DNA of 64,000 nt, taken from the NCBI GenBank assembly GCA_947503925.1, contig CANNFQ010000003.1:1-64000 (forward strand), given 5' to 3'. Made by a program: the position numbers and the translations under genes. This DNA is from an uncultured Paracoccaceae bacterium. GTDB lineage: Bacteria; Pseudomonadota; Alphaproteobacteria; Rhodobacterales; Rhodobacteraceae. The notes below the pieces were generated by a model. It was not told where the DNA came from and searched no databases. It saw only the letters and a program-made list of their open reading frames with translations. Of the stretch, positions 1-64,000 are shown one piece after another; within the stretch, counting starts at the first letter, position 1, and each line of letters begins with the position of its first letter.

Positions 1-158
<158 letters not shown>

Positions 159-277
159 TCAAGCAGTTTGATGCCCCCGTTGCGCTGCGCAAGGCGATGC
201 CGCCCCGCTTTGGCAAGAATTTCTTCGGGCGCTCCCTGATTTACGCTATGCTGTCACGAGATAACGGAGGAAAAATT

Positions 278-649
278 ATGAAACTCGGTGCGTTTTCAAT
301 CAGCCTGAATGTTAAGGATATCGCCGCGTCAAAGACGTTCTATGGCAAGCTGGGCTTTGAACCCTTTGGCGGTGATGAGACCCAAGGTTGGCTGATGCTG
401 CGCAACGGGGATACGGTGATTGGCCTGTTTGGCGGATTCTTGAAAGCCAACACCCTGACTTTCAATCCCGGCTGGGATCAGCAGGCGCAGAATCTGGAAG
501 ATTTCGACGATATCCGTGACCTGCAAAAACGGTTGAAAGCAGACGGCATCGCATTTGAAGCCGAGGCCGATGGGACCACATCCGGCCCCGCAAGTTTTGT
601 CATTATGGACCCTGACGGGAACCCGATCCTGGTGGACCAGCACCGGTAG
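278..649 (+). CDS. VOC (glyoxalase/bleomycin-resistance) family protein
   Basis: This 123-residue protein is a single vicinal-oxygen-chelate unit. It starts with a beta strand of the KLGAFSISLNVKDI type followed by FYGKLGF, and ends with the characteristic VIMDPDGNPILVDQ strand, where the Asp-Pro-Asp-Gly-Asn turn is typical of the superfamily. Members bind a metal and act as lyases, dioxygenases or resistance proteins; the substrate cannot be deduced here. An in-frame upstream extension to 140 exists, but the ATG at 278 follows a strong GGAGG ribosome site at 266-270 and gives the usual family length. It stands alone between tuf (divergent) and the CAP-domain gene. Confidence 0.85.
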   Translation: MKLGAFSISLNVKDIAASKTFYGKLGFEPFGGDETQGWLMLRNGDTVIGLFGGFLKANTLTFNPGWDQQAQNLEDFDDIRDLQKRLKADGIAFEAEADGTTSGPASFVIMDPDGNPILVDQHR

Positions 650-693
650 GGAGCTCAGAGGATTCTTGCCGATATTATCACGGTAATTTCGAC

Positions 694-719
694 AATTCCG
701 GCTGATCGCCGCCGGAATT
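694..719. repeat. Inverted repeat downstream of the VOC gene
   Basis: A perfect 9-bp stem, AATTCCGGC (694-702) and GCCGGAATT (711-719), with an 8-nt loop, lies 44 nt after the VOC stop. There is no clear T-run after it, so it is at best a weak terminator. A second stem, GCAGGCC (781-787) / GGCCTGC (801-807), lies in the same 269-bp gap before the CAP gene. I see no other feature in the gap. Confidence 0.4.
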
Positions 720-918
720 TCCGATCCCGCCTTTCGTGAATTGAAGCGGCCCGCGCGTCGAATTTAGGGTCCGCTCGACAGCAGGCCACCTCACGTCCAC
801 GGCCTGCCGTCACATAGCCCTAACCCAATGAATACAGGGGCTTACCCAATCGCCAGACATCAGTTTGGCGAAACCACTCACTGCGTCTTGAGGCAAGGCG
901 CAAACAAAAGGACAAGAC

Positions 919-1902
919 ATGAGCCAAGCAAGCGAAGCTGAACTGTTAATGCTGGAACTGATAAACGAGGAGCGCACGTCGCGCGGGTTGGATCCACTGG
1001 CGATCAACAACGCGCTGAATGAATCCAGCGAAGACCACAGCAAGTGGATGCTGGAGAGTGGTGTGTTCGATCATACGGGTGCAGGCGGGTCAACGCCCGG
1101 CGACCGTATTGCCGAAACTGACTATCAGTTGGAAGGCAATTGGCGCACGGCTGAAAACATCGGCTGGCAAAGCGAACGGGGCGAACCCGGCATTGCCGAT
1201 GATGTGGCTGACATTCATGAAAGCCTGATGAACAGCCCCGGACACCGGGCCAATCTGCTGAACCCGGAACTGAAAGATGTCGGGATCGGGATCGAGACTG
1301 GTGACTTTCAAGGCTATGATGGTGTGATGATCACCCAGAATTTTGGTCGGACCGACGCCGTCAGCCCAAGCCCGGAGGATGAGGAAACACCCGCCCCAAT
1401 GCCGGAGGAAGAAGATCCAGTCACACCGCCGGTCGATGAGACGCCGGAACCAGAGGAAGAGGAAACACCGGTAGACGAGGCACTTGAAGAAGAGGCCCCG
1501 GAGCAAGAAGAAGAGGAAACGCCCGAAGAAGAGGCCCCTGTGGAAGAAGAGCCTGCACCTGAACCGCCGGTTGCCGAAGGACCCGACACCGAGACAACGG
1601 ATGATGATGATCCGGTTGTAGTAACAGAAGATGATCCGCCGGTTGAAGAGACGCCCCCATCCGATGATGACGACGCTGAATATTCATTCGACTTCGCGGC
1701 GCTGTTTGATCAGATCTTCGATCAGTTCAACTTTGCCGACTTGGAGCCTCTGGATATTGGTGCCGATGACGGCGTCTTCGTCTTTGGTTTCGTCGGCTTC
1801 GTTGCCACACCCGAAAGCATCATCACAACAAATGATGCCGGTGATTTCGAAGAGATGACAATGGATGTCTTCACATCCTGTGCCGACATGGATTTCGTCT
1901 AA
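919..1902 (+). CDS. CAP/SCP-domain protein with acidic Pro-Glu linker
   Basis: Residues about 5-145 form a CAP (SCP/PR1-like, CYTH-type) domain: HSKWMLESGVFDHTG, then ENIGW, then SPGHRANLLNP and ITQNFG, giving the two conserved histidines and the family signature. Residues about 150-250 are an extremely acidic Glu/Pro/Asp-rich linker. The last 70 residues (YSFDFAALFDQIFDQF and on) are hydrophobic and acidic with aromatic-Asp pairs. There is no N-terminal signal peptide, yet CAP proteins of bacteria are usually extracellular, and the acidic C-terminus resembles uncleaved type I secretion signals. I infer export by a type I system such as the one at 41256-44308. AAGGAC precedes the ATG. Biochemical function of bacterial CAP domains is poorly known. 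Confidence 0.85.
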   Translation: MSQASEAELLMLELINEERTSRGLDPLAINNALNESSEDHSKWMLESGVFDHTGAGGSTPGDRIAETDYQLEGNWRTAENIGWQSERGEPGIADDVADIHESLMNSPGHRANLLNPELKDVGIGIETGDFQGYDGVMITQNFGRTDAVSPSPEDEETPAPMPEEEDPVTPPVDETPEPEEEETPVDEALEEEAPEQEEEETPEEEAPVEEEPAPEPPVAEGPDTETTDDDDPVVVTEDDPPVEETPPSDDDDAEYSFDFAALFDQIFDQFNFADLEPLDIGADDGVFVFGFVGFVATPESIITTNDAGDFEEMTMDVFTSCADMDFV

Positions 1903-1913
1903 AAACCTCATCT

Positions 1914-1960
1914 AGAAGTGAACAGGGGCAGGCTCATCGTGCCTGCCCCTGTTCACTTCT
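1914..1960. terminator. Bidirectional terminator with 20-bp stem
   Basis: A perfect 20-bp inverted repeat (1914-1933 against 1941-1960, 7-nt loop) sits between the convergent CAP gene and the PhoX-type gene; its right end touches the PhoX stop codon. The stem is unusually long and perfect. It has no long T-tract, but its position between convergent genes fits a shared transcription barrier. Confidence 0.75.
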
Positions 1961-3840
1961 TAGCCGACAAGACCGCCATCATCCCGTCGGACAGCGATCA
2001 GGGTTGATCGGGGCAGCAGGCCGTCACCATCCGGGAACGGCGCCGCCGGATGCTGGATGCCAACAAACATTGTCCGCCGATCCGCTGACCATGTCAGGCC
2101 AGTGACTTCCGACCCTTTTGGCCCGGTCAGGAACCGCTCGATCTGACCCGTCGCTGGATCACCGGCAAGCATCTGGTTATTGCCCATCCCGGCAAAACCT
2201 TCTTCATTGCTGTCATTGCCATCGGTCTGAATCCAAACCAAACCGGTGCTGTCAAACATCATCCCATCGGGTGAATTGAACAGGTTGCCCTCATTGACAT
2301 TGGACGATCCGCCATAGGCGTCATCATGCACGGTCGGGTTGCCCGCCATCACAAACAGATCCCATGTGAATGTATCGGCGGCGTGGTCATCATTGCTGGG
2401 GTACCAGCGGACGATCTGACCATAGTTGTTTTCCGCGCGCGGGTTTGGCCCGTTGACGGATGTATCATCACCACCGGCATTCGGCTTTACGCCGCGATTG
2501 CGGTTATTTGTCAGACAACAATAGCCTTCAACCGATACCGGGTTCACGGCAACCCATTCCGGTCGATCCATGGTCGTTGCCCCAACCTTGGACGCGGCAA
2601 CGCGGCTGAAGATCGCGATTTCGGCTTCATCCATGCCGGTGGCTTCGGGGGTCAGCGCCACCCATTCACCGGTCAGATCATTGCTGAACTTGGCCGCATA
2701 AAGCTGCCCGTCATCCAGCAACTCAGATGTCTTGCCACCGGGTGTATAAACTTCGTTCGAGACATATTTATACATGAACTCGCCCCGTTCATCGTCACCC
2801 ATATAGACGACGACCCGGCCATCGGGGGCTATCACAGCAGCGGCGTTTTCATGTTTGAAACGGCCAAGTGCTGTGTGTTTGATCGGGGTGGATGTGGGAT
2901 CGGTTGGATCGATTTCCACGATATAGCCAAAGCGATGCGGTTCATTCGGGTTCTGGCTGACATCAAAACGGCTGTCGAATTTTTCATAGCCATAGCGGCC
3001 TTCCAACCCGATGCCGTAGCGGCCATAGCCATCAGGCAGTGCAAATTCCGGGTCGGATGATCCGAAATAGCCGTTAAAGTTCTCTTCGCAAGTCAGGTAG
3101 GTGCCCCAGGGCGTTTTCCCTGCACCACAATTGTTCATCGTGCCCAGCGCAGTTGTGCCGTCAGGATCGGCGGCCGTTTGTAACAACGGGTGACCAGCAG
3201 CAGGGCCTGCCACCGTCATCGGCGTGTTATGGGTGATACGGCGGTTCAGATCGCTATCAACAACGATATCCCAACCATCCGGGCCATCAGCGACTTCCAT
3301 GACGGTCACACCTTGCATATTCTGCAAGGTCAGCACGTCATCGGCGCTTGTGGTCTCGCCTGCGCTTGCAGGCAGGTTCACCTTGGTATTCACATATTCA
3401 TGGTTGACCGCGATGATCTGACGGTTGCCCAGGACAAATGCTTCCATCCCATCGGTGTTTTCACCAAAGACACGGTCCGAGCTGCCAACGCTAACGCCAG
3501 TTTCCTGGCTAAGTTCTTCGGCGTCCGAAAACAGGGGCTGGCCCCATTTGGCGACGGATTCCCAAGTATAGCCGTCCGGCACATGCACCGTGCCGTCGGT
3601 CTGGATCGGGATCGGGGTAAAGGCAAAGCGGCCTGCCGCCTGCGCCTCTGCCGATGTACTGTTCAGCAACCCGGTGCCCATCACAGCCGCGCCAGAGCCG
3701 TAGGCAACAACACCGCTTAAGAATCCGCGGCGGGAAATGGCAGCTTCGACAACTTCGTCAAATTCGATATTTTCGGGTGCCGGGCGCTGTAATTCATCCC
3801 ATTCATCCCAAGAAAGGTCATAAGTATCGTTATCTTTCAT
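1960..3840 (-). CDS. PhoX-family (DUF839) Tat-exported phosphatase
   Basis: The 626-residue protein begins with a twin-arginine signal (SRRGFLSGV, about residues 37-45, then an Ala/Gly-rich stretch ending STSAEAQA), so it is probably folded with cofactors in the cytoplasm and exported to the periplasm. The rest matches the PhoX/DUF839 family: TCEENFNGYFG near residue 255, YGRYGIG, PHRFGYIVEIDP, then KHENAA and MGDDERGEFMYKYVS. Known PhoX enzymes are calcium/iron phosphomonoesterases that release phosphate from organic esters under phosphate limitation; some DUF839 relatives are uncharacterised. I start at ATG 3840 because AAGGAG lies 8 nt upstream; an in-frame GTG immediately before is less well spaced. 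It is monocistronic. A degenerate PHO-box-like repeat lies upstream. Confidence 0.88.
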   Translation of the reverse strand: MKDNDTYDLSWDEWDELQRPAPENIEFDEVVEAAISRRGFLSGVVAYGSGAAVMGTGLLNSTSAEAQAAGRFAFTPIPIQTDGTVHVPDGYTWESVAKWGQPLFSDAEELSQETGVSVGSSDRVFGENTDGMEAFVLGNRQIIAVNHEYVNTKVNLPASAGETTSADDVLTLQNMQGVTVMEVADGPDGWDIVVDSDLNRRITHNTPMTVAGPAAGHPLLQTAADPDGTTALGTMNNCGAGKTPWGTYLTCEENFNGYFGSSDPEFALPDGYGRYGIGLEGRYGYEKFDSRFDVSQNPNEPHRFGYIVEIDPTDPTSTPIKHTALGRFKHENAAAVIAPDGRVVVYMGDDERGEFMYKYVSNEVYTPGGKTSELLDDGQLYAAKFSNDLTGEWVALTPEATGMDEAEIAIFSRVAASKVGATTMDRPEWVAVNPVSVEGYCCLTNNRNRGVKPNAGGDDTSVNGPNPRAENNYGQIVRWYPSNDDHAADTFTWDLFVMAGNPTVHDDAYGGSSNVNEGNLFNSPDGMMFDSTGLVWIQTDGNDSNEEGFAGMGNNQMLAGDPATGQIERFLTGPKGSEVTGLTWSADRRTMFVGIQHPAAPFPDGDGLLPRSTLIAVRRDDGGLVG

Positions 3841-3903
3841 CACACTGGCTCCTTGCTGGTGGTAGGCAACAGCGCGACTCTATGGGTCGTATTTTTCAGC
3901 TTT

Positions 3904-3930
3904 GTGACAAATTAACTCATTAAACGACAA
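3904..3930 (-). promoter_or_regulatory. Possible degenerate PHO box upstream of the PhoX-type gene
   Basis: Read on the minus strand the stretch starts TTGTCGTTTAA and ends ATTTGTCAC, so TTGTC occurs twice, 20-21 nt apart and 64 nt before the start codon. PhoB sites in alphaproteobacteria are tandem CTGTCAT-like 7-mers at 11-nt steps; the middle unit here (TGAGTTA) is poor. I regard this as suggestive only. Confidence 0.25.
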
Positions 3931-4070
3931 ATAGGTCGCTTTCTCGTGGACGCAGCGGTTGCGCCCTTGATGCCATCTTTCAATGCGATTCAGCCTACAG
4001 AAGTTGTGCAGGGCCTGTATATACAATTTTTGCGAGTCAGGATCGCTGCCCTACCTTCACGAGGTTGGGA

Positions 4071-6407
4071 TTATGAGAAACGGTTGTTCTTGGGGAACCC
4101 GTAAGGCGGTCGCTTGCCAACCCCGGCGCGCGCGCCTTTCCAGTCGGTCATATCAGGTTCGGTGCGTGTCTTGCCGCCGCCCATCGGCCATGACAACCCG
4201 TCAACCCATTGGAACGTTGTCAGGTCAGACAGGCCGCCATCCAATTCAAGCGTCCCCTGTCGCCCAGCGGCTTTCTTGTATTTTTGAATTCGCACGCCCT
4301 TACCGCGGCCCATTTCGGGCAGTTCGCTGGCCTCGAACACCAGCAGCTTTGCGTTTTCAGAAACAACCGCTACGTGATCACCGGCCACACGGGTACAGAT
4401 TTTTGCCACCGTATCTTTGACGTTCAGCACCTGTTTGCCAGTCCGCGTCTGTGCAAGCACATCATCCTCTGGCACGATAAACCCGTTCCCTTCGGCGGAT
4501 GCGACCAGCAGCTTTTCACCCGGCTTATGGATCAGGATATCAACGATTTCGACGTCATTGGGTAGATCGATCATCAGGCGCAGGGGTTCGCCCATACCAC
4601 GCCCGCCGGGCAAGGTTGATGCCCCAACCGTGTAGAAACGCCCATTCGCCCCGAACACCAGCAGCTTATCAGTTGTTTCCGCGTGAAAGATGAAACGCGG
4701 GCCATCGCCATCCTTGAATTTCAATTCACGGGTCAGATCGATATGGCCCGTCATCGCGCGCACCCAGCCCATCTGGGAACAAACGACCGTGACAGGTTCG
4801 CGTTCGATCATCGCCTCCAGCGGCACCTCGACCACCTCGGCGGCTTCGGCAAATTGCGTGCGTCGCGCCCCACCTTCGCTGTCACGGCCAAAGGTCTTGC
4901 GGGTTTCGCGCAGCTGTTCAGCAATCTTGGCCCATTGCAGATCATCGCTGTCCAGCAGGTCTTCGATCTCGGCCCGTTCCATCATCAACGCATCGCGTTC
5001 TGCGATCAGTTCAAGTTCTTCCAGACGCCGCAAGGATCGCAGGCGCATATTCAGGATCGCCTCGGCCTGCACTTCGGACAGGGCGACCTCTGCATCATCA
5101 TCCGCGGGGGCGACATAATCGGCCTCGGACGTGGCGCGGACATGATCCTTGGCCCAATCCTCGATCATCAAGGCGCGTTTGGGGTCGTCATCATAGCGGA
5201 TGATGTCGATTACACGGTCCAGATGTAGAAAGGCGATGATGAAACCTTCAAGCACCTCAAGCCGGTGATCAATCTTTTCCAGCCGGTATTTGCTGCGCCG
5301 GATCAACACGTCGCGGCGATGATCAAGGAAGGCCCGCAACACTTCCTTGAGCGAACAGACCTTGGGTGTCAGCCCGTCGATCAGCACGTTCATGTTCAGG
5401 CTGAAACGGGTTTCCAGATCGGAATTGCGGAACAACATGCCCATCATGACGTCCGCGTCGACCGTCTTGGCGCGGGGCTCAAGGATAACGCGGATATCCT
5501 CGGCACTTTCATCGCGCACATCGGCCAGCAGCGGAACTTTTTTGGTCTGGATTACCTCGGCCAGCTTTTCGATCAGCTTGGATTTCTGCACCTGATAGGG
5601 GATTTCCGTGACGACAACCTGCCATTGGCCACGGCCCAGATCCTCAATCTCCCATTTCGCGCGCAGGCGGAATGATCCGCGCCCGGCACGATATGTTTCA
5701 GCAATGTTTTCAGCCGGTTCCACGATCACGCCGCCGGTCGGGAAATCGGGACCGGGAATATAATTCAACAACGTGTCGTCGCGGGCATCCGGTGTCTTGA
5801 TCAGATGCAAGCAGGCATCAATCAACTCATGCAGGTTATGCGGCGGGATGTTCGTGGCCATGCCCACCGCGATCCCACTGGACCCATTGGCCAGAAGGTT
5901 GGGAAAGGTCGCAGGCAGCACGGCAGGTTCGGTCAGGCGGCCATCGTAATTGTCACGAAAATCAACGGAATCCTCTGACAGTCCTTCCAGCAGCGCCTCA
6001 GCTGCGGCGGTCATCCGCGCCTCTGTGTAACGGCTGGCGGCCGGGTTATCCCCGTCGATATTGCCGAAATTCCCTTGCCCGTCCACCAGCGGATAGCGGA
6101 CATTGAAATCCTGGGCAAGGCGGGCCATCGCGTCATAAATTGCAGCGTCCCCATGCGGGTGGAAATCACCCATGGTGTCGCCGCTGATTTTGGCGGATTT
6201 CAGAAAGCCGCCAGTTGGGGACAGGCGCAGGCGCGACATAGCATAAAGAATACGGCGATGAACCGGCTTTAACCCATCACGCGCATCGGGCAGCGCACGG
6301 TGCATGATCGTAGACAGCGCATAGGTCAGATAGCGGTCGCCGATGGCTTTCCGCAGCGTCTCTGTCACGTCATTCGGGTCAAGATCGGTATCGCTGTCAT
6401 CACTCAT
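4071..6407 (-). CDS. parC: DNA topoisomerase IV subunit A
   Basis: A 778-residue type IIA topoisomerase breakage-reunion subunit; with ParE it decatenates daughter chromosomes. The N-terminal block contains DGLKPVHRRILYAM, HPHGDAAIYDAM (residues 83-93) and the catalytic tyrosine in AASRYTEARM (Tyr127). The C-terminal part holds beta-pinwheel repeats ending in QKYKKAAGRQGTLELDGG. The length and pinwheel fit ParC rather than GyrA (about 900 residues, GyrA box). I start at MSDDSDTD (ATG 6407); a 24-residue in-frame extension exists but has no family support. At the quinolone-determining position equivalent to E. coli ParC Ser80 there is Ala88. It is divergent from the SH3 protein. Confidence 0.95.
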   Translation of the reverse strand: MSDDSDTDLDPNDVTETLRKAIGDRYLTYALSTIMHRALPDARDGLKPVHRRILYAMSRLRLSPTGGFLKSAKISGDTMGDFHPHGDAAIYDAMARLAQDFNVRYPLVDGQGNFGNIDGDNPAASRYTEARMTAAAEALLEGLSEDSVDFRDNYDGRLTEPAVLPATFPNLLANGSSGIAVGMATNIPPHNLHELIDACLHLIKTPDARDDTLLNYIPGPDFPTGGVIVEPAENIAETYRAGRGSFRLRAKWEIEDLGRGQWQVVVTEIPYQVQKSKLIEKLAEVIQTKKVPLLADVRDESAEDIRVILEPRAKTVDADVMMGMLFRNSDLETRFSLNMNVLIDGLTPKVCSLKEVLRAFLDHRRDVLIRRSKYRLEKIDHRLEVLEGFIIAFLHLDRVIDIIRYDDDPKRALMIEDWAKDHVRATSEADYVAPADDDAEVALSEVQAEAILNMRLRSLRRLEELELIAERDALMMERAEIEDLLDSDDLQWAKIAEQLRETRKTFGRDSEGGARRTQFAEAAEVVEVPLEAMIEREPVTVVCSQMGWVRAMTGHIDLTRELKFKDGDGPRFIFHAETTDKLLVFGANGRFYTVGASTLPGGRGMGEPLRLMIDLPNDVEIVDILIHKPGEKLLVASAEGNGFIVPEDDVLAQTRTGKQVLNVKDTVAKICTRVAGDHVAVVSENAKLLVFEASELPEMGRGKGVRIQKYKKAAGRQGTLELDGGLSDLTTFQWVDGLSWPMGGGKTRTEPDMTDWKGARAGVGKRPPYGFPKNNRFS

Positions 6408-6539
6408 GGCATCGGTGTAACCGTACGAGATTCTGGCGTAAAGCCGGGAAAATTCCCCTGAATCTTTTCGACCCACCATGTATATGGGAGCGAATATTCA
6501 TGTTACAGTTGATTCTGTTACAAGTGAGGGGACACTGCC

Positions 6540-7031
6540 ATGTCCAAGTTTGTCATCGTCACCTGCGCCATATTCGCCTGGGCGTTTTACGAAATGTCAG
6601 GCGGCGCGGATTTCGAACCGTTGGAACGAAAAATCCCGGTCGCCAAGGCCGTGGTTGAAGACGTGATCGTAGAACCGATCATCCCGGTCGCACAAGTCGC
6701 CGACGTGACAGTGCTGCCGGAAGCCGCAGCAGCGACCATCGGCTATACCATCATCCCGGCACCTACGCCCGAACCGGAAGTCGTCATCGAACAGGCCACT
6801 TTCGTGGCTGAAACCACATCTGCCGCTGATACGGTTTCGGTGTGGAAGGTCGCGGGCGATTGGGTCAATATGCGCGACGGCCCCAGCACAAATTACTACG
6901 TGCTGGAAACACTGCCGCGCGGCACAAAGGCCGAGGTGTTGGCCGTGAACGCAGATGGTTGGGCGCAGATCCGCCTTTTGGAAAGCGGTCAGGTCGGCTG
7001 GATGGCTGAACGGCTGCTGTCAGAAGGCTGA
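6540..7031 (+). CDS. SH3-domain (SH3b) envelope protein
   Basis: The 163-residue product has a short N-terminal hydrophobic segment (KFVIVTCAIFAWAF) acting as signal or anchor, a Val/Ala/Pro/Glu-rich middle, and a C-terminal bacterial SH3 domain from about residue 95: VAGDWVNMRDGPSTNYYVLETL, then GTKAEVL, DGWAQIRL and GWMAERLL. SH3b domains usually bind peptidoglycan stem peptides or act as protein-binding modules in the periplasm. GAGGGG precedes the ATG by 8 nt. No partner enzyme is encoded next to it. Confidence 0.85.
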   Translation: MSKFVIVTCAIFAWAFYEMSGGADFEPLERKIPVAKAVVEDVIVEPIIPVAQVADVTVLPEAAAATIGYTIIPAPTPEPEVVIEQATFVAETTSAADTVSVWKVAGDWVNMRDGPSTNYYVLETLPRGTKAEVLAVNADGWAQIRLLESGQVGWMAERLLSEG

Positions 7032-7073
7032 CGCCGCTTGCCTGTTCGCCCATCTCCGGGCAAACAGGCTGAC

Positions 7074-7901
7074 ATGACTCAGAAATCCATATTGATCACC
7101 GGCTGCTCATCCGGCATCGGCATTGATGCCGCGCGCGGGCTGAAGGCGGCGGGCTGGCGCGTTTTTGCCAGTTGCCGTCAGCAGGAAGATTGCGACCGGC
7201 TGATTGCCGAAGGTTTCGACGCGCCGCGCATCGACTATGCTGATCCCGATAGTATCGTGAATGGCCTTGCCGATGTATTGCAGGCAACCGGCGGTACGCT
7301 GAACGCCTTGTTTAACAATGGGGCCTTCGCTTGCCCCGGCGCGGTTGAGGATTTGCCCGTCGGCGCCCTACGCAGTATTTTTGAAGTCAATGTCTTTGGC
7401 TATCATGAGCTGACCCGGCTTGTGATCCCGGTGATGCGGGCGCAGGGACATGGGCGGATCATCAACAACTCCTCCATCCTCGGTTTTGTCGGACTGCGCT
7501 GGCGCGGCGCCTATGTGGCTACAAAATTCGCATTGGAGGGGCTGACCGATGTGCTGCGGGTCGAGATGGCGGAGACCAACATCAAAGTCATCCTGATCGA
7601 ACCCGGCCCGATCACATCGGATATCCGCAAAAACGCAATCCCGCATTTTGAAAAATGGATCGATTGGGAAAACTCCGCGCGTAAGGACCAATATACAGAA
7701 CTGCGCGACCGGCTTTACACCGAGAGCGGGCCGGATACGTTCGAATTGCCCGCCAGTGCGGTCACCAAGAAACTGTTGCATGCTGTGACAGCAAAACGTC
7801 CAAAGCCCCGCTATTACGTGACTTTTCCGACCTATCTGATGGGTTTTCTGCGTCGCATCCTGCCAACCCGTCTGCTCGACGCCGTGATTTTGCGGGTCTG
7901 A
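7074..7901 (+). CDS. Short-chain dehydrogenase/reductase
   Basis: A 275-residue classical SDR: nucleotide-binding ITGCSSGIGIDAARGL at the N-terminus, NNGAF (the NNAG-type motif), the catalytic Ser in INNSSILG and YVATKFALEG giving Tyr and Lys (YxxxK), followed by EPGPITSDI. SDRs reduce or oxidise alcohol/ketone groups with NAD(P). The C-terminal basic-aromatic tail after about residue 225 resembles steroid/retinol-type SDRs, but the substrate is unknown. ATG 7074 is chosen because the Rossmann strand begins four residues later; the upstream TTG at 7038 adds a Pro/Gly-rich stretch with no family support. Ribosome site is weak (CAGG). Confidence 0.88.
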   Translation: MTQKSILITGCSSGIGIDAARGLKAAGWRVFASCRQQEDCDRLIAEGFDAPRIDYADPDSIVNGLADVLQATGGTLNALFNNGAFACPGAVEDLPVGALRSIFEVNVFGYHELTRLVIPVMRAQGHGRIINNSSILGFVGLRWRGAYVATKFALEGLTDVLRVEMAETNIKVILIEPGPITSDIRKNAIPHFEKWIDWENSARKDQYTELRDRLYTESGPDTFELPASAVTKKLLHAVTAKRPKPRYYVTFPTYLMGFLRRILPTRLLDAVILRV

Positions 7902-7961
7902 GGGTTTCCTTCGCCCGGTAGCCTGCTACATCTCCGCTGACTTGAACAAAGGATTGTTGCT

Positions 7962-8168
7962 ATGGCGAATGACCCGCTTTTCTGGATTGTCGCGCTTGCC
8001 GTTCTGATCGTGTTGGGCATCCTGCTGATGGGGATCAGTACATTCGGCAAAAGCGGCGAGGACAACGGAAAATATGCAAATAAATTAATGCGCTGGCGGA
8101 TCGGTGCGCAGTTCATCGCAGTTCTGCTGATCCTGCTATTCGTCTATCTTCGCCGCCAAGGGGGGTAA
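7962..8168 (+). CDS. Twin-transmembrane HIG1-domain protein
   Basis: A 68-residue membrane protein with two hydrophobic helices (about residues 8-27 and 47-63) joined by a polar loop containing NKLMRWRIGAQ, the HIG1-type signature. Mitochondrial HIG1 proteins assist cytochrome oxidase/supercomplex assembly; the bacterial homologues are little studied. It ends 2 nt before the adenosyltransferase ATG, and its own tail carries that gene's ribosome site, so the two are probably co-translated. Confidence 0.75.
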   Translation: MANDPLFWIVALAVLIVLGILLMGISTFGKSGEDNGKYANKLMRWRIGAQFIAVLLILLFVYLRRQGG

Positions 8169-8170
8169 CC

Positions 8171-8743
8171 ATGGTTGTTCTGAACAAGATCTACACAAAA
8201 ACCGGTGACGCAGGTGAAACCGCGCTCGGCAATGGTAGCCGCGTCGCGAAACATGCGTTGCGGGTGACATCCTACGGCACGGTTGATGAGACCAATGCGA
8301 CCGTTGGGCTGGCGCGACTGCATGCGACGGGCCAAGTGGATGTACAACTGGCGATGATCCAGAATGACCTGTTTGATCTGGGCGCCGATCTGTGCCGGCC
8401 CGATATGGAAATGGATGGCGAGGCCGAATATCCACCCTTGCGCATGTCGGATGCGCAGGTGGAACGGCTGGAGGCGGAAATCGATGCCATGACAAAAAAC
8501 GTCGAACCTTTACGCAGTTTCATCCTGCCGGGCGGGTCACCATTGGCCGCGCATATGCATCTGTGTCGTACCGTATCGCGCCGGGCAGAACGGTTGACGG
8601 TCGAACTGGCCACGATGGAATCGGTGAACCCGGCGGCGGTGAAGTACCTCAACCGTTTGTCCGACTGGTTCTTTCAGGCATCCCGGATCGCCAATGATAA
8701 TGGCAAGGACGATGTACTGTGGGTACCGGGCGCGAACAGGTAA
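8171..8743 (+). CDS. Cob(I)yrinic acid a,c-diamide adenosyltransferase (PduO type)
   Basis: The 190-residue protein matches PduO/MMAB-type ATP:cob(I)alamin adenosyltransferases, which attach the 5'-deoxyadenosyl group to cobalamin. Diagnostic motifs are the ATP-binding N-terminus KIYTKTGDAGETAL, then VTSYGTVDETNA, FILPGGS, CRTVSRRAER and KYLNRLSDWFFQASR. Adenosylcobalamin would serve methylmalonyl-CoA or ethylmalonyl-CoA mutase and ribonucleotide reductase, none of which lies in this window. An AGGGGG site overlaps the end of the HIG1 gene. A hairpin lies right at its stop codon. Confidence 0.92.
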   Translation: MVVLNKIYTKTGDAGETALGNGSRVAKHALRVTSYGTVDETNATVGLARLHATGQVDVQLAMIQNDLFDLGADLCRPDMEMDGEAEYPPLRMSDAQVERLEAEIDAMTKNVEPLRSFILPGGSPLAAHMHLCRTVSRRAERLTVELATMESVNPAAVKYLNRLSDWFFQASRIANDNGKDDVLWVPGANR

Positions 8744-8765
8744 GATGGGTTTAAATCCATCTTAC
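8740..8765. repeat. Palindrome GTAAGATGG/CCATCTTAC at the adenosyltransferase 3' end
   Basis: Perfect 9-bp arms (8740-8748 and 8757-8765) flank GTTTAAAT. The same design, GTAAGGTGGGTTTCAACCCACC, recurs at 62868-62889. Both copies lie close to a copy of the GAATC/GTCGG repeat described below. It may serve as a terminator stem, but has no T-tract. Confidence 0.6.
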
Positions 8766-8810
8766 GGGGGTTGCGTGACCCCCACCTCACGGTGATTTGC
8801 GCAGCGGTCA

Positions 8811-8920
8811 CCCGAATCAAGCGTTAATCCTTATTTTGCGGGCAAAAGCGCTGTCGGCGACGAGTTGGCAAAACGTCGGACCCTTTTGTTGGCGGGAGCC
8901 TGATTAACACGTCGCACGTT
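8811..8920 (+). repeat. GAATC/TTAA/3xGTCGG intergenic repeat, copy A
   Basis: Elements in order: CCGAATC (GAATC at 8814), TTAA at 8824, CAAAA at 8843, GTCGG-type blocks at 8853, 8864 (GTTGG) and 8875 (11-nt steps), TTAA at 8904 followed by a GTCGCACG block. The last GTCGG-to-TTAA distance is 29 nt and GAATC-to-TTAA is 10 nt, identical in the two other copies. It lacks about 12 nt present in those between the first TTAA and the GTCGG blocks. It lies between the convergent adenosyltransferase and zinc-ribbon genes, in a 280-bp gap that otherwise holds only the palindrome at 8740. Confidence 0.75.
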
Positions 8921-9023
8921 GCGAATGGGCAATAACAGCAAATGATGCATGTTCCACCCGGCCGGTAGGCCGACCGACCTTATGCGTGCGACATCGGCAT
9001 GGTGACCCAATCGCATTTGGAGG

Positions 9024-9281
9024 TTACGATGTCTTCCATCGCTCCAACCGAGGCAGTGACCGGGTAAAGACCCAGCCCATGAACCGGGGCATCCCCTTTT
9101 TCTGCAACGCATCAATGCAAAACGCCTGCATCTGGGAGACATCAAAATCCGGTTGCCGGAAGGCGCCCGTATCATAGCAAAGCGAGCAATATTTGCTGCT
9201 ACGGCTTCCGTCCACCTCGGTCCCGCCGCCGCCCGGGTCCTTGTCCATTGGCATTCCACAGCTTTGGCAGACCTGTCCCAT
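9024..9281 (-). CDS. Putative zinc-ribbon protein
   Basis: An 85-residue protein with CQSCGMPM near the N-terminus and KYCSLCYDTGAF about 25 residues later: two CxxC knuckles of the putative zinc-ribbon family that is often found alone or fused to transporters and regulators. The C-terminal half (MQAFCIDALQKKGMPRFMGWVFTR) looks like a short amphipathic helical region. Function is unknown. ATG 9281 is preceded by AGAGG; an in-frame GTG three codons upstream is also possible. It is divergent from a MerR-family gene, with a dyad between them, suggesting it is that regulator's target. Confidence 0.75.
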   Translation of the reverse strand: MGQVCQSCGMPMDKDPGGGGTEVDGSRSSKYCSLCYDTGAFRQPDFDVSQMQAFCIDALQKKGMPRFMGWVFTRSLPRLERWKTS

Positions 9282-9336
9282 TCCTGTCACCTCTCAGAAT
9301 CATGTCGGCATCTTGCCGGATGCCCAATAGTTTTCT

Positions 9337-9364
9337 AAAACCATGGAGTAGAGTCAATGGTTTT
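9337..9364. promoter_or_regulatory. MerR-type operator/promoter between the zinc-ribbon gene and the regulator
   Basis: Perfect arms AAAACCAT (9337-9344) and ATGGTTTT (9357-9364) flank a 12-nt centre. On the minus strand, toward the zinc-ribbon gene, TTGACT (9357-9352) and AACTAT are separated by 19 nt, the lengthened spacer typical of MerR-activated promoters. The dyad is not centred in that spacer, so the exact operator is uncertain. Confidence 0.5.
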
Positions 9365-9373
9365 GGAGAAACG

Positions 9374-9748
9374 ATGCGGATCGGCGCCCTTTCAGCACTG
9401 ACCGGCCTGTCGCGGGACACGCTGCGGTTTTACGAAAAACAGGGGCTGATCCGGTCCCTGCCATCGTCAGAACCATCAAACAGCTATCGCAACTATCCAG
9501 AAGATAGTTCCGAACGGTTGCGCATGATCACCGATGCCCGCGCTGCCGGCTTATCCATCGGCGACCTGAAAACACTGTTGAATTGTATGGAAAGCGGCGA
9601 TCTGAGCACCTTTGATCTGGACGCATTTCTGGATGAACGGATAGCCCATCTGGAACATGTGATCGCGACGGCACAACGCACCCTGGGCATGCTGCGCGAC
9701 ACCCGGTCCGCGATCACCATGTCGGATCAGCTGCATATCCCAGAATAG
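9374..9748 (+). CDS. MerR-family transcriptional regulator
   Basis: A 124-residue MerR protein: N-terminal winged helix-turn-helix MRIGALSALTGLSRDTLRFYEKQGLI with the wing region SYRNYPEDSSERLRMI, then the long dimerisation helix (about residues 77-115). Only one cysteine (in LLNCMESG) is present in the effector region and no CxxC metal loop, so it is not an obvious mercury or copper sensor; a small-molecule or redox ligand is possible. GGAGAA precedes ATG 9374; longer in-frame starts would read through the operator. Its divergent neighbour encodes a zinc-ribbon protein. Confidence 0.88.
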   Translation: MRIGALSALTGLSRDTLRFYEKQGLIRSLPSSEPSNSYRNYPEDSSERLRMITDARAAGLSIGDLKTLLNCMESGDLSTFDLDAFLDERIAHLEHVIATAQRTLGMLRDTRSAITMSDQLHIPE

Positions 9749-9873
9749 CATGGCGAAGATACGTGGCGTCCACAGTCTGCGCCGTGTCGATTTTGCACTG
9801 TTGTTGCCCCGGCCCGCACGATAATAACGTCCCGAGAACGTAAATGCTCAGATTCTTTGGGAGAGAAACGCAG

Positions 9874-10632
9874 ATGAAGGTCCTCGTACCCGTCAAACGC
9901 GTGATCGACTATAACGTGAAGGTTCGCGTCAAAGCGGATGGTTCAGGTGTCGATCTTGCGAACGTCAAAATGTCCATGAACCCTTTCGATGAAATCGCCG
10001 TGGAAGAGGCGATCCGCCTGCGCGAAGCTGGCAAAGTCGAAGAGGTCGTGGCGGTGTCCATCGGCGTCAAGCAGGCGCAGGAAACCCTGCGGACCGCATT
10101 GGCCATGGGCGCTGACCGCGCGATCCTGATTGTTGCGGCTGACGACGTCCACACTGACATCGAACCGCTGGCCGTTGCCAAATTGCTGGCCGCTGTCGTC
10201 AAGGAAGAAGAGCCGGGTCTGGTCCTCTGTGGCAAGCAAGCGATCGACAATGACATGAACGCCACGGGTCAGATGCTGTCTGCTCTGCTGGGCTGGTCAC
10301 AGGCGACGTTTGCATCCGAAGTGAACATCGACGGCGACAGTGCAACTGTCACCCGCGAAGTTGATGGCGGCTTGCAGACGATCAAGGTTACCATGCCGAC
10401 AATCATCAGCGTTGATCTGCGCCTGAACGAGCCGCGCTATGCATCCCTGCCCAACATCATGAAGGCCAAGAAAAAACCTTTGGATGAAAAAACCCCTGCC
10501 GATTACGGCGTTGACGTGACCCCACGCCTGAACGTGGTCAGCACGACAGAGCCAGAGGCCCGCAAGGCCGGGATCATGGTGGGTTCGGTTGATGAACTTG
10601 TCGAAAAACTCAAAGAAGCGGGGGCTGTGTGA
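9874..10632 (+). CDS. etfB: Electron transfer flavoprotein beta subunit
   Basis: The 252-residue protein starts [16 protein letters not shown] and includes [17 protein letters not shown], then [21 protein letters not shown], then [15 protein letters not shown], the ETF-beta signature block. With EtfA it forms the soluble FAD/AMP heterodimer that accepts electrons from acyl-CoA dehydrogenases and passes them to ETF-quinone oxidoreductase. ATG 9874 follows GGGAGAG. Its stop TGA overlaps the etfA ATG by one base, implying coupled translation. Confidence 0.96.
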
Positions 10633-11558
10633 TGGCTGTTCTTCTGATTGGTGAAGTGACCGACGGCGCATTGGCCGTTGACGCAACCGCAAAAGCCGTT
10701 TCTGCGGCCACTGCATTGGGTGATGTGACCGTGCTTTGTGCTGGTGCCTCTGCGCAGGCTGCCGCTGATGAAGCGGCAAAGATCGATGGTGTTGCCAAGG
10801 TGCTTTGCGCCGAGGATGACGCGCTGGGTCACCGTCTGGCCGAACCAACGGCTGATCTGATCGTGTCGTTGGCAGATGACTACAGCCATATCGCCGCCCC
10901 TGGGACCACTGACGCTAAGAACGTGATGCCCAGGGTGGCAGCACTTTTGGATGCGATGGTGATTTCCGAAGTAACCGCGATTGTCGATGCCGACACGTTT
11001 GAGCGCCCGATCTATGCGGGCAACGCGATCCAGACGGTCAAGTCATCCGATGAAAAGAAGGTTCTGACAATCCGGACCGCCGGTTTTGATGCCGCCGGTA
11101 TGGGCGGGTCTGCATCTGTCGAAAGCATCGGCGGCGCCAGCAATTCGGGTCTGTCCGAATGGGTCGAAGACAAGGTTGCCGCATCTGACCGCCCTGAACT
11201 GACATCTGCGGGTGTTGTTGTGTCCGGTGGTCGCGGTGTCGGGTCCGAAGAGGATTTCGCCCTGATCGAAAAACTTGCGGACAAGCTGGGTGCGGCTGTT
11301 GGCGCATCCCGCGCCGCTGTTGACAGTGGCTATGCCCCCAATGACTGGCAGGTTGGTCAAACCGGTAAGGTGGTGGCACCGGATCTTTATGTCGCGGTTG
11401 GGATCTCTGGTGCGATCCAGCACCTTGCCGGCATGAAAGACAGCAAGATCATCGTCGCGATCAACAAGGACGAAGAAGCCCCTATTTTCCAAGTGGCTGA
11501 TTACGGTCTGGTTGCCGACCTGTTCAACGCCGTGCCGGAGTTGACTGAAAAGCTCTGA
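10632..11558 (+). CDS. etfA: Electron transfer flavoprotein alpha subunit
   Basis: A 308-residue ETF-alpha with the FAD-binding C-terminal domain: [42 protein letters not shown], then [17 protein letters not shown] and [13 protein letters not shown], ending [17 protein letters not shown]. It binds FAD and docks to dehydrogenases. The ATG at 10632 overlaps the etfB stop (TGATG). A strong terminator follows 27 nt after the stop. The downstream 3-hydroxybutyryl-CoA dehydrogenase, separated only by one opposite-strand gene, fits fatty-acid or PHB metabolism. Confidence 0.96.
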
Positions 11559-11584
11559 TCCGCGCTGGATGTCTGTATATCACC

Positions 11585-11614
11585 AAAAAGCCCGCTGCCC
11601 GCAGCGGGCTTTTT
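11585..11614 (+). terminator. Rho-independent terminator after etfBA
   Basis: AAAAA then GCCCGCTGC (11590-11598), a CC loop, GCAGCGGGC (11601-11609) and TTTTT. The A/T flanks make it bidirectional; its end touches the stop codon of the minus-strand gene that follows. Confidence 0.92.
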
Positions 11615-12462
11615 CATGCGACACGGTAGAGATGTTCGCGCAAGGACGGGATTAGCCAGGAACTGACCTCTGCATGACAGGTCACGCCAAGCATCTCGGA
11701 TGCTACGCTTTCCTGACTTTCGGGGAATTGCATGCCTTCGGTCCCTTCGAACAATGCTTCCTCCGTCGGGTTGGCCACGACGACGTCCTGCACAAGCGAC
11801 CGCAATTCATCGATCATGGATTGCGTGACGAATAGTGGGTCAGCCTGCAATTGGCTTTGCCGTTCAGACCAGTGTTGATCGCTTAACTCTTCTTCTGAGA
11901 ACCACAAAAGGATGGTGCGCGGCCCAATCTGGCCCAGCATGTTTTTCATCCGTGCGACCCAGGCTTCGCGCACTTCCTGCACCACAATGTCAAACCGTTC
12001 TGGGGATTTCGCATAAAGCGCGCCAAGCATATGGCGTACAAAGGAAAAATCTGAAAAATCGACATCGCTATAGATGGCTTGCAACACCGTTGATGCCTTC
12101 AGGAACCGATCATTCCGACGCGGGTGAACCGAATAGAACCGGTTGGACAGGTAATTTGCACCCATGATCTGCACCACGGTCATATCCGCATCGGCACAGA
12201 TATCCATGATCGCGGGATCATTCACAAACGCATCAATCCCGCCATTCACACAGCCCAGATTCACGCATGTCTGCCGCATGACTTTTTCAACAATGGACGG
12301 AAACGGTTTGGGGATAAATTTTCCATATGTCTCTGTCCCGCCGATAAAGGCGATATAGGGCCGGTCAAGCCGCCGCCGCGGCCCCCGAAACAACATTCTG
12401 GAGCTTCCATACCGGCACGGAGAATATGACAGATCGCCGTCTTCGATTGTTTCTTGCTTCAT
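11614..12462 (-). CDS. DUF6473-like protein of unknown function
   Basis: The 282-residue product contains PCRYGSSRMLFRGPRRRLDRPY and AFIGGTETYGKFIPKPFP, then CVNLGCVNGGIDAF and VVQIMGANYLSNRFYSVHPRRNDRF. This layout resembles the DUF6473 family, seen mainly in Rhodobacteraceae; the GGTETYG and LGxxNxG motifs look like an SGNH-hydrolase or sulfotransferase-like core, but I would not assign activity. ATG 12462 is chosen over an upstream TTG. It sits between etfA and 3-hydroxybutyryl-CoA dehydrogenase on the opposite strand. Confidence 0.7.
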   Translation of the reverse strand: MKQETIEDGDLSYSPCRYGSSRMLFRGPRRRLDRPYIAFIGGTETYGKFIPKPFPSIVEKVMRQTCVNLGCVNGGIDAFVNDPAIMDICADADMTVVQIMGANYLSNRFYSVHPRRNDRFLKASTVLQAIYSDVDFSDFSFVRHMLGALYAKSPERFDIVVQEVREAWVARMKNMLGQIGPRTILLWFSEEELSDQHWSERQSQLQADPLFVTQSMIDELRSLVQDVVVANPTEEALFEGTEGMQFPESQESVASEMLGVTCHAEVSSWLIPSLREHLYRVA

Positions 12463-12618
12463 GATTCCCGCCAAATTTGCTACCTGCGCCTAAATACGGC
12501 CAAACGAATTGCCATTTTCCTAACGCTAAAATTCATCGTAACTTTTCATTGATCCCCCGCCTTGAAGCACCCCCCCGCAGCGGCCTATGGTGCGAGGCGA
12601 ACCAGTCAGGGGAAGATC

Positions 12619-13494
12619 ATGACAATCGAACGTGTAGGCATCGTTGGCGCGGGCCAGATGGGCAACGGGATTGCCCATGTTTTTGCGCTGGCCGGTTATG
12701 ATGTTTTGATGACCGATATCAGCCAGGACGCGCTGACTTCCGCCATCGCCCTGATTGACCGCAATCTTGACCGGCAAGTCAGCCGTGATCTGATCACAGC
12801 CGAAGCTAAGGCAGATGCCACAGCCCGCATTGCCACAACTACCACCCTGACCGATCTGGGCCAGACCGACCTGATCATCGAGGCCGCGACAGAGCGCGAG
12901 TCCATCAAAACTGCAATTTTCGAAGATCTCGTGCCGCATCTGAAACCCGAAACGATCCTGACCTCCAACACCTCATCAATTTCGATCACCCGCCTTGCCT
13001 CTCGCACGGACCGCCCGGAAAAATTCATGGGCTTCCATTTCATGAACCCGGTTCCGATCATGCAACTGGTCGAATTGATTCGGGGCATCGCGACCGATGA
13101 GCCCACATTCAAAGCCTGTTACGGCGTTGTCGAACGGCTGGGCAAGACATCCGCTACCGCCGAGGATTTCCCCGCCTTCATCGTCAACCGCATCCTGATG
13201 CCGATGATCAATGAGGCGATTTATACACTTTATGAAGGTGTCGGGTCCGTACAATCCATTGATACATCCCTGAAGCTGGGGGCCAACCATCCGATGGGCC
13301 CGCTGGAATTGGCCGATTTCATTGGGCTAGACACCTGCCTCGCTATCATGAACGTGCTGCATGACGGGCTGGCCGACACCAAATACCGCCCCTGCCCTTT
13401 GCTGACCAAATATGTTGAGGCCGGTTGGCTGGGGCGCAAATCTAAGCGCGGCTTTTACGACTACCGGGGCGACACGCCGGTGCCGACGCGCTAG
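12619..13494 (+). CDS. 3-hydroxybutyryl-CoA dehydrogenase
   Basis: A 291-residue enzyme of the 3-hydroxyacyl-CoA dehydrogenase family. The Rossmann motif GIVGAGQMGNGIAHVFALAGYDV is at the N-terminus; TSSISITRLA and the catalytic His in FMGFHFMNPVPIMQLVELI follow; the C-terminal domain has NRILMPMINEAIYTLYEG and NHPMGPLELADFIGLDTCL. It interconverts 3-hydroxybutyryl-CoA and acetoacetyl-CoA with NAD(P). The size matches the monofunctional form (hbd/PaaH-like). AGGGGA lies 6 nt before ATG 12619. It probably works with the nearby electron transfer flavoprotein in acyl-CoA metabolism. Confidence 0.93.
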   Translation: MTIERVGIVGAGQMGNGIAHVFALAGYDVLMTDISQDALTSAIALIDRNLDRQVSRDLITAEAKADATARIATTTTLTDLGQTDLIIEAATERESIKTAIFEDLVPHLKPETILTSNTSSISITRLASRTDRPEKFMGFHFMNPVPIMQLVELIRGIATDEPTFKACYGVVERLGKTSATAEDFPAFIVNRILMPMINEAIYTLYEGVGSVQSIDTSLKLGANHPMGPLELADFIGLDTCLAIMNVLHDGLADTKYRPCPLLTKYVEAGWLGRKSKRGFYDYRGDTPVPTR

Positions 13495-13504
13495 GGGCAG
13501 GACC

Positions 13505-15196
13505 CTAGCCACGCAACCAGTCCGGCAGCTGATTGCGCGCCTGCCCCGTCACAGCCGCTGCTGCACAATCATGCAAAGAACCAAACCGGACAGCACGCCC
13601 CGTCAGACCACGGGCATAATGTGCGTATTTGCCGGAGTTTGTCATCAAAACCCGCGCTTTAGCCGGAAAGACAGGTTCTGTAATCGAACACCAGCATAGA
13701 TCGGGGATCACCTTGACCCCTGCTTGCGTCAGCCTATCAATGATCCCTTCCTGCGTCGCCACAGCCAGGACATTGCGCCCAAGTGTTACAATGACATCCA
13801 CAACCATCGGTCCGCGATCCTGCAGATGCTGCGCAAATGCCCGGCATTCGGACAGGGACGCATGCGGGCTGCCAATTGCCACCAGATCGACCTGGACATC
13901 CCCACCATTGAACCCTTGCCAGACCTGCGCCAGATCATGCGGCCGAACAGTGACCCGGGGGGCATCATCGGGCACGGGCTGATCCCCTTCCGGTGTATGC
14001 CCGCGGACATGCAGCATCGGCGCGGCAGAGGTCGTGCCAAAGGCTGCACAAAGCGCCTTGAGGTCATCCGCCGTCAGCGAAGCCGCCTCAAGCCCCGTCA
14101 GAATCGGATTGGAGTTGGGCGATTTGACACCGGCCAACCAACCTAGCATCGGCCAGATACTGTCATCATAACCGTCCGGCAGCGCGACATTGATCACGCA
14201 GCCCGGCACCCGATTGTCATCAAGATAAACACCTGTTCGCGGCGCGCGCCCTGTCATCGCGATAAACAGATCAAGGTAATCGGGATGTTTCTGGGTCCGC
14301 GCGCCCAGCACTGAATTGGCATAGATCACGGCATTGGATTCAGACCAGCCAATCGGCTCATCCACTTGCGGCACATCATCCAGCAAATAGGGCGCGCAGG
14401 TGAATGTCGGGCGCGCGCCCATATTCACATAGGCATCCGCCAACCGGCTGGCCTTGCGACCAAAATCCGGCGGAACATTCTGCGCCTGCCACCCGCGCCG
14501 ATCAACCGAAATGGCGTTGATCGTCGTAGGGATCCGGGTGCGGGCACCCATCTGATGCATCTTTTCGGCAAAATCCAGATTGGCATCATGGGCCAGAATG
14601 CAGCCATCAATATGGGCGCGGGTCACATCGGTCAGGTCCTGCGCGCCTTGGGCTGCGGCAATCAAGCACAGCACCTCCATCGCTATCTGCGCGGCTGGGC
14701 CATGCTGCCCGGCCAGCATACTCTTATCCGTATCGCTTAGCGTCAGCTGATGCGGATCAGGCCGGATCAAACCGATCACATGCCCATCAAACGCCAGCGT
14801 CTCGCCCCGAATTTCGGCGTGCCTGGCCCCAGACAGGCGATCATAATCGACCCGGGGCAGCCGCAGCACGGCAACGGGACGATCAAACAAGCGTGCGGCA
14901 ATCATCGCCCCAAGGGTCAGAATGTCTTCATCTTCGCAAAACACCAAAGCCGCAGGCGCGTGCCCATTGCGGGCCAGTTGCAACATCACACCGCTACCGC
15001 TGCACGACCCGCGCGAGGTCGACATCAACACAATCCGCCCGGCCAGCGAGGCCCCGCAATCGGGGTGATGCGCATCGATGATCACGCCGGTATCAGGGTC
15101 GACACCACCCCAAAAACTCAGCCCCTCCTGACAGGTCAGAACGTCACCAGCGGCATCGTTTTGCACCAGCAGCAGCGGCAGGCCGGACCCCGCCAT
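13505..15196 (-). CDS. Aconitase X (fused DUF126-DUF521), likely hydro-lyase
   Basis: The 563-residue protein joins an N-terminal swivel domain (residues about 1-140; LSFWGGVDPDTGVIIDAHHPDCG, then STSRGSCSGSGVMLQL) to the large aconitase-X catalytic domain (AHIDGCILAH, HQMGARTRIPTTINAISVDR, WSESNAVIYANSVLGART). Fused bacterial members include cis-3-hydroxy-L-proline dehydratase; archaeal relatives dehydrate mevalonate 5-phosphate. The reaction here is therefore probably a dehydration of a hydroxy acid, possibly cis-3-hydroxyproline, but no pyrroline-2-carboxylate reductase is nearby. Its ATG overlaps the stop of the upstream phosphatase gene (TGATG). It is the last gene of the seven-gene minus-strand operon. 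Confidence 0.85.
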   Translation of the reverse strand: MAGSGLPLLLVQNDAAGDVLTCQEGLSFWGGVDPDTGVIIDAHHPDCGASLAGRIVLMSTSRGSCSGSGVMLQLARNGHAPAALVFCEDEDILTLGAMIAARLFDRPVAVLRLPRVDYDRLSGARHAEIRGETLAFDGHVIGLIRPDPHQLTLSDTDKSMLAGQHGPAAQIAMEVLCLIAAAQGAQDLTDVTRAHIDGCILAHDANLDFAEKMHQMGARTRIPTTINAISVDRRGWQAQNVPPDFGRKASRLADAYVNMGARPTFTCAPYLLDDVPQVDEPIGWSESNAVIYANSVLGARTQKHPDYLDLFIAMTGRAPRTGVYLDDNRVPGCVINVALPDGYDDSIWPMLGWLAGVKSPNSNPILTGLEAASLTADDLKALCAAFGTTSAAPMLHVRGHTPEGDQPVPDDAPRVTVRPHDLAQVWQGFNGGDVQVDLVAIGSPHASLSECRAFAQHLQDRGPMVVDVIVTLGRNVLAVATQEGIIDRLTQAGVKVIPDLCWCSITEPVFPAKARVLMTNSGKYAHYARGLTGRAVRFGSLHDCAAAAVTGQARNQLPDWLRG

Positions 15197-15978
15197 CAAA
15201 GATGCAAGGTCGCGTCGGCAATCTGCACCAGCTCATCGAATATACCCGCACTGCCCGCCACAACGCGGCCGCCATTCGCGATCATATCATCGGCCGATTG
15301 CGCCTCAACCCGGCCACCCGCCTCTGCGATGATCAACTGGCCCGCCAGACAATCCCAGGCGTTCATGTGCCCTTCCAGATAGCCAATCAACCGCCCCGCC
15401 GCGACATAGGCCAGTGACAGCGCACCAGAGCCGTTGCGATGAAACACACCGCCACGCGACACGACGGCATCAATCACAGCGACCAAACTCGCCTTGCTGA
15501 TCCGGTTGCAATAGCCGGTGCTGATCGTACCCCTGCTGATCGCCGCGTCAGCAGGCATGCGCATAGGCGCATCATTCAGCATCGCACCAGCACCCTTGAT
15601 GGCATGAAAAGTTTCATCATGAACGGGGTCATGGATCACGGCAATCTGGGTCGCATCATCCCTGACGATGGCGATCACAACGCACCAGACCGGCATGGCA
15701 TTGATGAAGTTGGATGTGCCGTCGATAGGGTCAATCACCCAGCGATAACCGGTTGTGCCGGGTTTGGGCGCATGTTCCTCGCCCACAATCCCATCATCGG
15801 GAAAGGCGGCTGCAATCAGTTCGCGGACATGCAATTCGACATTCTGATCGGCCTCAGTGACGAAATCCTGTAAACCCTTGCTGACCACCTCCAGCGTTGG
15901 CAAGCGTTGATAGTAATCCAGCGCCAGCGCGCCGCCGCTTTTGGCAATCTCAATCGCGGCCTTTAACCGATCTTTCAT
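15196..15978 (-). CDS. Inositol monophosphatase family protein
   Basis: A 260-residue Mg-dependent, Li-sensitive-type phosphatase. Metal ligands are seen in GIVGEEHA (Glu near 66), WVIDPIDGTSNFI (Asp82, Asp85 region) and HMNAWDCLAGQLIIAEAGG (the C-terminal WD motif). Family members hydrolyse inositol phosphates, histidinol phosphate or 3'-phosphoadenosine phosphates. Placement inside a transport/lyase operon rather than next to cys or his genes suggests a phosphorylated or sulfonated intermediate of the operon's substrate, which is only an inference. The stop overlaps the aconitase X start by one base. Confidence 0.9.
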   Translation of the reverse strand: MKDRLKAAIEIAKSGGALALDYYQRLPTLEVVSKGLQDFVTEADQNVELHVRELIAAAFPDDGIVGEEHAPKPGTTGYRWVIDPIDGTSNFINAMPVWCVVIAIVRDDATQIAVIHDPVHDETFHAIKGAGAMLNDAPMRMPADAAISRGTISTGYCNRISKASLVAVIDAVVSRGGVFHRNGSGALSLAYVAAGRLIGYLEGHMNAWDCLAGQLIIAEAGGRVEAQSADDMIANGGRVVAGSAGIFDELVQIADATLHL

Positions 15979-16051
15979 GCTGTCACTCCTTCACACGCAT
16001 TGGTTAGCGAAGGTGTGGCACATGTCTGCGGCGCGGGCCACAGCAATGGGG

Positions 16052-17539
16052 TCAGTCGCGTTTGCCCTGCACGATCCGGTCCAGGATCATTGCACAGAAC
16101 AGGATGGCAAATCCGGCCAAAATCCCTTGCCCGACCGATGCATATTGCAGCGCTTCCAGCACATCCTCGCCCAGCCCCTTGGCACCAATCAGCGATGCGA
16201 CCACAACCATCGCAAGGCTTAGCATGATAGTCTGATTGACCCCGGCCAGAATGGATGGGGCGGCAAGCGGCAAATCGACCTTGGTCAGCAAAAACCATTT
16301 TGACGCGCCATAAGCGATGGCGGCCTCGCGAATGGTTTCAGGCACGCCCCGCAAGCCCAGCACGGTCAGGCGCACGACAGGGGTGCCGCCAAAAATCATT
16401 GTGGTGACAACCGCAGCAGGCTTGCCCGTGCCAAAAAACGCGATCACCGGGATCATGAAGACAAAGGCAGGCATGGTCTGCATGAAATCCATGATCGGGC
16501 GGACAATGGCGTAAAACCGCGGGCGGCGGGCGCAGAACAGGCCAACAGGAATGCCGATGGCGATTGAGATACAGGCCGCCGTGCCCAGAAGGGCAAGCGT
16601 GGTCATCGCCTTTTCCCAGAACCCCAGAAAACCCATATAGGCCAGAAAGGCACCGGCAAAAATCGCGGCCCGGCTGCCCGCCGATAACCATGTCAGCAGG
16701 ATGATGAAACTGCCGATAACGGGCCATGGGGTATCGACAAACAGCACCTCCAGCGCATCCAGGACCGTGCGAATGCCAAGCGTGATCAGCTGGAAAAACC
16801 ATTCCCCGGATTCGATGATGAAGGCGAAAAACGCCTCGACCTTATCAATCGCATCCAGCCGGATACCAGGGTCGGTGGGGAAATCCGTCAGCCAGCCAAT
16901 GGCCCCGGGAAAGGCATAGTGAATGACGCTTGTGCCAATCACCAGCACGGCAAACAAGGCAGCAAGCGCTGTGCGGGCGGGGTCTAGCCCTGCACTGATC
17001 GAACTGTCCGACAGCCAATCGGAATAGCGTTTTTCCAAGGCCGTATTGGCAACAATCCCAGCAATGGCTTTGACAACGATCAGGGCCACAAGCCCCGTCA
17101 GGGCAACCCATATCGCCCCGGCCTCCAACTGTGCAATCTCGGCCTGCACATCCCCAATCGCGTCTTCCAGCGATTTGATCGTGCGTTCGAACACATCGAC
17201 ATTGTCAGCATTGCGGTCCTTGGCCGCCTGCAACTGCTCGCGGCGAAATTCCAGCGTGCCTTCGATCTGGGCAATCCGTTCGCGGGCGCTGGCCCCCAAA
17301 TCACCAAACAGGCCACGGCCAAGCTGGATATAGGCGAACGCCTCAAGAATAACGAATGTCAGCGCCCAGTTCCAAAGGCCACGCATGCCAAACCAGATCG
17401 GGCCAAGGACCGCCGCCACCCAGTTAAAGGTCCACGTGAACGCAGCGCTCGCCCCGATCTTCTGGAACTGATCACGGTAATAGCCGGGGCTGGTCGCCAC
17501 GAAATCGGCCAAAAGCTCATCTTTGGTTTTATCGGTCAT
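16052..17539 (-). CDS. Betaine/proline-type ABC transporter permease
   Basis: The 495-residue membrane protein carries a C-terminal ProW/OpuAB-like permease domain: MDFMQTMPAFVFMIPVIAFFGTG, then GGTPVVRLTVLGLRGVPETIREAAIAYGAS with the EAA loop, and NQTIMLSLAMVVVASLIGAKGLG. The N-terminal 180 residues add two hydrophobic segments flanking a predicted coiled coil (RIAQIEGTLEFRREQLQAAK and on), an extension seen in a subset of alphaproteobacterial transporters. It forms the channel of the transporter with the ATPase 3 nt upstream and the receptor beyond. ATG 17539. The substrate is a quaternary amine or related zwitterion by family. Confidence 0.9.
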   Translation of the reverse strand: MTDKTKDELLADFVATSPGYYRDQFQKIGASAAFTWTFNWVAAVLGPIWFGMRGLWNWALTFVILEAFAYIQLGRGLFGDLGASARERIAQIEGTLEFRREQLQAAKDRNADNVDVFERTIKSLEDAIGDVQAEIAQLEAGAIWVALTGLVALIVVKAIAGIVANTALEKRYSDWLSDSSISAGLDPARTALAALFAVLVIGTSVIHYAFPGAIGWLTDFPTDPGIRLDAIDKVEAFFAFIIESGEWFFQLITLGIRTVLDALEVLFVDTPWPVIGSFIILLTWLSAGSRAAIFAGAFLAYMGFLGFWEKAMTTLALLGTAACISIAIGIPVGLFCARRPRFYAIVRPIMDFMQTMPAFVFMIPVIAFFGTGKPAAVVTTMIFGGTPVVRLTVLGLRGVPETIREAAIAYGASKWFLLTKVDLPLAAPSILAGVNQTIMLSLAMVVVASLIGAKGLGEDVLEALQYASVGQGILAGFAILFCAMILDRIVQGKRD

Positions 17540-17542
17540 GGG

Positions 17543-18601
17543 TCAGGATGTCTCCGTGCCTTCGATGACGGTGCGCAAAAGGTCGGACCGGGTGATCACC
17601 CCAATCCGTGCACCATGGTCATCGATGATTGCGGCGGGCTGGTCAGTGGCGATAGCAGCATCAATCAGTTCACCCAGATGGGCATCCTGAGCAAATTCGC
17701 GGGCGGTTTCGGCCAAGGGGCCATGTGCGCTTTCAAACTGGGCGAGGTCTTGCATAACCGCATGGGCGCGCACGACTTTCAGACGCGAAATACCAGCCAC
17801 AAAATCCGATACGTAATCATCGACCGGGTTCATCACGATATCCTCGGGCGTGCCGGTCTGGATCACCATGCCGTCGCGCATAATGGCGATACGGTCACCG
17901 ATGCGCACTGCCTCATCCAGATCATGGGTGATGAACACGGTGGTCTTGTTCATATTGGCAGCCAGCCCCATGAACTCACCCTGCAACTGGCGGCGGATCA
18001 ACGGATCCAGCGCCGAAAACGGTTCATCCATCAGCAGGATTTCAGGGTCAGCGGCCAATGCGCGGGCAAGGCCCACGCGCTGTTGCATCCCGCCTGACAG
18101 CTCATGCGCAAACTTGTTGCCCCAGCCGGTCAGGTCGACCATTTCAATCGTGCGTTCGGCCACTTCCATACGCTGATTTTTCGACACACCGCGAATTTCC
18201 AAAGGCAAGGCCACGTTATCCAGAACCGACCGATGCGGCATCAGGGCAAAGTTCTGAAACACCATCGCGATATGCTCATTACGGTACTGGCGCAGGGCAT
18301 CCGGGGCCATCGCCATGATGTCCTGCCCATTGACGATGATCTGGCCCGCCGTGGGTTCCAACAGGCGATTGATATGGCGGACCAGCGTCGATTTGCCGGA
18401 CCCGGACAGGCCCATCACGCAGAAAATCTCACCCGGTTTGATATGCATCGTCGCATCGGCCACGCCGATCACGCAGTTATACTTTTCCAGCACCTGTTTC
18501 TTGGTGATGGCATTGGCGCGCACGTCTTCAATCGCCTCGGATGCGCGGGCGCCGAAAATCTTCCAGACATTTGATATTTCAATGGCGAATTCTTGCGTCA
18601 C
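17543..18601 (-). CDS. Betaine/proline-type ABC transporter ATP-binding protein
   Basis: A 352-residue ProV/OpuAA-type ATPase: Walker A GLSGSGKSTLVRHINRL, Q-loop MVFQNFALMPHRSVLDNV, signature HELSGGMQQRVGLARAL, Walker B ILLMDEPFSALD and the H-loop THDLDEAVRIGD. The C-terminal 90 residues contain one recognisable CBS-like half (AAIIDDHGARIGVITRSDLLRTVIEG), which in OpuA senses ionic strength. I start at GTG 18601 because GGGGGA precedes it by 8 nt; a GTG 15 codons upstream is possible. Three nt separate it from the permease. Confidence 0.93.
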   Translation of the reverse strand: MTQEFAIEISNVWKIFGARASEAIEDVRANAITKKQVLEKYNCVIGVADATMHIKPGEIFCVMGLSGSGKSTLVRHINRLLEPTAGQIIVNGQDIMAMAPDALRQYRNEHIAMVFQNFALMPHRSVLDNVALPLEIRGVSKNQRMEVAERTIEMVDLTGWGNKFAHELSGGMQQRVGLARALAADPEILLMDEPFSALDPLIRRQLQGEFMGLAANMNKTTVFITHDLDEAVRIGDRIAIMRDGMVIQTGTPEDIVMNPVDDYVSDFVAGISRLKVVRAHAVMQDLAQFESAHGPLAETAREFAQDAHLGELIDAAIATDQPAAIIDDHGARIGVITRSDLLRTVIEGTETS

Positions 18602-18661
18602 GCTTGCGTCCCCCGGGGCCGGTGTTGGCACCGCGCAAAACCGCACGATGCCACTTTGTGG

Positions 18662-19612
18662 TTAAAGGCCGAGCCAGGCGTCAACACGCTCTGAATTGGC
18701 GGCAACCCAATCACGGGCGACGTCAGCGGGGTCCTTGCCGCCTTCAATCTGGAACGCAAAGTCAGACACGGTTTCACCATCCAGCTGGATATTGGCCAAC
18801 AGATCCGCAATCGCAGGCGACCGGTCAGGCAATGTGCCGGAATAGGCGATCTGCACGTTCTTCAACGCGTCTTCTGTCATGACCTTTGATTTTTCGAACC
18901 AATCAGGATCATCCGAAGGCTGGATCGCGATATACTGTTCGGGATCAAAGGGCGGCTCTGACAGGCGGACGATATCGTGCTGGAACCAGATCGCATGCGG
19001 CGAATAGCAATAGAAGGCATAGCCGATATCCTTGCGAATACTGTCACCAACCGTCGCGGTCATCACAGCCTGATCGGCGCGGATCGGTTCCATAAACGGC
19101 ATCAGGCCGTAATCACGAACCTTCACCTCGTTTACATTGGCCGACGCCCAACCTGGGGCACCAATCCAAATCTCGCCCTTGCCATTGCCATCGCTATCCA
19201 TCAGCGATGCAATCTCAGGCCGGGCCAAATCAAAGATCGAGGTTACGTTATTGGCTTCCGAGAACGCGCGGCTGACGCAAAAGCTCTGCTTCCCCTCATA
19301 GGAATTCTCCGACAGGACAACAGTGCCTTCTTCCTCGACATATTTGTCGGTGAAGCTTTGCTGGTTTGGCAGCCAGACATCGGGATGCACGTCGATGTCG
19401 CCTTTTCCCTGACCCATCGCCTGAAAGATGCTGGCGTTGTTGCCGGGGACCAATTCGGCCTCACCACCCATACGGGTTTCGACGATCTCGGCGATCAGAT
19501 GCGCGATGGCCTGGGCACCAGTCCAGGCAGGCGCACCGATCTTGACCTCTTCGGCGGATGCGGCACCCGCCATAGACAGGGCAAAAGCCGTTGAAATAAG
19601 TAGTTTCTTCAT
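18662..19612 (-). CDS. Betaine-type ABC transporter substrate-binding protein
   Basis: The 316-residue ProX/OpuAC-like receptor has a Sec signal peptide MKKLLISTAFALSMAGAASA, then EEVKIGAPAWTGAQAIAHLIAEIVE and WLPNQQSFTDKYVEE, with the Trp/Tyr-rich ligand site (PGWASANVNEVKVRDYGL, YCYSPHAIWFQHD) that cages quaternary ammonium groups by cation-pi contacts. It delivers ligand to the permease/ATPase encoded downstream. GGAG lies 6 nt before ATG 19612. Which compound it binds (glycine betaine, choline, proline betaine, a sulfonium) cannot be read from the sequence. Confidence 0.92.
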   Translation of the reverse strand: MKKLLISTAFALSMAGAASAEEVKIGAPAWTGAQAIAHLIAEIVETRMGGEAELVPGNNASIFQAMGQGKGDIDVHPDVWLPNQQSFTDKYVEEEGTVVLSENSYEGKQSFCVSRAFSEANNVTSIFDLARPEIASLMDSDGNGKGEIWIGAPGWASANVNEVKVRDYGLMPFMEPIRADQAVMTATVGDSIRKDIGYAFYCYSPHAIWFQHDIVRLSEPPFDPEQYIAIQPSDDPDWFEKSKVMTEDALKNVQIAYSGTLPDRSPAIADLLANIQLDGETVSDFAFQIEGGKDPADVARDWVAANSERVDAWLGL

Positions 19613-19662
19613 GTGTTTCTCCACTGTTGGTTAGCGCGCCGCCGGCTGGCGCAATCTGTTTT

Positions 19663-20451
19663 TCAGACATTTTCCGGCAGAAATTTCTCCACGATTGCGT
19701 TGAAAATCTCGGGTTGTTCCATGTGGGCGTTGTGGCCGCAGCCCGGCAGAACGCCGAGGCTGCTGCCTTTGATCCCGCGCCACAGCGCCTCTGGCTGCGA
19801 CCAGCCATAAGACCGGTCACAATCGCCCCAGATCACCAGCGTCGGCTGCGTGATCTGGTCTAATGATGCGCGACCGTCCCAGCCCTCCATCGCCGTCAGG
19901 CCGGACAGGGCCGTTGCCACGCTGACATTCTCACCCAGACGGGCGCAGGTGGCGAACCCTTCCGCCGCCTCACCGTCGGTAAACCAAGTGGCCGCAATCC
20001 GGCGCGCGGTCGCCGCCGCCCCGTCGCTACGCACCCGGTCGCGGGAGGCATCAAGCGTTTCAAACCGGTCTGGCATCACACCGCGCGGGCCGGTGCCATA
20101 GCAAACCAGCCGATCAATCCGATCCGGGGCCAATGCCGCCATCTGCTGCGCGATCATCCCACCCATCGAATGACCGACCAGATGAAACCGGGTCACCCCG
20201 ATCTGGTCGAGAAATGTCAGGATTTGATTAGCGTAGCCTTCTATCGTGTCCAGCGATGGCTGATCGGTGTTGCCGCCATAGCCCGACAGCTCTGGCACGA
20301 TCACGTCAAACTTATCGCTGAACGCGGCAAGCTGCTGTTCCCACAAGGCGGCACCACCGAAATAGCCATGCAACAAGACCAGCGGAAACCCGGTACCCTT
20401 GCGCAGGTAGGTCAGGCCGCAATCGGCTGAGAGGTCAGTACCGATATTCAC
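19663..20451 (-). CDS. Alpha/beta hydrolase
   Basis: A 262-residue alpha/beta-fold hydrolase: [18 protein letters not shown] (oxyanion HG motif), the nucleophile elbow [12 protein letters not shown], an acid in [11 protein letters not shown], and the catalytic His in [14 protein letters not shown]. It could cleave an ester, thioester, lactone or C-C bond. It starts with GTG at 20451, overlapping the stop of the PLP-lyase gene by four bases (GTGA), so the two are translationally coupled and probably act in the same pathway. Confidence 0.88.
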
Positions 20452-21458
20452 GCAGCTTTCTGTTTTGAAAACAGATGCTCGTAAGCGGCCAGCGCGGCAG
20501 CGCCACCGGTATGGATAAAGACGACATTCTCGCCCTTCTTCAGAATACCCTTGTTGATCAGCCCGATCATGCCAGCCATGCCTTTGCCGGAATAAACCGG
20601 GTCAAGGAAAATGCCTTCCTCGCGGGCAAGAAGGGATATCGCGTCAACCATGCTGTCAGTGGGCTGGCCATAACCAGAGCCTACGTAATCGTCGTATGCC
20701 TCTACCATCTCAACCGGCAGTTCACCTCGTGCGCCGATCATTTCAGCGGTGGCTGCCGCAAGTTTATGCACATTGGCAATCTGTTGGGCACGTTTCGCAC
20801 GGACCGAAATCCCGATCACATCAATCGGGGTGTTCATCGCATAAAGACCCGCCAGAATACCCGCCTGCGTACCCGCGCTGCCGGTGGCATGCACGATCTT
20901 GTCAATCTTCAGGCCTGTCGTATCAGCCTGATAGACCAGCTCTTGCGCGGCATGGACATAGCCCAGCGCGCCGATTGTGTTCGATCCGCCACCGGGAATG
21001 AAGTAGGGCTTGCGGCCCTTTTCCTTCAACGCCGCAGCAAGTTCCTGCGCCTCCGCATTCATATCCGTACCATCGGGGCGGAAATCGTAATCGCATTGCA
21101 AAAGGTCATCCAGCAATACGTTCCCGGCTGTCTCGTACCCATCGCCCATATTGCCAACCCGGCGTTCCAGCAACGCATGGCAGGTCATGCCCAGTTTGCG
21201 CGCGGCCGCTGCCGTCTGGCGGACATGGTTTGATTGTGTGGCACCTTGGGTGACCAGCGTATCAGCCCCTTGGGCAACCGCATCGGCTGCCAAAAACTCC
21301 AGCTTGCGGGTCTTGTTGCCGCCCGTGGCCAGCCCAGTGCAATCGTCGCGTTTGATGTAAATGTCGGGACCACCCAATGCGCGCGTGAGATTATCCAGCT
21401 TTTCAAGCGGCGTGGGGAAATGGCCAAGCTGAATGCGTGGAAAGCGGGCAAGATGCAT
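20448..21458 (-). CDS. PLP-dependent lyase, D-cysteine desulfhydrase / L-cysteate sulfo-lyase family
   Basis: The 336-residue enzyme belongs to the fold-type II family of ACC deaminase, D-cysteine desulfhydrase (DcyD) and L-cysteate sulfo-lyase (CuyA). The N-terminus [24 protein letters not shown] and the PLP lysine motif [15 protein letters not shown] (Lys49) are close to roseobacter CuyA, as are [49 protein letters not shown] and [12 protein letters not shown]. These enzymes perform beta-elimination to release sulfide, sulfite or ammonia plus pyruvate. It is the first gene of the operon, divergent from a LysR regulator. No sulfite exporter is adjacent, so cysteate as substrate is unproven. 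Confidence 0.88.
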
Positions 21459-21615
21459 AAGGGGTCACTCCATTCGGGGGCAGGCGACAGGCCCAACCAC
21501 AAAACCAGCCTAGACGCGAAAACAATCGGGACGCCAATTCAAACAATGCATCGGGTCATTCCGAATTTGCATAACGTATTTTTTCCTTTTACCCTCAATA
21601 GGAAAGGTGGGGCGT

Positions 21616-22515
21616 ATGGACCTAAATTGGCTAAGGGATTTTGTCTGTCTGGGGCGCACGCTCAGCTTTACGCGGGCGGCAGAGGAACGCAACATTACCC
21701 AGTCCGCCTTCAGTCGGCGGGTGAAATCGCTGGAAAACTGGATGGGGGTGGCCCTGATCGACCGGGCCACATTCCCGGTGCAGCTGTCGCCCGCGGGCAA
21801 GCAATTCCTGCCCATCGCCAAGGCGACAATCGCCGAACTGATCGACGCGCGTCAAGCCATTCGCGAACAGGAACAGGACGACAAATCGTTCCAGCGTTTC
21901 GCGGTGCTACACACCATTTCGGTCAATTACCTGACATCGCGGCTGGAAGAGCTTGAAGCAGAGATCAAGGATCTCAAAGCGCGGGTCATCTCTGACAGCT
22001 TGAGCACATGTTGCCAGCTTCTGGCCGATGGGGGCTGCGATTTTCTGCTATGCTACCGGCACCCAGATGTGCCCTTGGTTCTGGACGAAAGCCAGTTCGC
22101 CCGCATCGATCTGGGATCGGAAAAAATGGTGCCTGTCGCACTGAAATCCGCATCCGACACACATGGCTGGGACTTACCCGGCACGGCCAAATCTCCCGCC
22201 CCCTATCTGGCTTATGAGCGGTCGTCCTTTCTGGGGGCGGTGGTTGATCAGACGCTTGGCAAACAGCAGGCGCATCTGAGCGTGCAATATGTGGATGGGC
22301 TGGTAGAGGCGATCAAACGACGTGTGCTGAACGGGGTCGGGGTCGGCTGGCTGCCGCATTCAGCAATAAAAACGGAGCTGGCCGACGGGATCGTTGCACA
22401 GATCGGTCCAGCCCCACTCGAAGCGGAAATGACATTGTCGGTCTTCTGCTCTCCGGCACGGCTGAATGACAAAGGCAAAGAGGTCTGGAAGCAGTTCAGC
22501 GGGGCAGGACAATAG
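21616..22515 (+). CDS. LysR-family transcriptional regulator
   Basis: A 299-residue LTTR. The N-terminal helix-turn-helix reads DLNWLRDFVCLGRTLSFTRAAEERNITQSAFSRRVKSLENWMGVALI, followed by the co-inducer domain to the end (GVGVGWLPHSAI near residue 250). ATG 21616 is preceded by GGTGGGG; an earlier GTG at 21607 overlaps that site. It is divergent from the PLP-lyase gene across a 157-bp gap, the classical LysR arrangement, so it likely controls the seven-gene operon in response to the transported substrate. Confidence 0.93.
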   Translation: MDLNWLRDFVCLGRTLSFTRAAEERNITQSAFSRRVKSLENWMGVALIDRATFPVQLSPAGKQFLPIAKATIAELIDARQAIREQEQDDKSFQRFAVLHTISVNYLTSRLEELEAEIKDLKARVISDSLSTCCQLLADGGCDFLLCYRHPDVPLVLDESQFARIDLGSEKMVPVALKSASDTHGWDLPGTAKSPAPYLAYERSSFLGAVVDQTLGKQQAHLSVQYVDGLVEAIKRRVLNGVGVGWLPHSAIKTELADGIVAQIGPAPLEAEMTLSVFCSPARLNDKGKEVWKQFSGAGQ

Positions 22516-22650
22516 GCACAACCCAAATGCAACCTTTTGAAAAACAGTGCCAATTCAAGAAAGACGGGAATTCCTGGCGCATCGGACTAGCTAACCGGCC
22601 AAAGCACGAATGACGCGGCGCCATGCCCGCGATGACAAGGAGGGTTAGAA

Positions 22651-23505
22651 ATGCTTAGTCGAATTCTGGTTCCCGTACGCGGCGACGGCATGGCCGAAAC
22701 CGTGATCACTCACGCAGCAGCACTGGCCAAGAAACACAATGCACATATCGTGGTGGTGCATTGCCGGGCGGAGACCGATGATTTTATGCCCTACAGTTCC
22801 ACCCTGCCCGCCTTTGCCCGCAAGACCATGGCGCAACAGGCCAAGGAATATGCCGATCAGCAGGAAAACGAGGTACGCAAGCAGCTGGACCAGTTTGCCG
22901 AAACGCTTGGCCTGCGGGTCACGGACACGCCGACATCCAGCACCGCGTCGATCCAGATGATCGAAGAATTCGGGCGCATGGCCGACATCATCAAACATAA
23001 CGGACGTCTGGCCGACCTGATCGTCGTCGCCAAGCCGGACCGGGACCGTAACCTGGGGGCCAATTCGCTGAAATCCGGGCTGTTCCAGACAGGTCGACCG
23101 GTTTTGATGTGCCCGCCGGGACCCAATGTATCGCCGGGATTTGGCAGTCGGTTGACCGTCGCTTGGAACGGATCGCTCGAAGCATCGCGCGCCGTCGCAA
23201 TGACGCTTGATATCGCTGCTGCTGCCGCAGAGGTGACAATCCTGTCCGGCGGCAGTGGCGAACCACATGGCGCAACCACAGATGAACTGGTGGCCTACTA
23301 CCGGCTGCGCGGGATCGCAGCGGAAACACATCGGTTTGACGCCAAACAACCGGGCGTGGCGCTGTTGGATATCAGCATCCAGATTGGGGCGGACATGCTG
23401 ATAATGGGGGCCTATGGACAGAACCACGAGCGCGAAACCATTTTCGGCGGGAACACGCAAACCGTTGTAGACAAAGCAAAAATTCCGACAATCTTTGTAC
23501 ACTAA
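22651..23505 (+). CDS. Universal stress protein (UspA family), tandem domains
   Basis: The 284-residue protein has two Usp-like halves: the N-terminal half starts ILVPVRGDGMAETVITHAAALAKKHNAHIVVVH, the C-terminal half starts LTVAWNGSLEASRAVAMTLDIAAAAAEVTIL and ends DMLIMGAYGQNHERETIFGGNTQTVVDKAKIPTIFVH, with the GAYG...G ATP-loop-like motif. Usp proteins bind ATP or act in stress survival. AAGGAGG precedes the ATG. It lies between the LysR gene and tctCBA and may be independent of both. An antisense reading frame spans it completely, which I regard as chance. Confidence 0.9.
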   Translation: MLSRILVPVRGDGMAETVITHAAALAKKHNAHIVVVHCRAETDDFMPYSSTLPAFARKTMAQQAKEYADQQENEVRKQLDQFAETLGLRVTDTPTSSTASIQMIEEFGRMADIIKHNGRLADLIVVAKPDRDRNLGANSLKSGLFQTGRPVLMCPPGPNVSPGFGSRLTVAWNGSLEASRAVAMTLDIAAAAAEVTILSGGSGEPHGATTDELVAYYRLRGIAAETHRFDAKQPGVALLDISIQIGADMLIMGAYGQNHERETIFGGNTQTVVDKAKIPTIFVH

Positions 23506-23635
23506 AGTATTCTTTGCGTCAGCAACAAAGTTTTACTTGAAATCGATAAATTGAAAGATAATTGCTTTGCAAGGCGGGGCTGTGCGACCGCTATGCAATG
23601 CGCTGCGCCCCGCCATGACTTTGGAGGAGACACAA

Positions 23636-24604
23636 ATGATTACCAGACGGTCCATTCTCGCGCTGACCAGTGCCACGTTATTTGCGACAACCCCGATGAT
23701 TGCACATGCCGAAGATTGGCAGCCGCGCAAGCCCATTGATTTTGTGATCATGGCCGGGCCCGGCGGTGGGGCCGACCAGATTGCCCGCTATATCCAATCG
23801 GTTGCCGAACAAAAGGACCTGACAAACAGACCGCTTGTCCCTAACAACAAAGGCGGCGGTTCCGGAGCAGAGGCGTTGATCCATGTGAACTCTGCCAGCG
23901 ACCCCGACCACACCATTCTGGTGACGCTTAATTCTTTTTTCACCACACCCCTGCGGCAAAAAAATCTAGGTATCGACATTCAGTCATTCACACCCGTTGC
24001 GATGATGGGGGTCGATCCATTTGTTCTTTGGGTCCACAAGGATTCAGGTATCACGGCATTTGACGACTACGTCGCCAAAGTGAAGGAAATGGGCGGCGAA
24101 TATGTGATGGGCGGCACCGGTGCCGGGCAGGAAGATTCCATCGTCATCGCCTTCATGTCAGGCGCATATGACCTCGACATCAAATATATCCCCTATGATG
24201 GTGGCGGCGCCGTGGCCAAGGACCTTGCCGGACAGCAGATCATGGCCAGCGTAAACAACCCGGCAGAGGCAAAAGGGTTCTACGAGGCCGGTGACTTTAC
24301 CCCGCTTCTGGCATTTTCTGACGAACGGATGCCCGCCTATCCCGACGTGCCAACGATCAAGGAATTGGGGCATGATTTTTCCTACTACAACCAGCGGGCC
24401 GTGGTCGGCGCACCGGGCATGTCGGATGAGGCAGCCGCCTATTACCAGACCCTCTTCACCGAGATCTATAACAGCGATGAATGGCAAAGCTACCTGACCT
24501 CCGAAAGCCTCTCACCGCTTTGGATGGATGCCAGCGAACAGCGTGATTATTGGGCGCTGCAAGTCGAAAACCACCAAAAACTGCTCGCCGCATTGGGCGA
24601 ATAA
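23636..24604 (+). CDS. tctC: Tripartite carboxylate transporter substrate-binding protein
   Basis: A 322-residue TctC/BugT-type periplasmic receptor with signal peptide MITRRSILALTSATLFATTPMIAHA. Mature part: PIDFVIMAGPGGGADQIARYI, NNKGGGSGAEALIHV, then YVMGGTGAGQEDS, QIMASVNNPAEA and the family's VPTIKELGHDF. It captures di- or tricarboxylates (citrate, and others in the Bug family) for the TctAB membrane pair that follows. GGAGGAGA lies just upstream of ATG 23636; a longer in-frame start has no support. Twenty-five nt separate it from tctB. Confidence 0.92.
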   Translation: MITRRSILALTSATLFATTPMIAHAEDWQPRKPIDFVIMAGPGGGADQIARYIQSVAEQKDLTNRPLVPNNKGGGSGAEALIHVNSASDPDHTILVTLNSFFTTPLRQKNLGIDIQSFTPVAMMGVDPFVLWVHKDSGITAFDDYVAKVKEMGGEYVMGGTGAGQEDSIVIAFMSGAYDLDIKYIPYDGGGAVAKDLAGQQIMASVNNPAEAKGFYEAGDFTPLLAFSDERMPAYPDVPTIKELGHDFSYYNQRAVVGAPGMSDEAAAYYQTLFTEIYNSDEWQSYLTSESLSPLWMDASEQRDYWALQVENHQKLLAALGE

Positions 24605-24629
24605 GTAATCCACCAAAGGGGAGAGCCAG

Positions 24630-25133
24630 ATGCGTGTCGGCGAAATCGTAACAGCCGGGTTTCTGGCCCTCCTGTCGCTTTACCTGATGTGGAAAAGCAC
24701 CGAACTGCCCGTCGGCTATATCGCCGGGCAAGGCCCGGGGGGTGGCGCATGGCCATTCTGGCTGTCGGGGATCATGCTGATCTGTTGCGGGTTCACAGCC
24801 CTGAACTGGTGGCGGGAAAACACGCCGGCATCCCGGTCCGACGAACCCCTGCTCGACGCTTACGGCTGGAAGATGCTGCTATTTGTGGGCGGCGGGATCA
24901 TCGGGTTTGTCGCACTGGTCAGCATCATCTCGATGTATGGGGCGATTGCGGTCTTTCTGTTCTATTACATGTGGTTTCTGGGGCGGCACAGCCTTTGGCT
25001 AAGCCTCCTGATCGCGCTGGTCACACCGATTGCGATGTTCTTTTTCTTCGAAGGGGCGATGCGGATCACAATGCCATCCGGCCTGCCCTTCACGGACCCT
25101 GTGTTCAACGTGCTTTACGACATCATCTACTGA
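24630..25133 (+). CDS. tctB: Tripartite carboxylate transporter small membrane subunit
   Basis: The 167-residue protein has four hydrophobic segments (about residues 7-24, 40-60, 78-104, 110-135), the layout of TctB. The first helix is followed by GYIAGQGPGGGAWPFWLSGIML, the conserved Pro/Gly region of this family. It associates with TctA. GGGGAGAG precedes ATG 24630. Confidence 0.88.
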   Translation: MRVGEIVTAGFLALLSLYLMWKSTELPVGYIAGQGPGGGAWPFWLSGIMLICCGFTALNWWRENTPASRSDEPLLDAYGWKMLLFVGGGIIGFVALVSIISMYGAIAVFLFYYMWFLGRHSLWLSLLIALVTPIAMFFFFEGAMRITMPSGLPFTDPVFNVLYDIIY

Positions 25134-25169
25134 ACCAATGCCACCTTCCCCGAATGAAAGTGCCTGACA

Positions 25170-26687
25170 ATGGAAGTTCTATCCCTCCTTGCCGATGGCA
25201 TGCTGTTATCGCTGCAACCGCTCAACCTGATGATGATCCTGATCGGGGTTACGGTGGGGCTATTCATCGGGGCGATGCCGGGGCTTGGGTCGGTGAACGG
25301 GGTCGCGATCCTGCTGCCCGTGACATTCCTTGTCCCGCCCGGATCAGCGATCATCTTTCTGGCGGCGATCTATTACGGGGCGATGTATGGCGGCGCGATA
25401 TCGTCAATCACGCTGGGCATTCCCGGCGCATCAACGGCAGTCGCCACCACGTTTGACGGGCGGCCACTGGCACGGCAAGGCAAGGCCAGCCTCGCCCTCG
25501 TGACGGCGGCCCTGGCGTCTTTTGTCGGTGGCACAATCGCCAATATCCTTTTCACACTGTTTGCGCCCGTGCTGGCAACCGTCGCCCTGTCCTTCGGTCC
25601 GCCAGAGGTGTTCGCGCTGATGCTGCTGGCCTTCGCCACATTCGTGGGGCTGGGCGGGGATGACATCCCCAAAACGGTGTTTTCGATCTGCTTCGGGCTG
25701 GTGCTGGGCGCCGTTGGGTTTGATCAGATTTCCGGCGCACCACGGTTGGTCCTGTTTGACTATAACGGGTTCCTGCAAGGGATCGGGTTTCTGGTCCTCG
25801 CCATCGGGGTTTATGGCATTGGCGAAATGCTATGGACGATCGAACAGACACGGGGCGAAGTCAAAACAACCACGCCCAAGATGACGGCCAAGGGCATGGC
25901 CGCCGACACCAAAGAGGCGACCAAACGAGGTTGGAAAGGCACCATGATCGGGTCCTTTCTTGGGTTCTTTGTGGGCATCCTGCCCGCAGCCGGGGCGACC
26001 CCAGGTTCGCTGATGTCCTACGGCGTCGCCAAGATGCTGTCGCGCAAGCCCGAGGAATTCGGCAAAGGGCACCCTGACGGGGTCGCGGCACCCGAAGCCG
26101 CCAACAACTCCGCCTCAACCGGGTCAATGCTGCCCATGCTGACGCTGGGCATTCCCGGATCGCCGACCACGGCGATCCTGCTGGGGGGCATGGTGATTTG
26201 GGGGTTGGTGCCGGGACCACGCCTGTTTGTGGATGAAACCGAATTCGTCTGGGGGCTGATCGGGTCTTTCTACATCTCCAACCTCGCGGCAGTGCTGATG
26301 AACCTGGCCTTCATCCCGGTCTTTATCTGGATGTTACGGATGCCCTTTACCATCCTCGCGCCAATGATCTTTGTCTTGTCCATCGCGGGCGGCTATGCCG
26401 CGACACGTGACATGTTCGACATCTGGCTGATGGTGGGTTTTGGGCTTGGCGCATTCTTCCTGCGCAAATTCGACTACCCGCTGGCACCCGCTGTGCTGGC
26501 AATCGTGCTGGGGCCAATCGCAGAGCCGACATTGCGGCAATCACTGCTGTTATCATCAGGCGACCCGTCGATCTTTTTCACCCGCCCGGTGGCGGGGCCA
26601 ATCACCATCATCGCCCTGATCCTGATCTTCCTACCCGCCATCAAATTACTACGCCGGAAACGGAACACGCAAAAAAAGCCGGCTTAG
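25170..26687 (+). CDS. tctA: Tripartite carboxylate transporter large membrane subunit
   Basis: A 505-residue, roughly 12-helix TctA. Signature loops are GVTVGLFIGAMPGLGSVNGVAILLPVTFLVPPGSAIIFLAAIYYGAMYGGAISSITLGIPG near the N-terminus (positions 18-77) and a second GFFVGILPAAGATPGSLMSYGVAKML with PEAANNSASTGSMLPMLTLGIPGSPTTA later, the duplicated halves of the family. It is the ion-driven permease of the tctCBA system. Its 3' end is convergent with a ketopantoate-reductase-family gene 35 nt away. Confidence 0.94.
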   Translation: MEVLSLLADGMLLSLQPLNLMMILIGVTVGLFIGAMPGLGSVNGVAILLPVTFLVPPGSAIIFLAAIYYGAMYGGAISSITLGIPGASTAVATTFDGRPLARQGKASLALVTAALASFVGGTIANILFTLFAPVLATVALSFGPPEVFALMLLAFATFVGLGGDDIPKTVFSICFGLVLGAVGFDQISGAPRLVLFDYNGFLQGIGFLVLAIGVYGIGEMLWTIEQTRGEVKTTTPKMTAKGMAADTKEATKRGWKGTMIGSFLGFFVGILPAAGATPGSLMSYGVAKMLSRKPEEFGKGHPDGVAAPEAANNSASTGSMLPMLTLGIPGSPTTAILLGGMVIWGLVPGPRLFVDETEFVWGLIGSFYISNLAAVLMNLAFIPVFIWMLRMPFTILAPMIFVLSIAGGYAATRDMFDIWLMVGFGLGAFFLRKFDYPLAPAVLAIVLGPIAEPTLRQSLLLSSGDPSIFFTRPVAGPITIIALILIFLPAIKLLRRKRNTQKKPA

Positions 26688-26722
26688 AAACACCGGCTCT
26701 CAAATCTGCCTGCGCGACAATT

Positions 26723-27697
26723 CTAGTAAAGCCCGGCCACCTTGCCGCGCAACTGCACCAGCGCAAGCACAGCATCAATCGTGGGCGTCGGCGTGTCGGT
26801 GACCCGGCCCAGTTCCTGCACAGACCCAACAAGCGCGTCGATCTCCATTGGACGGCCCGCATCCAGATCCTGCAGCATCGACGTGCGATGCGCACCAACA
26901 TCCGCGCCGCCCTGAATGCGGCGATCCACATCAATCGGGAACTTCACACCCAGCTTCTCAGCAATGGTCTGGGCCTCCAGCATCATGTTGCGGGCCACAT
27001 CACGGGTACCGGGTTCGGTACACAGTACATCCAGCGTTGCATGGGTCAGCGCCGAGATGGGATTGAACGACAGGTTGCCCCACAGCTTTACCCAAATTTC
27101 ATCTCTGATCTTGGGACGAACCGGAGCCTTTAGCCCCGCAGCACTTAACGCCTTCGACAATACCATGGCGCGTTCAGACTTTTCACCTGATGGTTCACCC
27201 AACGAAAACCGGTTGCCTTCAATATGATTGATGACACCCGGTTCACTGACCTCCGCCGCCGGATAAACCACGCAACCCAACACATTATCGGGGCCAAAGC
27301 CATCCCATTGGACATTGCCGGGGTCGACACTGGCCAACCGCGTGCCTTCCAGATCGCCACCGATCTTGTGGAAATACCACCAGGGCACACCATTCACGCC
27401 CGATACAATGGTCGTGCTTTCACCGATCAACGGCTGCATTTTATCCACAACAGAGGGCACTGAATGGGCCTTGAGCGTGACAATCACATAATCCTGCGGA
27501 CCCAGATCGGCGGGGTTTTCGGACACGGTCACCGGCAGGGTTTTCGACACGCCCCCTTCGATCAGTGTCAGACCATTCTCGCGCATCGCCGCCAGATGCG
27601 GGCCACGGGCAACAAGGCTGACATCGGCACCCGCCTCTGCCAGTTTGGCGCCCATATAGCCGCCAATCGCACCCGCCCCGAAGATACAGATCTTCAT
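26723..27697 (-). CDS. 2-dehydropantoate 2-reductase family oxidoreductase
   Basis: A 324-residue PanE/ApbA-like enzyme: GxGxxG Rossmann motif MKICIFGAGAIGGYMGAKLAEAG, VIVTLKAHS, NGVPWWYF, the catalytic-lysine region IWVKLWGNLSFNPISALT and the C-terminal HRTSMLQDLDAGRPMEIDALVG. Family members reduce ketopantoate or other 2-keto acids with NADPH. Because it overlaps an AMP-forming CoA ligase by four bases and lies beside a carboxylate transporter, a catabolic 2-oxo/2-hydroxy-acid role is as likely as pantothenate synthesis. Confidence 0.85.
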   Translation of the reverse strand: MKICIFGAGAIGGYMGAKLAEAGADVSLVARGPHLAAMRENGLTLIEGGVSKTLPVTVSENPADLGPQDYVIVTLKAHSVPSVVDKMQPLIGESTTIVSGVNGVPWWYFHKIGGDLEGTRLASVDPGNVQWDGFGPDNVLGCVVYPAAEVSEPGVINHIEGNRFSLGEPSGEKSERAMVLSKALSAAGLKAPVRPKIRDEIWVKLWGNLSFNPISALTHATLDVLCTEPGTRDVARNMMLEAQTIAEKLGVKFPIDVDRRIQGGADVGAHRTSMLQDLDAGRPMEIDALVGSVQELGRVTDTPTPTIDAVLALVQLRGKVAGLY

Positions 27698-29235
27698 GAT
27701 GCAGCCTCTTCGGCCAGACCCAACTTTTCGGCCAGCCCGATCCGCTGCAACTTGCCAGTCGCGCCTTTCGGGATCTCATCCAGAATGATCACCTTGCGGG
27801 GCACCTTGAAATCGGCAAGCCGTTCCTTGGCAAAATCACGAATATCACGATCTGTCACCGCCTCGCCGTCGCGCAATACCACGGCGGCGGCAACCTCCTC
27901 ACCCAGCTTGGGATGTGGCAAGGCAAATGTGACAACCTGCGCAATGGCGGGATGGGCGGATAGCACACCATCGACCTCAAGCGGGCTGACCTTCTCGCCG
28001 CCGCGATTGATAATCTCTTTCAAACGACCGGTCAGGATCAGGTAACCGTCATCATCGAACGTGCCCTGATCGCCCGTGCGGAACCACCGCTGGCCATCAA
28101 CTTCAAAGAAGTTCTTGGCATTGGCTTCCGGATTACCCTCGTAACCCGGGGTCACGTTGGGACCAGAAATCACAACCTCGCCCACGCCACCATCGGTCAG
28201 CACGGGGTCCGCCTCATCCGCGATGCGCACTTCAGGGCCAGCAGGAAGCCCGACAGCACCGGGTTTCTGCGACCCGGGCTTCAACGGATTCGAACACATC
28301 TGATGTGCGGCCTCGGTCATGCCGTAACCTTCAACCACCGGCGCGCCAAAGGTATCGAACAGTTTTTCCATCACCGGTCCGGGTAAGGACGCTGACGAGG
28401 ACCGCAGGAACCGCAGCCGCGCGTTTTCGATCACATCTGCATTGCGGCCCGCCCGCGACAGGATCGCCTGATGCATGGTCGGCACGGCAGTATACCATGT
28501 CGGGTCGGCATCACGCAGCCAGCCAAAGAAACGCAGCGCATCAAAACCCGGCGCACACCAGACCTGACCACCGGTGGCAAGGGTCGCCGAAACAGCCGCC
28601 AAAAGGCCATGAATATGGAAAAGCGGCATGACATTCATACAGCGATCATCCGCCGTCAACGCCAGCGACGTTGCGATGTTATGAGCAGAGGCGGCAACAT
28701 TCGACTGCAACAGTGGCACGATCTTGGGGCGCGATGTGGTGCCTGAGGTATGCAGGATCAAGGCGACATCATCCGGGCCCGGTTCGGCGCGATCCGCTAC
28801 ATCACCAGCGCTTTCCGCTTGCAGGGTAAAGCTGCCTGCCGGTTTGGTTGCATCAACCTCTATTCGCAGGATCGTCACCCCCAGCCGGGTTGCAGCAGCA
28901 TAGGCGGGGCCGTCTTCGTCTGCGGCCAGGATAACCGCTTTGGCCTTCAGGTCCTCAATGTAAAACGCGAACTCATCCTCGCGATAGGCCGGGTTCAACG
29001 GGGCGGTCGTGGCAGTTTGCGCAACCGTGACAAAGGCCGCTGCCATTTCCGGGCCATTGGGCAGCACAATCGCCACCCTGTCGCCACGGCCCACACCGGC
29101 GGCGTGCAATTGATCGCGCGTGTCAGCGGCCTGGGCGCGCAGCCCACCGTAAGACAGCCAATCGCGATCAGGCGCACCAATCGCAGGTGCATTTTCCGGG
29201 TGCCCGTCCAGCAGGCCTTTGATGGTGTCAGGCAA
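27694..29235 (-). CDS. AMP-dependent acyl-CoA synthetase, oxalyl-CoA synthetase-like
   Basis: The 513-residue ligase has the ANL-family P-loop HTSGTTSRPKIVPLLQSN (here without the usual TGxPKG), VMPLFHIHGLLAAVSATLATGGQVW, the adenylate motif YGMTEAAHQMCSNP, TGDQGTFDDDGYLILTGRLKEIINRGGEKVSP and the C-terminal lysine in GATGKLQR. The HTSGTTSRPK...FHIHGLL...WYTAVPTMHQ pattern is close to plant/yeast AAE3/Pcs60 oxalyl-CoA synthetases. I therefore favour oxalate or another small diacid as substrate. It is cotranscribed with the reductase downstream (ATGA overlap). No oxalyl-CoA decarboxylase lies in the window. Confidence 0.85.
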   Translation of the reverse strand: MPDTIKGLLDGHPENAPAIGAPDRDWLSYGGLRAQAADTRDQLHAAGVGRGDRVAIVLPNGPEMAAAFVTVAQTATTAPLNPAYREDEFAFYIEDLKAKAVILAADEDGPAYAAATRLGVTILRIEVDATKPAGSFTLQAESAGDVADRAEPGPDDVALILHTSGTTSRPKIVPLLQSNVAASAHNIATSLALTADDRCMNVMPLFHIHGLLAAVSATLATGGQVWCAPGFDALRFFGWLRDADPTWYTAVPTMHQAILSRAGRNADVIENARLRFLRSSSASLPGPVMEKLFDTFGAPVVEGYGMTEAAHQMCSNPLKPGSQKPGAVGLPAGPEVRIADEADPVLTDGGVGEVVISGPNVTPGYEGNPEANAKNFFEVDGQRWFRTGDQGTFDDDGYLILTGRLKEIINRGGEKVSPLEVDGVLSAHPAIAQVVTFALPHPKLGEEVAAAVVLRDGEAVTDRDIRDFAKERLADFKVPRKVIILDEIPKGATGKLQRIGLAEKLGLAEEAAS

Positions 29236-29412
29236 TTTATCCTCCCCTTCAACTTGAGGTGAATAACTAGACCAGACCGCACCAAAATCAACGCAAACCG
29301 CGGCTATTGCGGTAAAAAACTAACGATGCGGGACCTGGCCAAAGTCCGGGGCCAATCGCGTTGCACGAGATGGGCTGGCGGAAACGGACAGATGAGAGGC
29401 CCAGGTTCCGTC

Positions 29413-31263
29413 TCAGGCCGACGCGGCAGTTGCGGACAGGGGGTCAGTAACGCTTTTTGCAAGCCATTCTGCCAAGGCGGCGGCATCCATCGGCTTTGCA
29501 AAATGAAAACCCTGCACATAACGGCACCCCAAACCCGACAGCACCTGTAGCTCGGCCGCATTCTCCACCCCTTCAGCCAGCACTGCCAACCGAATATGAT
29601 AGGCCATCCTGATGATCGCCCCGGTGATTTGCCGCAGCCGTTCGCTCCGATCGATCCCTGACACAAAGGACCGGTCGATCTTCAACATTGAAATCGGCGC
29701 ATCAATAAGGGTCGAGATTGACGCCCGCCCGGTGCCAAAATCATCTAGGGCCAGCCCGAAACCCGCCTCCCGCAATGCGGTGCATTGACGAATGAACGGA
29801 CTGTCATTCCCATCAAAGAAAATCGTTTCCAGCAGTTCCAGTTTGATCTGTTCTGGGACCAACCCCGCCGCGTCCAATTCCCACAGCAAGCTGTCGATAA
29901 ACCCCTCTGTACGGAGCTTCGCAGCTGTGATGTTCAACGATAATCTAGCGCCTGCTGGCAAGGCGTGCGACAGGGCACTGAACTGCGACATCGCGCGTCG
30001 GCGCACCTGTCGGTCCAACGGCAAAAGAAGGTTGGACTTGGCCGCAACCCCCAGAAATCCTGCGGGTGAGATCACGCCCTTTTGAGGGTGGTTCCAGCGC
30101 GCAAGCGCCTCGACACCGATCACCTCACCGCTTTCCAGATCAATCTGCGGATGGAAGTACGGCAGGAACTCATCCTCGTTCCGCAAAGCGCGTTCGATAT
30201 CCAGCGTCAGCGCCCTTTGATCCCCGAACTGCCGCAACAATTCCGGTGTAACCGCCGCGACGCGATTCCCGGACACCTTCGCGTGATACAGCGCAACATC
30301 GACATGGCTCAGCAATTGATCCGGCGACGTGTCCTCTCCCGGCTCAAAGGTAAGATACCCCAGACTGGCAGAAGTGATATATTGTACGCCCGCAATGCTG
30401 ATCTTTGACGATATCGCCGAGCGCAATTGGTGTGACACCGCATCCAGCTGCGCCATATCCATCCGCAACAGCAATACAAACTCATCCCCCCCCATGCGAG
30501 CCGCAAACCCGCTTTTGCCCGCTACCTCCGACAGGCAAGCGGCGGTGTGGCGCAAGACAGCATCCCCCGCCGCATGACCAAAATCATCGTTCACGGCCTT
30601 GAACTTATCCAGATCGACCATCATCAGGATATAAGGCCCTTTGCCGTTCGCACCCGACAGCGCCTGTTTCAATTGCGTCTGGAGGGCGCGGCGATTTCCC
30701 AACCCGGTCACCGAGTCGCGCATGGCCATATCCTCGGCTTCGGCCTTCGCCAATTTGAGCGCCTTGGCCATGTCTTCGCTGTCTTTCAGCAGATTGCGTT
30801 GAATTTCGAAACTGTAAAGCAGGTCCATGGACGGGTCGTTTGGCTTGAAATGCCCCGCAGTCAGGGAATAGCGGGTAATCGCCTTTGCGAACTGTTCGCC
30901 AAAGGACAAATCGATCACGATCCGGTCGCTGTTATCGGACAACATGACAGGCATCGCCCGAAACCCGACCTGCTCTCCATCAATACCAATTGCGGTCAGG
31001 ACAAGCTTGGCACCAACCTTCCGCCTCAGATCGGCGATCTGTCGCACTTTGCGGGGGCGGTCCACACAAAACACATCAAAAAACGCCTCCCCCAAGACGT
31101 CCTTGCCCATCACCTGCTGCAGTGTCGGGCCGATTGCAGCGATCTTTCCCGCCTCATCAAGGATAAGGTGCATTGGCATCAACTGGGCAACCGTCGTCGT
31201 GCCGAACGCCAACACGTCATCGGATTGGGAAACTGCCCCCGATTGATGAGCTGGTTCGCTCAC
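29413..31263 (-). CDS. H-NOX-associated GGDEF/EAL cyclic-di-GMP enzyme
   Basis: The 616-residue protein has three parts. Residues about 20-150 match the HNOBA domain (LMPMHLILDEAGKIAAIGPTLQQVM, then FRAMPVMLSD and the ending helix). A coiled linker leads to a GGDEF domain with an intact GGDEF motif at 258-262, and an EAL domain with EAL at 385-387, LNIT, ELLE, DDFGTG, LKIDRSFV and AEGVEN, so both synthesis and hydrolysis of c-di-GMP are possible. It overlaps the H-NOX gene by four bases (ATGA); H-NOX proteins with bound NO characteristically control such partners. It likely links nitric oxide to attachment or dispersal. Confidence 0.95.
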   Translation of the reverse strand: MSEPAHQSGAVSQSDDVLAFGTTTVAQLMPMHLILDEAGKIAAIGPTLQQVMGKDVLGEAFFDVFCVDRPRKVRQIADLRRKVGAKLVLTAIGIDGEQVGFRAMPVMLSDNSDRIVIDLSFGEQFAKAITRYSLTAGHFKPNDPSMDLLYSFEIQRNLLKDSEDMAKALKLAKAEAEDMAMRDSVTGLGNRRALQTQLKQALSGANGKGPYILMMVDLDKFKAVNDDFGHAAGDAVLRHTAACLSEVAGKSGFAARMGGDEFVLLLRMDMAQLDAVSHQLRSAISSKISIAGVQYITSASLGYLTFEPGEDTSPDQLLSHVDVALYHAKVSGNRVAAVTPELLRQFGDQRALTLDIERALRNEDEFLPYFHPQIDLESGEVIGVEALARWNHPQKGVISPAGFLGVAAKSNLLLPLDRQVRRRAMSQFSALSHALPAGARLSLNITAAKLRTEGFIDSLLWELDAAGLVPEQIKLELLETIFFDGNDSPFIRQCTALREAGFGLALDDFGTGRASISTLIDAPISMLKIDRSFVSGIDRSERLRQITGAIIRMAYHIRLAVLAEGVENAAELQVLSGLGCRYVQGFHFAKPMDAAALAEWLAKSVTDPLSATAASA

Positions 31264-31808
31264 TGGACAAGCGTAACTTTGAAAACGTCAGGATCCGAAA
31301 CAGTCTTTTTTTGCACTATCTGGGTGACCTTGATCTTTTCGTTGGTTTCGGCAGCCAGACCGTAAAGCAGCCCGATGACCATCGGCGCCAACCCCTCGCG
31401 TTCCGAAAAATAGGACAATTCATAATCGTTAGGGCCAACCTCCTCGATCTCGAAGGATGGTGGTTTCAGGTGCGGCATCGACAGCAGTATACTGTCATGC
31501 ATGTCGTCAAGCCCCTTGATCCGTTCAACAAACGTATTGCCGGCCAACCGCAGGAAGGTACCAAAGTTCGACGCACCGGCAAATGTAACCCAATACGTCC
31601 CAAACGGTTCCAATACCTCATCCGCTGACTTCCCGGTTTTTTGGCAGACCGCGCCCACCAGCGAATAGGTCACCGAATCATGATAGCTGGTCATCCTCTC
31701 AAAAGTTGCCGCTTCGACGCCGGCCATTTCACAGACCTCGCGCCACATGTCGGGCCCGTGTTCCTTCTCGACGAAAGTACGCAGCCCTTCGTTCACCATT
31801 CCATACAT
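31260..31808 (-). CDS. H-NOX heme nitric oxide sensor
   Basis: The 182-residue protein matches the heme NO-binding (HNOB) family: MYGMVNEGLRTFVEKEHG at the N-terminus, SYHDSVTYSLVGA, LEPFGTYWVTF, the proximal heme ligand His104 in DDMHDSILLSMPHLKPPSF, and the propionate-binding YxSxR motif (Tyr133, Ser135, Arg137). No distal tyrosine is evident, which would favour NO over O2 binding. I start at ATG 31808 with AGGA upstream, because the family begins MxGxVN; a 26-codon in-frame extension is spurious. The operon partner is the HNOBA-GGDEF-EAL protein. Confidence 0.94.
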   Translation of the reverse strand: MYGMVNEGLRTFVEKEHGPDMWREVCEMAGVEAATFERMTSYHDSVTYSLVGAVCQKTGKSADEVLEPFGTYWVTFAGASNFGTFLRLAGNTFVERIKGLDDMHDSILLSMPHLKPPSFEIEEVGPNDYELSYFSEREGLAPMVIGLLYGLAAETNEKIKVTQIVQKKTVSDPDVFKVTLVQ

Positions 31809-31956
31809 GAAGCATCCTGCTTTAACTCGGATGAACGCTATAGGCGGAAACATTTGCTTTTGTGTTAAGCCGGGTGCTGCGCACACTCAAAACAGCCTTT
31901 ACCGTCGCGCCGCAATGCCGCTAATCTTGATAAAATCAATAAGGTGGGACATTGCC

Positions 31957-32418
31957 ATGTTCGAGGGTCTGCTCGCGTTTCTGCGTAATCCCGGTGGATA
32001 CGAAACACCGCTGCCAGAGGCGGATGCAGGTCATGCCATGGGCGCGCTACTGGTCCGGGCTGCAAAGGCCGACAACGACTATCTGTTCGAAGAAATCCAG
32101 CTGATCGACAAGGTACTGGGCAAACGCCACGGGCTCGACCCGGTCGAGGCTGCCAAATACCGCGCATCCTGCGAAAGGTTGGAAACGGAAATGCCCGACA
32201 CGGCAGAGATTGCGGGCATCATAAAGGATGCGATCAGCAAGGACGAACGCGAGGCCACGCTCCGGGCGCTATGGGCTGTGGTCTATGCCGATGGGATCAA
32301 ACACAGCGAAGAAGACAGGCTGCTACATCAGATCGAAGACGTAATGGGCATTCCCCCCGACCGCGCCCGCGAATTGCAGGTGGCAGCACGCGACGCGGCA
32401 CTGCCGGGCAATCCTTAA
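31957..32418 (+). CDS. TerB-family tellurite resistance-like protein
   Basis: A 153-residue all-helical protein of the TerB type: HAMGALLVRAAKADNDYLFEEIQLIDKVL, then KDEREATLRALWAVVYADGIKHSEEDRLLHQIEDVMGIPPDRA, with the paired acidic metal-binding helices of the TerB fold. Many stand-alone TerB proteins have no link with tellurite. AAGGTGGGA precedes ATG 31957; an in-frame ATG 14 codons upstream is less likely. It is divergent from the H-NOX gene and ends just before copy B of the GTCGG repeat. Confidence 0.82.
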   Translation: MFEGLLAFLRNPGGYETPLPEADAGHAMGALLVRAAKADNDYLFEEIQLIDKVLGKRHGLDPVEAAKYRASCERLETEMPDTAEIAGIIKDAISKDEREATLRALWAVVYADGIKHSEEDRLLHQIEDVMGIPPDRARELQVAARDAALPGNP

Positions 32419-32436
32419 CGGCGGCCTTAGGTTTGA

Positions 32437-32602
32437 TGCGCACGCTGCATTAAACCGGCACCACCGTGCGCAGGTGTCCGACGTTTTGCCGACGCATCGC
32501 CGACACCTTGCAGACAGGGATTTTGGGCCAAAGCCCCTGCATTAACAGACGATTCGACAAACCCGGTGTCGCACCGCCGCGCAACACCACCGAACGTTGC
32601 GC
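32437..32602 (-). repeat. GAATC/TTAA/3xGTCGG intergenic repeat, copy B
   Basis: Read on the minus strand: GCGCAACGTTCGGTGG (from 32602), GAATC (32555), TTAA (32545), CAAAA (32525), GTCGG at 32504, 32493 and 32482 (11-nt steps), TTAA at 32453, then GCAGCGTGCG. The GAATC-TTAA distance (10 nt), the TTAA-GTCGG distance (41 nt) and the last GTCGG-TTAA distance (29 nt) equal those of copy C at 62670-62838. It fills the gap between the convergent TerB-like and D-amino-acid-transaminase genes and starts 5 nt beyond the latter's stop codon. Confidence 0.8.
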
Positions 32603-32606
32603 TGGG

Positions 32607-33470
32607 TCAGACCGCGACCTTGCGGCTTTCATCCAGATAAATCTCGCGCAGACGTGCAGCCACCGGGCCCGGCCTGCCCGCACCAATGGCAGCCCCGTCA
32701 ATTTCAACGACCGGCATCACAAACGTACTTGCAGAAGTGATAAAGGCCTCATCCGCCTGCTGCGCCTCGGCGATGGTAAAGCTGCGCTCTTCCACCTTCA
32801 TCTGCGCCTCCTTCGCGAACCGCAAAACCGCGGCGCGGGTGATCCCGTGCAGGATCTCATTGCCCAGATGGCGGGTGATTATCGTATTGTTTCTAATGAT
32901 ATAGGCGTTGTTGGATGTGCCTTCAGTCACGGCACCATCCTCAACCATCCAGGCATCATCGGCGCCTGCGGCTTTGGCCATCATCTTGCCCATGGACGGG
33001 AACAGCAATTGCACCGTCTTGATATCACGGCGGGCCCAGCGCTGATCTTCGATGGAAATCACCTTGATCCCAGTCTTGGCCACTGGGCTGTCGGCTAGAC
33101 CGGGCTTGTTTTGGGTAAACAACACAACCGTCGGCTCTGTCGTCGCCGGGTCGGGAAAGGCAAAATCACGGTCGGCAGGGGCACCACGGGTGATTTGCAG
33201 ATAGACCAGACCATCAGTTATGTCATTCTTGCGCACCAGTTCCCGGTGGATGTCCAACAGATCAGGCAGGCATGCCGGATGCGGCATGTCCAACTCACCC
33301 AAGGAACGCTCTAACCGCTTGGCATGGCCCGCAAAATCAATCAGCTTGCCATCCAGAACAGAGGTCACCTCATAGACCCCATCGGCCATCAGAAACCCGC
33401 GATCAAAGACCGAGATTTTCGCCTCATCCTCGGGCACGTACGCCCCGTTAACATAAACTGTGCGGGTCAT
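32607..33470 (-). CDS. D-amino-acid transaminase (class IV aminotransferase)
   Basis: A 287-residue fold-type IV PLP enzyme: MTRTVYVNGAYVPEDEAKISVFDRGFLMADGVYEV, the PLP lysine in RRDIKTVQLLFPSM (Lys151), then DDAWMVEDGAVTEGTSNNAYII (the E-G-TSNN cofactor loop) and HGITRAAVL. The length and the N-terminal block fit D-alanine/D-amino-acid transaminase rather than branched-chain or aminodeoxychorismate enzymes. It would interconvert D-alanine, D-glutamate and their keto acids. AAGGGAG precedes ATG 33470; a longer in-frame start is unlikely. The two upstream genes encode a D-glutamate pathway, which supports the D-amino-acid assignment. Confidence 0.87.
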   Translation of the reverse strand: MTRTVYVNGAYVPEDEAKISVFDRGFLMADGVYEVTSVLDGKLIDFAGHAKRLERSLGELDMPHPACLPDLLDIHRELVRKNDITDGLVYLQITRGAPADRDFAFPDPATTEPTVVLFTQNKPGLADSPVAKTGIKVISIEDQRWARRDIKTVQLLFPSMGKMMAKAAGADDAWMVEDGAVTEGTSNNAYIIRNNTIITRHLGNEILHGITRAAVLRFAKEAQMKVEERSFTIAEAQQADEAFITSASTFVMPVVEIDGAAIGAGRPGPVAARLREIYLDESRKVAV

Positions 33471-33538
33471 TGATATGCTCCCTTTGATCAATCGCGTCGT
33501 TCGTCCGATGATTTGCTGGCAAGGTCAAGGCAGATCAT

Positions 33539-34495
33539 TCAACCCCACAGGGCCGCAGCAGGCGGATGCACCCCGTCTGCATCAAATTGCAATGGCGGGT
33601 CGCGATCTTCGGCCAGCAATAACGGACCATCCAGATCGGTAAATGCCACCCCCTGCGCCAGCAATGTGGCCGGGGCCATGGCGAGCGATGAGCCGACCAT
33701 GCAGCCAATCATGACGCTATAGCCTTCTGCGACGGCTTGTCTTTTCAGGGCCAGCGCCTCGGTCAGCCCGCCGGTTTTGTCCAGTTTGATATTCACCATG
33801 TCATATTTGCCGCGCAGCCCCGGCAAGCTTGCCCTGTCATGACAGCTTTCATCGGCGCAAACTGGTAGCGGACGCGCAATCTCGGCCAACATATCATCGG
33901 CATCCGCTGGCAAGGGTTGTTCAACCATCTGCACGCCAAGGCGGATCAGATGCGGGGCAAGATCGGCGTAAACATCCGCGGTCCAGCCTTCATTTGCATC
34001 CACGATGATTGGGGCATCGGGGGCGCCTCGCCGCACCGCCTCCAACCGGGCCATGTCATCCGGGGTGCCGAGTTTTATCTTGAGCAACGGGCGTTTGGCG
34101 TTCTGTGCGGCCTGACGTTCCATCGCCTCGGGCGTATCGAGCGACAGGGTATACGCGGTGATCTCCGGATGTGGCACCGGCACCCCCATCAGGTCCCAAA
34201 CGCGCTTGCCCGCCTGCTTGGCCTCCAGATCCCACAGGGCGCAATCAACCGCATTCCGGGCGGCACCAGCAGGCAATAGATCTTGCAGATCGGCACGGGT
34301 CAGGTTGTCAGGCAGCCCGGCAATCTGATCCGCCACGCTGTCCAGCGTTTCATCATAACGGGCATAGGGCACGCATTCGCCGCGGCCCCTGCCATCAATT
34401 GTGACCGTCAGCACCTTTGCCTCGGTCCGCGACCCGCGACTGATCGTAAAAACCTGCGCCAGTCGAAACACATCACGGGTCACTTCAATGCGCAT
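33539..34495 (-). CDS. dgcA: N-acetyl-D-glutamate racemase / dipeptide-epimerase-family enzyme
   Basis: A 318-residue enolase-superfamily protein of the L-Ala-D/L-Glu epimerase group. Catalytic residues are visible: KxK at Lys139/Lys141 (LLKIKLG), metal ligands Asp166 (IIVDANEGW), Glu192 (MVEQPL) and Asp215 (VCADESCHD), and the second acid/base Lys237 (VNIKLDKTGG). Alone it would be called dipeptide epimerase; next to the DUF1611 gene it corresponds to DgcA, described as racemising N-acetyl-D-glutamate in marine bacteria. The D-amino-acid transaminase gene follows 69 nt downstream on the same strand. Confidence 0.85.
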   Translation of the reverse strand: MRIEVTRDVFRLAQVFTISRGSRTEAKVLTVTIDGRGRGECVPYARYDETLDSVADQIAGLPDNLTRADLQDLLPAGAARNAVDCALWDLEAKQAGKRVWDLMGVPVPHPEITAYTLSLDTPEAMERQAAQNAKRPLLKIKLGTPDDMARLEAVRRGAPDAPIIVDANEGWTADVYADLAPHLIRLGVQMVEQPLPADADDMLAEIARPLPVCADESCHDRASLPGLRGKYDMVNIKLDKTGGLTEALALKRQAVAEGYSVMIGCMVGSSLAMAPATLLAQGVAFTDLDGPLLLAEDRDPPLQFDADGVHPPAAALWG

Positions 34496-34536
34496 TTTGC
34501 CTCATCATTTTGCCCAAAATACTCTCGCCGAAGGCG

Positions 34537-35538
34537 TTAAAGTCCTGCCAGTGCGTCCACCAATCGCGCCGCACCTTGCCGATATGTGTCAACGGTCGGC
34601 AAGCCCATCCGTGCTTCAATCCCGGCCATGTATTCCAGTGCTTCATCCTCAGGCAGATGTTGGGAATTAATCGAAATCCCAACGATCTGGCAATTTGGAT
34701 TAGCCACACGAGCCAATGGCAAGGCGGTGTCGCGCAATGTCTCAAGGCTGGGCAAATCATAATCCGGCAGACCACGCATATGGCTGCGCGTCGGCTCATG
34801 TGCCAGGATCAGCGCGTCAGGTTGACCGCCATGGATCAGCGCCATGGTCACCCCAGAGTAAGAGACGTGAAACAGGCTGCCCTGCCCCTCAATATGGTCC
34901 CAATGATCGGGATCATTATCGGGGGTCAGGTATTCAACGGCACCGGCCATGAAATCGGCGATCACAGCATCCAGCGGCACACCACCACCGGTGATCAGAA
35001 TACCGGTCTGACCGGTGGGGCGGAAGGTTGATTTCATGCCCCGCTTTTGCATCTCTGCATCCATCGCCAGTCCGGTATACATCTTGCCAACCGAACAATC
35101 CGTACCGATGGCGAGGCAACGCTTACCGGTGCGGGGTTTACCGTTTGCAATTGGGTAAGCAACGGAGGGTATACGCACGTCAAACAAGCTGCGGCCATTC
35201 ACACGGGCAGCAGCAACCAGCTCATCCTCATCGCGCAAAAGATTATGCAGGCCGGAGGCGATATCGAAACCCATTTGCAAGGCCTTGACCAAAACATCCT
35301 TCCACGCCTGAGAGATATAGCCGCCCCGATTGGCCACGCCGATCACAAGGGTCTGGGCACCGGCGGCTTTCGCCTCCTCCAGGGTCAGATCATTGATCCC
35401 CAGATCGGCACCGCAGCCTTTCATGCGGAACTGACCAACCGCATTTTCCGGGCGCCAATCCTTGATCCCTTGGGCAACTTTCGCGGCCAATTGGTCAGGG
35501 GCATCGCCAAGGAACAAAAGATAAGGGGTCTGGATCAT
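34537..35538 (-). CDS. dgcN: DUF1611 family protein, D-glutamate N-acetyltransferase DgcN
   Basis: The 333-residue DUF1611 protein has an N-terminal Rossmann-like part (PYLLFLGDAPDQLAAKVAQGI; GAQTLVIGVANRGGYIS) and a C-terminal P-loop-like domain with AIGTDCSVGKMYTGLAMD (GTDCSVGK at 145-152), RPTGQTGILITGGGVPLDAV and ALIHGGQPDALILAHEP. DUF1611 proteins paired with a dipeptide-epimerase-like gene are reported as DgcN, which acetylates D-glutamate before DgcA racemises it. The pair is intact here, dgcN first. No adjacent regulator is seen. Transfer of peptidoglycan-derived D-glutamate to central metabolism is the likely role. Confidence 0.85.
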   Translation of the reverse strand: MIQTPYLLFLGDAPDQLAAKVAQGIKDWRPENAVGQFRMKGCGADLGINDLTLEEAKAAGAQTLVIGVANRGGYISQAWKDVLVKALQMGFDIASGLHNLLRDEDELVAAARVNGRSLFDVRIPSVAYPIANGKPRTGKRCLAIGTDCSVGKMYTGLAMDAEMQKRGMKSTFRPTGQTGILITGGGVPLDAVIADFMAGAVEYLTPDNDPDHWDHIEGQGSLFHVSYSGVTMALIHGGQPDALILAHEPTRSHMRGLPDYDLPSLETLRDTALPLARVANPNCQIVGISINSQHLPEDEALEYMAGIEARMGLPTVDTYRQGAARLVDALAGL

Positions 35539-35702
35539 GGCAAGGCTCCGCTGCTGGATTCGAATCTAGCGAGAGATTTGCGCGCCACCAGCGGTAAGTC
35601 ATCTCATATCTTATCATCAGAGGGTTACGTTACGCAAAATTCTTGCGAGATTTATATCAATATCCGAAGATTACGGCGCACATCTATGACGGTAGAAAGA
35701 AA

Positions 35703-35726
35703 TGCCCGGGCGCGCACGCCCGGGCA
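35703..35726 (-). terminator. Terminator of the glnK-amtB operon
   Basis: A 10-bp stem TGCCCGGGCG / CGCCCGGGCA with loop CGCA, followed on the minus strand by TTTCTTTCT, 27 nt beyond the amtB stop. Confidence 0.88.
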
Positions 35727-35752
35727 GTTTCTCAAGAAAAGCTTGGAAGGGA

Positions 35753-37078
35753 TCAGCCTTTCGAGAATTCAGGATAGGCCTCCATGCCCAGCTCTGATGT
35801 ATCCAAACCGTTGATCTCGGCCTCTTCGCTCACACGGATGCCCATGATCCCCTTGAGGATGATCCACAGTGCCAGACTGGCAACAAAGGTGAACACGCCA
35901 TAGGCCAGAATACCCGTGATCTGCGCGCCCAAAGTCGCATCGGCATTATAGAAGATCACAGCGATTGTGCCCCAGATACCGGCGAACAGGTGAACCGGGA
36001 TGGCACCGACAACATCATCGATCTTCAGCTTATCAAGGAATGGCACAGCGAAGACCACGATCACACCACCGACGGCACCAATCCACAACGCACCAAACAA
36101 GGTGGGTGCAAGCGGCTCTGCTGTGATGGACACAAGACCGGCCAGCGCCCCGTTCAGTACCATGGTCAAGTCAGCCTTTTTGAACATGATCTGCGTCAGG
36201 ATCAACGCGGTGACAGCACCGGAGGCCGCGGCCATATTGGTGTTGGCAAAGATGCGCGAGACGTCTGTCATGTCACCCACGGTGCCGGCTGCCAACTGCG
36301 ACCCGCCATTGAACCCGAACCAACCGAGCCACAGGATGAATGTTCCCAATGTGGCCAGCGCGAGGTTCGACCCGGGCAGCGGCGTTACACGCCCATCCTT
36401 GCCGTATTTGCCCAGTCGTGGCCCCAGAATGATCGCCCCGGCAAGCGCGGCCCAGCCGCCGACCGAATGCACAATGGTCGATCCGGCAAAATCGTTAAAG
36501 CCAGCCGCATCCAACCAGCCCTCACCCCATTTCCAAGAACCAGAGATCGGATACATCACCCCGGTCAGCACAACGACGAAGATCAGGAACGGCCAAAGCT
36601 TGATCCGCTCGGCCAATGCGCCGGATACAATCGACGCGGTCGCGGCCACAAACATCAACTGAAAGAAAAAGTCAGACCCGACAGAGGCATAGTCAAGCGA
36701 TGCATCCGCAGCCGCGAGGCCAACGGGTTCAAGTTCCGTCCAACTGAATAACGGTCCGATCCAGCCGGATACAAGCCAACCATCGCCGGGATACATCAGA
36801 TTGAACCCGATGAGCCAATACATGATGGAGGCAATGGAAAACAAAGCGATGTTCTTGGTCAGCTGCGTTGTGACATTCTTCGACCGGACCAGCCCGGCCT
36901 CAAGCATGGCAAAACCAGCGGCCATGAAGAACACCAGGAAACCGCCAACCAAAAACAGCAGCGTGGTCATCAGATAGGGCCCGATTTCGTCAAATGACGG
37001 GGCAGCATCCTGCGCTGTCGCGAATGTCGGCAAAAGAGCAAGCCCGGCGCCTACGGAAAGAAATTTTAATTGTTTCAT
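35753..37078 (-). CDS. amtB: Ammonium transporter (Amt/Rh family)
   Basis: A 441-residue Amt protein with a cleavable signal (MKQLKFLSVGAGLALLPTFATA) and about eleven membrane segments. Landmarks are FAMLEAGLVRSKN, DFAGSTIVHSVGGWAALAGAIILGPRLGKYG (the first pore His region), LPGSNLALATLGTFILWLGWFGFNGGS, GALAGLVSITAEP and the second His in GAIPVHLFAGIWGT. It imports ammonium. The start ATG 37078 is supported by AAGGAC; the long upstream in-frame extension runs through glnK and is spurious. It is 22 nt downstream of glnK, the standard regulator pairing. Confidence 0.95.
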   Translation of the reverse strand: MKQLKFLSVGAGLALLPTFATAQDAAPSFDEIGPYLMTTLLFLVGGFLVFFMAAGFAMLEAGLVRSKNVTTQLTKNIALFSIASIMYWLIGFNLMYPGDGWLVSGWIGPLFSWTELEPVGLAAADASLDYASVGSDFFFQLMFVAATASIVSGALAERIKLWPFLIFVVVLTGVMYPISGSWKWGEGWLDAAGFNDFAGSTIVHSVGGWAALAGAIILGPRLGKYGKDGRVTPLPGSNLALATLGTFILWLGWFGFNGGSQLAAGTVGDMTDVSRIFANTNMAAASGAVTALILTQIMFKKADLTMVLNGALAGLVSITAEPLAPTLFGALWIGAVGGVIVVFAVPFLDKLKIDDVVGAIPVHLFAGIWGTIAVIFYNADATLGAQITGILAYGVFTFVASLALWIILKGIMGIRVSEEAEINGLDTSELGMEAYPEFSKG

Positions 37079-37100
37079 TATTTTGTCCTTCATTACGCAA

Positions 37101-37439
37101 TCACAGCGCATCATCATTGGTTTCGCCCGTGCGCACCCGCAGCGCGCTTTCCACATCAAGGACGAAGATTTTGCCATCACCGATCTTGTCGGTTTGGGCG
37201 GTGGTGGCGATGGTTGATACGACCTGATCGGCCATGCTGTCCTGCAAGGCAATTTCCAGTTTGACCTTTGGCACGAAATTCACGGCATATTCAGCGCCCC
37301 GGTAAATTTCGGTATGTCCCGATTGCGCGCCAAAGCCCTTGATTTCAGACACCATCATGCCGCGCACGCCGATGGTGGTCAGCGCCTCGCGCACCTCCTC
37401 CAGCTTGAACGGTTTGATTGTCGCAATGATGAGTTTCAC
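37101..37439 (-). CDS. glnK: PII nitrogen regulatory protein
   Basis: Exactly 112 residues, the standard PII length: MKLIIATIKPFKLEEVREAL, the T-loop with uridylylation Tyr51 in GHTEIYRGAEYAVNFVPK, and IGDGKIFVLDVESALRVRTGE. PII trimers bind ATP/ADP and 2-oxoglutarate and, when deuridylylated, block AmtB. The start is GTG 37439 preceded by AAGGGGA; longer in-frame starts add a Cys-rich leader with no family support. It is first in the glnK-amtB operon. Confidence 0.95.
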   Translation of the reverse strand: MKLIIATIKPFKLEEVREALTTIGVRGMMVSEIKGFGAQSGHTEIYRGAEYAVNFVPKVKLEIALQDSMADQVVSTIATTAQTDKIGDGKIFVLDVESALRVRTGETNDDAL

Positions 37440-37569
37440 ATTCTTCCCCTTGCAATGTTCGACATGGCACCGCAGCAATACGGCCCCTACGTGCGGGCTA
37501 AGGAAAAGCGCGACTTTGCAGGCGCAGCAAGGTTGCGACACCTTCAGGTTGTGGGGATTTTAGTGGATT

Positions 37570-37588
37570 TTGCACAATTCTTGCACAA
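37570..37588. promoter_or_regulatory. TTGCACAA direct repeats upstream of glnK
   Basis: TTGCACAA occurs at 37570-37577 and 37581-37588, an 11-nt step, in an AT-rich stretch 130-150 nt upstream of glnK. TGCAC is the half-site of NtrC boxes, but here the copies are direct rather than inverted. A small palindrome GCCCAA-TTG-TTGGGC follows at 37601-37615 and may end transcription of the gene at 37648. I found no convincing sigma-54 promoter. Confidence 0.35.
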
Positions 37589-37647
37589 AATAATGCATTT
37601 GCCCAATTGTTGGGCGATTCTGGAAGTCACCATGACGGTGTCGCAAC

Positions 37648-38163
37648 CTAAGGCGTCGCCCGCCGGGGAATCCCGTCTCGATCAAGGTGCATCATACCAT
37701 CCGGCGTTGCCGTCACGGTTCTGCCGACATAGATATCGGTCCGCCCCGCACCAACCCATTGCACCTCGACCCCCGCCGTAACCGGCACATTGAATGCCCG
37801 CGCCAAAGGGCGCAGCAGAGCGGGTCGTTGTCCGGTTGTGCATCCTTTCAGATAAACTTGACCGTCCGGAGCAAAATAGGGGGCAAGAGCGGAAAAGACC
37901 CCTTCCAAAGCGGCCGCATTGTTTTCATTCAGTCGTCCGGCAAACATCGTGCCGGGCGTGCCATGAGAATGGACTTGCAGGATATCAATTGAACCCTGTC
38001 CGTCGGACCTGTTCTGCACGCGCCCAATCAGCGATTGCCAGGTATCGGTTTCCAGGTTCATGACATAGGTTCGGTCGCGTAGTGCAAGATCTGTCATTGC
38101 AAAGCTGGCCATGGGTTCAACGCCATTTTGGTCGACAACAACATCAACAATATCAATGCGCAT
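37648..38163 (-). CDS. Small protein with a caspase-like (DUF4347-like) His/Cys pattern
   Basis: A 171-residue protein of unrecognised family. The strand IDILQVHSHGTPGTMFAG (His65/His67) followed about 40 residues later by GQVYLKGCTTGQRPALLRPLARAF (Cys108) repeats the H-G ... G-C-x-x-G pattern of DUF4347 and other clan CD caspase-like domains, in which that His and Cys form the catalytic dyad. No signal peptide or partner domain is present. AGGAGG lies 7 nt before ATG 38163; the ATG just before is also possible, and a longer upstream frame is spurious. It is divergent from pbp1A. Catalytic activity is inference. Confidence 0.65.
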   Translation of the reverse strand: MRIDIVDVVVDQNGVEPMASFAMTDLALRDRTYVMNLETDTWQSLIGRVQNRSDGQGSIDILQVHSHGTPGTMFAGRLNENNAAALEGVFSALAPYFAPDGQVYLKGCTTGQRPALLRPLARAFNVPVTAGVEVQWVGAGRTDIYVGRTVTATPDGMMHLDRDGIPRRATP

Positions 38164-38421
38164 CATGGATCCTCCTATTGCGTTTCGACTTAAACTTGAA
38201 TCCTTTGTTCGCTGCCTTTCGCTACGCTCAAACGCGAAAAACGTTGCGCGATGCCTCAAGACAAAATCGAAACACTTTTATATGCGGATACTGTGCACAA
38301 GCACCTCACCGCCGCCTAGTCAGGGAAACCGGACCCCTGCCTTTGCGTTAAACCGGCTGGTGGCGCGCCGGGATCACAGCTATGATGACCAAAATAGACG
38401 CAATAGTCAGTCGAGCGGAAC

Positions 38422-40575
38422 ATGAGTGGAAATGGCAAGAAAAGGTCGCCCTTGGTGGCTGAACGGCGCTATCCGGCAAAGCCTGCCGGGAAAAAGGCTG
38501 CCCCCAAGAAAAAAGCCAAGCCTGCGGCTCGCCGCAAGGCTGCCCCTAAGCGCCCCAATAAGCCCCGCGGCCTGATCGGCTGGTTGCTTTTGCCATTCCA
38601 GTGGCTTTTCCGCCTCATCTGGGCCTTTACCTGGCGGGTCGGGCTGGTCACCGCCCTGATCATTGGTGGTTTCGCGCTTTATTTCGCCAGCCAAATGCCC
38701 GCCATGGAAGAATTGATAGATCAGCGCGCCCGTGGTTCGGTCACCATGACCGACCTGACCGGAAAGGTCTTTGCCTGGCGCGGCGATCAGTTCGGCGGCA
38801 TGGTCACTGCCGATACCGTATCCGAGCACCTTCATAATGCCGTTGTGGCGACCGAAGATAAGCGTTTCTATCGTCACCTTGGTATCTCGCCACGCGGCAT
38901 AGCCTCTGCCGTCCGGATCAACCTGCGCGAAGGGCGCGGCCCCCTGTCCGGTCATGGCGGTTCGACCATCACACAGCAGACGGCCAAGCTGTTGTGCCTT
39001 GGCGTGCCCTATGATCCCGCCAAGTGGGAGACCGAAACCGCCTATGAAGTTGATTGCCGTCGATCATCGCTTTGGCGCAAAGCCAAGGAGGCAGTATTCG
39101 CCCTTGGCATGGAAATTGCTTATTCGAAGGAAGAAATCCTGACGATCTACCTAAACCGGTCCTATCTTGGTGCCGGTAGCCGGGGGTTTGAGGCAGCCGC
39201 CCAGCGTTATTTCGGTATCTCCGCATCGCAGGTGAATCCCGCACAAGCCGCCATGTTGGCCGGGCTGCTGAAAGCCCCTTCAACCACGGCCCCCACAGCA
39301 AATCTGGGTCGCGCGCAGACCCGTGCGGAACTTGTCGTCGGGCTGATGAAGGATCAGGGTTATCTGAGCGCCACTGACGCCGCCCTTGCCATCGCAAACC
39401 CGGCCACCCTGTCAGAAGCCGCAGAGGCGCGCACTGGCGGATTCTTTGCCGATTGGGTGATGGAAAGCGGGCCGGAATTCTTTACTCGCGACACAACGGA
39501 AGACGTGATTATCCGCACTACACTGGATCAGGACATTCAGGCCGCCGCTGAAGAGGCGTTGATCTCTGTCTTTGAAACCGAGGTGCGGGAAGGGTCAGAA
39601 GCACAAGCAGCCATCGTTGTGATGTCAGCGGACGGCGCCGTCCGGGCCATGGTCGGGGGACGCAACATCAAGGCGACGGGTGCATTCAACCGCGCCACGC
39701 AGGCCTTGCGCCAGACCGGGTCTGCCTTCAAACCCTTTATCTATGCTGCCGCCCTTGATCTGGGCATGTCGCCTTATGCGATGGTTGATGATCAGCGCAC
39801 CTGCTGGTCGCGTCGTGGGTCGGCCGATTGGTGCCCCGAAAACTATGACCGCCAGTTTATTGGCCCAGTCACATTAGTTGATGCCTTGGCACAAAGCCGC
39901 AACATACCAGCCATTCTGGTGTCCGAGGATGTCGGGCGCGAACTGGTCCGCAATGTCGCCGCCGGTTTCGGCATTCAGGGCGATATGGCGGCTGGCCCTG
40001 CCTTGGCGTTGGGTGTGTCCGAAAGCACGTTGATTGATATGACTGGCGCCTTTGCGGGCATCCTGAACGGCGGTTATGCTGTGGCCCCTTACGGTCTGAC
40101 GGACCTGCGCATTCAGGGGGATGATGCGTCCTTGATGGATTCCACCGGATCGGGGATTGGTGAACGGATCATCGAGGAGGAAGCCGCCCGCGAATTGACA
40201 TGGATGATGACCAAGGTTGTTGAACAGGGCACGGGCCAGCGCGCCCGGATCGACGGCTGGGAAATCGCGGGCAAGACCGGCACGACCCAAGGCGCGCGCG
40301 ACGCCTGGTTCATCGGGTTCACCGGCGATTACGTGACCGGTGTCTGGATGGGCTATGATGATAACAAACCGCTTTCGGGTGTGACCGGGGGCGGGTTGCC
40401 CGCAACAATCTGGCACGAAACGATGGCCCGTGTTCTGGCGGGGAAAACACCGACCCCCTTGCCAGTAATCGTCCCGCAGCAGCCGGCATCAACCGGCTTG
40501 CTCACCAGCGAAGGGGGCGAGGTCGTGGACGATGATATCAGCAACCTGCTGGATAACATCCTCAACGGAGGTTAG
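38422..40575 (+). CDS. Penicillin-binding protein 1A (bifunctional transglycosylase/transpeptidase)
   Basis: A 717-residue class A PBP. A Lys/Ala/Pro-rich cytoplasmic tail (1-50) precedes one membrane helix (about 68-88). The GT51 glycosyltransferase has AVVATEDKRFYRHLGISPRG (catalytic Glu145), GGSTITQQTAKLL and LNRSYLGAGSRGFEAAAQRYF. The transpeptidase has the SxxK motif in TGSAFKPF (Ser434), SRN in LAQSRNIPA and KTGTT near 617. It polymerises and crosslinks peptidoglycan at the inner membrane. The basic, repetitive N-terminus is longer than in E. coli PBP1A. A double hairpin terminates the gene. Confidence 0.94.
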   Translation: MSGNGKKRSPLVAERRYPAKPAGKKAAPKKKAKPAARRKAAPKRPNKPRGLIGWLLLPFQWLFRLIWAFTWRVGLVTALIIGGFALYFASQMPAMEELIDQRARGSVTMTDLTGKVFAWRGDQFGGMVTADTVSEHLHNAVVATEDKRFYRHLGISPRGIASAVRINLREGRGPLSGHGGSTITQQTAKLLCLGVPYDPAKWETETAYEVDCRRSSLWRKAKEAVFALGMEIAYSKEEILTIYLNRSYLGAGSRGFEAAAQRYFGISASQVNPAQAAMLAGLLKAPSTTAPTANLGRAQTRAELVVGLMKDQGYLSATDAALAIANPATLSEAAEARTGGFFADWVMESGPEFFTRDTTEDVIIRTTLDQDIQAAAEEALISVFETEVREGSEAQAAIVVMSADGAVRAMVGGRNIKATGAFNRATQALRQTGSAFKPFIYAAALDLGMSPYAMVDDQRTCWSRRGSADWCPENYDRQFIGPVTLVDALAQSRNIPAILVSEDVGRELVRNVAAGFGIQGDMAAGPALALGVSESTLIDMTGAFAGILNGGYAVAPYGLTDLRIQGDDASLMDSTGSGIGERIIEEEAARELTWMMTKVVEQGTGQRARIDGWEIAGKTGTTQGARDAWFIGFTGDYVTGVWMGYDDNKPLSGVTGGGLPATIWHETMARVLAGKTPTPLPVIVPQQPASTGLLTSEGGEVVDDDISNLLDNILNGG

Positions 40576-40639
40576 AGCTTTATGTGATACGTGATGTTTC
40601 AGGTATTTCGTCAAATGCTATAGTCACAGCCACCCCCCC

Positions 40640-40692
40640 GCCCGGTCGATAGACCGGGCAGCCCCGACCCTCTTCACTGGAGGGGGCTGCCC
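40640..40692 (+). terminator. Two overlapping, mutually exclusive hairpins after pbp1A
   Basis: Stem 1: GCCCGGTC (40640-40647) with GACCGGGC (40652-40659). Stem 2: GGGCAGCCCC (40656-40665) with GGGGCTGCCC (40683-40692), followed by TTT. They share 40656-40659 and cannot both form fully. Stem 2 with its short T-run is the likely terminator; the gene that follows is convergent. Confidence 0.75.
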
Positions 40693-40729
40693 TTTGGGTG
40701 ATAGTCCTGCCGCAAACCAAATGGAGAGA

Positions 40730-41098
40730 TTAATACTCGCCATCCTCACAACGGTCATAACGGAAGGCGTAGCCATCCCAGATCATGTAGATCCCCTCCT
40801 CGGCAGAATCAGCCATCATGATCGCACGTTCATTCCATGTCTGGCCCTCACCAGAGCATTCCATGGTATAGATCGTGGCATCCATATCATTGATATCGAC
40901 GGGGCTAGTCATACGGCATTCGACCTCGACCCCGTAAAAGATGCCTTCGTCAATCTTCAGCGACCCGCCATCGACTCCGACCAGCGCGCATTCAGCGTTG
41001 GCGGTTTGTTTATAGACGCCGTCATAGGGGCCAGCCTGCCCCGCAAATGGTAAAATCAGGCAAAAAACAGCCCAAAGAAATGTGTTAATCTTGCGCAT
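40730..41098 (-). CDS. Small secreted protein of unknown function
   Basis: A 122-residue protein with a Sec signal peptide (MRKINTFLWAVFCLILPFAGQA) and a mature part of about 100 residues containing three well-spaced cysteines after YKQTANAEC, VECRM and YTMECSG plus a fourth in YDRCEDGEY, suggesting two disulfides in the periplasm. I recognise no family. Start ATG 41098 is chosen for the signal peptide; the ribosome site is weak. It is divergent from the type I secretion operon. Confidence 0.65.
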   Translation of the reverse strand: MRKINTFLWAVFCLILPFAGQAGPYDGVYKQTANAECALVGVDGGSLKIDEGIFYGVEVECRMTSPVDINDMDATIYTMECSGEGQTWNERAIMMADSAEEGIYMIWDGYAFRYDRCEDGEY

Positions 41099-41255
41099 CT
41101 GGCGATTGTTGGTCCATTTGGCGCGCCAAATCAATGAAAGATGCGCGTTCCATGGCCCGACGGGGGTGGTCATGGAAAATATGGCGTTAACTCTAATATG
41201 ATTTCCGGTAACCTAAGATACAGGGTGCTAAGACCGAAGCAATGAACTGGGGCCA

Positions 41256-42995
41256 ATGTTGGACGAAATAAGAACCAAGGGCGAGGCCGAACTGATCGAG
41301 GCCCGCAATGAAAGCCGACCGCTGTACTGGATGGTGGGGATTTTCAGCTTCTTCGTAAACCTGCTGATGCTGACCGGCCCGCTTTATATGCTCAATGTCT
41401 ATGACCGGGTACTCAGTTCGCGCTCGTTCGAAACGCTGATCGCCCTGTCGGTGCTGGTTGCGTTTCTTTACGGGATGATGGGTATCCTTGATTTCGTGCG
41501 TGGCCGGGTGATGGGCCGGGTCGGTGCGCGGTTTCAGGCCCGGTTGGACCGGCGGGTCTTTGGCGCTGTCCTCAAGGCCACGACACTGAACCGTGCACCG
41601 CGCGAGGCGGCAACCGGGCTGCGCGATCTGGAATCGACGCAGCGGTTGATCACCTCACCGGCGCTGATGGCCCTGTTTGATCTGCCATGGGCACCCCTGT
41701 TTTTCTGGGGGATCTTCATTTTTCACCCGCTGATGGGTTTGCTGGCCGTCATCGGCGCGACCATCCTGATCGGTGTGGCAATCCTGAACCAGATGACCAC
41801 ACGCAAACCATTGGAACAGGCGAATGCGGCCTCTTTCGCCTCTGAGCAAATGGGCACACAGATCCGCAGCGAAAGCGAGATGGTGCATTCGCTGGGCATG
41901 CGTGGTGCTGCCTTTGACCGCTGGCAGATTGCCCGCGGCAAGTCACTGGACGCGACCATAGGCGCGGCGGATGCATCCGGCACCTTTACCGCGATGACCA
42001 AGGCGTTCCGCCTGTTTTTGCAATCCGCAATGCTGGGTCTGGGTGCCTATCTGGTGCTGATCAATCAATTGTCGCCCGGTGCGATGATCGCAGGTTCGAT
42101 CCTGCTGGGCCGCGCGCTGGCCCCGATTGAAATGATTGTCGGTCAATGGGCCGTCTTTCAAAAGGGGCGCGAAGGCTGGCGCAAGCTTTCCATTCTCCTG
42201 GGCAGCGTTGGCGAAGAAGAACAGCGCATGCAATTGCCAAAGCCAAAGGCGCGGCTGCTGGCCGATCAGGTCACGGTGGTACCGCCGGGCGAAAAGCAGG
42301 CATCGTTGCGCTTGATCAGCTTTGATGTGAAACCGGGTATGGCCGTTGGGGTGATCGGCACCTCGGGTGCCGGGAAGTCCACGCTGGCGCGGGTGCTGAC
42401 AGGTGTCTGGCAACCGGCGGGCGGGAAAATCAGGCTCGATGGGGCCGCGCTCGATCAGTATGACCCGGATGTGCTGGGTGAGCATATCGGCTATCTGCCG
42501 CAGCGGGTGCAGCTGTTTGACGGCACAATCAAGGAAAACATCGCCCGCATGTCGATGACGCCGGATGATGCCCAAGTCGTCAAAGCTGCCAAGAAAGCCG
42601 CCGCACATGAAATGATCCTGAAACTGCCCGACGGATATGACACCCGCGTATCCGTCAATACGGGTCGCCTGTCAGGTGGTCAGATCCAGCGCATCGGCCT
42701 TGCCCGGGCGATGTATGGTGACCCGGTTGTGCTTGTGCTGGATGAACCGAACTCCAACCTTGATAATGACGGATCGGCCGCCCTGAATAGGGCCATCAAG
42801 ACCCTGAAAGCCGAAGGTAAGGTTGTGTTCATCATGGCCCACCGCCCCGCAGCCATTCAGGAATGCGACACATTGCTGGTAATCGAAGGCGGCGCGCGCC
42901 GCGCCTTTGGCCCCAAGGACAAGGTACTGGCCGAAATGGTGACCAACCACAAGGAAATCAAACATAGCGTCGGCAAGACCGGGGGTGTGTCATGA
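41256..42995 (+). CDS. Type I secretion system ABC permease/ATPase (PrtD-like)
   Basis: The 579-residue half-transporter has an N-terminal membrane domain beginning at about residue 22 (YWMVGIFSFFVNLLMLTGPLYMLNVYDRVL, the PrtD/HasD signature) and a C-terminal ATPase: Walker A GTSGAGKSTLARVL, Q-loop YLPQRVQLFDGTIKENIARM, signature GRLSGGQIQRIGLARAMYGDP, Walker B LVLDEPNSNLD and H-loop MAHRPAAI. It has no N-terminal C39-like domain, as in protease/heme-protein exporters. Its stop overlaps the membrane-fusion gene start (ATGA). It exports proteins with C-terminal signals; no substrate gene is adjacent. Confidence 0.93.
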   Translation: MLDEIRTKGEAELIEARNESRPLYWMVGIFSFFVNLLMLTGPLYMLNVYDRVLSSRSFETLIALSVLVAFLYGMMGILDFVRGRVMGRVGARFQARLDRRVFGAVLKATTLNRAPREAATGLRDLESTQRLITSPALMALFDLPWAPLFFWGIFIFHPLMGLLAVIGATILIGVAILNQMTTRKPLEQANAASFASEQMGTQIRSESEMVHSLGMRGAAFDRWQIARGKSLDATIGAADASGTFTAMTKAFRLFLQSAMLGLGAYLVLINQLSPGAMIAGSILLGRALAPIEMIVGQWAVFQKGREGWRKLSILLGSVGEEEQRMQLPKPKARLLADQVTVVPPGEKQASLRLISFDVKPGMAVGVIGTSGAGKSTLARVLTGVWQPAGGKIRLDGAALDQYDPDVLGEHIGYLPQRVQLFDGTIKENIARMSMTPDDAQVVKAAKKAAAHEMILKLPDGYDTRVSVNTGRLSGGQIQRIGLARAMYGDPVVLVLDEPNSNLDNDGSAALNRAIKTLKAEGKVVFIMAHRPAAIQECDTLLVIEGGARRAFGPKDKVLAEMVTNHKEIKHSVGKTGGVS

Positions 42996-44308
42996 TGAAA
43001 AGGGGCACTGATCCGAACGCGCAACGCTGGTCTGCCAAACGGCATATGACGGCCGGTCTGATCACCCTTGTCGTGCTGGTGGGGGGCTTTGGCACATGGT
43101 CCGTCCTGGCCCAGATCACCGGCGCCGTCATCACATCCGGTCAGATCGAAGTGGACCGCAACCGGCAGGTTGTGCAGCACCCTGATGGTGGCGTGGTTGA
43201 GGAGATCCTTGTTGATGAAGGCGACACCGTCAAAGTCGGTGATATGCTGATCCGGTTGGATGCATCTGTCCTGCAATCGGAACTGGCGGTTGTTGAGGGG
43301 CAGCTTTTCGAAATCCTTGCCCGCCGCGCCCGGCTGGAAGCCGAACGTGACGATCGCGATACGCTGGAATTTGACCCCGTCCTGCTGGAGGCAAATGACG
43401 CGGATGCCAACGATCTGATCATCGGCCAGCAGCGCCTGTTCGAGGCGCGGTTGGAATCGAACCGCCGTGCCGTCGAACAACTGACCCAGCAGCGCGCCCA
43501 GATCGCGAGCCAGATGTCTGGGATCGACGCGCAGCAGGTTGCACTGAAAACGCAGCAGTCGCTGATTTCCGAGGAATTGACAGACCAGCAAAGCTTGCTG
43601 GATCGCGGCTTGGCGCAGGCCAGCCGGGTCCTGACCTTGCAGCGTGAAGAGGCCAATCTGCTAGGCCGCGTTGGTGAACTGACCGCGCAGGCAGCCCAGG
43701 CCGGTGAGCGTATGACCGAGATTGAGATTCAAATCCTCAGCCTGTCATCAACCCGCAGGGAAGAGGCGATCACCCGTCTACGCGACCTGCAATTCAACGA
43801 ATTGGAGCTGTCCGAACGCCGCCGCACATTGAAGCTGCAACTGGACCGGCTGGACATTCGCGCGCCGGTGTCGGGCATCGTTTACGGGTTGCAGGTCTTT
43901 GCCGAAAAATCGGTCATCCGGCCCGCCGATCAGGTCCTGTTCCTGATCCCACAGGATCGACCATTGGTGATTGCGACCGAGGTGCAGGTCGTCGATATTG
44001 ATCAGATTCATCTGGGTCAGGAGGTCACGCTGCGCTTTTCTGCCTTTGACCAGCGGCGCACCCCGGAGCTCAAGGGCGAGGTCACCCTGATATCTGCCGA
44101 CGCGTTTCAGAACGAAAACTCTGGCGTATCTTTCTATCGGGCCGAGGTGCAGTTGAACGAAGGCGAGCTCGAAAAACTGCCGCAGGATATGACCCTGATC
44201 CCGGGCATGCCGGTTGAGGCATTTGTGCGCACCGCTGATCGCAGCCCGATGAATTACCTGCTGAAACCTTTGGCTGATTATTTCGCCAAGGCCTTCCGCG
44301 AGTCCTGA
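42992..44308 (+). CDS. HlyD-family membrane fusion protein (PrtE-like)
   Basis: A 438-residue periplasmic adaptor: a short cytoplasmic N-terminus, one membrane helix (about 18-38), the lipoyl-like half QVVQHPDGGVVEEILVDEGDTVKVGDMLIRLDA, a long coiled-coil hairpin (about 95-285, Gln/Glu/Arg-rich), the second lipoyl half DIRAPVSGIVYGLQVFAEKSVIRPADQVLFLIPQD and the C-terminal barrel ending in VEAFVRTADRSPMNYLLKPLADYFAKAFRES, typical of PrtE/HasE. It bridges the ABC transporter and a TolC-type outer channel, which is not encoded here. Confidence 0.93.
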   Translation: MMKRGTDPNAQRWSAKRHMTAGLITLVVLVGGFGTWSVLAQITGAVITSGQIEVDRNRQVVQHPDGGVVEEILVDEGDTVKVGDMLIRLDASVLQSELAVVEGQLFEILARRARLEAERDDRDTLEFDPVLLEANDADANDLIIGQQRLFEARLESNRRAVEQLTQQRAQIASQMSGIDAQQVALKTQQSLISEELTDQQSLLDRGLAQASRVLTLQREEANLLGRVGELTAQAAQAGERMTEIEIQILSLSSTRREEAITRLRDLQFNELELSERRRTLKLQLDRLDIRAPVSGIVYGLQVFAEKSVIRPADQVLFLIPQDRPLVIATEVQVVDIDQIHLGQEVTLRFSAFDQRRTPELKGEVTLISADAFQNENSGVSFYRAEVQLNEGELEKLPQDMTLIPGMPVEAFVRTADRSPMNYLLKPLADYFAKAFRES

Positions 44309-44363
44309 TTGCACCTTGTCTGTTTGCCCGGTAGCGTCCGGACAAACATCAATGGAGAATGCA

Positions 44364-44834
44364 ATGAGCGCCATCGAAACCAAACTCGCCGAACTTGGGG
44401 TGACCTTGCCGGATATGGGGCATGCGCCGAAGGCTGCTGGCAACTACCTGCCCTTCGTGACTGTTGGCGACATGGTCTATGTATCCGGCCAGATCAGTCA
44501 GGATGACAACGGCCCAGTGCGGGGCGTGGTCGGTGCCGACTTTACCCTTGAACAAGGGGCTGAGGCCGCAAAGCTATGTGCGATTTCCTTGCTGACCCAA
44601 CTGAAAGTTGCCGTGGGTGGCGACATGGACCGGCTGGTGCAGGTGGTCAAGCTGACAGGGTTCGTCAACTCGACCCCTGATTTTGTCGATCAACCCAAGG
44701 TGATCAATGGCGCCTCTGATTTCTTTGTGGCCGCCTTGGGTGACAAGGGCCGCCACGCGCGCGCGGCCGTCAGCGCGGCCAGTTTGCCTTTGGGTGTTGC
44801 TGTCGAAATTGAAGCGATTTTTCAGATCAAATGA
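44364..44834 (+). CDS. RidA/YjgF-family protein
   Basis: A 156-residue member of the larger RidA subgroup: LGVTLPDMGHAPKAAGNYLPFVTVGDMVYVSGQIS, then TLEQGAEAAKLCAISLLTQLKVAVGGDMDRLVQVVKLTGFVNSTPDF and KGRHARAAVSAASLPLGVAVEIEAIFQIK. The arginine in the HARAAV segment is the residue that in RidA binds the imine substrate; whether this subgroup deaminates 2-aminoacrylate is not established. GGAGA precedes ATG 44364. Its stop overlaps the next ATG (ATGA). Confidence 0.88.
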   Translation: MSAIETKLAELGVTLPDMGHAPKAAGNYLPFVTVGDMVYVSGQISQDDNGPVRGVVGADFTLEQGAEAAKLCAISLLTQLKVAVGGDMDRLVQVVKLTGFVNSTPDFVDQPKVINGASDFFVAALGDKGRHARAAVSAASLPLGVAVEIEAIFQIK

Positions 44835-45583
44835 GCCTGCCCGCATCCTTTCTGGACCGCCCGATCACCCACCGCGCCTTGCATGACCGCAAGGCGGGGC
44901 GGGTTGAAAACAGCATCAAATCAATCGAAGCCGCTTTGGACGCAGGTTACGGGATCGAAATTGACGTGCAACTGACCAGCGATGGTGAGGCTGTTGTGTT
45001 TCACGACCCCATTCTGGATCGGCTGACGGGCGAGACCGGAGCGGTCCGTGACCGCTCGCAGGCGGAACTGGCCCAGATTCCCCTGACCGATGATGGTGGC
45101 ACGATCCAGTCGCTTCCTACAGTCTTGGCGTTGGTCAAAGGCCGCGTTCCCCTGCTGATCGAGATAAAGGATCAGGATGGCGGGATGGGCCCCAATATCG
45201 GTCCGCTGGAACACGCCGTGGTCAAGGCGCTGGACGGTTATGAGGGCGATGTCGCCCTGATGTCCTTTAACCCGCACGCGGTTGCGAAACTGGCCGAATT
45301 GGCGCCACATATTCCACGCGGCATCGTCACCTCGGCCTATGTGCCAGTGATCTGGCCAGAGGTTCCGGTCGATGTGCAGGACAGGCTGCGCGATATCCCC
45401 GACTATGACCGCGTCGGAGCCTGTTTCATCAGCCACGAAGCCGCCGATCTGGATCGTCCCCGGGTGGCAGAATTGAAAGCAAAGGGTGCCAATATCCTGT
45501 GCTGGACGATCCGGTCCGCCGCGCAAGAGGCGAAAGCCCGCCGTATCGTCGATAATGTGACCTTTGAAGGGTATCTGGCTTGA
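44831..45583 (+). CDS. Glycerophosphodiester phosphodiesterase family protein
   Basis: The 250-residue GDPD-fold protein shows ITHRALHD (substituting the usual HRG), ENSIKSIEAALDAGYGIEIDVQLTSDGEAVVFHDPILDRLTG with the Glu/Asp metal ligands and catalytic HD, then PLLIEIKDQ and MSFNPHAVAKL. These enzymes hydrolyse glycerophosphodiesters to glycerol 3-phosphate and an alcohol. It lacks a signal peptide, so it is cytosolic. It is coupled to RidA by ATGA and followed immediately by the FemAB-like gene. Confidence 0.88.
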   Translation: MSLPASFLDRPITHRALHDRKAGRVENSIKSIEAALDAGYGIEIDVQLTSDGEAVVFHDPILDRLTGETGAVRDRSQAELAQIPLTDDGGTIQSLPTVLALVKGRVPLLIEIKDQDGGMGPNIGPLEHAVVKALDGYEGDVALMSFNPHAVAKLAELAPHIPRGIVTSAYVPVIWPEVPVDVQDRLRDIPDYDRVGACFISHEAADLDRPRVAELKAKGANILCWTIRSAAQEAKARRIVDNVTFEGYLA

Positions 45584-45593
45584 CGACGGGGCC

Positions 45594-46799
45594 ATGCCCC
45601 CCAAGTTTCACCCCATGAATGATGCACCCATCGAAATCGCAGCCCATCCCAACCTGTCGGATATCGATCCGTCAGACTGGGATGCCTGCGCCTGCCCAGA
45701 GGCGGCGGATGGGCGGCCCATTGACCCGTTCACAACATATCGGTTCCTCAAGGCGCTGGAAGATAGCGGCTCGGTTGGCCCCGGCACGGGCTGGCAGCCC
45801 CGCTACCTGACCGCCACAATCGCGGGGCAGGTCATCGCCGTCGCCCCGCTTTACGCCAAAGGGCACAGCCAGGGCGAATACATCTTTGACCATAACTGGG
45901 CGCATGCGTTCGAGGGTGCGGGCGGGCGATATTATCCCAAACTGCAGATCGCCGTGCCGTTCACGCCCGCAACAGGCCGCAGGTTTTTGACCCGGCCAGG
46001 GTTTGAAACAGTCGGCATGTCGGCATTGGTACAGGGCGCGGTCCAGATCGCGGCGGATAATGAACTGTCATCGCTGCACGCCACCTTCTGCACCGAGGCC
46101 GAAGCCATCGCAGGGGCAGAAATGGGCCTGCTGCACCGGGTCAACCAGCAGTTTCACTGGGAAAATGATGGCTATGCCGATTTCGATGCGTTTCTAGCAT
46201 CGCTGTCCAGCCGCAAGCGCAAAAACCTGCGCAAGGAACGACAACAGGCCAATGCGTTCGGTGGCGAGATCATTGAGCTGACCGGCGATCAGATCCAGCG
46301 TGAACATTGGGATGCGTTCTGGACCTTTTATCAGGACACAGGCAGCCGCAAATGGGGCACGCCCTACCTGACGCGCATGTTCTTTCACTTCATGCATGAG
46401 GTAATGCGCGACGACATACTGCTGACGCTCGCCATCCGGGATGGGCAGCCGGTCGCCGGTGCGCTGAATTTCATCGGGCGCGATACGCTTTATGGGCGTT
46501 ATTGGGGCTGCACTGAACATCACCCCTGTCTGCATTTCGAACTGTGCTATTACCGGGCCATCGATTTCGCGATCCGGCACGGGCTGAAAACGGTCGAGGC
46601 GGGGGCACAGGGCGAACATAAACTGGCACGAGGCTATCTGCCGGTGGCGACCCATTCGCTGCACTGGTTCGGCGATCCGGGGTTTCGCTACGCGGTCGAC
46701 CGCTATCTTGAGGCAGAGCGCAACGCCGTGGATCACGAGATTGACGTGCTGACCAGCTATGGCCCGTTTCGAAAAACAGATGTGGAGGAACATCAATGA
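45594..46799 (+). CDS. GNAT/FemAB-like N-acyltransferase (DUF482 type)
   Basis: The 401-residue protein matches the peptidogalycan/DUF482 acyltransferase group: PFTTYRFLKALEDSGSVGPGTGWQP, then HFHWEN-like FHWENDGYADFDAFLASLSSRKRKNLRKERQQ, WDAFWTFYQDTGSRKWGTPYLTRMFF and VEAGAQGEHKLARGYLPVATHSLHW. The last motif is diagnostic. The family is a double GNAT fold related to FemAB; the acceptor is unknown. The start is uncertain: ATG 45594 lies 10 nt after the GDPD stop, and ATG 45615 is the alternative. Confidence 0.83.
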   Translation: MPPKFHPMNDAPIEIAAHPNLSDIDPSDWDACACPEAADGRPIDPFTTYRFLKALEDSGSVGPGTGWQPRYLTATIAGQVIAVAPLYAKGHSQGEYIFDHNWAHAFEGAGGRYYPKLQIAVPFTPATGRRFLTRPGFETVGMSALVQGAVQIAADNELSSLHATFCTEAEAIAGAEMGLLHRVNQQFHWENDGYADFDAFLASLSSRKRKNLRKERQQANAFGGEIIELTGDQIQREHWDAFWTFYQDTGSRKWGTPYLTRMFFHFMHEVMRDDILLTLAIRDGQPVAGALNFIGRDTLYGRYWGCTEHHPCLHFELCYYRAIDFAIRHGLKTVEAGAQGEHKLARGYLPVATHSLHWFGDPGFRYAVDRYLEAERNAVDHEIDVLTSYGPFRKTDVEEHQ

Positions 46800-47095
46800 C
46801 CGACAAACTGACCGATGCCGAACGCAACGAAACAATCGATCCTTTACTGCAAAATGGCTGGGCCATGGTTGACGGGCGCGATGCGATCCAGAAATCCTTT
46901 GTCTTCAAGAACTTCATCGATGCGTTCAGCTTCATGACCAAGGTTGCAATCTGGGCGGAAAAATGGAACCACCACCCCGAATGGGCCAATGTCTACAAGA
47001 CGGTTGATGTGACGTTAACCACACATGATGCAGATGGCCTAAGCGCGCTGGACGCCAAAATGGCCGCCAAAATGGACAAACTCGCCGGAGACTGA
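46796..47095 (+). CDS. phhB: 4a-hydroxytetrahydrobiopterin dehydratase
   Basis: A 99-residue pterin-4a-carbinolamine dehydratase: NGWAMVDGRDAIQKSFVFKNFIDAFSFMTKVAIWAEKWNHHPEWANVYKTVDVTLTTHDADGLS contains the active-site [EDKH]-x3-H-[HN]-P motif (KWNHHPEW) and TTHD. It recycles the pterin cofactor of aromatic amino-acid hydroxylases; no such hydroxylase is in the window. GGAGG lies upstream, and the ATG overlaps the previous stop (ATGA). Confidence 0.94.
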   Translation: MTDKLTDAERNETIDPLLQNGWAMVDGRDAIQKSFVFKNFIDAFSFMTKVAIWAEKWNHHPEWANVYKTVDVTLTTHDADGLSALDAKMAAKMDKLAGD

Positions 47096-47096
47096 A

Positions 47097-47942
47097 TTGG
47101 ACCAACTGCTTACAACCGAAATCTGGAACGGCAAGACACTTGCGGACCTCCTGTCACCCGAATTCCTTTTGACGATCGTGGGCAGCGTGCTTGCCGCATT
47201 GTTTATCCTTTTTGTGGGCTTCATGCTTGGCGGATGGGTGCGCAGACGGCTGGTGGGACTCGGTGAAAAATACAGCCATCTGGACATTACCCTGTTCAAC
47301 TTTCTGGGCAATGTGGCGCGTTATATCGTCATCGGCTTCGCGTTTCTATTTGTGCTCAACACATTTGGCATCCAGACGACGTCAATCGTGGCTGTTATCG
47401 GTGCGGCGGGTCTGGCTATTGGTCTGGCGCTGCAAGGTACTTTGTCCAATGTGGCGGCAGGCGTGATGATCGTGTTTTTTCGACCATTCAAGCTGGGCGA
47501 TTTTGTCGAAGTGAACGGCGAAATGGGCACGGTAAAGGACATCACACTCAACTTCATCGAACTGGCATCAATCAGCAATGTGCAGATCATCGTGCCCAAT
47601 GGCGAGGTTTGGGGGAACACGATCACCAATTATTCCAGCTACCCCACGCGGCGCGCCGAATGGGTGTTTGGTGTGGGCTATGGTGCAAACCTTAAAGCCG
47701 CCGAGGAAACGATCCGCGATACAATTCTGAGTGATCCGCGGTCCAAAACTGATCCCGAACCCTTTATCCAGGTCAATAATCTGGGCGATAGCTCGGTTGA
47801 TTTTCTGGTGCGGGTCTGGTGCGACAGCGCGGATTACTTTCAGTATCAGGCTGACATGAAGCGCAAGGTGAAAGAGGCGCTGGACCAAGCGGGCGTGCCA
47901 ATCCCATTCCCGACACGGACAATTGTCAAAGCCGAAGACTAG
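47097..47942 (+). CDS. Small-conductance mechanosensitive channel (MscS family)
   Basis: A 281-residue MscS: three N-terminal membrane segments (about residues 18-42, 66-86, 92-115), the pore helix with IGAAGLAIGLALQGTLSNVAAGVMIVFFRPFKLGDFVE, the beta domain (GEMGTVKDITLNFIELASISNVQIIVPNGEVWGNTITNYS) and the C-terminal vestibule ending VPIPFPTRTIVKAED. It opens on hypo-osmotic shock. The start is TTG 47097, one base after the phhB stop, supported by GGAG six nt upstream; no ATG is available before the first helix. Confidence 0.93.
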   Translation: MDQLLTTEIWNGKTLADLLSPEFLLTIVGSVLAALFILFVGFMLGGWVRRRLVGLGEKYSHLDITLFNFLGNVARYIVIGFAFLFVLNTFGIQTTSIVAVIGAAGLAIGLALQGTLSNVAAGVMIVFFRPFKLGDFVEVNGEMGTVKDITLNFIELASISNVQIIVPNGEVWGNTITNYSSYPTRRAEWVFGVGYGANLKAAEETIRDTILSDPRSKTDPEPFIQVNNLGDSSVDFLVRVWCDSADYFQYQADMKRKVKEALDQAGVPIPFPTRTIVKAED

Positions 47943-47953
47943 GTTCGCATCGG

Positions 47954-47976
47954 AAAAATCTGCGGCGCAGATTTTT
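47954..47976 (+). terminator. Terminator after the MscS gene
   Basis: AAAAATCTGC (47954-47963), loop GGC, GCAGATTTTT (47967-47976), 12 nt after the stop. Symmetric A/T flanks allow function on both strands. Confidence 0.9.
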
Positions 47977-48011
47977 ATCAACGCCCTGATTGCACCCAGC
48001 ACAAAGACCCC

Positions 48012-48036
48012 AAAAAATCTGTGCCACAGATTTTTT
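48012..48036 (-). terminator. Terminator after the peroxiredoxin gene
   Basis: AAAAAATCTGT (48012-48022), loop GCC, ACAGATTTTTT (48026-48036). It lies 14 nt beyond the peroxiredoxin stop on the minus strand and shares the AAAAATCTG core with the stem at 47954. Confidence 0.9.
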
Positions 48037-48049
48037 TTCCGGTTGTGCC

Positions 48050-48541
48050 TTAGCTCATCGCTTCCAGCAGGGTTTCACCGGCGGAAATTTCGCATTCGCC
48101 GGGGTTGGACTCGGCATTTAAAATCTTGACCACACCGTTTTCCACCAGCATCGAATAGCGCTTGGACCGGTTGACAAAACCAACTGGTGGCGCGCTGAAA
48201 TTCATACCAATCGCTGTGGTAAACTCGCTTTCCGCATCTGCCAGCATGGTGATACCCGTGTCATTGGCGCGGGTTGCATCGCCCCAGGCCTTCATCACAA
48301 AGGGATCATTGACAGAGACACAGATAATCTCTTCCACACCCTTCGCCTTGAAATCATCATAGGTGATCATGAAGCTGGGCACATGGGCGGTGGAGCAGGT
48401 GCCGGTGTAAGCGCCGGGAAGGCCGAAAACCACAACCTTGCGATCCTTGAGCTTGTCGGCCAAGGAAACCTTCTGCGGTCCATCCTCACCCATCACCAGC
48501 AATGTTGCATCTGGCAGCGTATCCCCAGTTTTGATTGTCAT
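48050..48541 (-). CDS. Peroxiredoxin (Prx5/PrxII type)
   Basis: A 163-residue one-domain peroxiredoxin: VVVFGLPGAYTGTCSTAHVPSFMITYDDF with the peroxidatic Cys in TGTCS (family TPTCS), then VNDPFVMKAWGDA and MNFSAPPVGFVNRSKRYSMLVENGVVKILNAE. It reduces hydroperoxides using glutaredoxin/thioredoxin. ATG 48541 is chosen; a 60-residue upstream extension of the open frame is spurious. It is divergent from a ferredoxin-reductase-type flavoprotein, and both may respond to redox stress. Confidence 0.92.
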   Translation of the reverse strand: MTIKTGDTLPDATLLVMGEDGPQKVSLADKLKDRKVVVFGLPGAYTGTCSTAHVPSFMITYDDFKAKGVEEIICVSVNDPFVMKAWGDATRANDTGITMLADAESEFTTAIGMNFSAPPVGFVNRSKRYSMLVENGVVKILNAESNPGECEISAGETLLEAMS

Positions 48542-48632
48542 CGAATTAGCCCCTTGTTCGCATTGTGTCTTCCGACCACTCGCATATAGAGTTTTTGACA
48601 GCAAGGGACCAGCAGCCAGAGGTATTTTCTCC

Positions 48633-49847
48633 ATGACCCATATTGTCGTTGTTGGCGCAGGCCAGGCCGGGGCATCGTTGGTGGCCAGGTTGCGCAGTGC
48701 CGGATTTGACGGTGACGTCACGCTGATCGGTGCCGAAAAGGTCCCGCCCTATCAGCGACCGCCGTTGTCAAAGGCTTATTTACTGGGGGAAATGGCAGAA
48801 GAGCGGCTCTATCTGCGGCCGGCTGAATTCTATGATGATCAGCGTATTTCACTGCGGCTGAACACCCGCGTTGTGGGGATTGATCGTGCGGCAAAGGTGG
48901 TCACACTGAATGATGACAGGCGGCTGGCATATGACGAACTTGCCCTGACCGTCGGCGCACATCCGCGCACGCTGCCTGCCGCCATCGGCGGCACGCTGGA
49001 TGGTGTCTTTACCATGCGCGATCTTGCCGATGCTGACGCGATGGCCCCAGCATTTGTCCCAAGCAAGCATGTTTTGATTATCGGTGGCGGTTACATCGGG
49101 CTTGAGGCCGCTGCGGTTGCATCGAAATCCGGGATGAAGGTGACACTGGTCGAGATGGCAGACCGCATCCTGCAACGTGTCGCAGCCCCGGCCACGTCGG
49201 ATTACTTTCGCGATCTACATGCCAGTCACGGCGTTGATATCCGCGAAGCCGTCGGGCTCGACCGGCTATTGGGCGACACGCAGGTCACCGGGGCGCGCCT
49301 GACCGACGGAACAGAGCTGGACATTGATCTTGCCGTTGTTGGTGTTGGTATCAACCCGGCCACCATCCTAGCAGACAGCGCGGGCCTTGTCGTTGATAAC
49401 GGGATCACGACAGATGAATATGGCCGCACATCTGATCCGTATATCTGGGCCGCAGGCGATTGCGCCTCCTGCCTGTTTCACGGCAACCGCATCCGGCTGG
49501 AAAGCGTTGGCAACGCCATTGATCAGGCAGAGGCTGTTGCGCTGAACATGCTGGGCAGGGATCAGCCATACAGCCCGAAACCTTGGTTCTGGTCGGATCA
49601 ATATGACTGCAAATTGCAAATTGCGGGTCTGAACATAGGCTACACGGATGTCTATATCCGCAAGGGCGACGCCTCGGGTGTGCAATCCAACTGGTACTAC
49701 AACGGCGATCAGCTGCTGGCTGTGGACGCAATGAACGATCCGCGCAACTACATGATCGGCAAGCGCCTGATCGAGGCCGGGCGCAGCCCGGCCCCGGCCC
49801 TGATCACCGACCCCGCCACCGATATGAAAGCATTGCTAAAGCCGTGA
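48633..49847 (+). CDS. FAD/NAD(P)-dependent ferredoxin-type reductase
   Basis: The 404-residue flavoprotein fits the putidaredoxin/rhodocoxin reductase group: FAD motif IVVVGAGQAGASLVARLRSAGFDGDVTLIGAE, PPYQRPPLSKAYL, NAD motif VLIIGGGYIGLEAAAVASKSGMKVTLVE, IWAAGDCA and the C-terminal WFWSDQYDCKLQIAGL. Such enzymes pass electrons from NAD(P)H to a [2Fe-2S] ferredoxin for a P450 or Rieske oxygenase; no such partner is adjacent. ATG 48633 is in the correct family position. Its stop overlaps the rsmD start (GTGA). Confidence 0.92.
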   Translation: MTHIVVVGAGQAGASLVARLRSAGFDGDVTLIGAEKVPPYQRPPLSKAYLLGEMAEERLYLRPAEFYDDQRISLRLNTRVVGIDRAAKVVTLNDDRRLAYDELALTVGAHPRTLPAAIGGTLDGVFTMRDLADADAMAPAFVPSKHVLIIGGGYIGLEAAAVASKSGMKVTLVEMADRILQRVAAPATSDYFRDLHASHGVDIREAVGLDRLLGDTQVTGARLTDGTELDIDLAVVGVGINPATILADSAGLVVDNGITTDEYGRTSDPYIWAAGDCASCLFHGNRIRLESVGNAIDQAEAVALNMLGRDQPYSPKPWFWSDQYDCKLQIAGLNIGYTDVYIRKGDASGVQSNWYYNGDQLLAVDAMNDPRNYMIGKRLIEAGRSPAPALITDPATDMKALLKP

Positions 49848-50398
49848 GGATCATTGCAGGCACTCATCGTGGCACGGCCCTCACGGCTGTCGGCAAAGGC
49901 GATGCGAGCGCGCATCTGCGCCCGACCACCGACCGCGTTCGCGAAAGCCTGTTCAATGTATTGCAAGGCGGCCGCTTTGGCGACCCGATCAGCGGCGCAA
50001 AGGTGCTAGACCTTTTTGCTGGGACCGGCGCCTTGGGGCTGGAGGCACTGTCGCGTGGGGCCGCATATGTCACCTTTGTCGATAATGGGCGGGTGGCGCA
50101 AAAGCTGATCCGTGCCAATATCGCCAAGCTGCGCCGCGCAGATGATTGCACGGTTCTGGACGCCCCGGTCGATCGACTGCCTCCACCGGCATCCCGCTGC
50201 GATCTGATCTTTCTTGACCCACCTTATGGTCAGAACCTTGGCATGACAGCCCTGGAAGCCACGCAAGACTGGATTGCCCCCGGTGCACTGGTGATTTGGG
50301 AAGAAGCCACAGCGCAGTTGCCCCCACCGGGATTCACAGCTGAGGATCAGCGCCGCTATGGCGACACTTGGGTGACTATTTTGAAAGCGGCGACATGA
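49844..50398 (+). CDS. rsmD: 16S rRNA (guanine(966)-N(2))-methyltransferase
   Basis: A 184-residue class I SAM methyltransferase: MRIIAGTHRGTAL and LRPTTDRVRESLFNVLQ at the N-terminus, the SAM loop VLDLFAGTGALGLEALSRGA, and catalytic DPPY in DLIFLDPPYGQNLG. These are diagnostic of RsmD, which methylates G966 of 16S rRNA. The start is GTG 49844 overlapping the previous stop by four bases; its own stop overlaps the next ATG. Confidence 0.94.
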   Translation: MRIIAGTHRGTALTAVGKGDASAHLRPTTDRVRESLFNVLQGGRFGDPISGAKVLDLFAGTGALGLEALSRGAAYVTFVDNGRVAQKLIRANIAKLRRADDCTVLDAPVDRLPPPASRCDLIFLDPPYGQNLGMTALEATQDWIAPGALVIWEEATAQLPPPGFTAEDQRRYGDTWVTILKAAT

Positions 50399-51036
50399 CC
50401 CCAGAGCTTGTGATTTTCGATTGCGACGGCGTATTGGTGGATACAGAGCCAGTCACGGATATTGTGCTTGCCGACAATCTGACATCACACGGGCTGGCCA
50501 TCGCACCGCATGAAGTTCATGCATTATTCGCAGGTGGCACCATGCAAGGTGTCATGGAAACGGCAAGGGCCAAGGGGGCCGATTTACCAGAAAATTGGCT
50601 GGATCAGGTTTACGCGCAGGTCTTTGCCGCACTTGCCAAGGGTGTGCCTGTGGTGCCGGGGATCAATGCCTTGCTTGACCGATTGGAGACTGCTGGGATC
50701 GCGGTTGCCGTCGCCTCTAACGGGCCGATGCAAAAAATGCGGATTTCATTGGGACCATCAGGGCTGTGGGATCGGTTGGCAGGTCGGATTTACAGCCGCG
50801 AAGATCATGAACCGAAACCCGGGCCAGGCATGCTGCTTCATGCCATGAGGGTGGCAGGTACAACGCCGGACCGCACCGTGATGATTGATGATATGCCCGC
50901 CGGATGGAACGCGGCCCATGCGGCCAATGTCAGGGCATTGGCATATGTTGCCGACGGTGGTCCGGACCGGGCACAGGGCAAAGTCATCGCCTTTATGGAT
51001 ATGGCAGAAGTGCCGGGGTTGATCGGTCTGACCTGA
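50395..51036 (+). CDS. HAD-family phosphatase (beta-phosphoglucomutase-like)
   Basis: A 213-residue HAD hydrolase: motif I LVIFDCDGVLVDTEP, a helical cap (about 17-85), motif II VAVASNGPMQKM, Lys in YSREDHEPKPGPGMLLHAM and motif IV VMIDDMPAGWNAAHAA. Substrate cannot be told; sugar-phosphate phosphatases and phosphoglycolate phosphatase share this layout. ATG 50395 overlaps the rsmD stop (ATGA). Confidence 0.9.
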   Translation: MTPELVIFDCDGVLVDTEPVTDIVLADNLTSHGLAIAPHEVHALFAGGTMQGVMETARAKGADLPENWLDQVYAQVFAALAKGVPVVPGINALLDRLETAGIAVAVASNGPMQKMRISLGPSGLWDRLAGRIYSREDHEPKPGPGMLLHAMRVAGTTPDRTVMIDDMPAGWNAAHAANVRALAYVADGGPDRAQGKVIAFMDMAEVPGLIGLT

Positions 51037-51054
51037 CACCGCTAGGCTGGTGCA

Positions 51055-51264
51055 ATGACCGATGCAATTTATCAAGCCCAATGGACGCTGGATATTCCCG
51101 AACAGGTGACGCTGCCCGCGCCGGTCCCGTTTGATGCGCCGGTTCTGATCGGGGACTGTGTCAGCCCCTTGGCCGGTGAAACGATCCTGTCATTGATTTG
51201 GCGCAAGCTTGATGACGGAAACGAAAAACGCCCGAACCAAAGGTCCGGACGCGGTAATCGTTAA
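51055..51264 (+). CDS. Short hypothetical protein
   Basis: A possible 69-residue protein 18 nt after the HAD gene, beginning MTDAIYQAQWTLDIPEQVTLPAPVPFDAPVLIG and containing SPLAGETILSLIWRKL. Only a weak AGG site precedes the ATG. I recognise no family. Its last 13 codons overlap an imperfect hairpin (51228-51254) that looks like a terminator for the upstream genes, so either the reading frame is real with a terminator inside it or the frame is chance. Confidence 0.35.
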   Translation: MTDAIYQAQWTLDIPEQVTLPAPVPFDAPVLIGDCVSPLAGETILSLIWRKLDDGNEKRPNQRSGRGNR

Positions 51265-51287
51265 CGAATACATATAGGATGAACGCA

Positions 51288-52319
51288 CTACCGTGTGAGA
51301 TTGTTCCCGACCGCATCCTGCGCGGCTGAAACAAGCGCTGCACCATCATACCCTTTTGCATTCATTTCGGCGATCCAGCTGGTGGTCACGTCGGCACCCA
51401 GCGCCCTAATGCGTGCGGTCTCATCCTCGGACAGTTGCGCAATTTCGTTGCCATCGGCAGCCATCAGATCACGCCCCACAATATCGCCTGTATCATGCGC
51501 GCGACCGGCCCATTTGCTGGCCATCATCCCGGAATTGGCGTCGATGATCGCCCGCAGATCGTCGGGCATCCCATCATAAACATCCTTGTTCATCGCCCAG
51601 ATGAAATAAAGATTATAAAGCGCACGGTCACCTGCGACATCAGTGTGGCTATCGGTCAATTCGTTCAGCTTCAGGGATGGTGACATCTCCCAAGTGATTA
51701 CACCGCCATCGACGACACCTTTCGACAAAGCCTCTGGAAACTGCGGGACGGGCATACCGATGGGGGTGGCACCCAGTTTTTCCAGCAGCAAGGTTGCTGG
51801 GCGGGACGGGCCACGCAGTTTCAGGCCCGCGAAGTCCTCGACCGTCGCCACGCTCTGCCCACGCTTATGCACAATGCCAGGGCCATGCATATGGACGGCG
51901 ATCACATGCACATCGGCAAAATCATCCATCAGGTATTGCTGGGTGAACTCCCATGCAGCAGCAGAGGCTTCCTCACCCGATTTCGTGGTCATGAAGGGCA
52001 GTTCCATCGCCTCGGCTTCGGGAAAACGGTTGGGTTGATAGCCGGGGATCACCCAGCCGCCATCAATGGCACCATCCCGGATCAAATCATATTGGCTGGG
52101 GGCGGCCCCGCCCAGCTGCATGAAGGGATAAAGTTCGACCTTGATGCGCCCGTTCGATTGTTCCTCGATCGCGTCAGCCCAGGGCTGCATGAAATAGGTC
52201 GGGTTTGCACTGGCAGGTGACACAAAATGCTGAAAGCGCAATGTGACCTCCTGGGCGAGGGCAGATGTTGCAATCAAACTAATGGCTGCCGCAATAGCGG
52301 CGTGCTGGATCAGGTGCAT
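51288..52319 (-). CDS. TRAP transporter substrate-binding protein (DctP family), orphan
   Basis: A 343-residue periplasmic receptor with signal peptide MHLIQHAAIAAAISLIATSALA. Mature part: EVTLRFQHFVSPASANPTYFMQPWADAIEEQSNGRIKVELYP, the ligand-carboxylate arginine region GLKLRGPSRPATLLLEKLGATPIGMPVPQFPEALSKGVVDGG, and YFIWAMNKDVYDGMP, all DctP-like. No DctQ/DctM membrane subunits lie in the window. ATG 52319 has AAAGGA at a good distance; an ATG three codons upstream is also possible. Ligand unknown. Confidence 0.9.
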   Translation of the reverse strand: MHLIQHAAIAAAISLIATSALAQEVTLRFQHFVSPASANPTYFMQPWADAIEEQSNGRIKVELYPFMQLGGAAPSQYDLIRDGAIDGGWVIPGYQPNRFPEAEAMELPFMTTKSGEEASAAAWEFTQQYLMDDFADVHVIAVHMHGPGIVHKRGQSVATVEDFAGLKLRGPSRPATLLLEKLGATPIGMPVPQFPEALSKGVVDGGVITWEMSPSLKLNELTDSHTDVAGDRALYNLYFIWAMNKDVYDGMPDDLRAIIDANSGMMASKWAGRAHDTGDIVGRDLMAADGNEIAQLSEDETARIRALGADVTTSWIAEMNAKGYDGAALVSAAQDAVGNNLTR

Positions 52320-52571
52320 CGAATGCATCCTTTCGATTTGAAATTGAAGGGAGGGGTGCCGCCGCTAGCGACAGCATATATGTGAGGGTTCGTCGCGTCA
52401 GTTTCAAGTCACCCGTAACAGAAATCAAAAAGTATGTAGGTCTTGGCGCCCAATTGGTCAATTTTCGCACGTAAATGATGATTGTGACTTGATCCTTCTG
52501 CTGTGGCCAAAAAAATGATAGTAACTGCAGGACGATTTAATGGCCTTGCCATATGGCGGTAGGAGCGCTCC

Positions 52572-53804
52572 GTGCCAGTAAACCTCGATGGACTGATATT
52601 TAGTCAAATCATGCCCGACAACTCGTCTCCCAATGGATCAGGAGAGTTCGACACAGATCTTGATGGCACCACAAGCCAAGAGGATGAGTTTGTCTCTGTC
52701 ACGAACACCAACAGCACACCGCTTGATATCTCAGGTTGGCAAATCTGGTCTGATTCCACGGGCGGCGGTGCAGATGACACACCACAAGATGGATTGTTTC
52801 ACACATTTCCGGCGGGAACCGTGATTGCGCCTGGCGATACGCTTTGGGTGATCAATGAAATAACCGGTACTTTGGCGTTTGCTCAAGAAGCGTCAGAAGG
52901 TGGCGCGGAGGGCGGACCGACGAATACGAACCTTTTGACCGAGGGCTCGGGTGGTAGCCAGGCAGAATCGATTGCGTTGTATAATCCAGACACCAATGAA
53001 TACATCGTCTTTAACATGTCACCCAACGCGCCGCAGATCACGTCTGTTCCAGGTTTTCCAAGCGGCGCAACTGAAGTCGGTGAAATCGACGGCGATGCCG
53101 TCTTTGCCGATCCAGGTCACGGGTTTTCTTATCAATATGACGCGGCGACGGACACCTATATCTATGCGCCTGCGTTCATCCCCTGCTTTGCAGAAGGCAC
53201 GTTGATTGAAACGCCCGACGGGGCGAGACCAATTGAACGCCTGAAAGCCGGTGATCTGGTTTTGACCCGCGACGATGATGCGCAGCCTGTTCTTTGGACA
53301 GGTGCGACGAAGATGGACTTTGCCAACGAAAAGAATGTCGATCAGCGCCCGATTGAATTCAAGCCAGGAAGTCTCGGACCTGCGCTGCCCACACAAACAC
53401 TTGTTGTATCACCGCAGCATAAAATGCTGATGATTGACGCCACAGGTGCAGAGGTTCTGGCACCAGCGGCTGGTCTGACTGAGCGGCGGTTTGTCCGGAT
53501 CAAAAAGGGCGCAAAAAGTGTGACTTGGTACCATCTCCTGCTACCAAAACATGCGATCATCACATCAAACGGGGTTCCAACCGAGAGTTTTTATCCCGGC
53601 GATCAGGCAATGTCTGCTTTGCCGGTCCGCCACCGTCTTACGGTTATGGCGCATTTTCCGCAGACGGTCAGTCTACCCGCCAAAGCTCGCCCTTTTCTGA
53701 CCGTGCGGCAAACACTGGATAAGCGCGCCACAACCCTGAGACCAGCCTGCGCTGTGCTTATGCAGGATTTGTCGGATGAAACTTCCCTGACGGCGACAGC
53801 GTAA
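52572..53804 (+). CDS. Lamin-tail plus Hint-domain secreted protein
   Basis: The 410-residue protein has an N-terminal lamin-tail-like domain (about 5-150; LIFSQIMPDNSS, EDEFVSVTNTNSTPLDISGWQIW, GDTLWVINE) and a C-terminal Hint domain (about 204-350): IPCFAEGTLIETPDGARPIERLKAGDLVLTRDDDAQPVLWTG with Cys205 at the cleavage-type position, and VVSPQHKMLM with its conserved His. Hint modules self-process in hedgehog and inteins; this Rhodobacterales form sits in extracellular proteins without signal peptides, probably type I secreted. GTG start at 52572 with AGGAGC upstream. Its last 47 nt overlap the convergent map gene. Confidence 0.85.
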   Translation: MPVNLDGLIFSQIMPDNSSPNGSGEFDTDLDGTTSQEDEFVSVTNTNSTPLDISGWQIWSDSTGGGADDTPQDGLFHTFPAGTVIAPGDTLWVINEITGTLAFAQEASEGGAEGGPTNTNLLTEGSGGSQAESIALYNPDTNEYIVFNMSPNAPQITSVPGFPSGATEVGEIDGDAVFADPGHGFSYQYDAATDTYIYAPAFIPCFAEGTLIETPDGARPIERLKAGDLVLTRDDDAQPVLWTGATKMDFANEKNVDQRPIEFKPGSLGPALPTQTLVVSPQHKMLMIDATGAEVLAPAAGLTERRFVRIKKGAKSVTWYHLLLPKHAIITSNGVPTESFYPGDQAMSALPVRHRLTVMAHFPQTVSLPAKARPFLTVRQTLDKRATTLRPACAVLMQDLSDETSLTATA

Positions 53805-54570
53805 AAATCTCGCAACCATCTGCAGTGATCCCGATGGAATGCTCAAACTGCGCTGACAGGGATTTGTCGCGGGTCACCGCCGTCCAGTCATCCGCCAGCA
53901 CCTTGGTATCGGCCCTGCCCAGATTGATCATGGGCTCAATTGTGAAAAACATGCCTTCTTCCAATGTGGGGCCAGTGCCGGGGCGACCGAAATGGACAAC
54001 GTTTGGTGGGGCGTGAAACACCCGGCCCAATCCGTGACCACAGAAATCGCGGACAACCGACATCCGGTTACTTTCAGCATAAACTTGGATCGCATGGCCG
54101 ATATCACCGAAGGTATTGCCGGGTTTCGCCGCTTCGATTCCGCGCATCAGCGCGTCATGGGTGACCTGAATCAACCGCTCCGCCTTGCGTGACGCGTTGC
54201 CAGCGACATACATTCGGCTGGTATCGCCGAACCATCCGTCGACAATCACCGTGACGTCGATATTCAGGATATCGCCATCTTTCAGCTTCTTGTCGCCAGG
54301 GATACCGTGACAAACGACATGATTGACAGAGATGCAGCTGGCATGCCGGTAGCCCTTATACCCGATCGTAGCCGATGTTGCGCCCGCATCCTCAACCATC
54401 TGGGTAATCAGCCGGTCGATCTCGCCGGTGGTCTGACCGGGAAAGACATGAGCGGCGATATCATCCAGAATTTGCGCCGCCAAAGCGCCCGCCGCATACA
54501 TCCCGGCAGAATCGCTGCGTTCGTAAATCCGAATGCCATCCTTTGTGATACGGCCACTATTCGTTTCCAC
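53758..54570 (-). CDS. map: Type I methionine aminopeptidase
   Basis: A 270-residue MetAP: catalytic His in HASCISVNHVVCHGIPGD, dinuclear metal ligands Asp and Asp in LNIDVTVIVDGWFGDTSRMYVAG, His in GHGLGRVFHAPPNVVHFG, Glu in MFFTIEPMINLG and Glu in SAQFEHSIGIT. It removes N-terminal methionine from nascent proteins. The start is GTG 54570 with AAAGGA 8 nt upstream. Its 3' end runs 47 nt into the convergent Hint-protein gene. Confidence 0.95.
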   Translation of the reverse strand: METNSGRITKDGIRIYERSDSAGMYAAGALAAQILDDIAAHVFPGQTTGEIDRLITQMVEDAGATSATIGYKGYRHASCISVNHVVCHGIPGDKKLKDGDILNIDVTVIVDGWFGDTSRMYVAGNASRKAERLIQVTHDALMRGIEAAKPGNTFGDIGHAIQVYAESNRMSVVRDFCGHGLGRVFHAPPNVVHFGRPGTGPTLEEGMFFTIEPMINLGRADTKVLADDWTAVTRDKSLSAQFEHSIGITADGCEIFTLSPSGKFHPTNPA

Positions 54571-54582
54571 CGGGGTCGTCCT

Positions 54583-54705
54583 TTATCCGTTTCGCCCTAG
54601 CACATAGGCGAATTGCTGACCGACTTCTAGAGTTGGCAGGAATTCAGTCTCCTTAGGGTCAGGACCCTGTTTGTAGTAGGTCAACGGATCTGACAGCGAC
54701 GACAT
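54583..54705 (-). CDS. Possible 40-residue leader ORF upstream of map
   Basis: A small frame reads MSSLSDPLTYYKQGPDPKET and continues 20 residues to a stop 12 nt before the map GTG; it has no clear ribosome site. It lies in the 308-bp gap 54571-54878 between the divergent map and matB genes. The gap also holds a palindrome AGGGTC-AG-GACCCT (54655-54668) inside this frame and AT-rich sequence before matB. It could be a leader peptide, a decayed gene or chance. Confidence 0.25.
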   Translation of the reverse strand: MSSLSDPLTYYKQGPDPKETEFLPTLEVGQQFAYVLGRNG

Positions 54706-54878
54706 TCGGGACAAAATGGCGATCGACCTCTGGCAGCGCGCCGACCTGCAACGATGGTCTGCCTTCAGATCCTAGTACAAGATTCATACGCAAATGATGA
54801 AACAGAAATTGCCTCACGCATTTCAAAATTGCATGAGATTGCCTAAAAAACGTCAGCAGATCGATCAAGGAACATCCC

Positions 54879-56363
54879 GTGACAAACATTCTTTATGATG
54901 CGCTGATCGCACCGCATGCCCAAAATGACGGCGTCTTTCTGGTGCTGGATGACGGGACACAATGGACTTATCGGCAATTCGTGCAGCGGGCCGCGCAAAT
55001 GGCGCATGTGTTGCACAAAGCCGGCGTCAAGCCCGGTGATCGGCTTGTTGTGCAAGGGCCGAAAACGGCAGAAGCAATTGCGCTTTACGGTGCTGCCCTT
55101 CAGACCGGTGCGATCTATCTGCCGCTGAACACCGCCTACACAGAAAGCGAAATCCGTTACTTTGTCGATGACGCGACCCCGACCCTTGTTATCTGTGATC
55201 CCGGCAAGCTTGATGCGATGCTGGGCATGTGCGCCTGTAAGGTCCTGACATTGGCGAAGGACAGCACAGGCAGCCTCAGCCGTGCCGCTGATGAGCGGCC
55301 CACAGATTTTGACACCGTGGCTCGTGGCTCCGATGATCTGGCCGCTTTGCTTTACACTTCTGGTACGACGGGCCGTTCCAAAGGGGCGATGATGAGCCAT
55401 CGAAACCTGTTATCGAATGCCGTCTCACTCACCCAGCTTTGGCAGATCACCGTACAGGATCGGTTGATCCACGCCTTGCCGATCTTTCACACCCATGGGC
55501 TGTTTGTGGCGCTGAATACCAGCCTTCTTGCTGGGGCAGAAGTGCGCTTCATGGCCGGTTTTGATGCCGAAACGATCATAGCGGAGCTCCCTCAATCCAC
55601 ATTGATCATGGGGGTGCCAACCTTTTATACAAGGCTTCTGGACGATGCGCGTCTGACCCCTGATCTGGTGGCGACGATGCGTCTTTTCATATCGGGTTCC
55701 GCCCCTTTACTGGCCGAAACCCACAACGCGTTTGAAGCGCGCACAGGCCACCGCATTCTGGAACGCTACGGGATGACTGAGACGAATATGATCACCTCCA
55801 ACCCCTATGATGGCGAACGCATTGCCGGGACAGTCGGCTATGCCTTGCCCGATGTTGAGGTGGTAATCACAATTGATGGCCAGCCTGCCGCCGCCGGTCA
55901 GGTGGGCATGATCGAGGTGCGCGGTGCCAATGTTTTTCAGGGCTATTGGAACATGCCCGAAAAGACGGCAGAGGAGCTGCGCGATACCGGGTTTTTCATC
56001 ACTGGCGATTTGGGCGTGCAGACGAAAGATGGGCGGATCAGCATTGTGGGGCGACAGAAAGACCTGATCATTTCGGGCGGCTACAATATCTATCCCAAAG
56101 AAATCGAAGACGTGATCAACGACGTCAACGGTGTGTTGGAAACTGCGGTCTTTGGCGTACCACATGCCGATTTCGGTGAGGCCGTCATGGCCGCGATCGT
56201 GCTGGAGGATCCATCTTTTGACCCCGACACAATCGCCGCACTTGTGGAACAACTGCTTGCGCGGTTCAAACACCCGCGCCGTTACATCGTGATGGATGCC
56301 CTGCCCCGGAACACGATGGGAAAAGTGCAGAAAAACATCCTCCGCACCGCATACGGCGCCTGA
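54879..56363 (+). CDS. matB: Malonyl-CoA synthetase
   Basis: A 494-residue ANL ligase: P-loop ALLYTSGTTGRSKGAMMSHRNL, HALPIFHTHGLFVALNTSLLAGAEV, substrate pocket FISGSAPLLAETHNAFEARTGHRILERYGMTETNM, hinge IVGRQKDLIISGGYNIYPKEIE and the catalytic lysine in RNTMGKVQKNIL. The FHTHGLFVA and SGSAPLL...H patterns are those of MatB, which makes malonyl- or methylmalonyl-CoA from the free acid. GTG start at 54879 with AAGGA upstream. It is not next to matA or matC. Confidence 0.92.
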   Translation: MTNILYDALIAPHAQNDGVFLVLDDGTQWTYRQFVQRAAQMAHVLHKAGVKPGDRLVVQGPKTAEAIALYGAALQTGAIYLPLNTAYTESEIRYFVDDATPTLVICDPGKLDAMLGMCACKVLTLAKDSTGSLSRAADERPTDFDTVARGSDDLAALLYTSGTTGRSKGAMMSHRNLLSNAVSLTQLWQITVQDRLIHALPIFHTHGLFVALNTSLLAGAEVRFMAGFDAETIIAELPQSTLIMGVPTFYTRLLDDARLTPDLVATMRLFISGSAPLLAETHNAFEARTGHRILERYGMTETNMITSNPYDGERIAGTVGYALPDVEVVITIDGQPAAAGQVGMIEVRGANVFQGYWNMPEKTAEELRDTGFFITGDLGVQTKDGRISIVGRQKDLIISGGYNIYPKEIEDVINDVNGVLETAVFGVPHADFGEAVMAAIVLEDPSFDPDTIAALVEQLLARFKHPRRYIVMDALPRNTMGKVQKNILRTAYGA

Positions 56364-56440
56364 TCTGCCACGCTTGAAACGGGTGTGGAAATCGGCAGGT
56401 CAGGCCCTATAACGTGACGAACCAAGAAACGGAGAGCCCC

Positions 56441-57163
56441 ATGCCGAACCCGACCGCCGCCATGCTTGTCATTGGGGATGAAATCCTGTCCGGACGCACC
56501 CGCGACGCGAACATGCATCATCTTGCCGGGGAACTGACCGCTGCGGGCATTGACCTGCGCGAGGTTCGCGTTGTCAGCGATGACAAGCCCGCCATCATTG
56601 CGGCGGTTCAGGCGCTTTCCGCGGGCTTCACGCATGTTTTCACAAGTGGTGGGATTGGTCCCACCCATGATGACATCACCGCCGATTGTATCGCCGCCGC
56701 CTTTGAGACGCATATCGACGTGCGCGACGATGCGCGCGCTTTGCTGCAGGCGCATTACGACCGATCCGGTCAGGAACTGAACGCCGCCCGGCTGCGCATG
56801 GCGCGCATTCCGGATGGGGCCACGCTGATCGATAATCCGGTCAGCACTGCCCCCGGCTTCACGATCCGCAATGTACATGTGATGGCTGGGGTGCCATCGG
56901 TGTTTCAGGCCATGGTCGCAAGCATCCTGCCAACACTCACCGGCGGCGCGCCGCTGATATCGCGGACCCTGCGGGTGATGCGCGGCGAGGGCGATATCGC
57001 CGGGCCATTGGGGCAATTTGCCGAAGGTTTCCCCGATCTATCGGTCGGGTCCTATCCGTTTCAGAAGGATGGGATCTATGGGTCAAATATCGTTCTGCGC
57101 GGTGCGGATGCAGCACAATTGGATTTGGCAATGGATCAATTGCATCATATGCTTAAGATGTGA
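56441..57163 (+). CDS. Molybdopterin-binding (MoaB/CinA-like) protein
   Basis: The 240-residue protein is a MoCF-fold domain: AMLVIGDEILSGRTRDANMHHLAGELTAAGIDLREVRVVSDD, then VFTSGGIGPTHDDITADCIAAAFE with the GGxGPTxDD motif. It resembles the N-terminal half of CinA and lacks the C-terminal nicotinamide-nucleotide amidase. The stand-alone form may bind pterin or ADP-ribose; function is uncertain. GGAGAG precedes ATG 56441. Its stop overlaps the GNAT gene start (GTGA). Confidence 0.87.
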   Translation: MPNPTAAMLVIGDEILSGRTRDANMHHLAGELTAAGIDLREVRVVSDDKPAIIAAVQALSAGFTHVFTSGGIGPTHDDITADCIAAAFETHIDVRDDARALLQAHYDRSGQELNAARLRMARIPDGATLIDNPVSTAPGFTIRNVHVMAGVPSVFQAMVASILPTLTGGAPLISRTLRVMRGEGDIAGPLGQFAEGFPDLSVGSYPFQKDGIYGSNIVLRGADAAQLDLAMDQLHHMLKM

Positions 57164-57885
57164 CGTTACCCAGTGCGCAAAAACTATACGCCGTGATTGA
57201 TGGCACATGGCCCGCCTCTGCCAAACAGGCGCTTGGGCCCTGGACGGTGCGGCTGGATGATAGCGGGTCAAGTCGAGTCAGCGCCGCAACCGCCGAATTG
57301 CCCGCTACCGCAGACGATGTCGCCCTTGCCGCCGACGCGATGCGTGAGGCCGGGCAAAACCCGCTTTTCATGATCCGCGAGGGCGAAGAGGCGCTGGATG
57401 CCGCGTTGGAAGCACTTGGCTATGTGATCAAGGACCCGGTGAACATGTATGCGGCACCGGTTGCGGCCATCGCCACAAAGCGCCCGCCACCGGTCACATC
57501 TTTCGAGGTCTGGCCACCGCTTTCCGTGCAAATAGAAATCTGGGAGGCAGGCGGGATCGGCGCAGGCAGGCTCGATATTATGGATCGGGCGCGACAGCCG
57601 AAAACCACCTTGCTGGGGCGGCTGAACGATAAACCGGCCGGGTCGGTTTATGTTGGCATTGCTGCCGACTGTGCGATGATCCATGCGCTTGAAATTGCAT
57701 CAGATTACCGACGGCAAGGGTTGGCTGTTGCCTTGACCCGTGCAGCAGCATTCTGGGCGCAGGCCAAAGGGGCCACCTACCTGACACTGGTAGCAACCCG
57801 CGACAATGCGGCTGCCAATGCGCTCTATGCTTCCCTCGGGATGACCATTGTGGGACAGTATCACTATCGTAGCCTGTCGGAGTGA
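57160..57885 (+). CDS. GNAT-family N-acetyltransferase
   Basis: The 241-residue protein has its acetyl-CoA motif in the C-terminal half: MIHALEIASDYRRQGLAVALTRAAAFWAQAKGATYLTLVATRDNAAANALYASLGMTIVGQYHYR, with the Q/RxxGxG/A-like RRQGLA pyrophosphate loop and the N-x-x-A-x-x-L-Y-x-x-L-G-M end. The N-terminal half is divergent. Acceptor unknown. GTG start overlaps the previous stop. Confidence 0.85.
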   Translation: MTLPSAQKLYAVIDGTWPASAKQALGPWTVRLDDSGSSRVSAATAELPATADDVALAADAMREAGQNPLFMIREGEEALDAALEALGYVIKDPVNMYAAPVAAIATKRPPPVTSFEVWPPLSVQIEIWEAGGIGAGRLDIMDRARQPKTTLLGRLNDKPAGSVYVGIAADCAMIHALEIASDYRRQGLAVALTRAAAFWAQAKGATYLTLVATRDNAAANALYASLGMTIVGQYHYRSLSE

Positions 57886-57889
57886 TCCC

Positions 57890-58456
57890 TTGACCAAACA
57901 ACCCACCGCGCTGGACCTGCCAATGGTTCATCCGCTGCCAGAAGCGACCCAGAAATATTTTGACGTCTGCACCGACAAACTGGGCATGGTCCCGAATGTC
58001 TTGCAGGCCTATGCGTTTGACATTGATAAGCTCAACGCATTCACCGCCCTTTACAACGATGTGATGCTGGCCGATTCCGGCTTGTCGAAACTGGAGCGTG
58101 AAATGATTGCGGTTACGGTCTCATCGATCAATAAATGCTACTATTGCCTGACCTCGCACGGGGCGGCGGTCAGGCAATTGTCGGGCGATCCGCAATTGGG
58201 CGAGATGCTGGTGATGAACTGGCGGGCGGCCCCCTTGGACGCACGACAAAAGGCGATGCTGGAATTTGCGGAACTGATGACCGCGGCCAGTGCCAAAATT
58301 ACCGAAGCGGATCGCGATGCATTGCGCGGGGTCGGTTTTTCAGATCGCGACATCTGGGACATCGCCGCCGTCACGGGTTTTTACAACATGAGCAATCGGG
58401 TCGCGTCGGCGACCGATATGCGCCCGAATGATGAATATCACGCACAGGCCCGATGA
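57890..58456 (+). CDS. Peroxidase-related AhpD-like carboxymuconolactone decarboxylase-family protein
   Basis: A 188-residue AhpD-fold protein with the redox motif SSINKCYYCLTSHGAAV (CxxCxxxH) typical of alkylhydroperoxidase D-like enzymes; N-terminal MVHPLPEATQKYFDVCTDKLGMVPNVLQAYAF and C-terminal VGFSDRDIWDIAAVTGFYNMSNRVAS fit the uncharacterised peroxidase-related subfamily. It probably reduces peroxides with a dithiol partner. I choose TTG 57890, 4 nt after the GNAT stop, with GGAG 7 nt upstream; ATG 57924 is the alternative. Confidence 0.87.
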   Translation: MTKQPTALDLPMVHPLPEATQKYFDVCTDKLGMVPNVLQAYAFDIDKLNAFTALYNDVMLADSGLSKLEREMIAVTVSSINKCYYCLTSHGAAVRQLSGDPQLGEMLVMNWRAAPLDARQKAMLEFAELMTAASAKITEADRDALRGVGFSDRDIWDIAAVTGFYNMSNRVASATDMRPNDEYHAQAR

Positions 58457-59397
58457 ACCGGACCGCGCTGCTTTCACTGATCTGTTGGGCTGGAATGGCC
58501 GGGGCGCAAACCCTTGAATTTCCAAGCAATGCCAGCCTGCAATTAGAAAAGAGCAGCCCGCTGGACAGCTACACCATCCCTGTCGGTATCTGGGACAAGG
58601 GCGCAATGCCGACCGAAGTGGTCGAAGGCCGCCTGACCCAGCAGGCATGGCGGATCGCGGCCCAATCGCTGACCACATTGCAACTTTTGCGCCCATTGCG
58701 CGAACAGTTGCGTAATGATCGCTTTCGCATCATCTTTGAATGTCAGACAGAGGCCTGCGGCGGCTTTGACTTCCGGTTTAACACCGCAACCCTGCCGCCC
58801 CCGGAAATGCAGGTCAATATCGGCGATTTTCGGTTCCTGACCGCCAGTCGGATCGTGCCGGAAGGCACTGAATATGTCAGTCTGTTCGTTAGCCGGACAG
58901 CACAGGCCGGGTTCGTGCAAGTCACCAGCGTCAACCCTGCCGCTGCAAGCGACACACCACTGGTCACAACAACCGCCCCGGCCCTGCGCGGCCCGGATGC
59001 GCCCCCGACAGGCGATTTGGCGCAGCAGTTGGAAACTGTCGGTCATGTCACATTGGACGATCTGACATTCGCAACGGGTTCATCACAGCTAAGCGACGAA
59101 TCCTTCGCCTCGCTTGCCGGCTTGGCGGATTATCTGGTCGCTTTTCCTGACAGAACCGTTGCCCTTGTCGGCCATACTGACAGTTCGGGGTCGCTGGACG
59201 CCAATATCGCCCTATCGAAAAGACGGGCAGCAGCGGTGCTGGAACGGCTGGTCAGCGATTTCGGGATCAGCCGGACAAAGCTTGCCGCCGAAGGTATGGG
59301 TTATCTGGCCCCGATTGATACCAATGCGACCGAAACCGGTCGCGAGGCCAATCGACGGGTCGAGGTCATCGTCACATCAATTCCTGAAAGTGAATAA
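58453..59397 (+). CDS. OmpA-family outer-membrane/periplasmic protein
   Basis: The 314-residue protein has a signal peptide (MNRTALLSLICWAGMAGA), a unique N-terminal region with one Cys pair (ECQTEACGG) and a C-terminal OmpA-like peptidoglycan-binding domain (about 195-310): LTFATGSSQLSDESFASLAGLADYL, VALVGHTDSSGSLDANIALSKRRAAAVLERLV and LAAEGMGYLAPI with EANRRVEVIV. It anchors the outer membrane to peptidoglycan. It overlaps the AhpD-like gene by ATGA and ends the four-gene coupled string from 56441. Confidence 0.9.
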   Translation: MNRTALLSLICWAGMAGAQTLEFPSNASLQLEKSSPLDSYTIPVGIWDKGAMPTEVVEGRLTQQAWRIAAQSLTTLQLLRPLREQLRNDRFRIIFECQTEACGGFDFRFNTATLPPPEMQVNIGDFRFLTASRIVPEGTEYVSLFVSRTAQAGFVQVTSVNPAAASDTPLVTTTAPALRGPDAPPTGDLAQQLETVGHVTLDDLTFATGSSQLSDESFASLAGLADYLVAFPDRTVALVGHTDSSGSLDANIALSKRRAAAVLERLVSDFGISRTKLAAEGMGYLAPIDTNATETGREANRRVEVIVTSIPESE

Positions 59398-59425
59398 AAA
59401 AGCGCGGCCAACAACACGGCCGCGC
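59396..59425 (-). terminator. Terminator of the LysR gene
   Basis: GCGCGGCC (59402-59409) and GGCCGCGC (59418-59425) form an 8-bp stem. On the minus strand it is followed by TTTTTT (59401-59396), so it terminates the LysR gene; on the plus strand it follows the OmpA-like gene directly. Confidence 0.85.
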
Positions 59426-59463
59426 AAGTATTCTAAAATGCACCTTGGGAAATGTCGTGAATA

Positions 59464-60369
59464 CTACCAGATATCGGGCCCCTTCTCGGCAAAGGCATGA
59501 ACGAGGAAATCAATGAATGCCCGCACTTTGGGCTGGGTGAACCGACCGGGCGGATAGACGGCATAAATGCCTTGTCTTTCCTCGGGCAGATCCGGGATCG
59601 CCTCTTGCACAAGGCCGTCGCGCATCGCATCGGCGTAAAGGAAACTGGGCAGATAGGCGATGCCAAGCCCGCCGACACAGGCGTTCAGCAGCGACTGCCC
59701 ATCATTCACCGTCAGCCAGCCAGCCGTGCGCACCTGGCGTTTTTCGCCTGACGGCGCTGTCAGTTTCCAAACCGCCGAATTGGCCTGATTGGAATAGTGC
59801 AGCAGCTTATGTTCATTCAGATCGTCGATTTTTTCGGGCCGGCCATATTGTTCAAAATAGGCCGGGCTCGCGATCATCCGTTTTGTGGTTTCGGTCAGCT
59901 TGCGGGCGCGCAGCGTGCTGTCTTCTAACTCGCCAATCCGCACGGCCATGTCGAAACCCTCGGAAATCAGTTCAACATAGCGGTTATTCAGCACCATGTT
60001 CACGGTGATATCGGGAAACTCACTCAGGAACTCACCTAGGACGGGCGAAAGATGATTCACACCAAAGTCAGTTGCCACGCTGATCCGCAACAGGCCCGAT
60101 GGCGCCGATTGCATTGATGTGACCAGCGCATCAGCCTCGCCCGCGTCATTCAGCACGCGGCGGGCACGATCATAATAAGCAAGCCCGATCTCTGTCGGGC
60201 TCACGCGGCGGGTTGTGCGGTTGAGCAAACGGGCACCAAGCCGCGCCTCTAGCGATGAGACATGTTTTGAAACGGCGGATTTCGAGATCCCCATCTTCTT
60301 GGCGGCGTCTGTAAATCCGCCCTGATCCACCACCGTGGCGAAGGCTTCCATTTCTGTCAGACGATCCAT
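59464..60369 (-). CDS. LysR-family transcriptional regulator
   Basis: A 301-residue LTTR of the CrgA/DsdC-like group: MDRLTEMEAFATVVDQGGFTDAAKKMGISKSAVSKHVSSLEARLGARLLNRTTRRVSPTEIG at the N-terminus, a substrate-binding-like domain with RISVATDFGVNHLSPVLGEFLSEFPDI, and the C-terminus YAVYPPGRFTQPKVRAFIDFLV, typical of that subgroup. It is followed by fadH on the same strand upstream, 204 bp away. Target unknown. Confidence 0.92.
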   Translation of the reverse strand: MDRLTEMEAFATVVDQGGFTDAAKKMGISKSAVSKHVSSLEARLGARLLNRTTRRVSPTEIGLAYYDRARRVLNDAGEADALVTSMQSAPSGLLRISVATDFGVNHLSPVLGEFLSEFPDITVNMVLNNRYVELISEGFDMAVRIGELEDSTLRARKLTETTKRMIASPAYFEQYGRPEKIDDLNEHKLLHYSNQANSAVWKLTAPSGEKRQVRTAGWLTVNDGQSLLNACVGGLGIAYLPSFLYADAMRDGLVQEAIPDLPEERQGIYAVYPPGRFTQPKVRAFIDFLVHAFAEKGPDIW

Positions 60370-60572
60370 ACGCGTTTCCCAAACTCAAACTATCCTGACG
60401 ATAGTGATGCGGGTGAAATCGGGCAGGAATGGGACCAATGCCTGACAATACCGGGGTATATCCCGATTTGGTGCAACAACGGAAACAACTGATAAGACTG
60501 CCAGAATCGCATTCTGCGCGCCTAAGTTGCCTTAATTGCAGATCAAAATTGACGTAAAGGTATGCAAACCGA

Positions 60573-62627
<2,055 letters not shown>

Positions 62628-62669
62628 TCAATGTTGACGCGCGCGTCACCCCCAAACGCAGCGTCACCG

Positions 62670-62838
62670 GCGCAACGTTCGGTGGGGTGCGCGACCGCCG
62701 TCTGATCCGCAACCACCCGAATCATACATTAACGCCTGTCTTTCATGCAAAATCATCGGTCTGCAAAGCGTCGGCGACACGTCGGCAAAACGTCGGACCC
62801 CCTGGGTACAAATCGCGGCGTTAAGACAGCGCACGGCG
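62670..62838 (+). repeat. GAATC/TTAA/3xGTCGG intergenic repeat, copy C
   Basis: Order: GCGCAACGTTCGGTGG (62670), CCGAATC (GAATC at 62719), TTAA (62729), CAAAA (62748), GTCGG at 62770, 62781 and 62792 (11-nt steps), TTAA at 62821, then CAGCGCACGG. Distances match copy B: 10, 41, 11, 11 and 29 nt between successive marks. It fills most of the 314-bp divergent gap between fadH and the desaturase, so it may overlap their promoters; the rest holds the palindrome at 62868. Confidence 0.8.
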
Positions 62839-62867
62839 CAGAGGTAAACGCCGTGTTAAGGATTGAC

Positions 62868-62893
62868 GTAAGGTGGGTTTCAACCCACCCTGC
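62868..62893. repeat. Palindrome GGTGGGTT/AACCCACC before the desaturase
   Basis: GTAA then GGTGGGTT (62872-62879), TC, AACCCACC (62882-62889). It resembles the palindrome at 8740-8765 and lies just upstream of the desaturase ribosome site (CAGGAGG, 62898-62904), so it would form in the leader mRNA. Confidence 0.65.
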
Positions 62894-62911
62894 CGGTCAG
62901 GAGGTTTGATC

Positions 62912-63895
62912 ATGGATGCCAGTTTTTCACGCCGCAAAATCCTGACCCCAACCGAGCTACGCAGCCTTTCAGAACGGTCTGACCTGCGCGGTGGGTTGCA
63001 AATGGCGAGCCATTTGGGCGCGATATGCTTTGTTGCCGTGCTGCATGCGCAGGCTATGGGCAGCGCATGGGTCTGGCTGACCGGGCTCGCCCTTGGGGTG
63101 CTGCTGAACTTTCTTTACGCCGCCCAGCATGAACTGTCCCATGCGACCGTTTTCAAAACCCGTAAACTGAACGAAATCTTCGGGCGGATCATCGGCTTCA
63201 TCCAGGTCTTTCCCCGCGATTTCGACCAGATCATGCATTTCGCCCATCATCAATATACCCAGGATTGGGAACGCGATGGCGAACTGGTGCGCGAACCCTA
63301 TACGCTGACAACCTACCTGTTGTGGCTGAGCGGGATCACCTATTGGCGCAACCGGGTCTTTGGCGTGATCCGCCGGGCGCGCGGTATCGTTGTCGAACCG
63401 TTCATCCGGATAGAGGAAGAAGAGAAAGTCATCGTTGAAAGCCGCCTGCATCTGCTGGGATATCTGCTGATCGCCTTGGTATCGATCATCACCGGATCAT
63501 GGGCCGCGCTCACATTCTGGCTGATCCCGATGGTGCTGACCAAACCGATCCATCAGTTGCAGAACACGATCGAACATCTGGGGCTGAGCCATGAAAGCGA
63601 TATTCTGGAAAACACCCGGTCCACCCGCGCTAACGCGTTGCAGAACTGGCTCTGCTGGCAGATGCCGTATCACACGGCGCATCACACATTCCCCGCCGTG
63701 CCATTCTGGAAGTTGCGCGATCTGAATAACCGGCTTGAGGCGAAGGCCGGTGCAGTCCATCGCATGGGCTGGATCGAATTCCAGATCGAGGTGATTGGCA
63801 AATTGATGGCCAAGGATGAAAGCCAATATCCGATGGATGAGGTCTGGATCATTCCGCGCAGCGGTGGGCGGGTTAGCAGGATCCCGGCGGAATGA
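62912..63895 (+). CDS. Membrane fatty-acid desaturase
   Basis: A 327-residue integral-membrane di-iron desaturase with three histidine boxes: HELSH (73-77), HFAHH (109-113) and HTAHH (254-258), plus EHLGLSH (221-227). Hydrophobic spans lie at about 35-70, 130-145 and 180-212. It introduces a double bond or hydroxyl into an acyl chain or similar lipid-like substrate. CAGGAGG precedes ATG 62912. An upstream in-frame start at 62873 would read through the palindrome and is unlikely. It is divergent from fadH. Confidence 0.9.
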   Translation: MDASFSRRKILTPTELRSLSERSDLRGGLQMASHLGAICFVAVLHAQAMGSAWVWLTGLALGVLLNFLYAAQHELSHATVFKTRKLNEIFGRIIGFIQVFPRDFDQIMHFAHHQYTQDWERDGELVREPYTLTTYLLWLSGITYWRNRVFGVIRRARGIVVEPFIRIEEEEKVIVESRLHLLGYLLIALVSIITGSWAALTFWLIPMVLTKPIHQLQNTIEHLGLSHESDILENTRSTRANALQNWLCWQMPYHTAHHTFPAVPFWKLRDLNNRLEAKAGAVHRMGWIEFQIEVIGKLMAKDESQYPMDEVWIIPRSGGRVSRIPAE

Positions 63896-63909
63896 TTGTC
63901 GCGCGATCT

Positions 63910-63969
63910 GCCCCGGACCTGATCCGGGGCCTCCGGTTTGACCACGAGGTTCCGGGTCAAGCCCGGAAC
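63910..63969. repeat. Tandem REP-like palindromes after the desaturase
   Basis: Two stems: GCCCCGGA (63910-63917) / TCCGGGGC (63923-63930) and GTTCCGGG (63949-63956) / CCCGGAAC (63962-63969). This CCCGGACCTGATCCGGGG type is widespread between genes of alphaproteobacteria. It may also stop transcription of the desaturase. Confidence 0.75.
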
Positions 63970-64000
63970 GGGTTCGCGCAATGCGGCAACTGAAAATCTA

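Follow-up and report, generated by a model that had tools for sequence, protein, structure and literature searches.

Three copies of one intergenic element are found in the window (here, the entire 64,000-nt stretch that was analyzed); their parts are listed in Table 1. Our own gene caller placed two of them between convergent genes and one between divergent genes, in agreement with the preliminary description, and the minus-strand neighbor of copy 1 is a 74-amino-acid zinc-ribbon open reading frame (ORF). A cross-genus model (R2) retrieved exactly three matches from the window (E = 2.4e-23, 2.2e-19, and 1.5e-13); copy 3 was among the 30 training sequences of R2, and its E value is thus not independent. 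The ordered layout that had been described as common to the copies was recovered in all three, and direct reading verified in each of them a distance of exactly 29 nt between the start of the last repeat and the TTAA that follows. The number of repeats needed correction: three had been given throughout, and copies 2 and 3 hold four, the first of which is GTCTG. A second intergenic repeat, the palindrome GTAAGATGGGTTTAAACCCATCTTAC, gave 10 pattern matches in 1.47 Mb of stretches from this genome (L184 to L260), all of them intergenic. The strict form of this pattern had zero matches within the window; by eye, variant copies of the palindrome adjoin elements 1 and 3 (about 8741-8766 and 62870-62893).

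Table 1. Positions of the three element copies in the window and of their component parts
Feature	Position	Strand	Remarks
Copy 1, model extent	8812..8932	+	R1 62.8 bits, E = 6.4e-17 in own genome; R2 46.3 bits in window
Copy 1, left arm GAATC-N5-TTAA	8814..8827	+	GAATC 8814-8818, TTAA 8824-8827; read directly
Copy 1, array of three 11-nt repeats (GTCGG, GTTGG, GTCGG)	8853..8885	+	Starts 8853, 8864 (GTTGG), 8875
Copy 1, right-arm TTAA	8904..8907	+	29 nt from start of last repeat
Copy 2, model extent	32415..32557	-	R1 93.6 bits, E = 1.5e-26 in own genome
Copy 2, upstream box GCAACGTTCGGTGG	32587..32600	-	~7 nt past stop codon of gene 32607-33470
Copy 2, left arm	GAATC 32555-32551, TTAA 32545-32542	-	Read directly
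Copy 2, array of four 11-nt repeats (GTCTG, GTCGG, GTCGG, GTCGG)	32472..32515	-	Starts 32515 (GTCTG), 32504, 32493, 32482
Copy 2, right-arm TTAA	32450..32453	-	29 nt from start of last repeat; arms pattern match 32439-32555
Copy 3, model extent	62717..62859	+	R1 92.1 bits
Copy 3, upstream box GCGCAACGTTCGGTGG	62670..62685	+	Read directly
Copy 3, left arm GAATC-N5-TTAA	62719..62732	+	GAATC 62719, TTAA 62729
Copy 3, array of four 11-nt repeats	62759..62802	+	Starts 62759 (GTCTG), 62770, 62781, 62792
Copy 3, right arm TTAA-N5-CGCACGG	62821..62836	+	TTAA 29 nt from start of last repeat

Alignments of 26 copies from this genome and of 30 mixed copies define the frame of the element, which is ~140 nt long and consists, in order, of GAATC-N5-TTAA, two AT tracts, three to five (usually four) 11-nt units, TTAA, and GCGYGCGG. 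An upstream box, GCAACGTTCGGTGG, precedes the frame in many copies of this genome; by eye, it resembles a small hairpin in some of them. The first AT tract lies ~11 nt past the left-arm TTAA, with the second ~10 nt further. Among 42 copies, the first tract was scored as T-type 29 times and as A-type 5 times, with 8 copies fitting neither class; for the second tract, the corresponding counts were 12, 24, and 6. This interchange of A-type and T-type tracts fits DNA shape. GAATC had been pointed out as a CcrM (GANTC) methylation site. Of 54 strong copies in this genome, 42 have GANTC before TTAA (41 GAATC, 1 GAGTC) and 12 lack it; across five copy sets, single departures from GAATC fell on the middle base in 3 of 8 cases, a small sample. 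A CtrA box (TTAA-N7-TTAA) was rejected on reading the alignment, in which ~90 nt separate the TTAA of the left arm from that of the right and no further conserved TTAA occurs at 7 nt. An alphaproteobacterial LexA box was likewise rejected by reading, as the units are GTCGG, GTCTG, GTATGG, GATGCAC, and others, not GTTC.

With a sequence-only model of the 26 copies (R1), 83 matches at E ≤ 1 were retrieved from the 4.75-Mb genome, of which the 79 scoring at least 21 bits were analyzed; the family therefore numbers about 80 copies in this genome. According to our hexamer-based gene caller, which assigns 87% of these stretches as coding, not one of the 79 shares more than 30 nt with a predicted gene. 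A genome-wide search with the pattern GTCGGCAAAACGTCGG, allowing up to two mismatches, gave 149 matches versus 12 for the reversed control, placing the layout proposed from three copies above chance. GAATC-N5-TTAA by itself occurred 39 times (reversed control, 11), and a pattern of the arms alone matched 29 times (reversed control, 0).

The element belongs to a family that spans many genera of Rhodobacteraceae, with dozens of intergenic copies in marine members. R1 matched 45 of the 395 Rhodobacteraceae genomes searched, corresponding to 42 of 351 genera; eight candidates were scored per genome in this search, so that per-genome counts are lower bounds. Candidatus Rhodobacter lobularis (G060) yielded 101 matches at E ≤ 0.01, with the same places seen in G350. 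In a third genus, the single 3.6-Mb contig of G297 gave 48 matches with R1 and 80 with R2 at E ≤ 0.05. An arms pattern blind to the array matched 20/395 genomes (19/351 genera), while its reversed form matched none; in one stretch per genome, the best array period was 11 in 19 of these 20 genomes and 12 in G446. All 32 weaker array-type matches in G090 (six contigs) lie on contig 1. Within the genus of this bacterium, the detected copy number ranges from at least 53 down to 0 to 9. Either the role of the element is not indispensable everywhere, or copies in the congeners with low counts have diverged past the model.

Among genera, the arms are constant and the 11-nt period is kept, while the array word differs. 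The word is GTCGGC in this genome and G060; GTCGGT in G195 and G309; GTCGGA in G119 (six copies); GTATGG and GTCTGG in G191 (one copy), G329 (three), and G432 (one); GTCTTG in G450 (one copy); ATCGGA in G208 (two copies); GCGGCAT in G313 (eight copies); GATGCAC in G263 (five copies in the arms-pattern search); and GTGCACC or GTACACC in G093 (one copy), G319 (one), and G436 (two), several of these words being supported by one to three copies each. Each array position is spelled in its own way in G215 (array words based on five copies) and G313, for example GTCGGTTTCCC, GTCCCGCCCGC, GTCGGTTCCGC, and GTATGGCA. Judging from this position-specific spelling, the units in these two genomes may not be interchangeable.

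The coherence of an array word across a whole genome was examined in one genome, G263. There, GATGCACNNNNGATGCACNNNNGATGC with up to two mismatches gave 81 matches in 54 distinct arrays, against zero in five other genomes and zero for the reversed control; 1 of 30 G263 loci lay inside a predicted gene (some arrays being counted twice). The arms are retained in part of the G263 arrays, and others are armless and carry an inverted unit, TTGTGCAG, downstream. Many of the GATGCAC arrays (L379 to L407) lack both arms; they follow a run like CATAAAAACTT and precede the inverted unit. The armless array with its inverted unit is probably a compact second form of the element. Dialects can also be mixed, in that some fourth units in this genome and in G060 are GTATGG rather than GTCGG.

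Comparison with congeners showed that the elements occupy inherited positions. Of 20 elements in the congener G015, taken from among its best-scoring ones, 18 adjoin the same upstream gene, at the same gene end and in the same orientation, as an element of this genome; for the remaining two, the stretches compared contain no ortholog. Because gene, gene end, and orientation are shared, the elements are inherited rather than hopping. The earlier suggestion that the copies did not arise by recent duplication is supported. In six low-copy congeners, 13 of 30 loci match an element of this genome in gene, gene end, and orientation, and two further loci (L265 and L269) sit at the opposite gene end. 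Six loci were read in the congener G033. Four of them (L273, L280, L284, and L285) are at matching places with the arms kept and the array changed to a GTATG-like form ending in GTATGTAC or GTACCTAC; the other two (L183 and L268) have GTCGG-like arrays, and L268 is also at a matching place.

The place of copy 3 is occupied in G015, in G033 (L285), and in G246 of another genus, always 119 to 140 nt ahead of the start of a gene assigned by Pfam to the flavin mononucleotide (FMN) oxidoreductases. An element of G060 adjoins this same gene at its other end and is therefore not at the same place. Among 27 elements of Ca. Rhodobacter lobularis compared, those at 3224254 and 2672234/2674251 adjoin a gene that also adjoins an element of this genome; neither was accepted as a shared place, the former being at the other gene end and the latter differing in orientation relative to the gene. 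In G263, 2 of 10 neighbor genes with orthologs in the compared stretches adjoin an element of this genome in the same arrangement, which is suggestive only of shared places between the two genomes.

Sequence identity in 17 ortholog pairs between this genome and G015 is unevenly distributed. Identity reaches 97.1% over the six leading bases of each unit and 85.6% over the other five, compared with 88.7% and 81.2% for the left and right arms, 71.6 to 76.2% for the two spacers, 66.1% for the downstream flank, and 84.0% for the upstream flank, in which the gene end lies. The phased array is thus the best-conserved part of the element between the two species.

We propose, with our confidence evenly divided, that the element serves, at the level of DNA, as a landing pad for a sequence-specific protein acting along the chromosome. 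In favor of this reading are the intergenic position and copy number, the inherited places, the strong conservation of the recognition sites, the constant arms around differing words at an 11-nt period, one word recurring over 54 arrays in G263, the AT tracts, and, as described below, the absence of a conserved RNA fold, the avoidance of divergent gaps, and the lean in orientation. The rigid helical spacing fits the protein binding to one face of the DNA that was suggested at the outset. Each 11-nt repeat (about one helical turn) would carry one recognition site of 5 to 7 nt, and three to five protein units would sit head to tail on one helix face. The arms (GAATC-N5-TTAA, the AT tracts, TTAA, and GCGYGCGG) might lock the complex, either by bending the DNA or through the binding of constant host factors. 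A single putative protein would read the array, and changes in its specificity would drive the array dialects. Several points count against the landing-pad reading: the joint change of dozens of sites would be hard for any binding protein, the copy number varies widely within the genus, several array words come from one to three copies, the dialects are impure, the strand bias described below is partial, and the spacing along the chromosome is near random.

The gene context of the element bears on what such a protein might do. The 79 element gaps comprise 22 convergent, 9 divergent, and 48 codirectional gaps, versus 24, 77, and 119, respectively, among the remaining gaps of ≥200 nt in these stretches (p = 1e-5 for the table); the length cutoff was not applied to the element gaps, 58/79 of which reach 200 nt. 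Divergent gaps are avoided by the element, and in codirectional gaps its two orientations relative to the genes occur 26:22. These two results support the earlier view that the element is not a simple promoter and speak against gene-by-gene regulation.

Orientation leans to the leading strand. In this genome, it follows the local GC skew in 57/79 cases (p = 1e-4). In G297, it agrees with skew-defined halves in 42/63 cases (p = 0.01), the halves having been set from 20 skew samples (2 of opposite sign) after the orientations were known; the agreement was 31/43 at a score of at least 30 bits and 12/18 at 40 bits or more (p = 0.24), and a free two-breakpoint fit gave 45/63 (permutation p = 0.055). 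A manual count in G060 gave 19/27. The bias is partial (67 to 72%) and could be mutational, with G-rich sequence being better retained on the leading strand. Spacing along the chromosome departs only slightly from random toward evenness (p values of 0.03, 0.06, and 0.16), in tests that used 63 of the 80 G297 matches, 54 of the matches on contig 2 of G060, and 20 on contig 1 of this genome. The slight tendency to follow replication, the lack of any tendency to follow codirectional transcription, and the avoidance of divergent gaps together favor a chromosome-scale role, which might be nucleoid organization, segregation, or a replication-linked function, rather than control of each neighboring gene.

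The main rival to a chromosome-scale role is a transcription roadblock or insulator at gene ends, where the bound array would stop read-through in the manner of the stoperators of L5-like phages. Avoidance of divergent gaps also counts in its favor, and convergent gaps are enriched (22/79 versus 24/220). Of the 23 upstream boxes that have the upstream gene directed toward them, 14 begin no more than 12 nt from the stop codon of that gene; the upstream neighbor is also the one that is kept between species. However, the element shows no preferred orientation in codirectional gaps, yet it leans with replication, and we regard the roadblock as unlikely.

Neighboring genes turn over unequally on the two sides of the element. 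Between this species and G015, the upstream neighbor is kept in 18/18 orthologous elements and the downstream neighbor in only 6/18, whereas across other gaps, 150 nt or longer, that served as the control, the neighbor was kept in 36/49 directed comparisons. In 7 of the 12 cases with a changed downstream gene, gene order becomes collinear again within four genes. These counts would be accounted for by a site that marks or promotes gene gain and loss, with new genes entering directly downstream of the element. We find this quite improbable. The element abuts the upstream gene and thereby leaves room for insertions mainly downstream, and the turnover perhaps reflects only where insertions have room. 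In addition, a gap may enter the control twice, making the nominal Fisher p value of 0.004 too low; among the changed downstream ORFs, two are shorter than 80 amino acids and may be false calls; and the comparison covers a single pair of species and 20 of the top-scoring elements of G015.

A nonautonomous mobile or REP-like repeat family homogenized by transposition would also be multicopy, intergenic, homogeneous within genomes, and different between them. The uneven copy number among congeners is consistent with such a family, as is the finding that most positions are unshared across genera, in the part that was compared. Against this, the congener places are shared (18/20 in G015 and 13/30 in the six low-copy congeners), and four G033 places keep the frame while the array differs. 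Given the G015 positions, with gene end and orientation matched, a miniature inverted-repeat transposable element (MITE) or transposon relic was rejected. The REP transposase domain Y1_Tnp was found in 0/5 element-bearing genomes by a search that was positive in 5/14 known genomes as a control. The 30-copy consensus, whose alignment does not include the upstream box, held no conserved inverted pairing and no predicted palindrome of the kind expected of a REP/BIME unit. We therefore consider mobility a poor explanation for the family.

An origin in phages or plasmids is unsupported by plasmid, phage, and IMG/VR searches. With copy 3, which represents the dialect of this genome only, blastn retrieved no match from 72,556 plasmid and 50,697 phage records. 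The arms pattern gave eight matches in IMG/VR, and none of the five that were read has an 11-nt array. Array patterns in the same database gave 22 matches for GTCGG and 1 for GATGCAC, of which the best scored 31.5 bits with R2, at array positions only; when 8 of the 22 GTCGG matches were read, several proved to be simple tandem repeats. Three IMG/VR loci (L420, L427, and L430) are short tandem 11-nt repeats of the GTCGG type without arms, and the sole GATGCAC match (L439) looks like a short GATGCAC array.

RNA structure had been put forward as an alternative to protein binding, and it drew no support from Rfam, consensus folding, or single-sequence folding. RNAalifold predicted 4 weak pairs (-0.29 kcal/mol) in the consensus of 30 copies, none of which was changed on both sides, and the three window copies fold like shuffled sequences (z = 0.72, -1.30, and 0.64). 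The element is not a catalogued RNA family, with zero Rfam matches at the gathering threshold in the window and zero at E ≤ 1 in positions 62600-62910. Thus, although the 11-nt period equals the helical pitch of A-form RNA as well, an RNA element (a small RNA, a leader, or the target of an RNA-binding protein) is highly improbable given these results and the interchangeable A and T tracts.

Returning to the landing-pad reading, we tentatively suggest, while thinking it somewhat less than probable, that the elements form a chromosome-wide addressing system shared by Rhodobacteraceae: a conserved frame at inherited positions, with an array of three to five sites whose recognition word has been rewritten across dozens of loci during lineage divergence, together with a coevolving putative reader. 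Dispersed chromosomal binding sites are a known kind of system. We know of no described family with this layout, however, and of no precedent for a genus-specific array word within a constant frame at inherited positions; to our knowledge, bacterial chromosomal site systems are few, and the described ones keep their recognition word across relatives. Six array strings of 16 to 18 letters gave no hit in the open-access literature searched, a corpus that mostly excludes subscription journals. If true, the proposal would provide a natural experiment in the coevolution of a DNA-binding protein and its many sites, a bacterial counterpart of a fast-evolving pair of site and reader with one dialect per genus. 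It would also reveal a new chromosome-scale function in an abundant marine bacterial group. The dialects make the putative reader findable, as its DNA-contacting residues should change with the array.

Several known systems share individual traits with the element. The sites of matS/MatP, Noc, and SlmA are short single palindromes that are often tolerated inside genes and have much the same sequence across relatives. They resemble the present family in having tens of copies per chromosome, short specific sites, and a trans-acting protein (presumed here); the family differs in its ~140-nt frame with a direct-repeat array that varies between genera. The stoperators of L5-like mycobacteriophages are asymmetric, oriented repressor sites in short intergenic spaces, with cluster-specific sequences that covary with the repressor. 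They too are numerous and group specific in sequence, but they are single sites in phage genomes, whereas the present elements are phased arrays with constant arms in bacterial chromosomes. Plasmid R1 parC/ParR and the alphaproteobacterial LexA boxes (GTTC-N7-GTTC) involve 11-bp direct repeats that are bound cooperatively by head-to-tail proteins. The 11-bp period and direct repeats recur here, as would the cooperative binding that we infer, but those systems are plasmid centromeres or a few SOS promoters, compared with ~80 intergenic copies whose repeats are not GTTC.

REPs, which are palindromes tied to a Y1 transposase (PMC2817692), are, like the present family, multicopy intergenic repeats with species-specific sequence; they differ in both traits, as no conserved palindrome was predicted here and no Y1 transposase was found in five element-bearing genomes. 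The TAACTGA heptamer direct repeats of Beggiatoaceae, reported as 169 sets with an unknown reader (PMC4679880), are likewise abundant intergenic direct repeats. They are reported to lie mostly just upstream of start codons, and the same heptamer occurs in distant phyla (PMC4679880). The present element has no link to start codons and is distinguished by its 11-nt spacing, its constant arms, and the differing words that they enclose.
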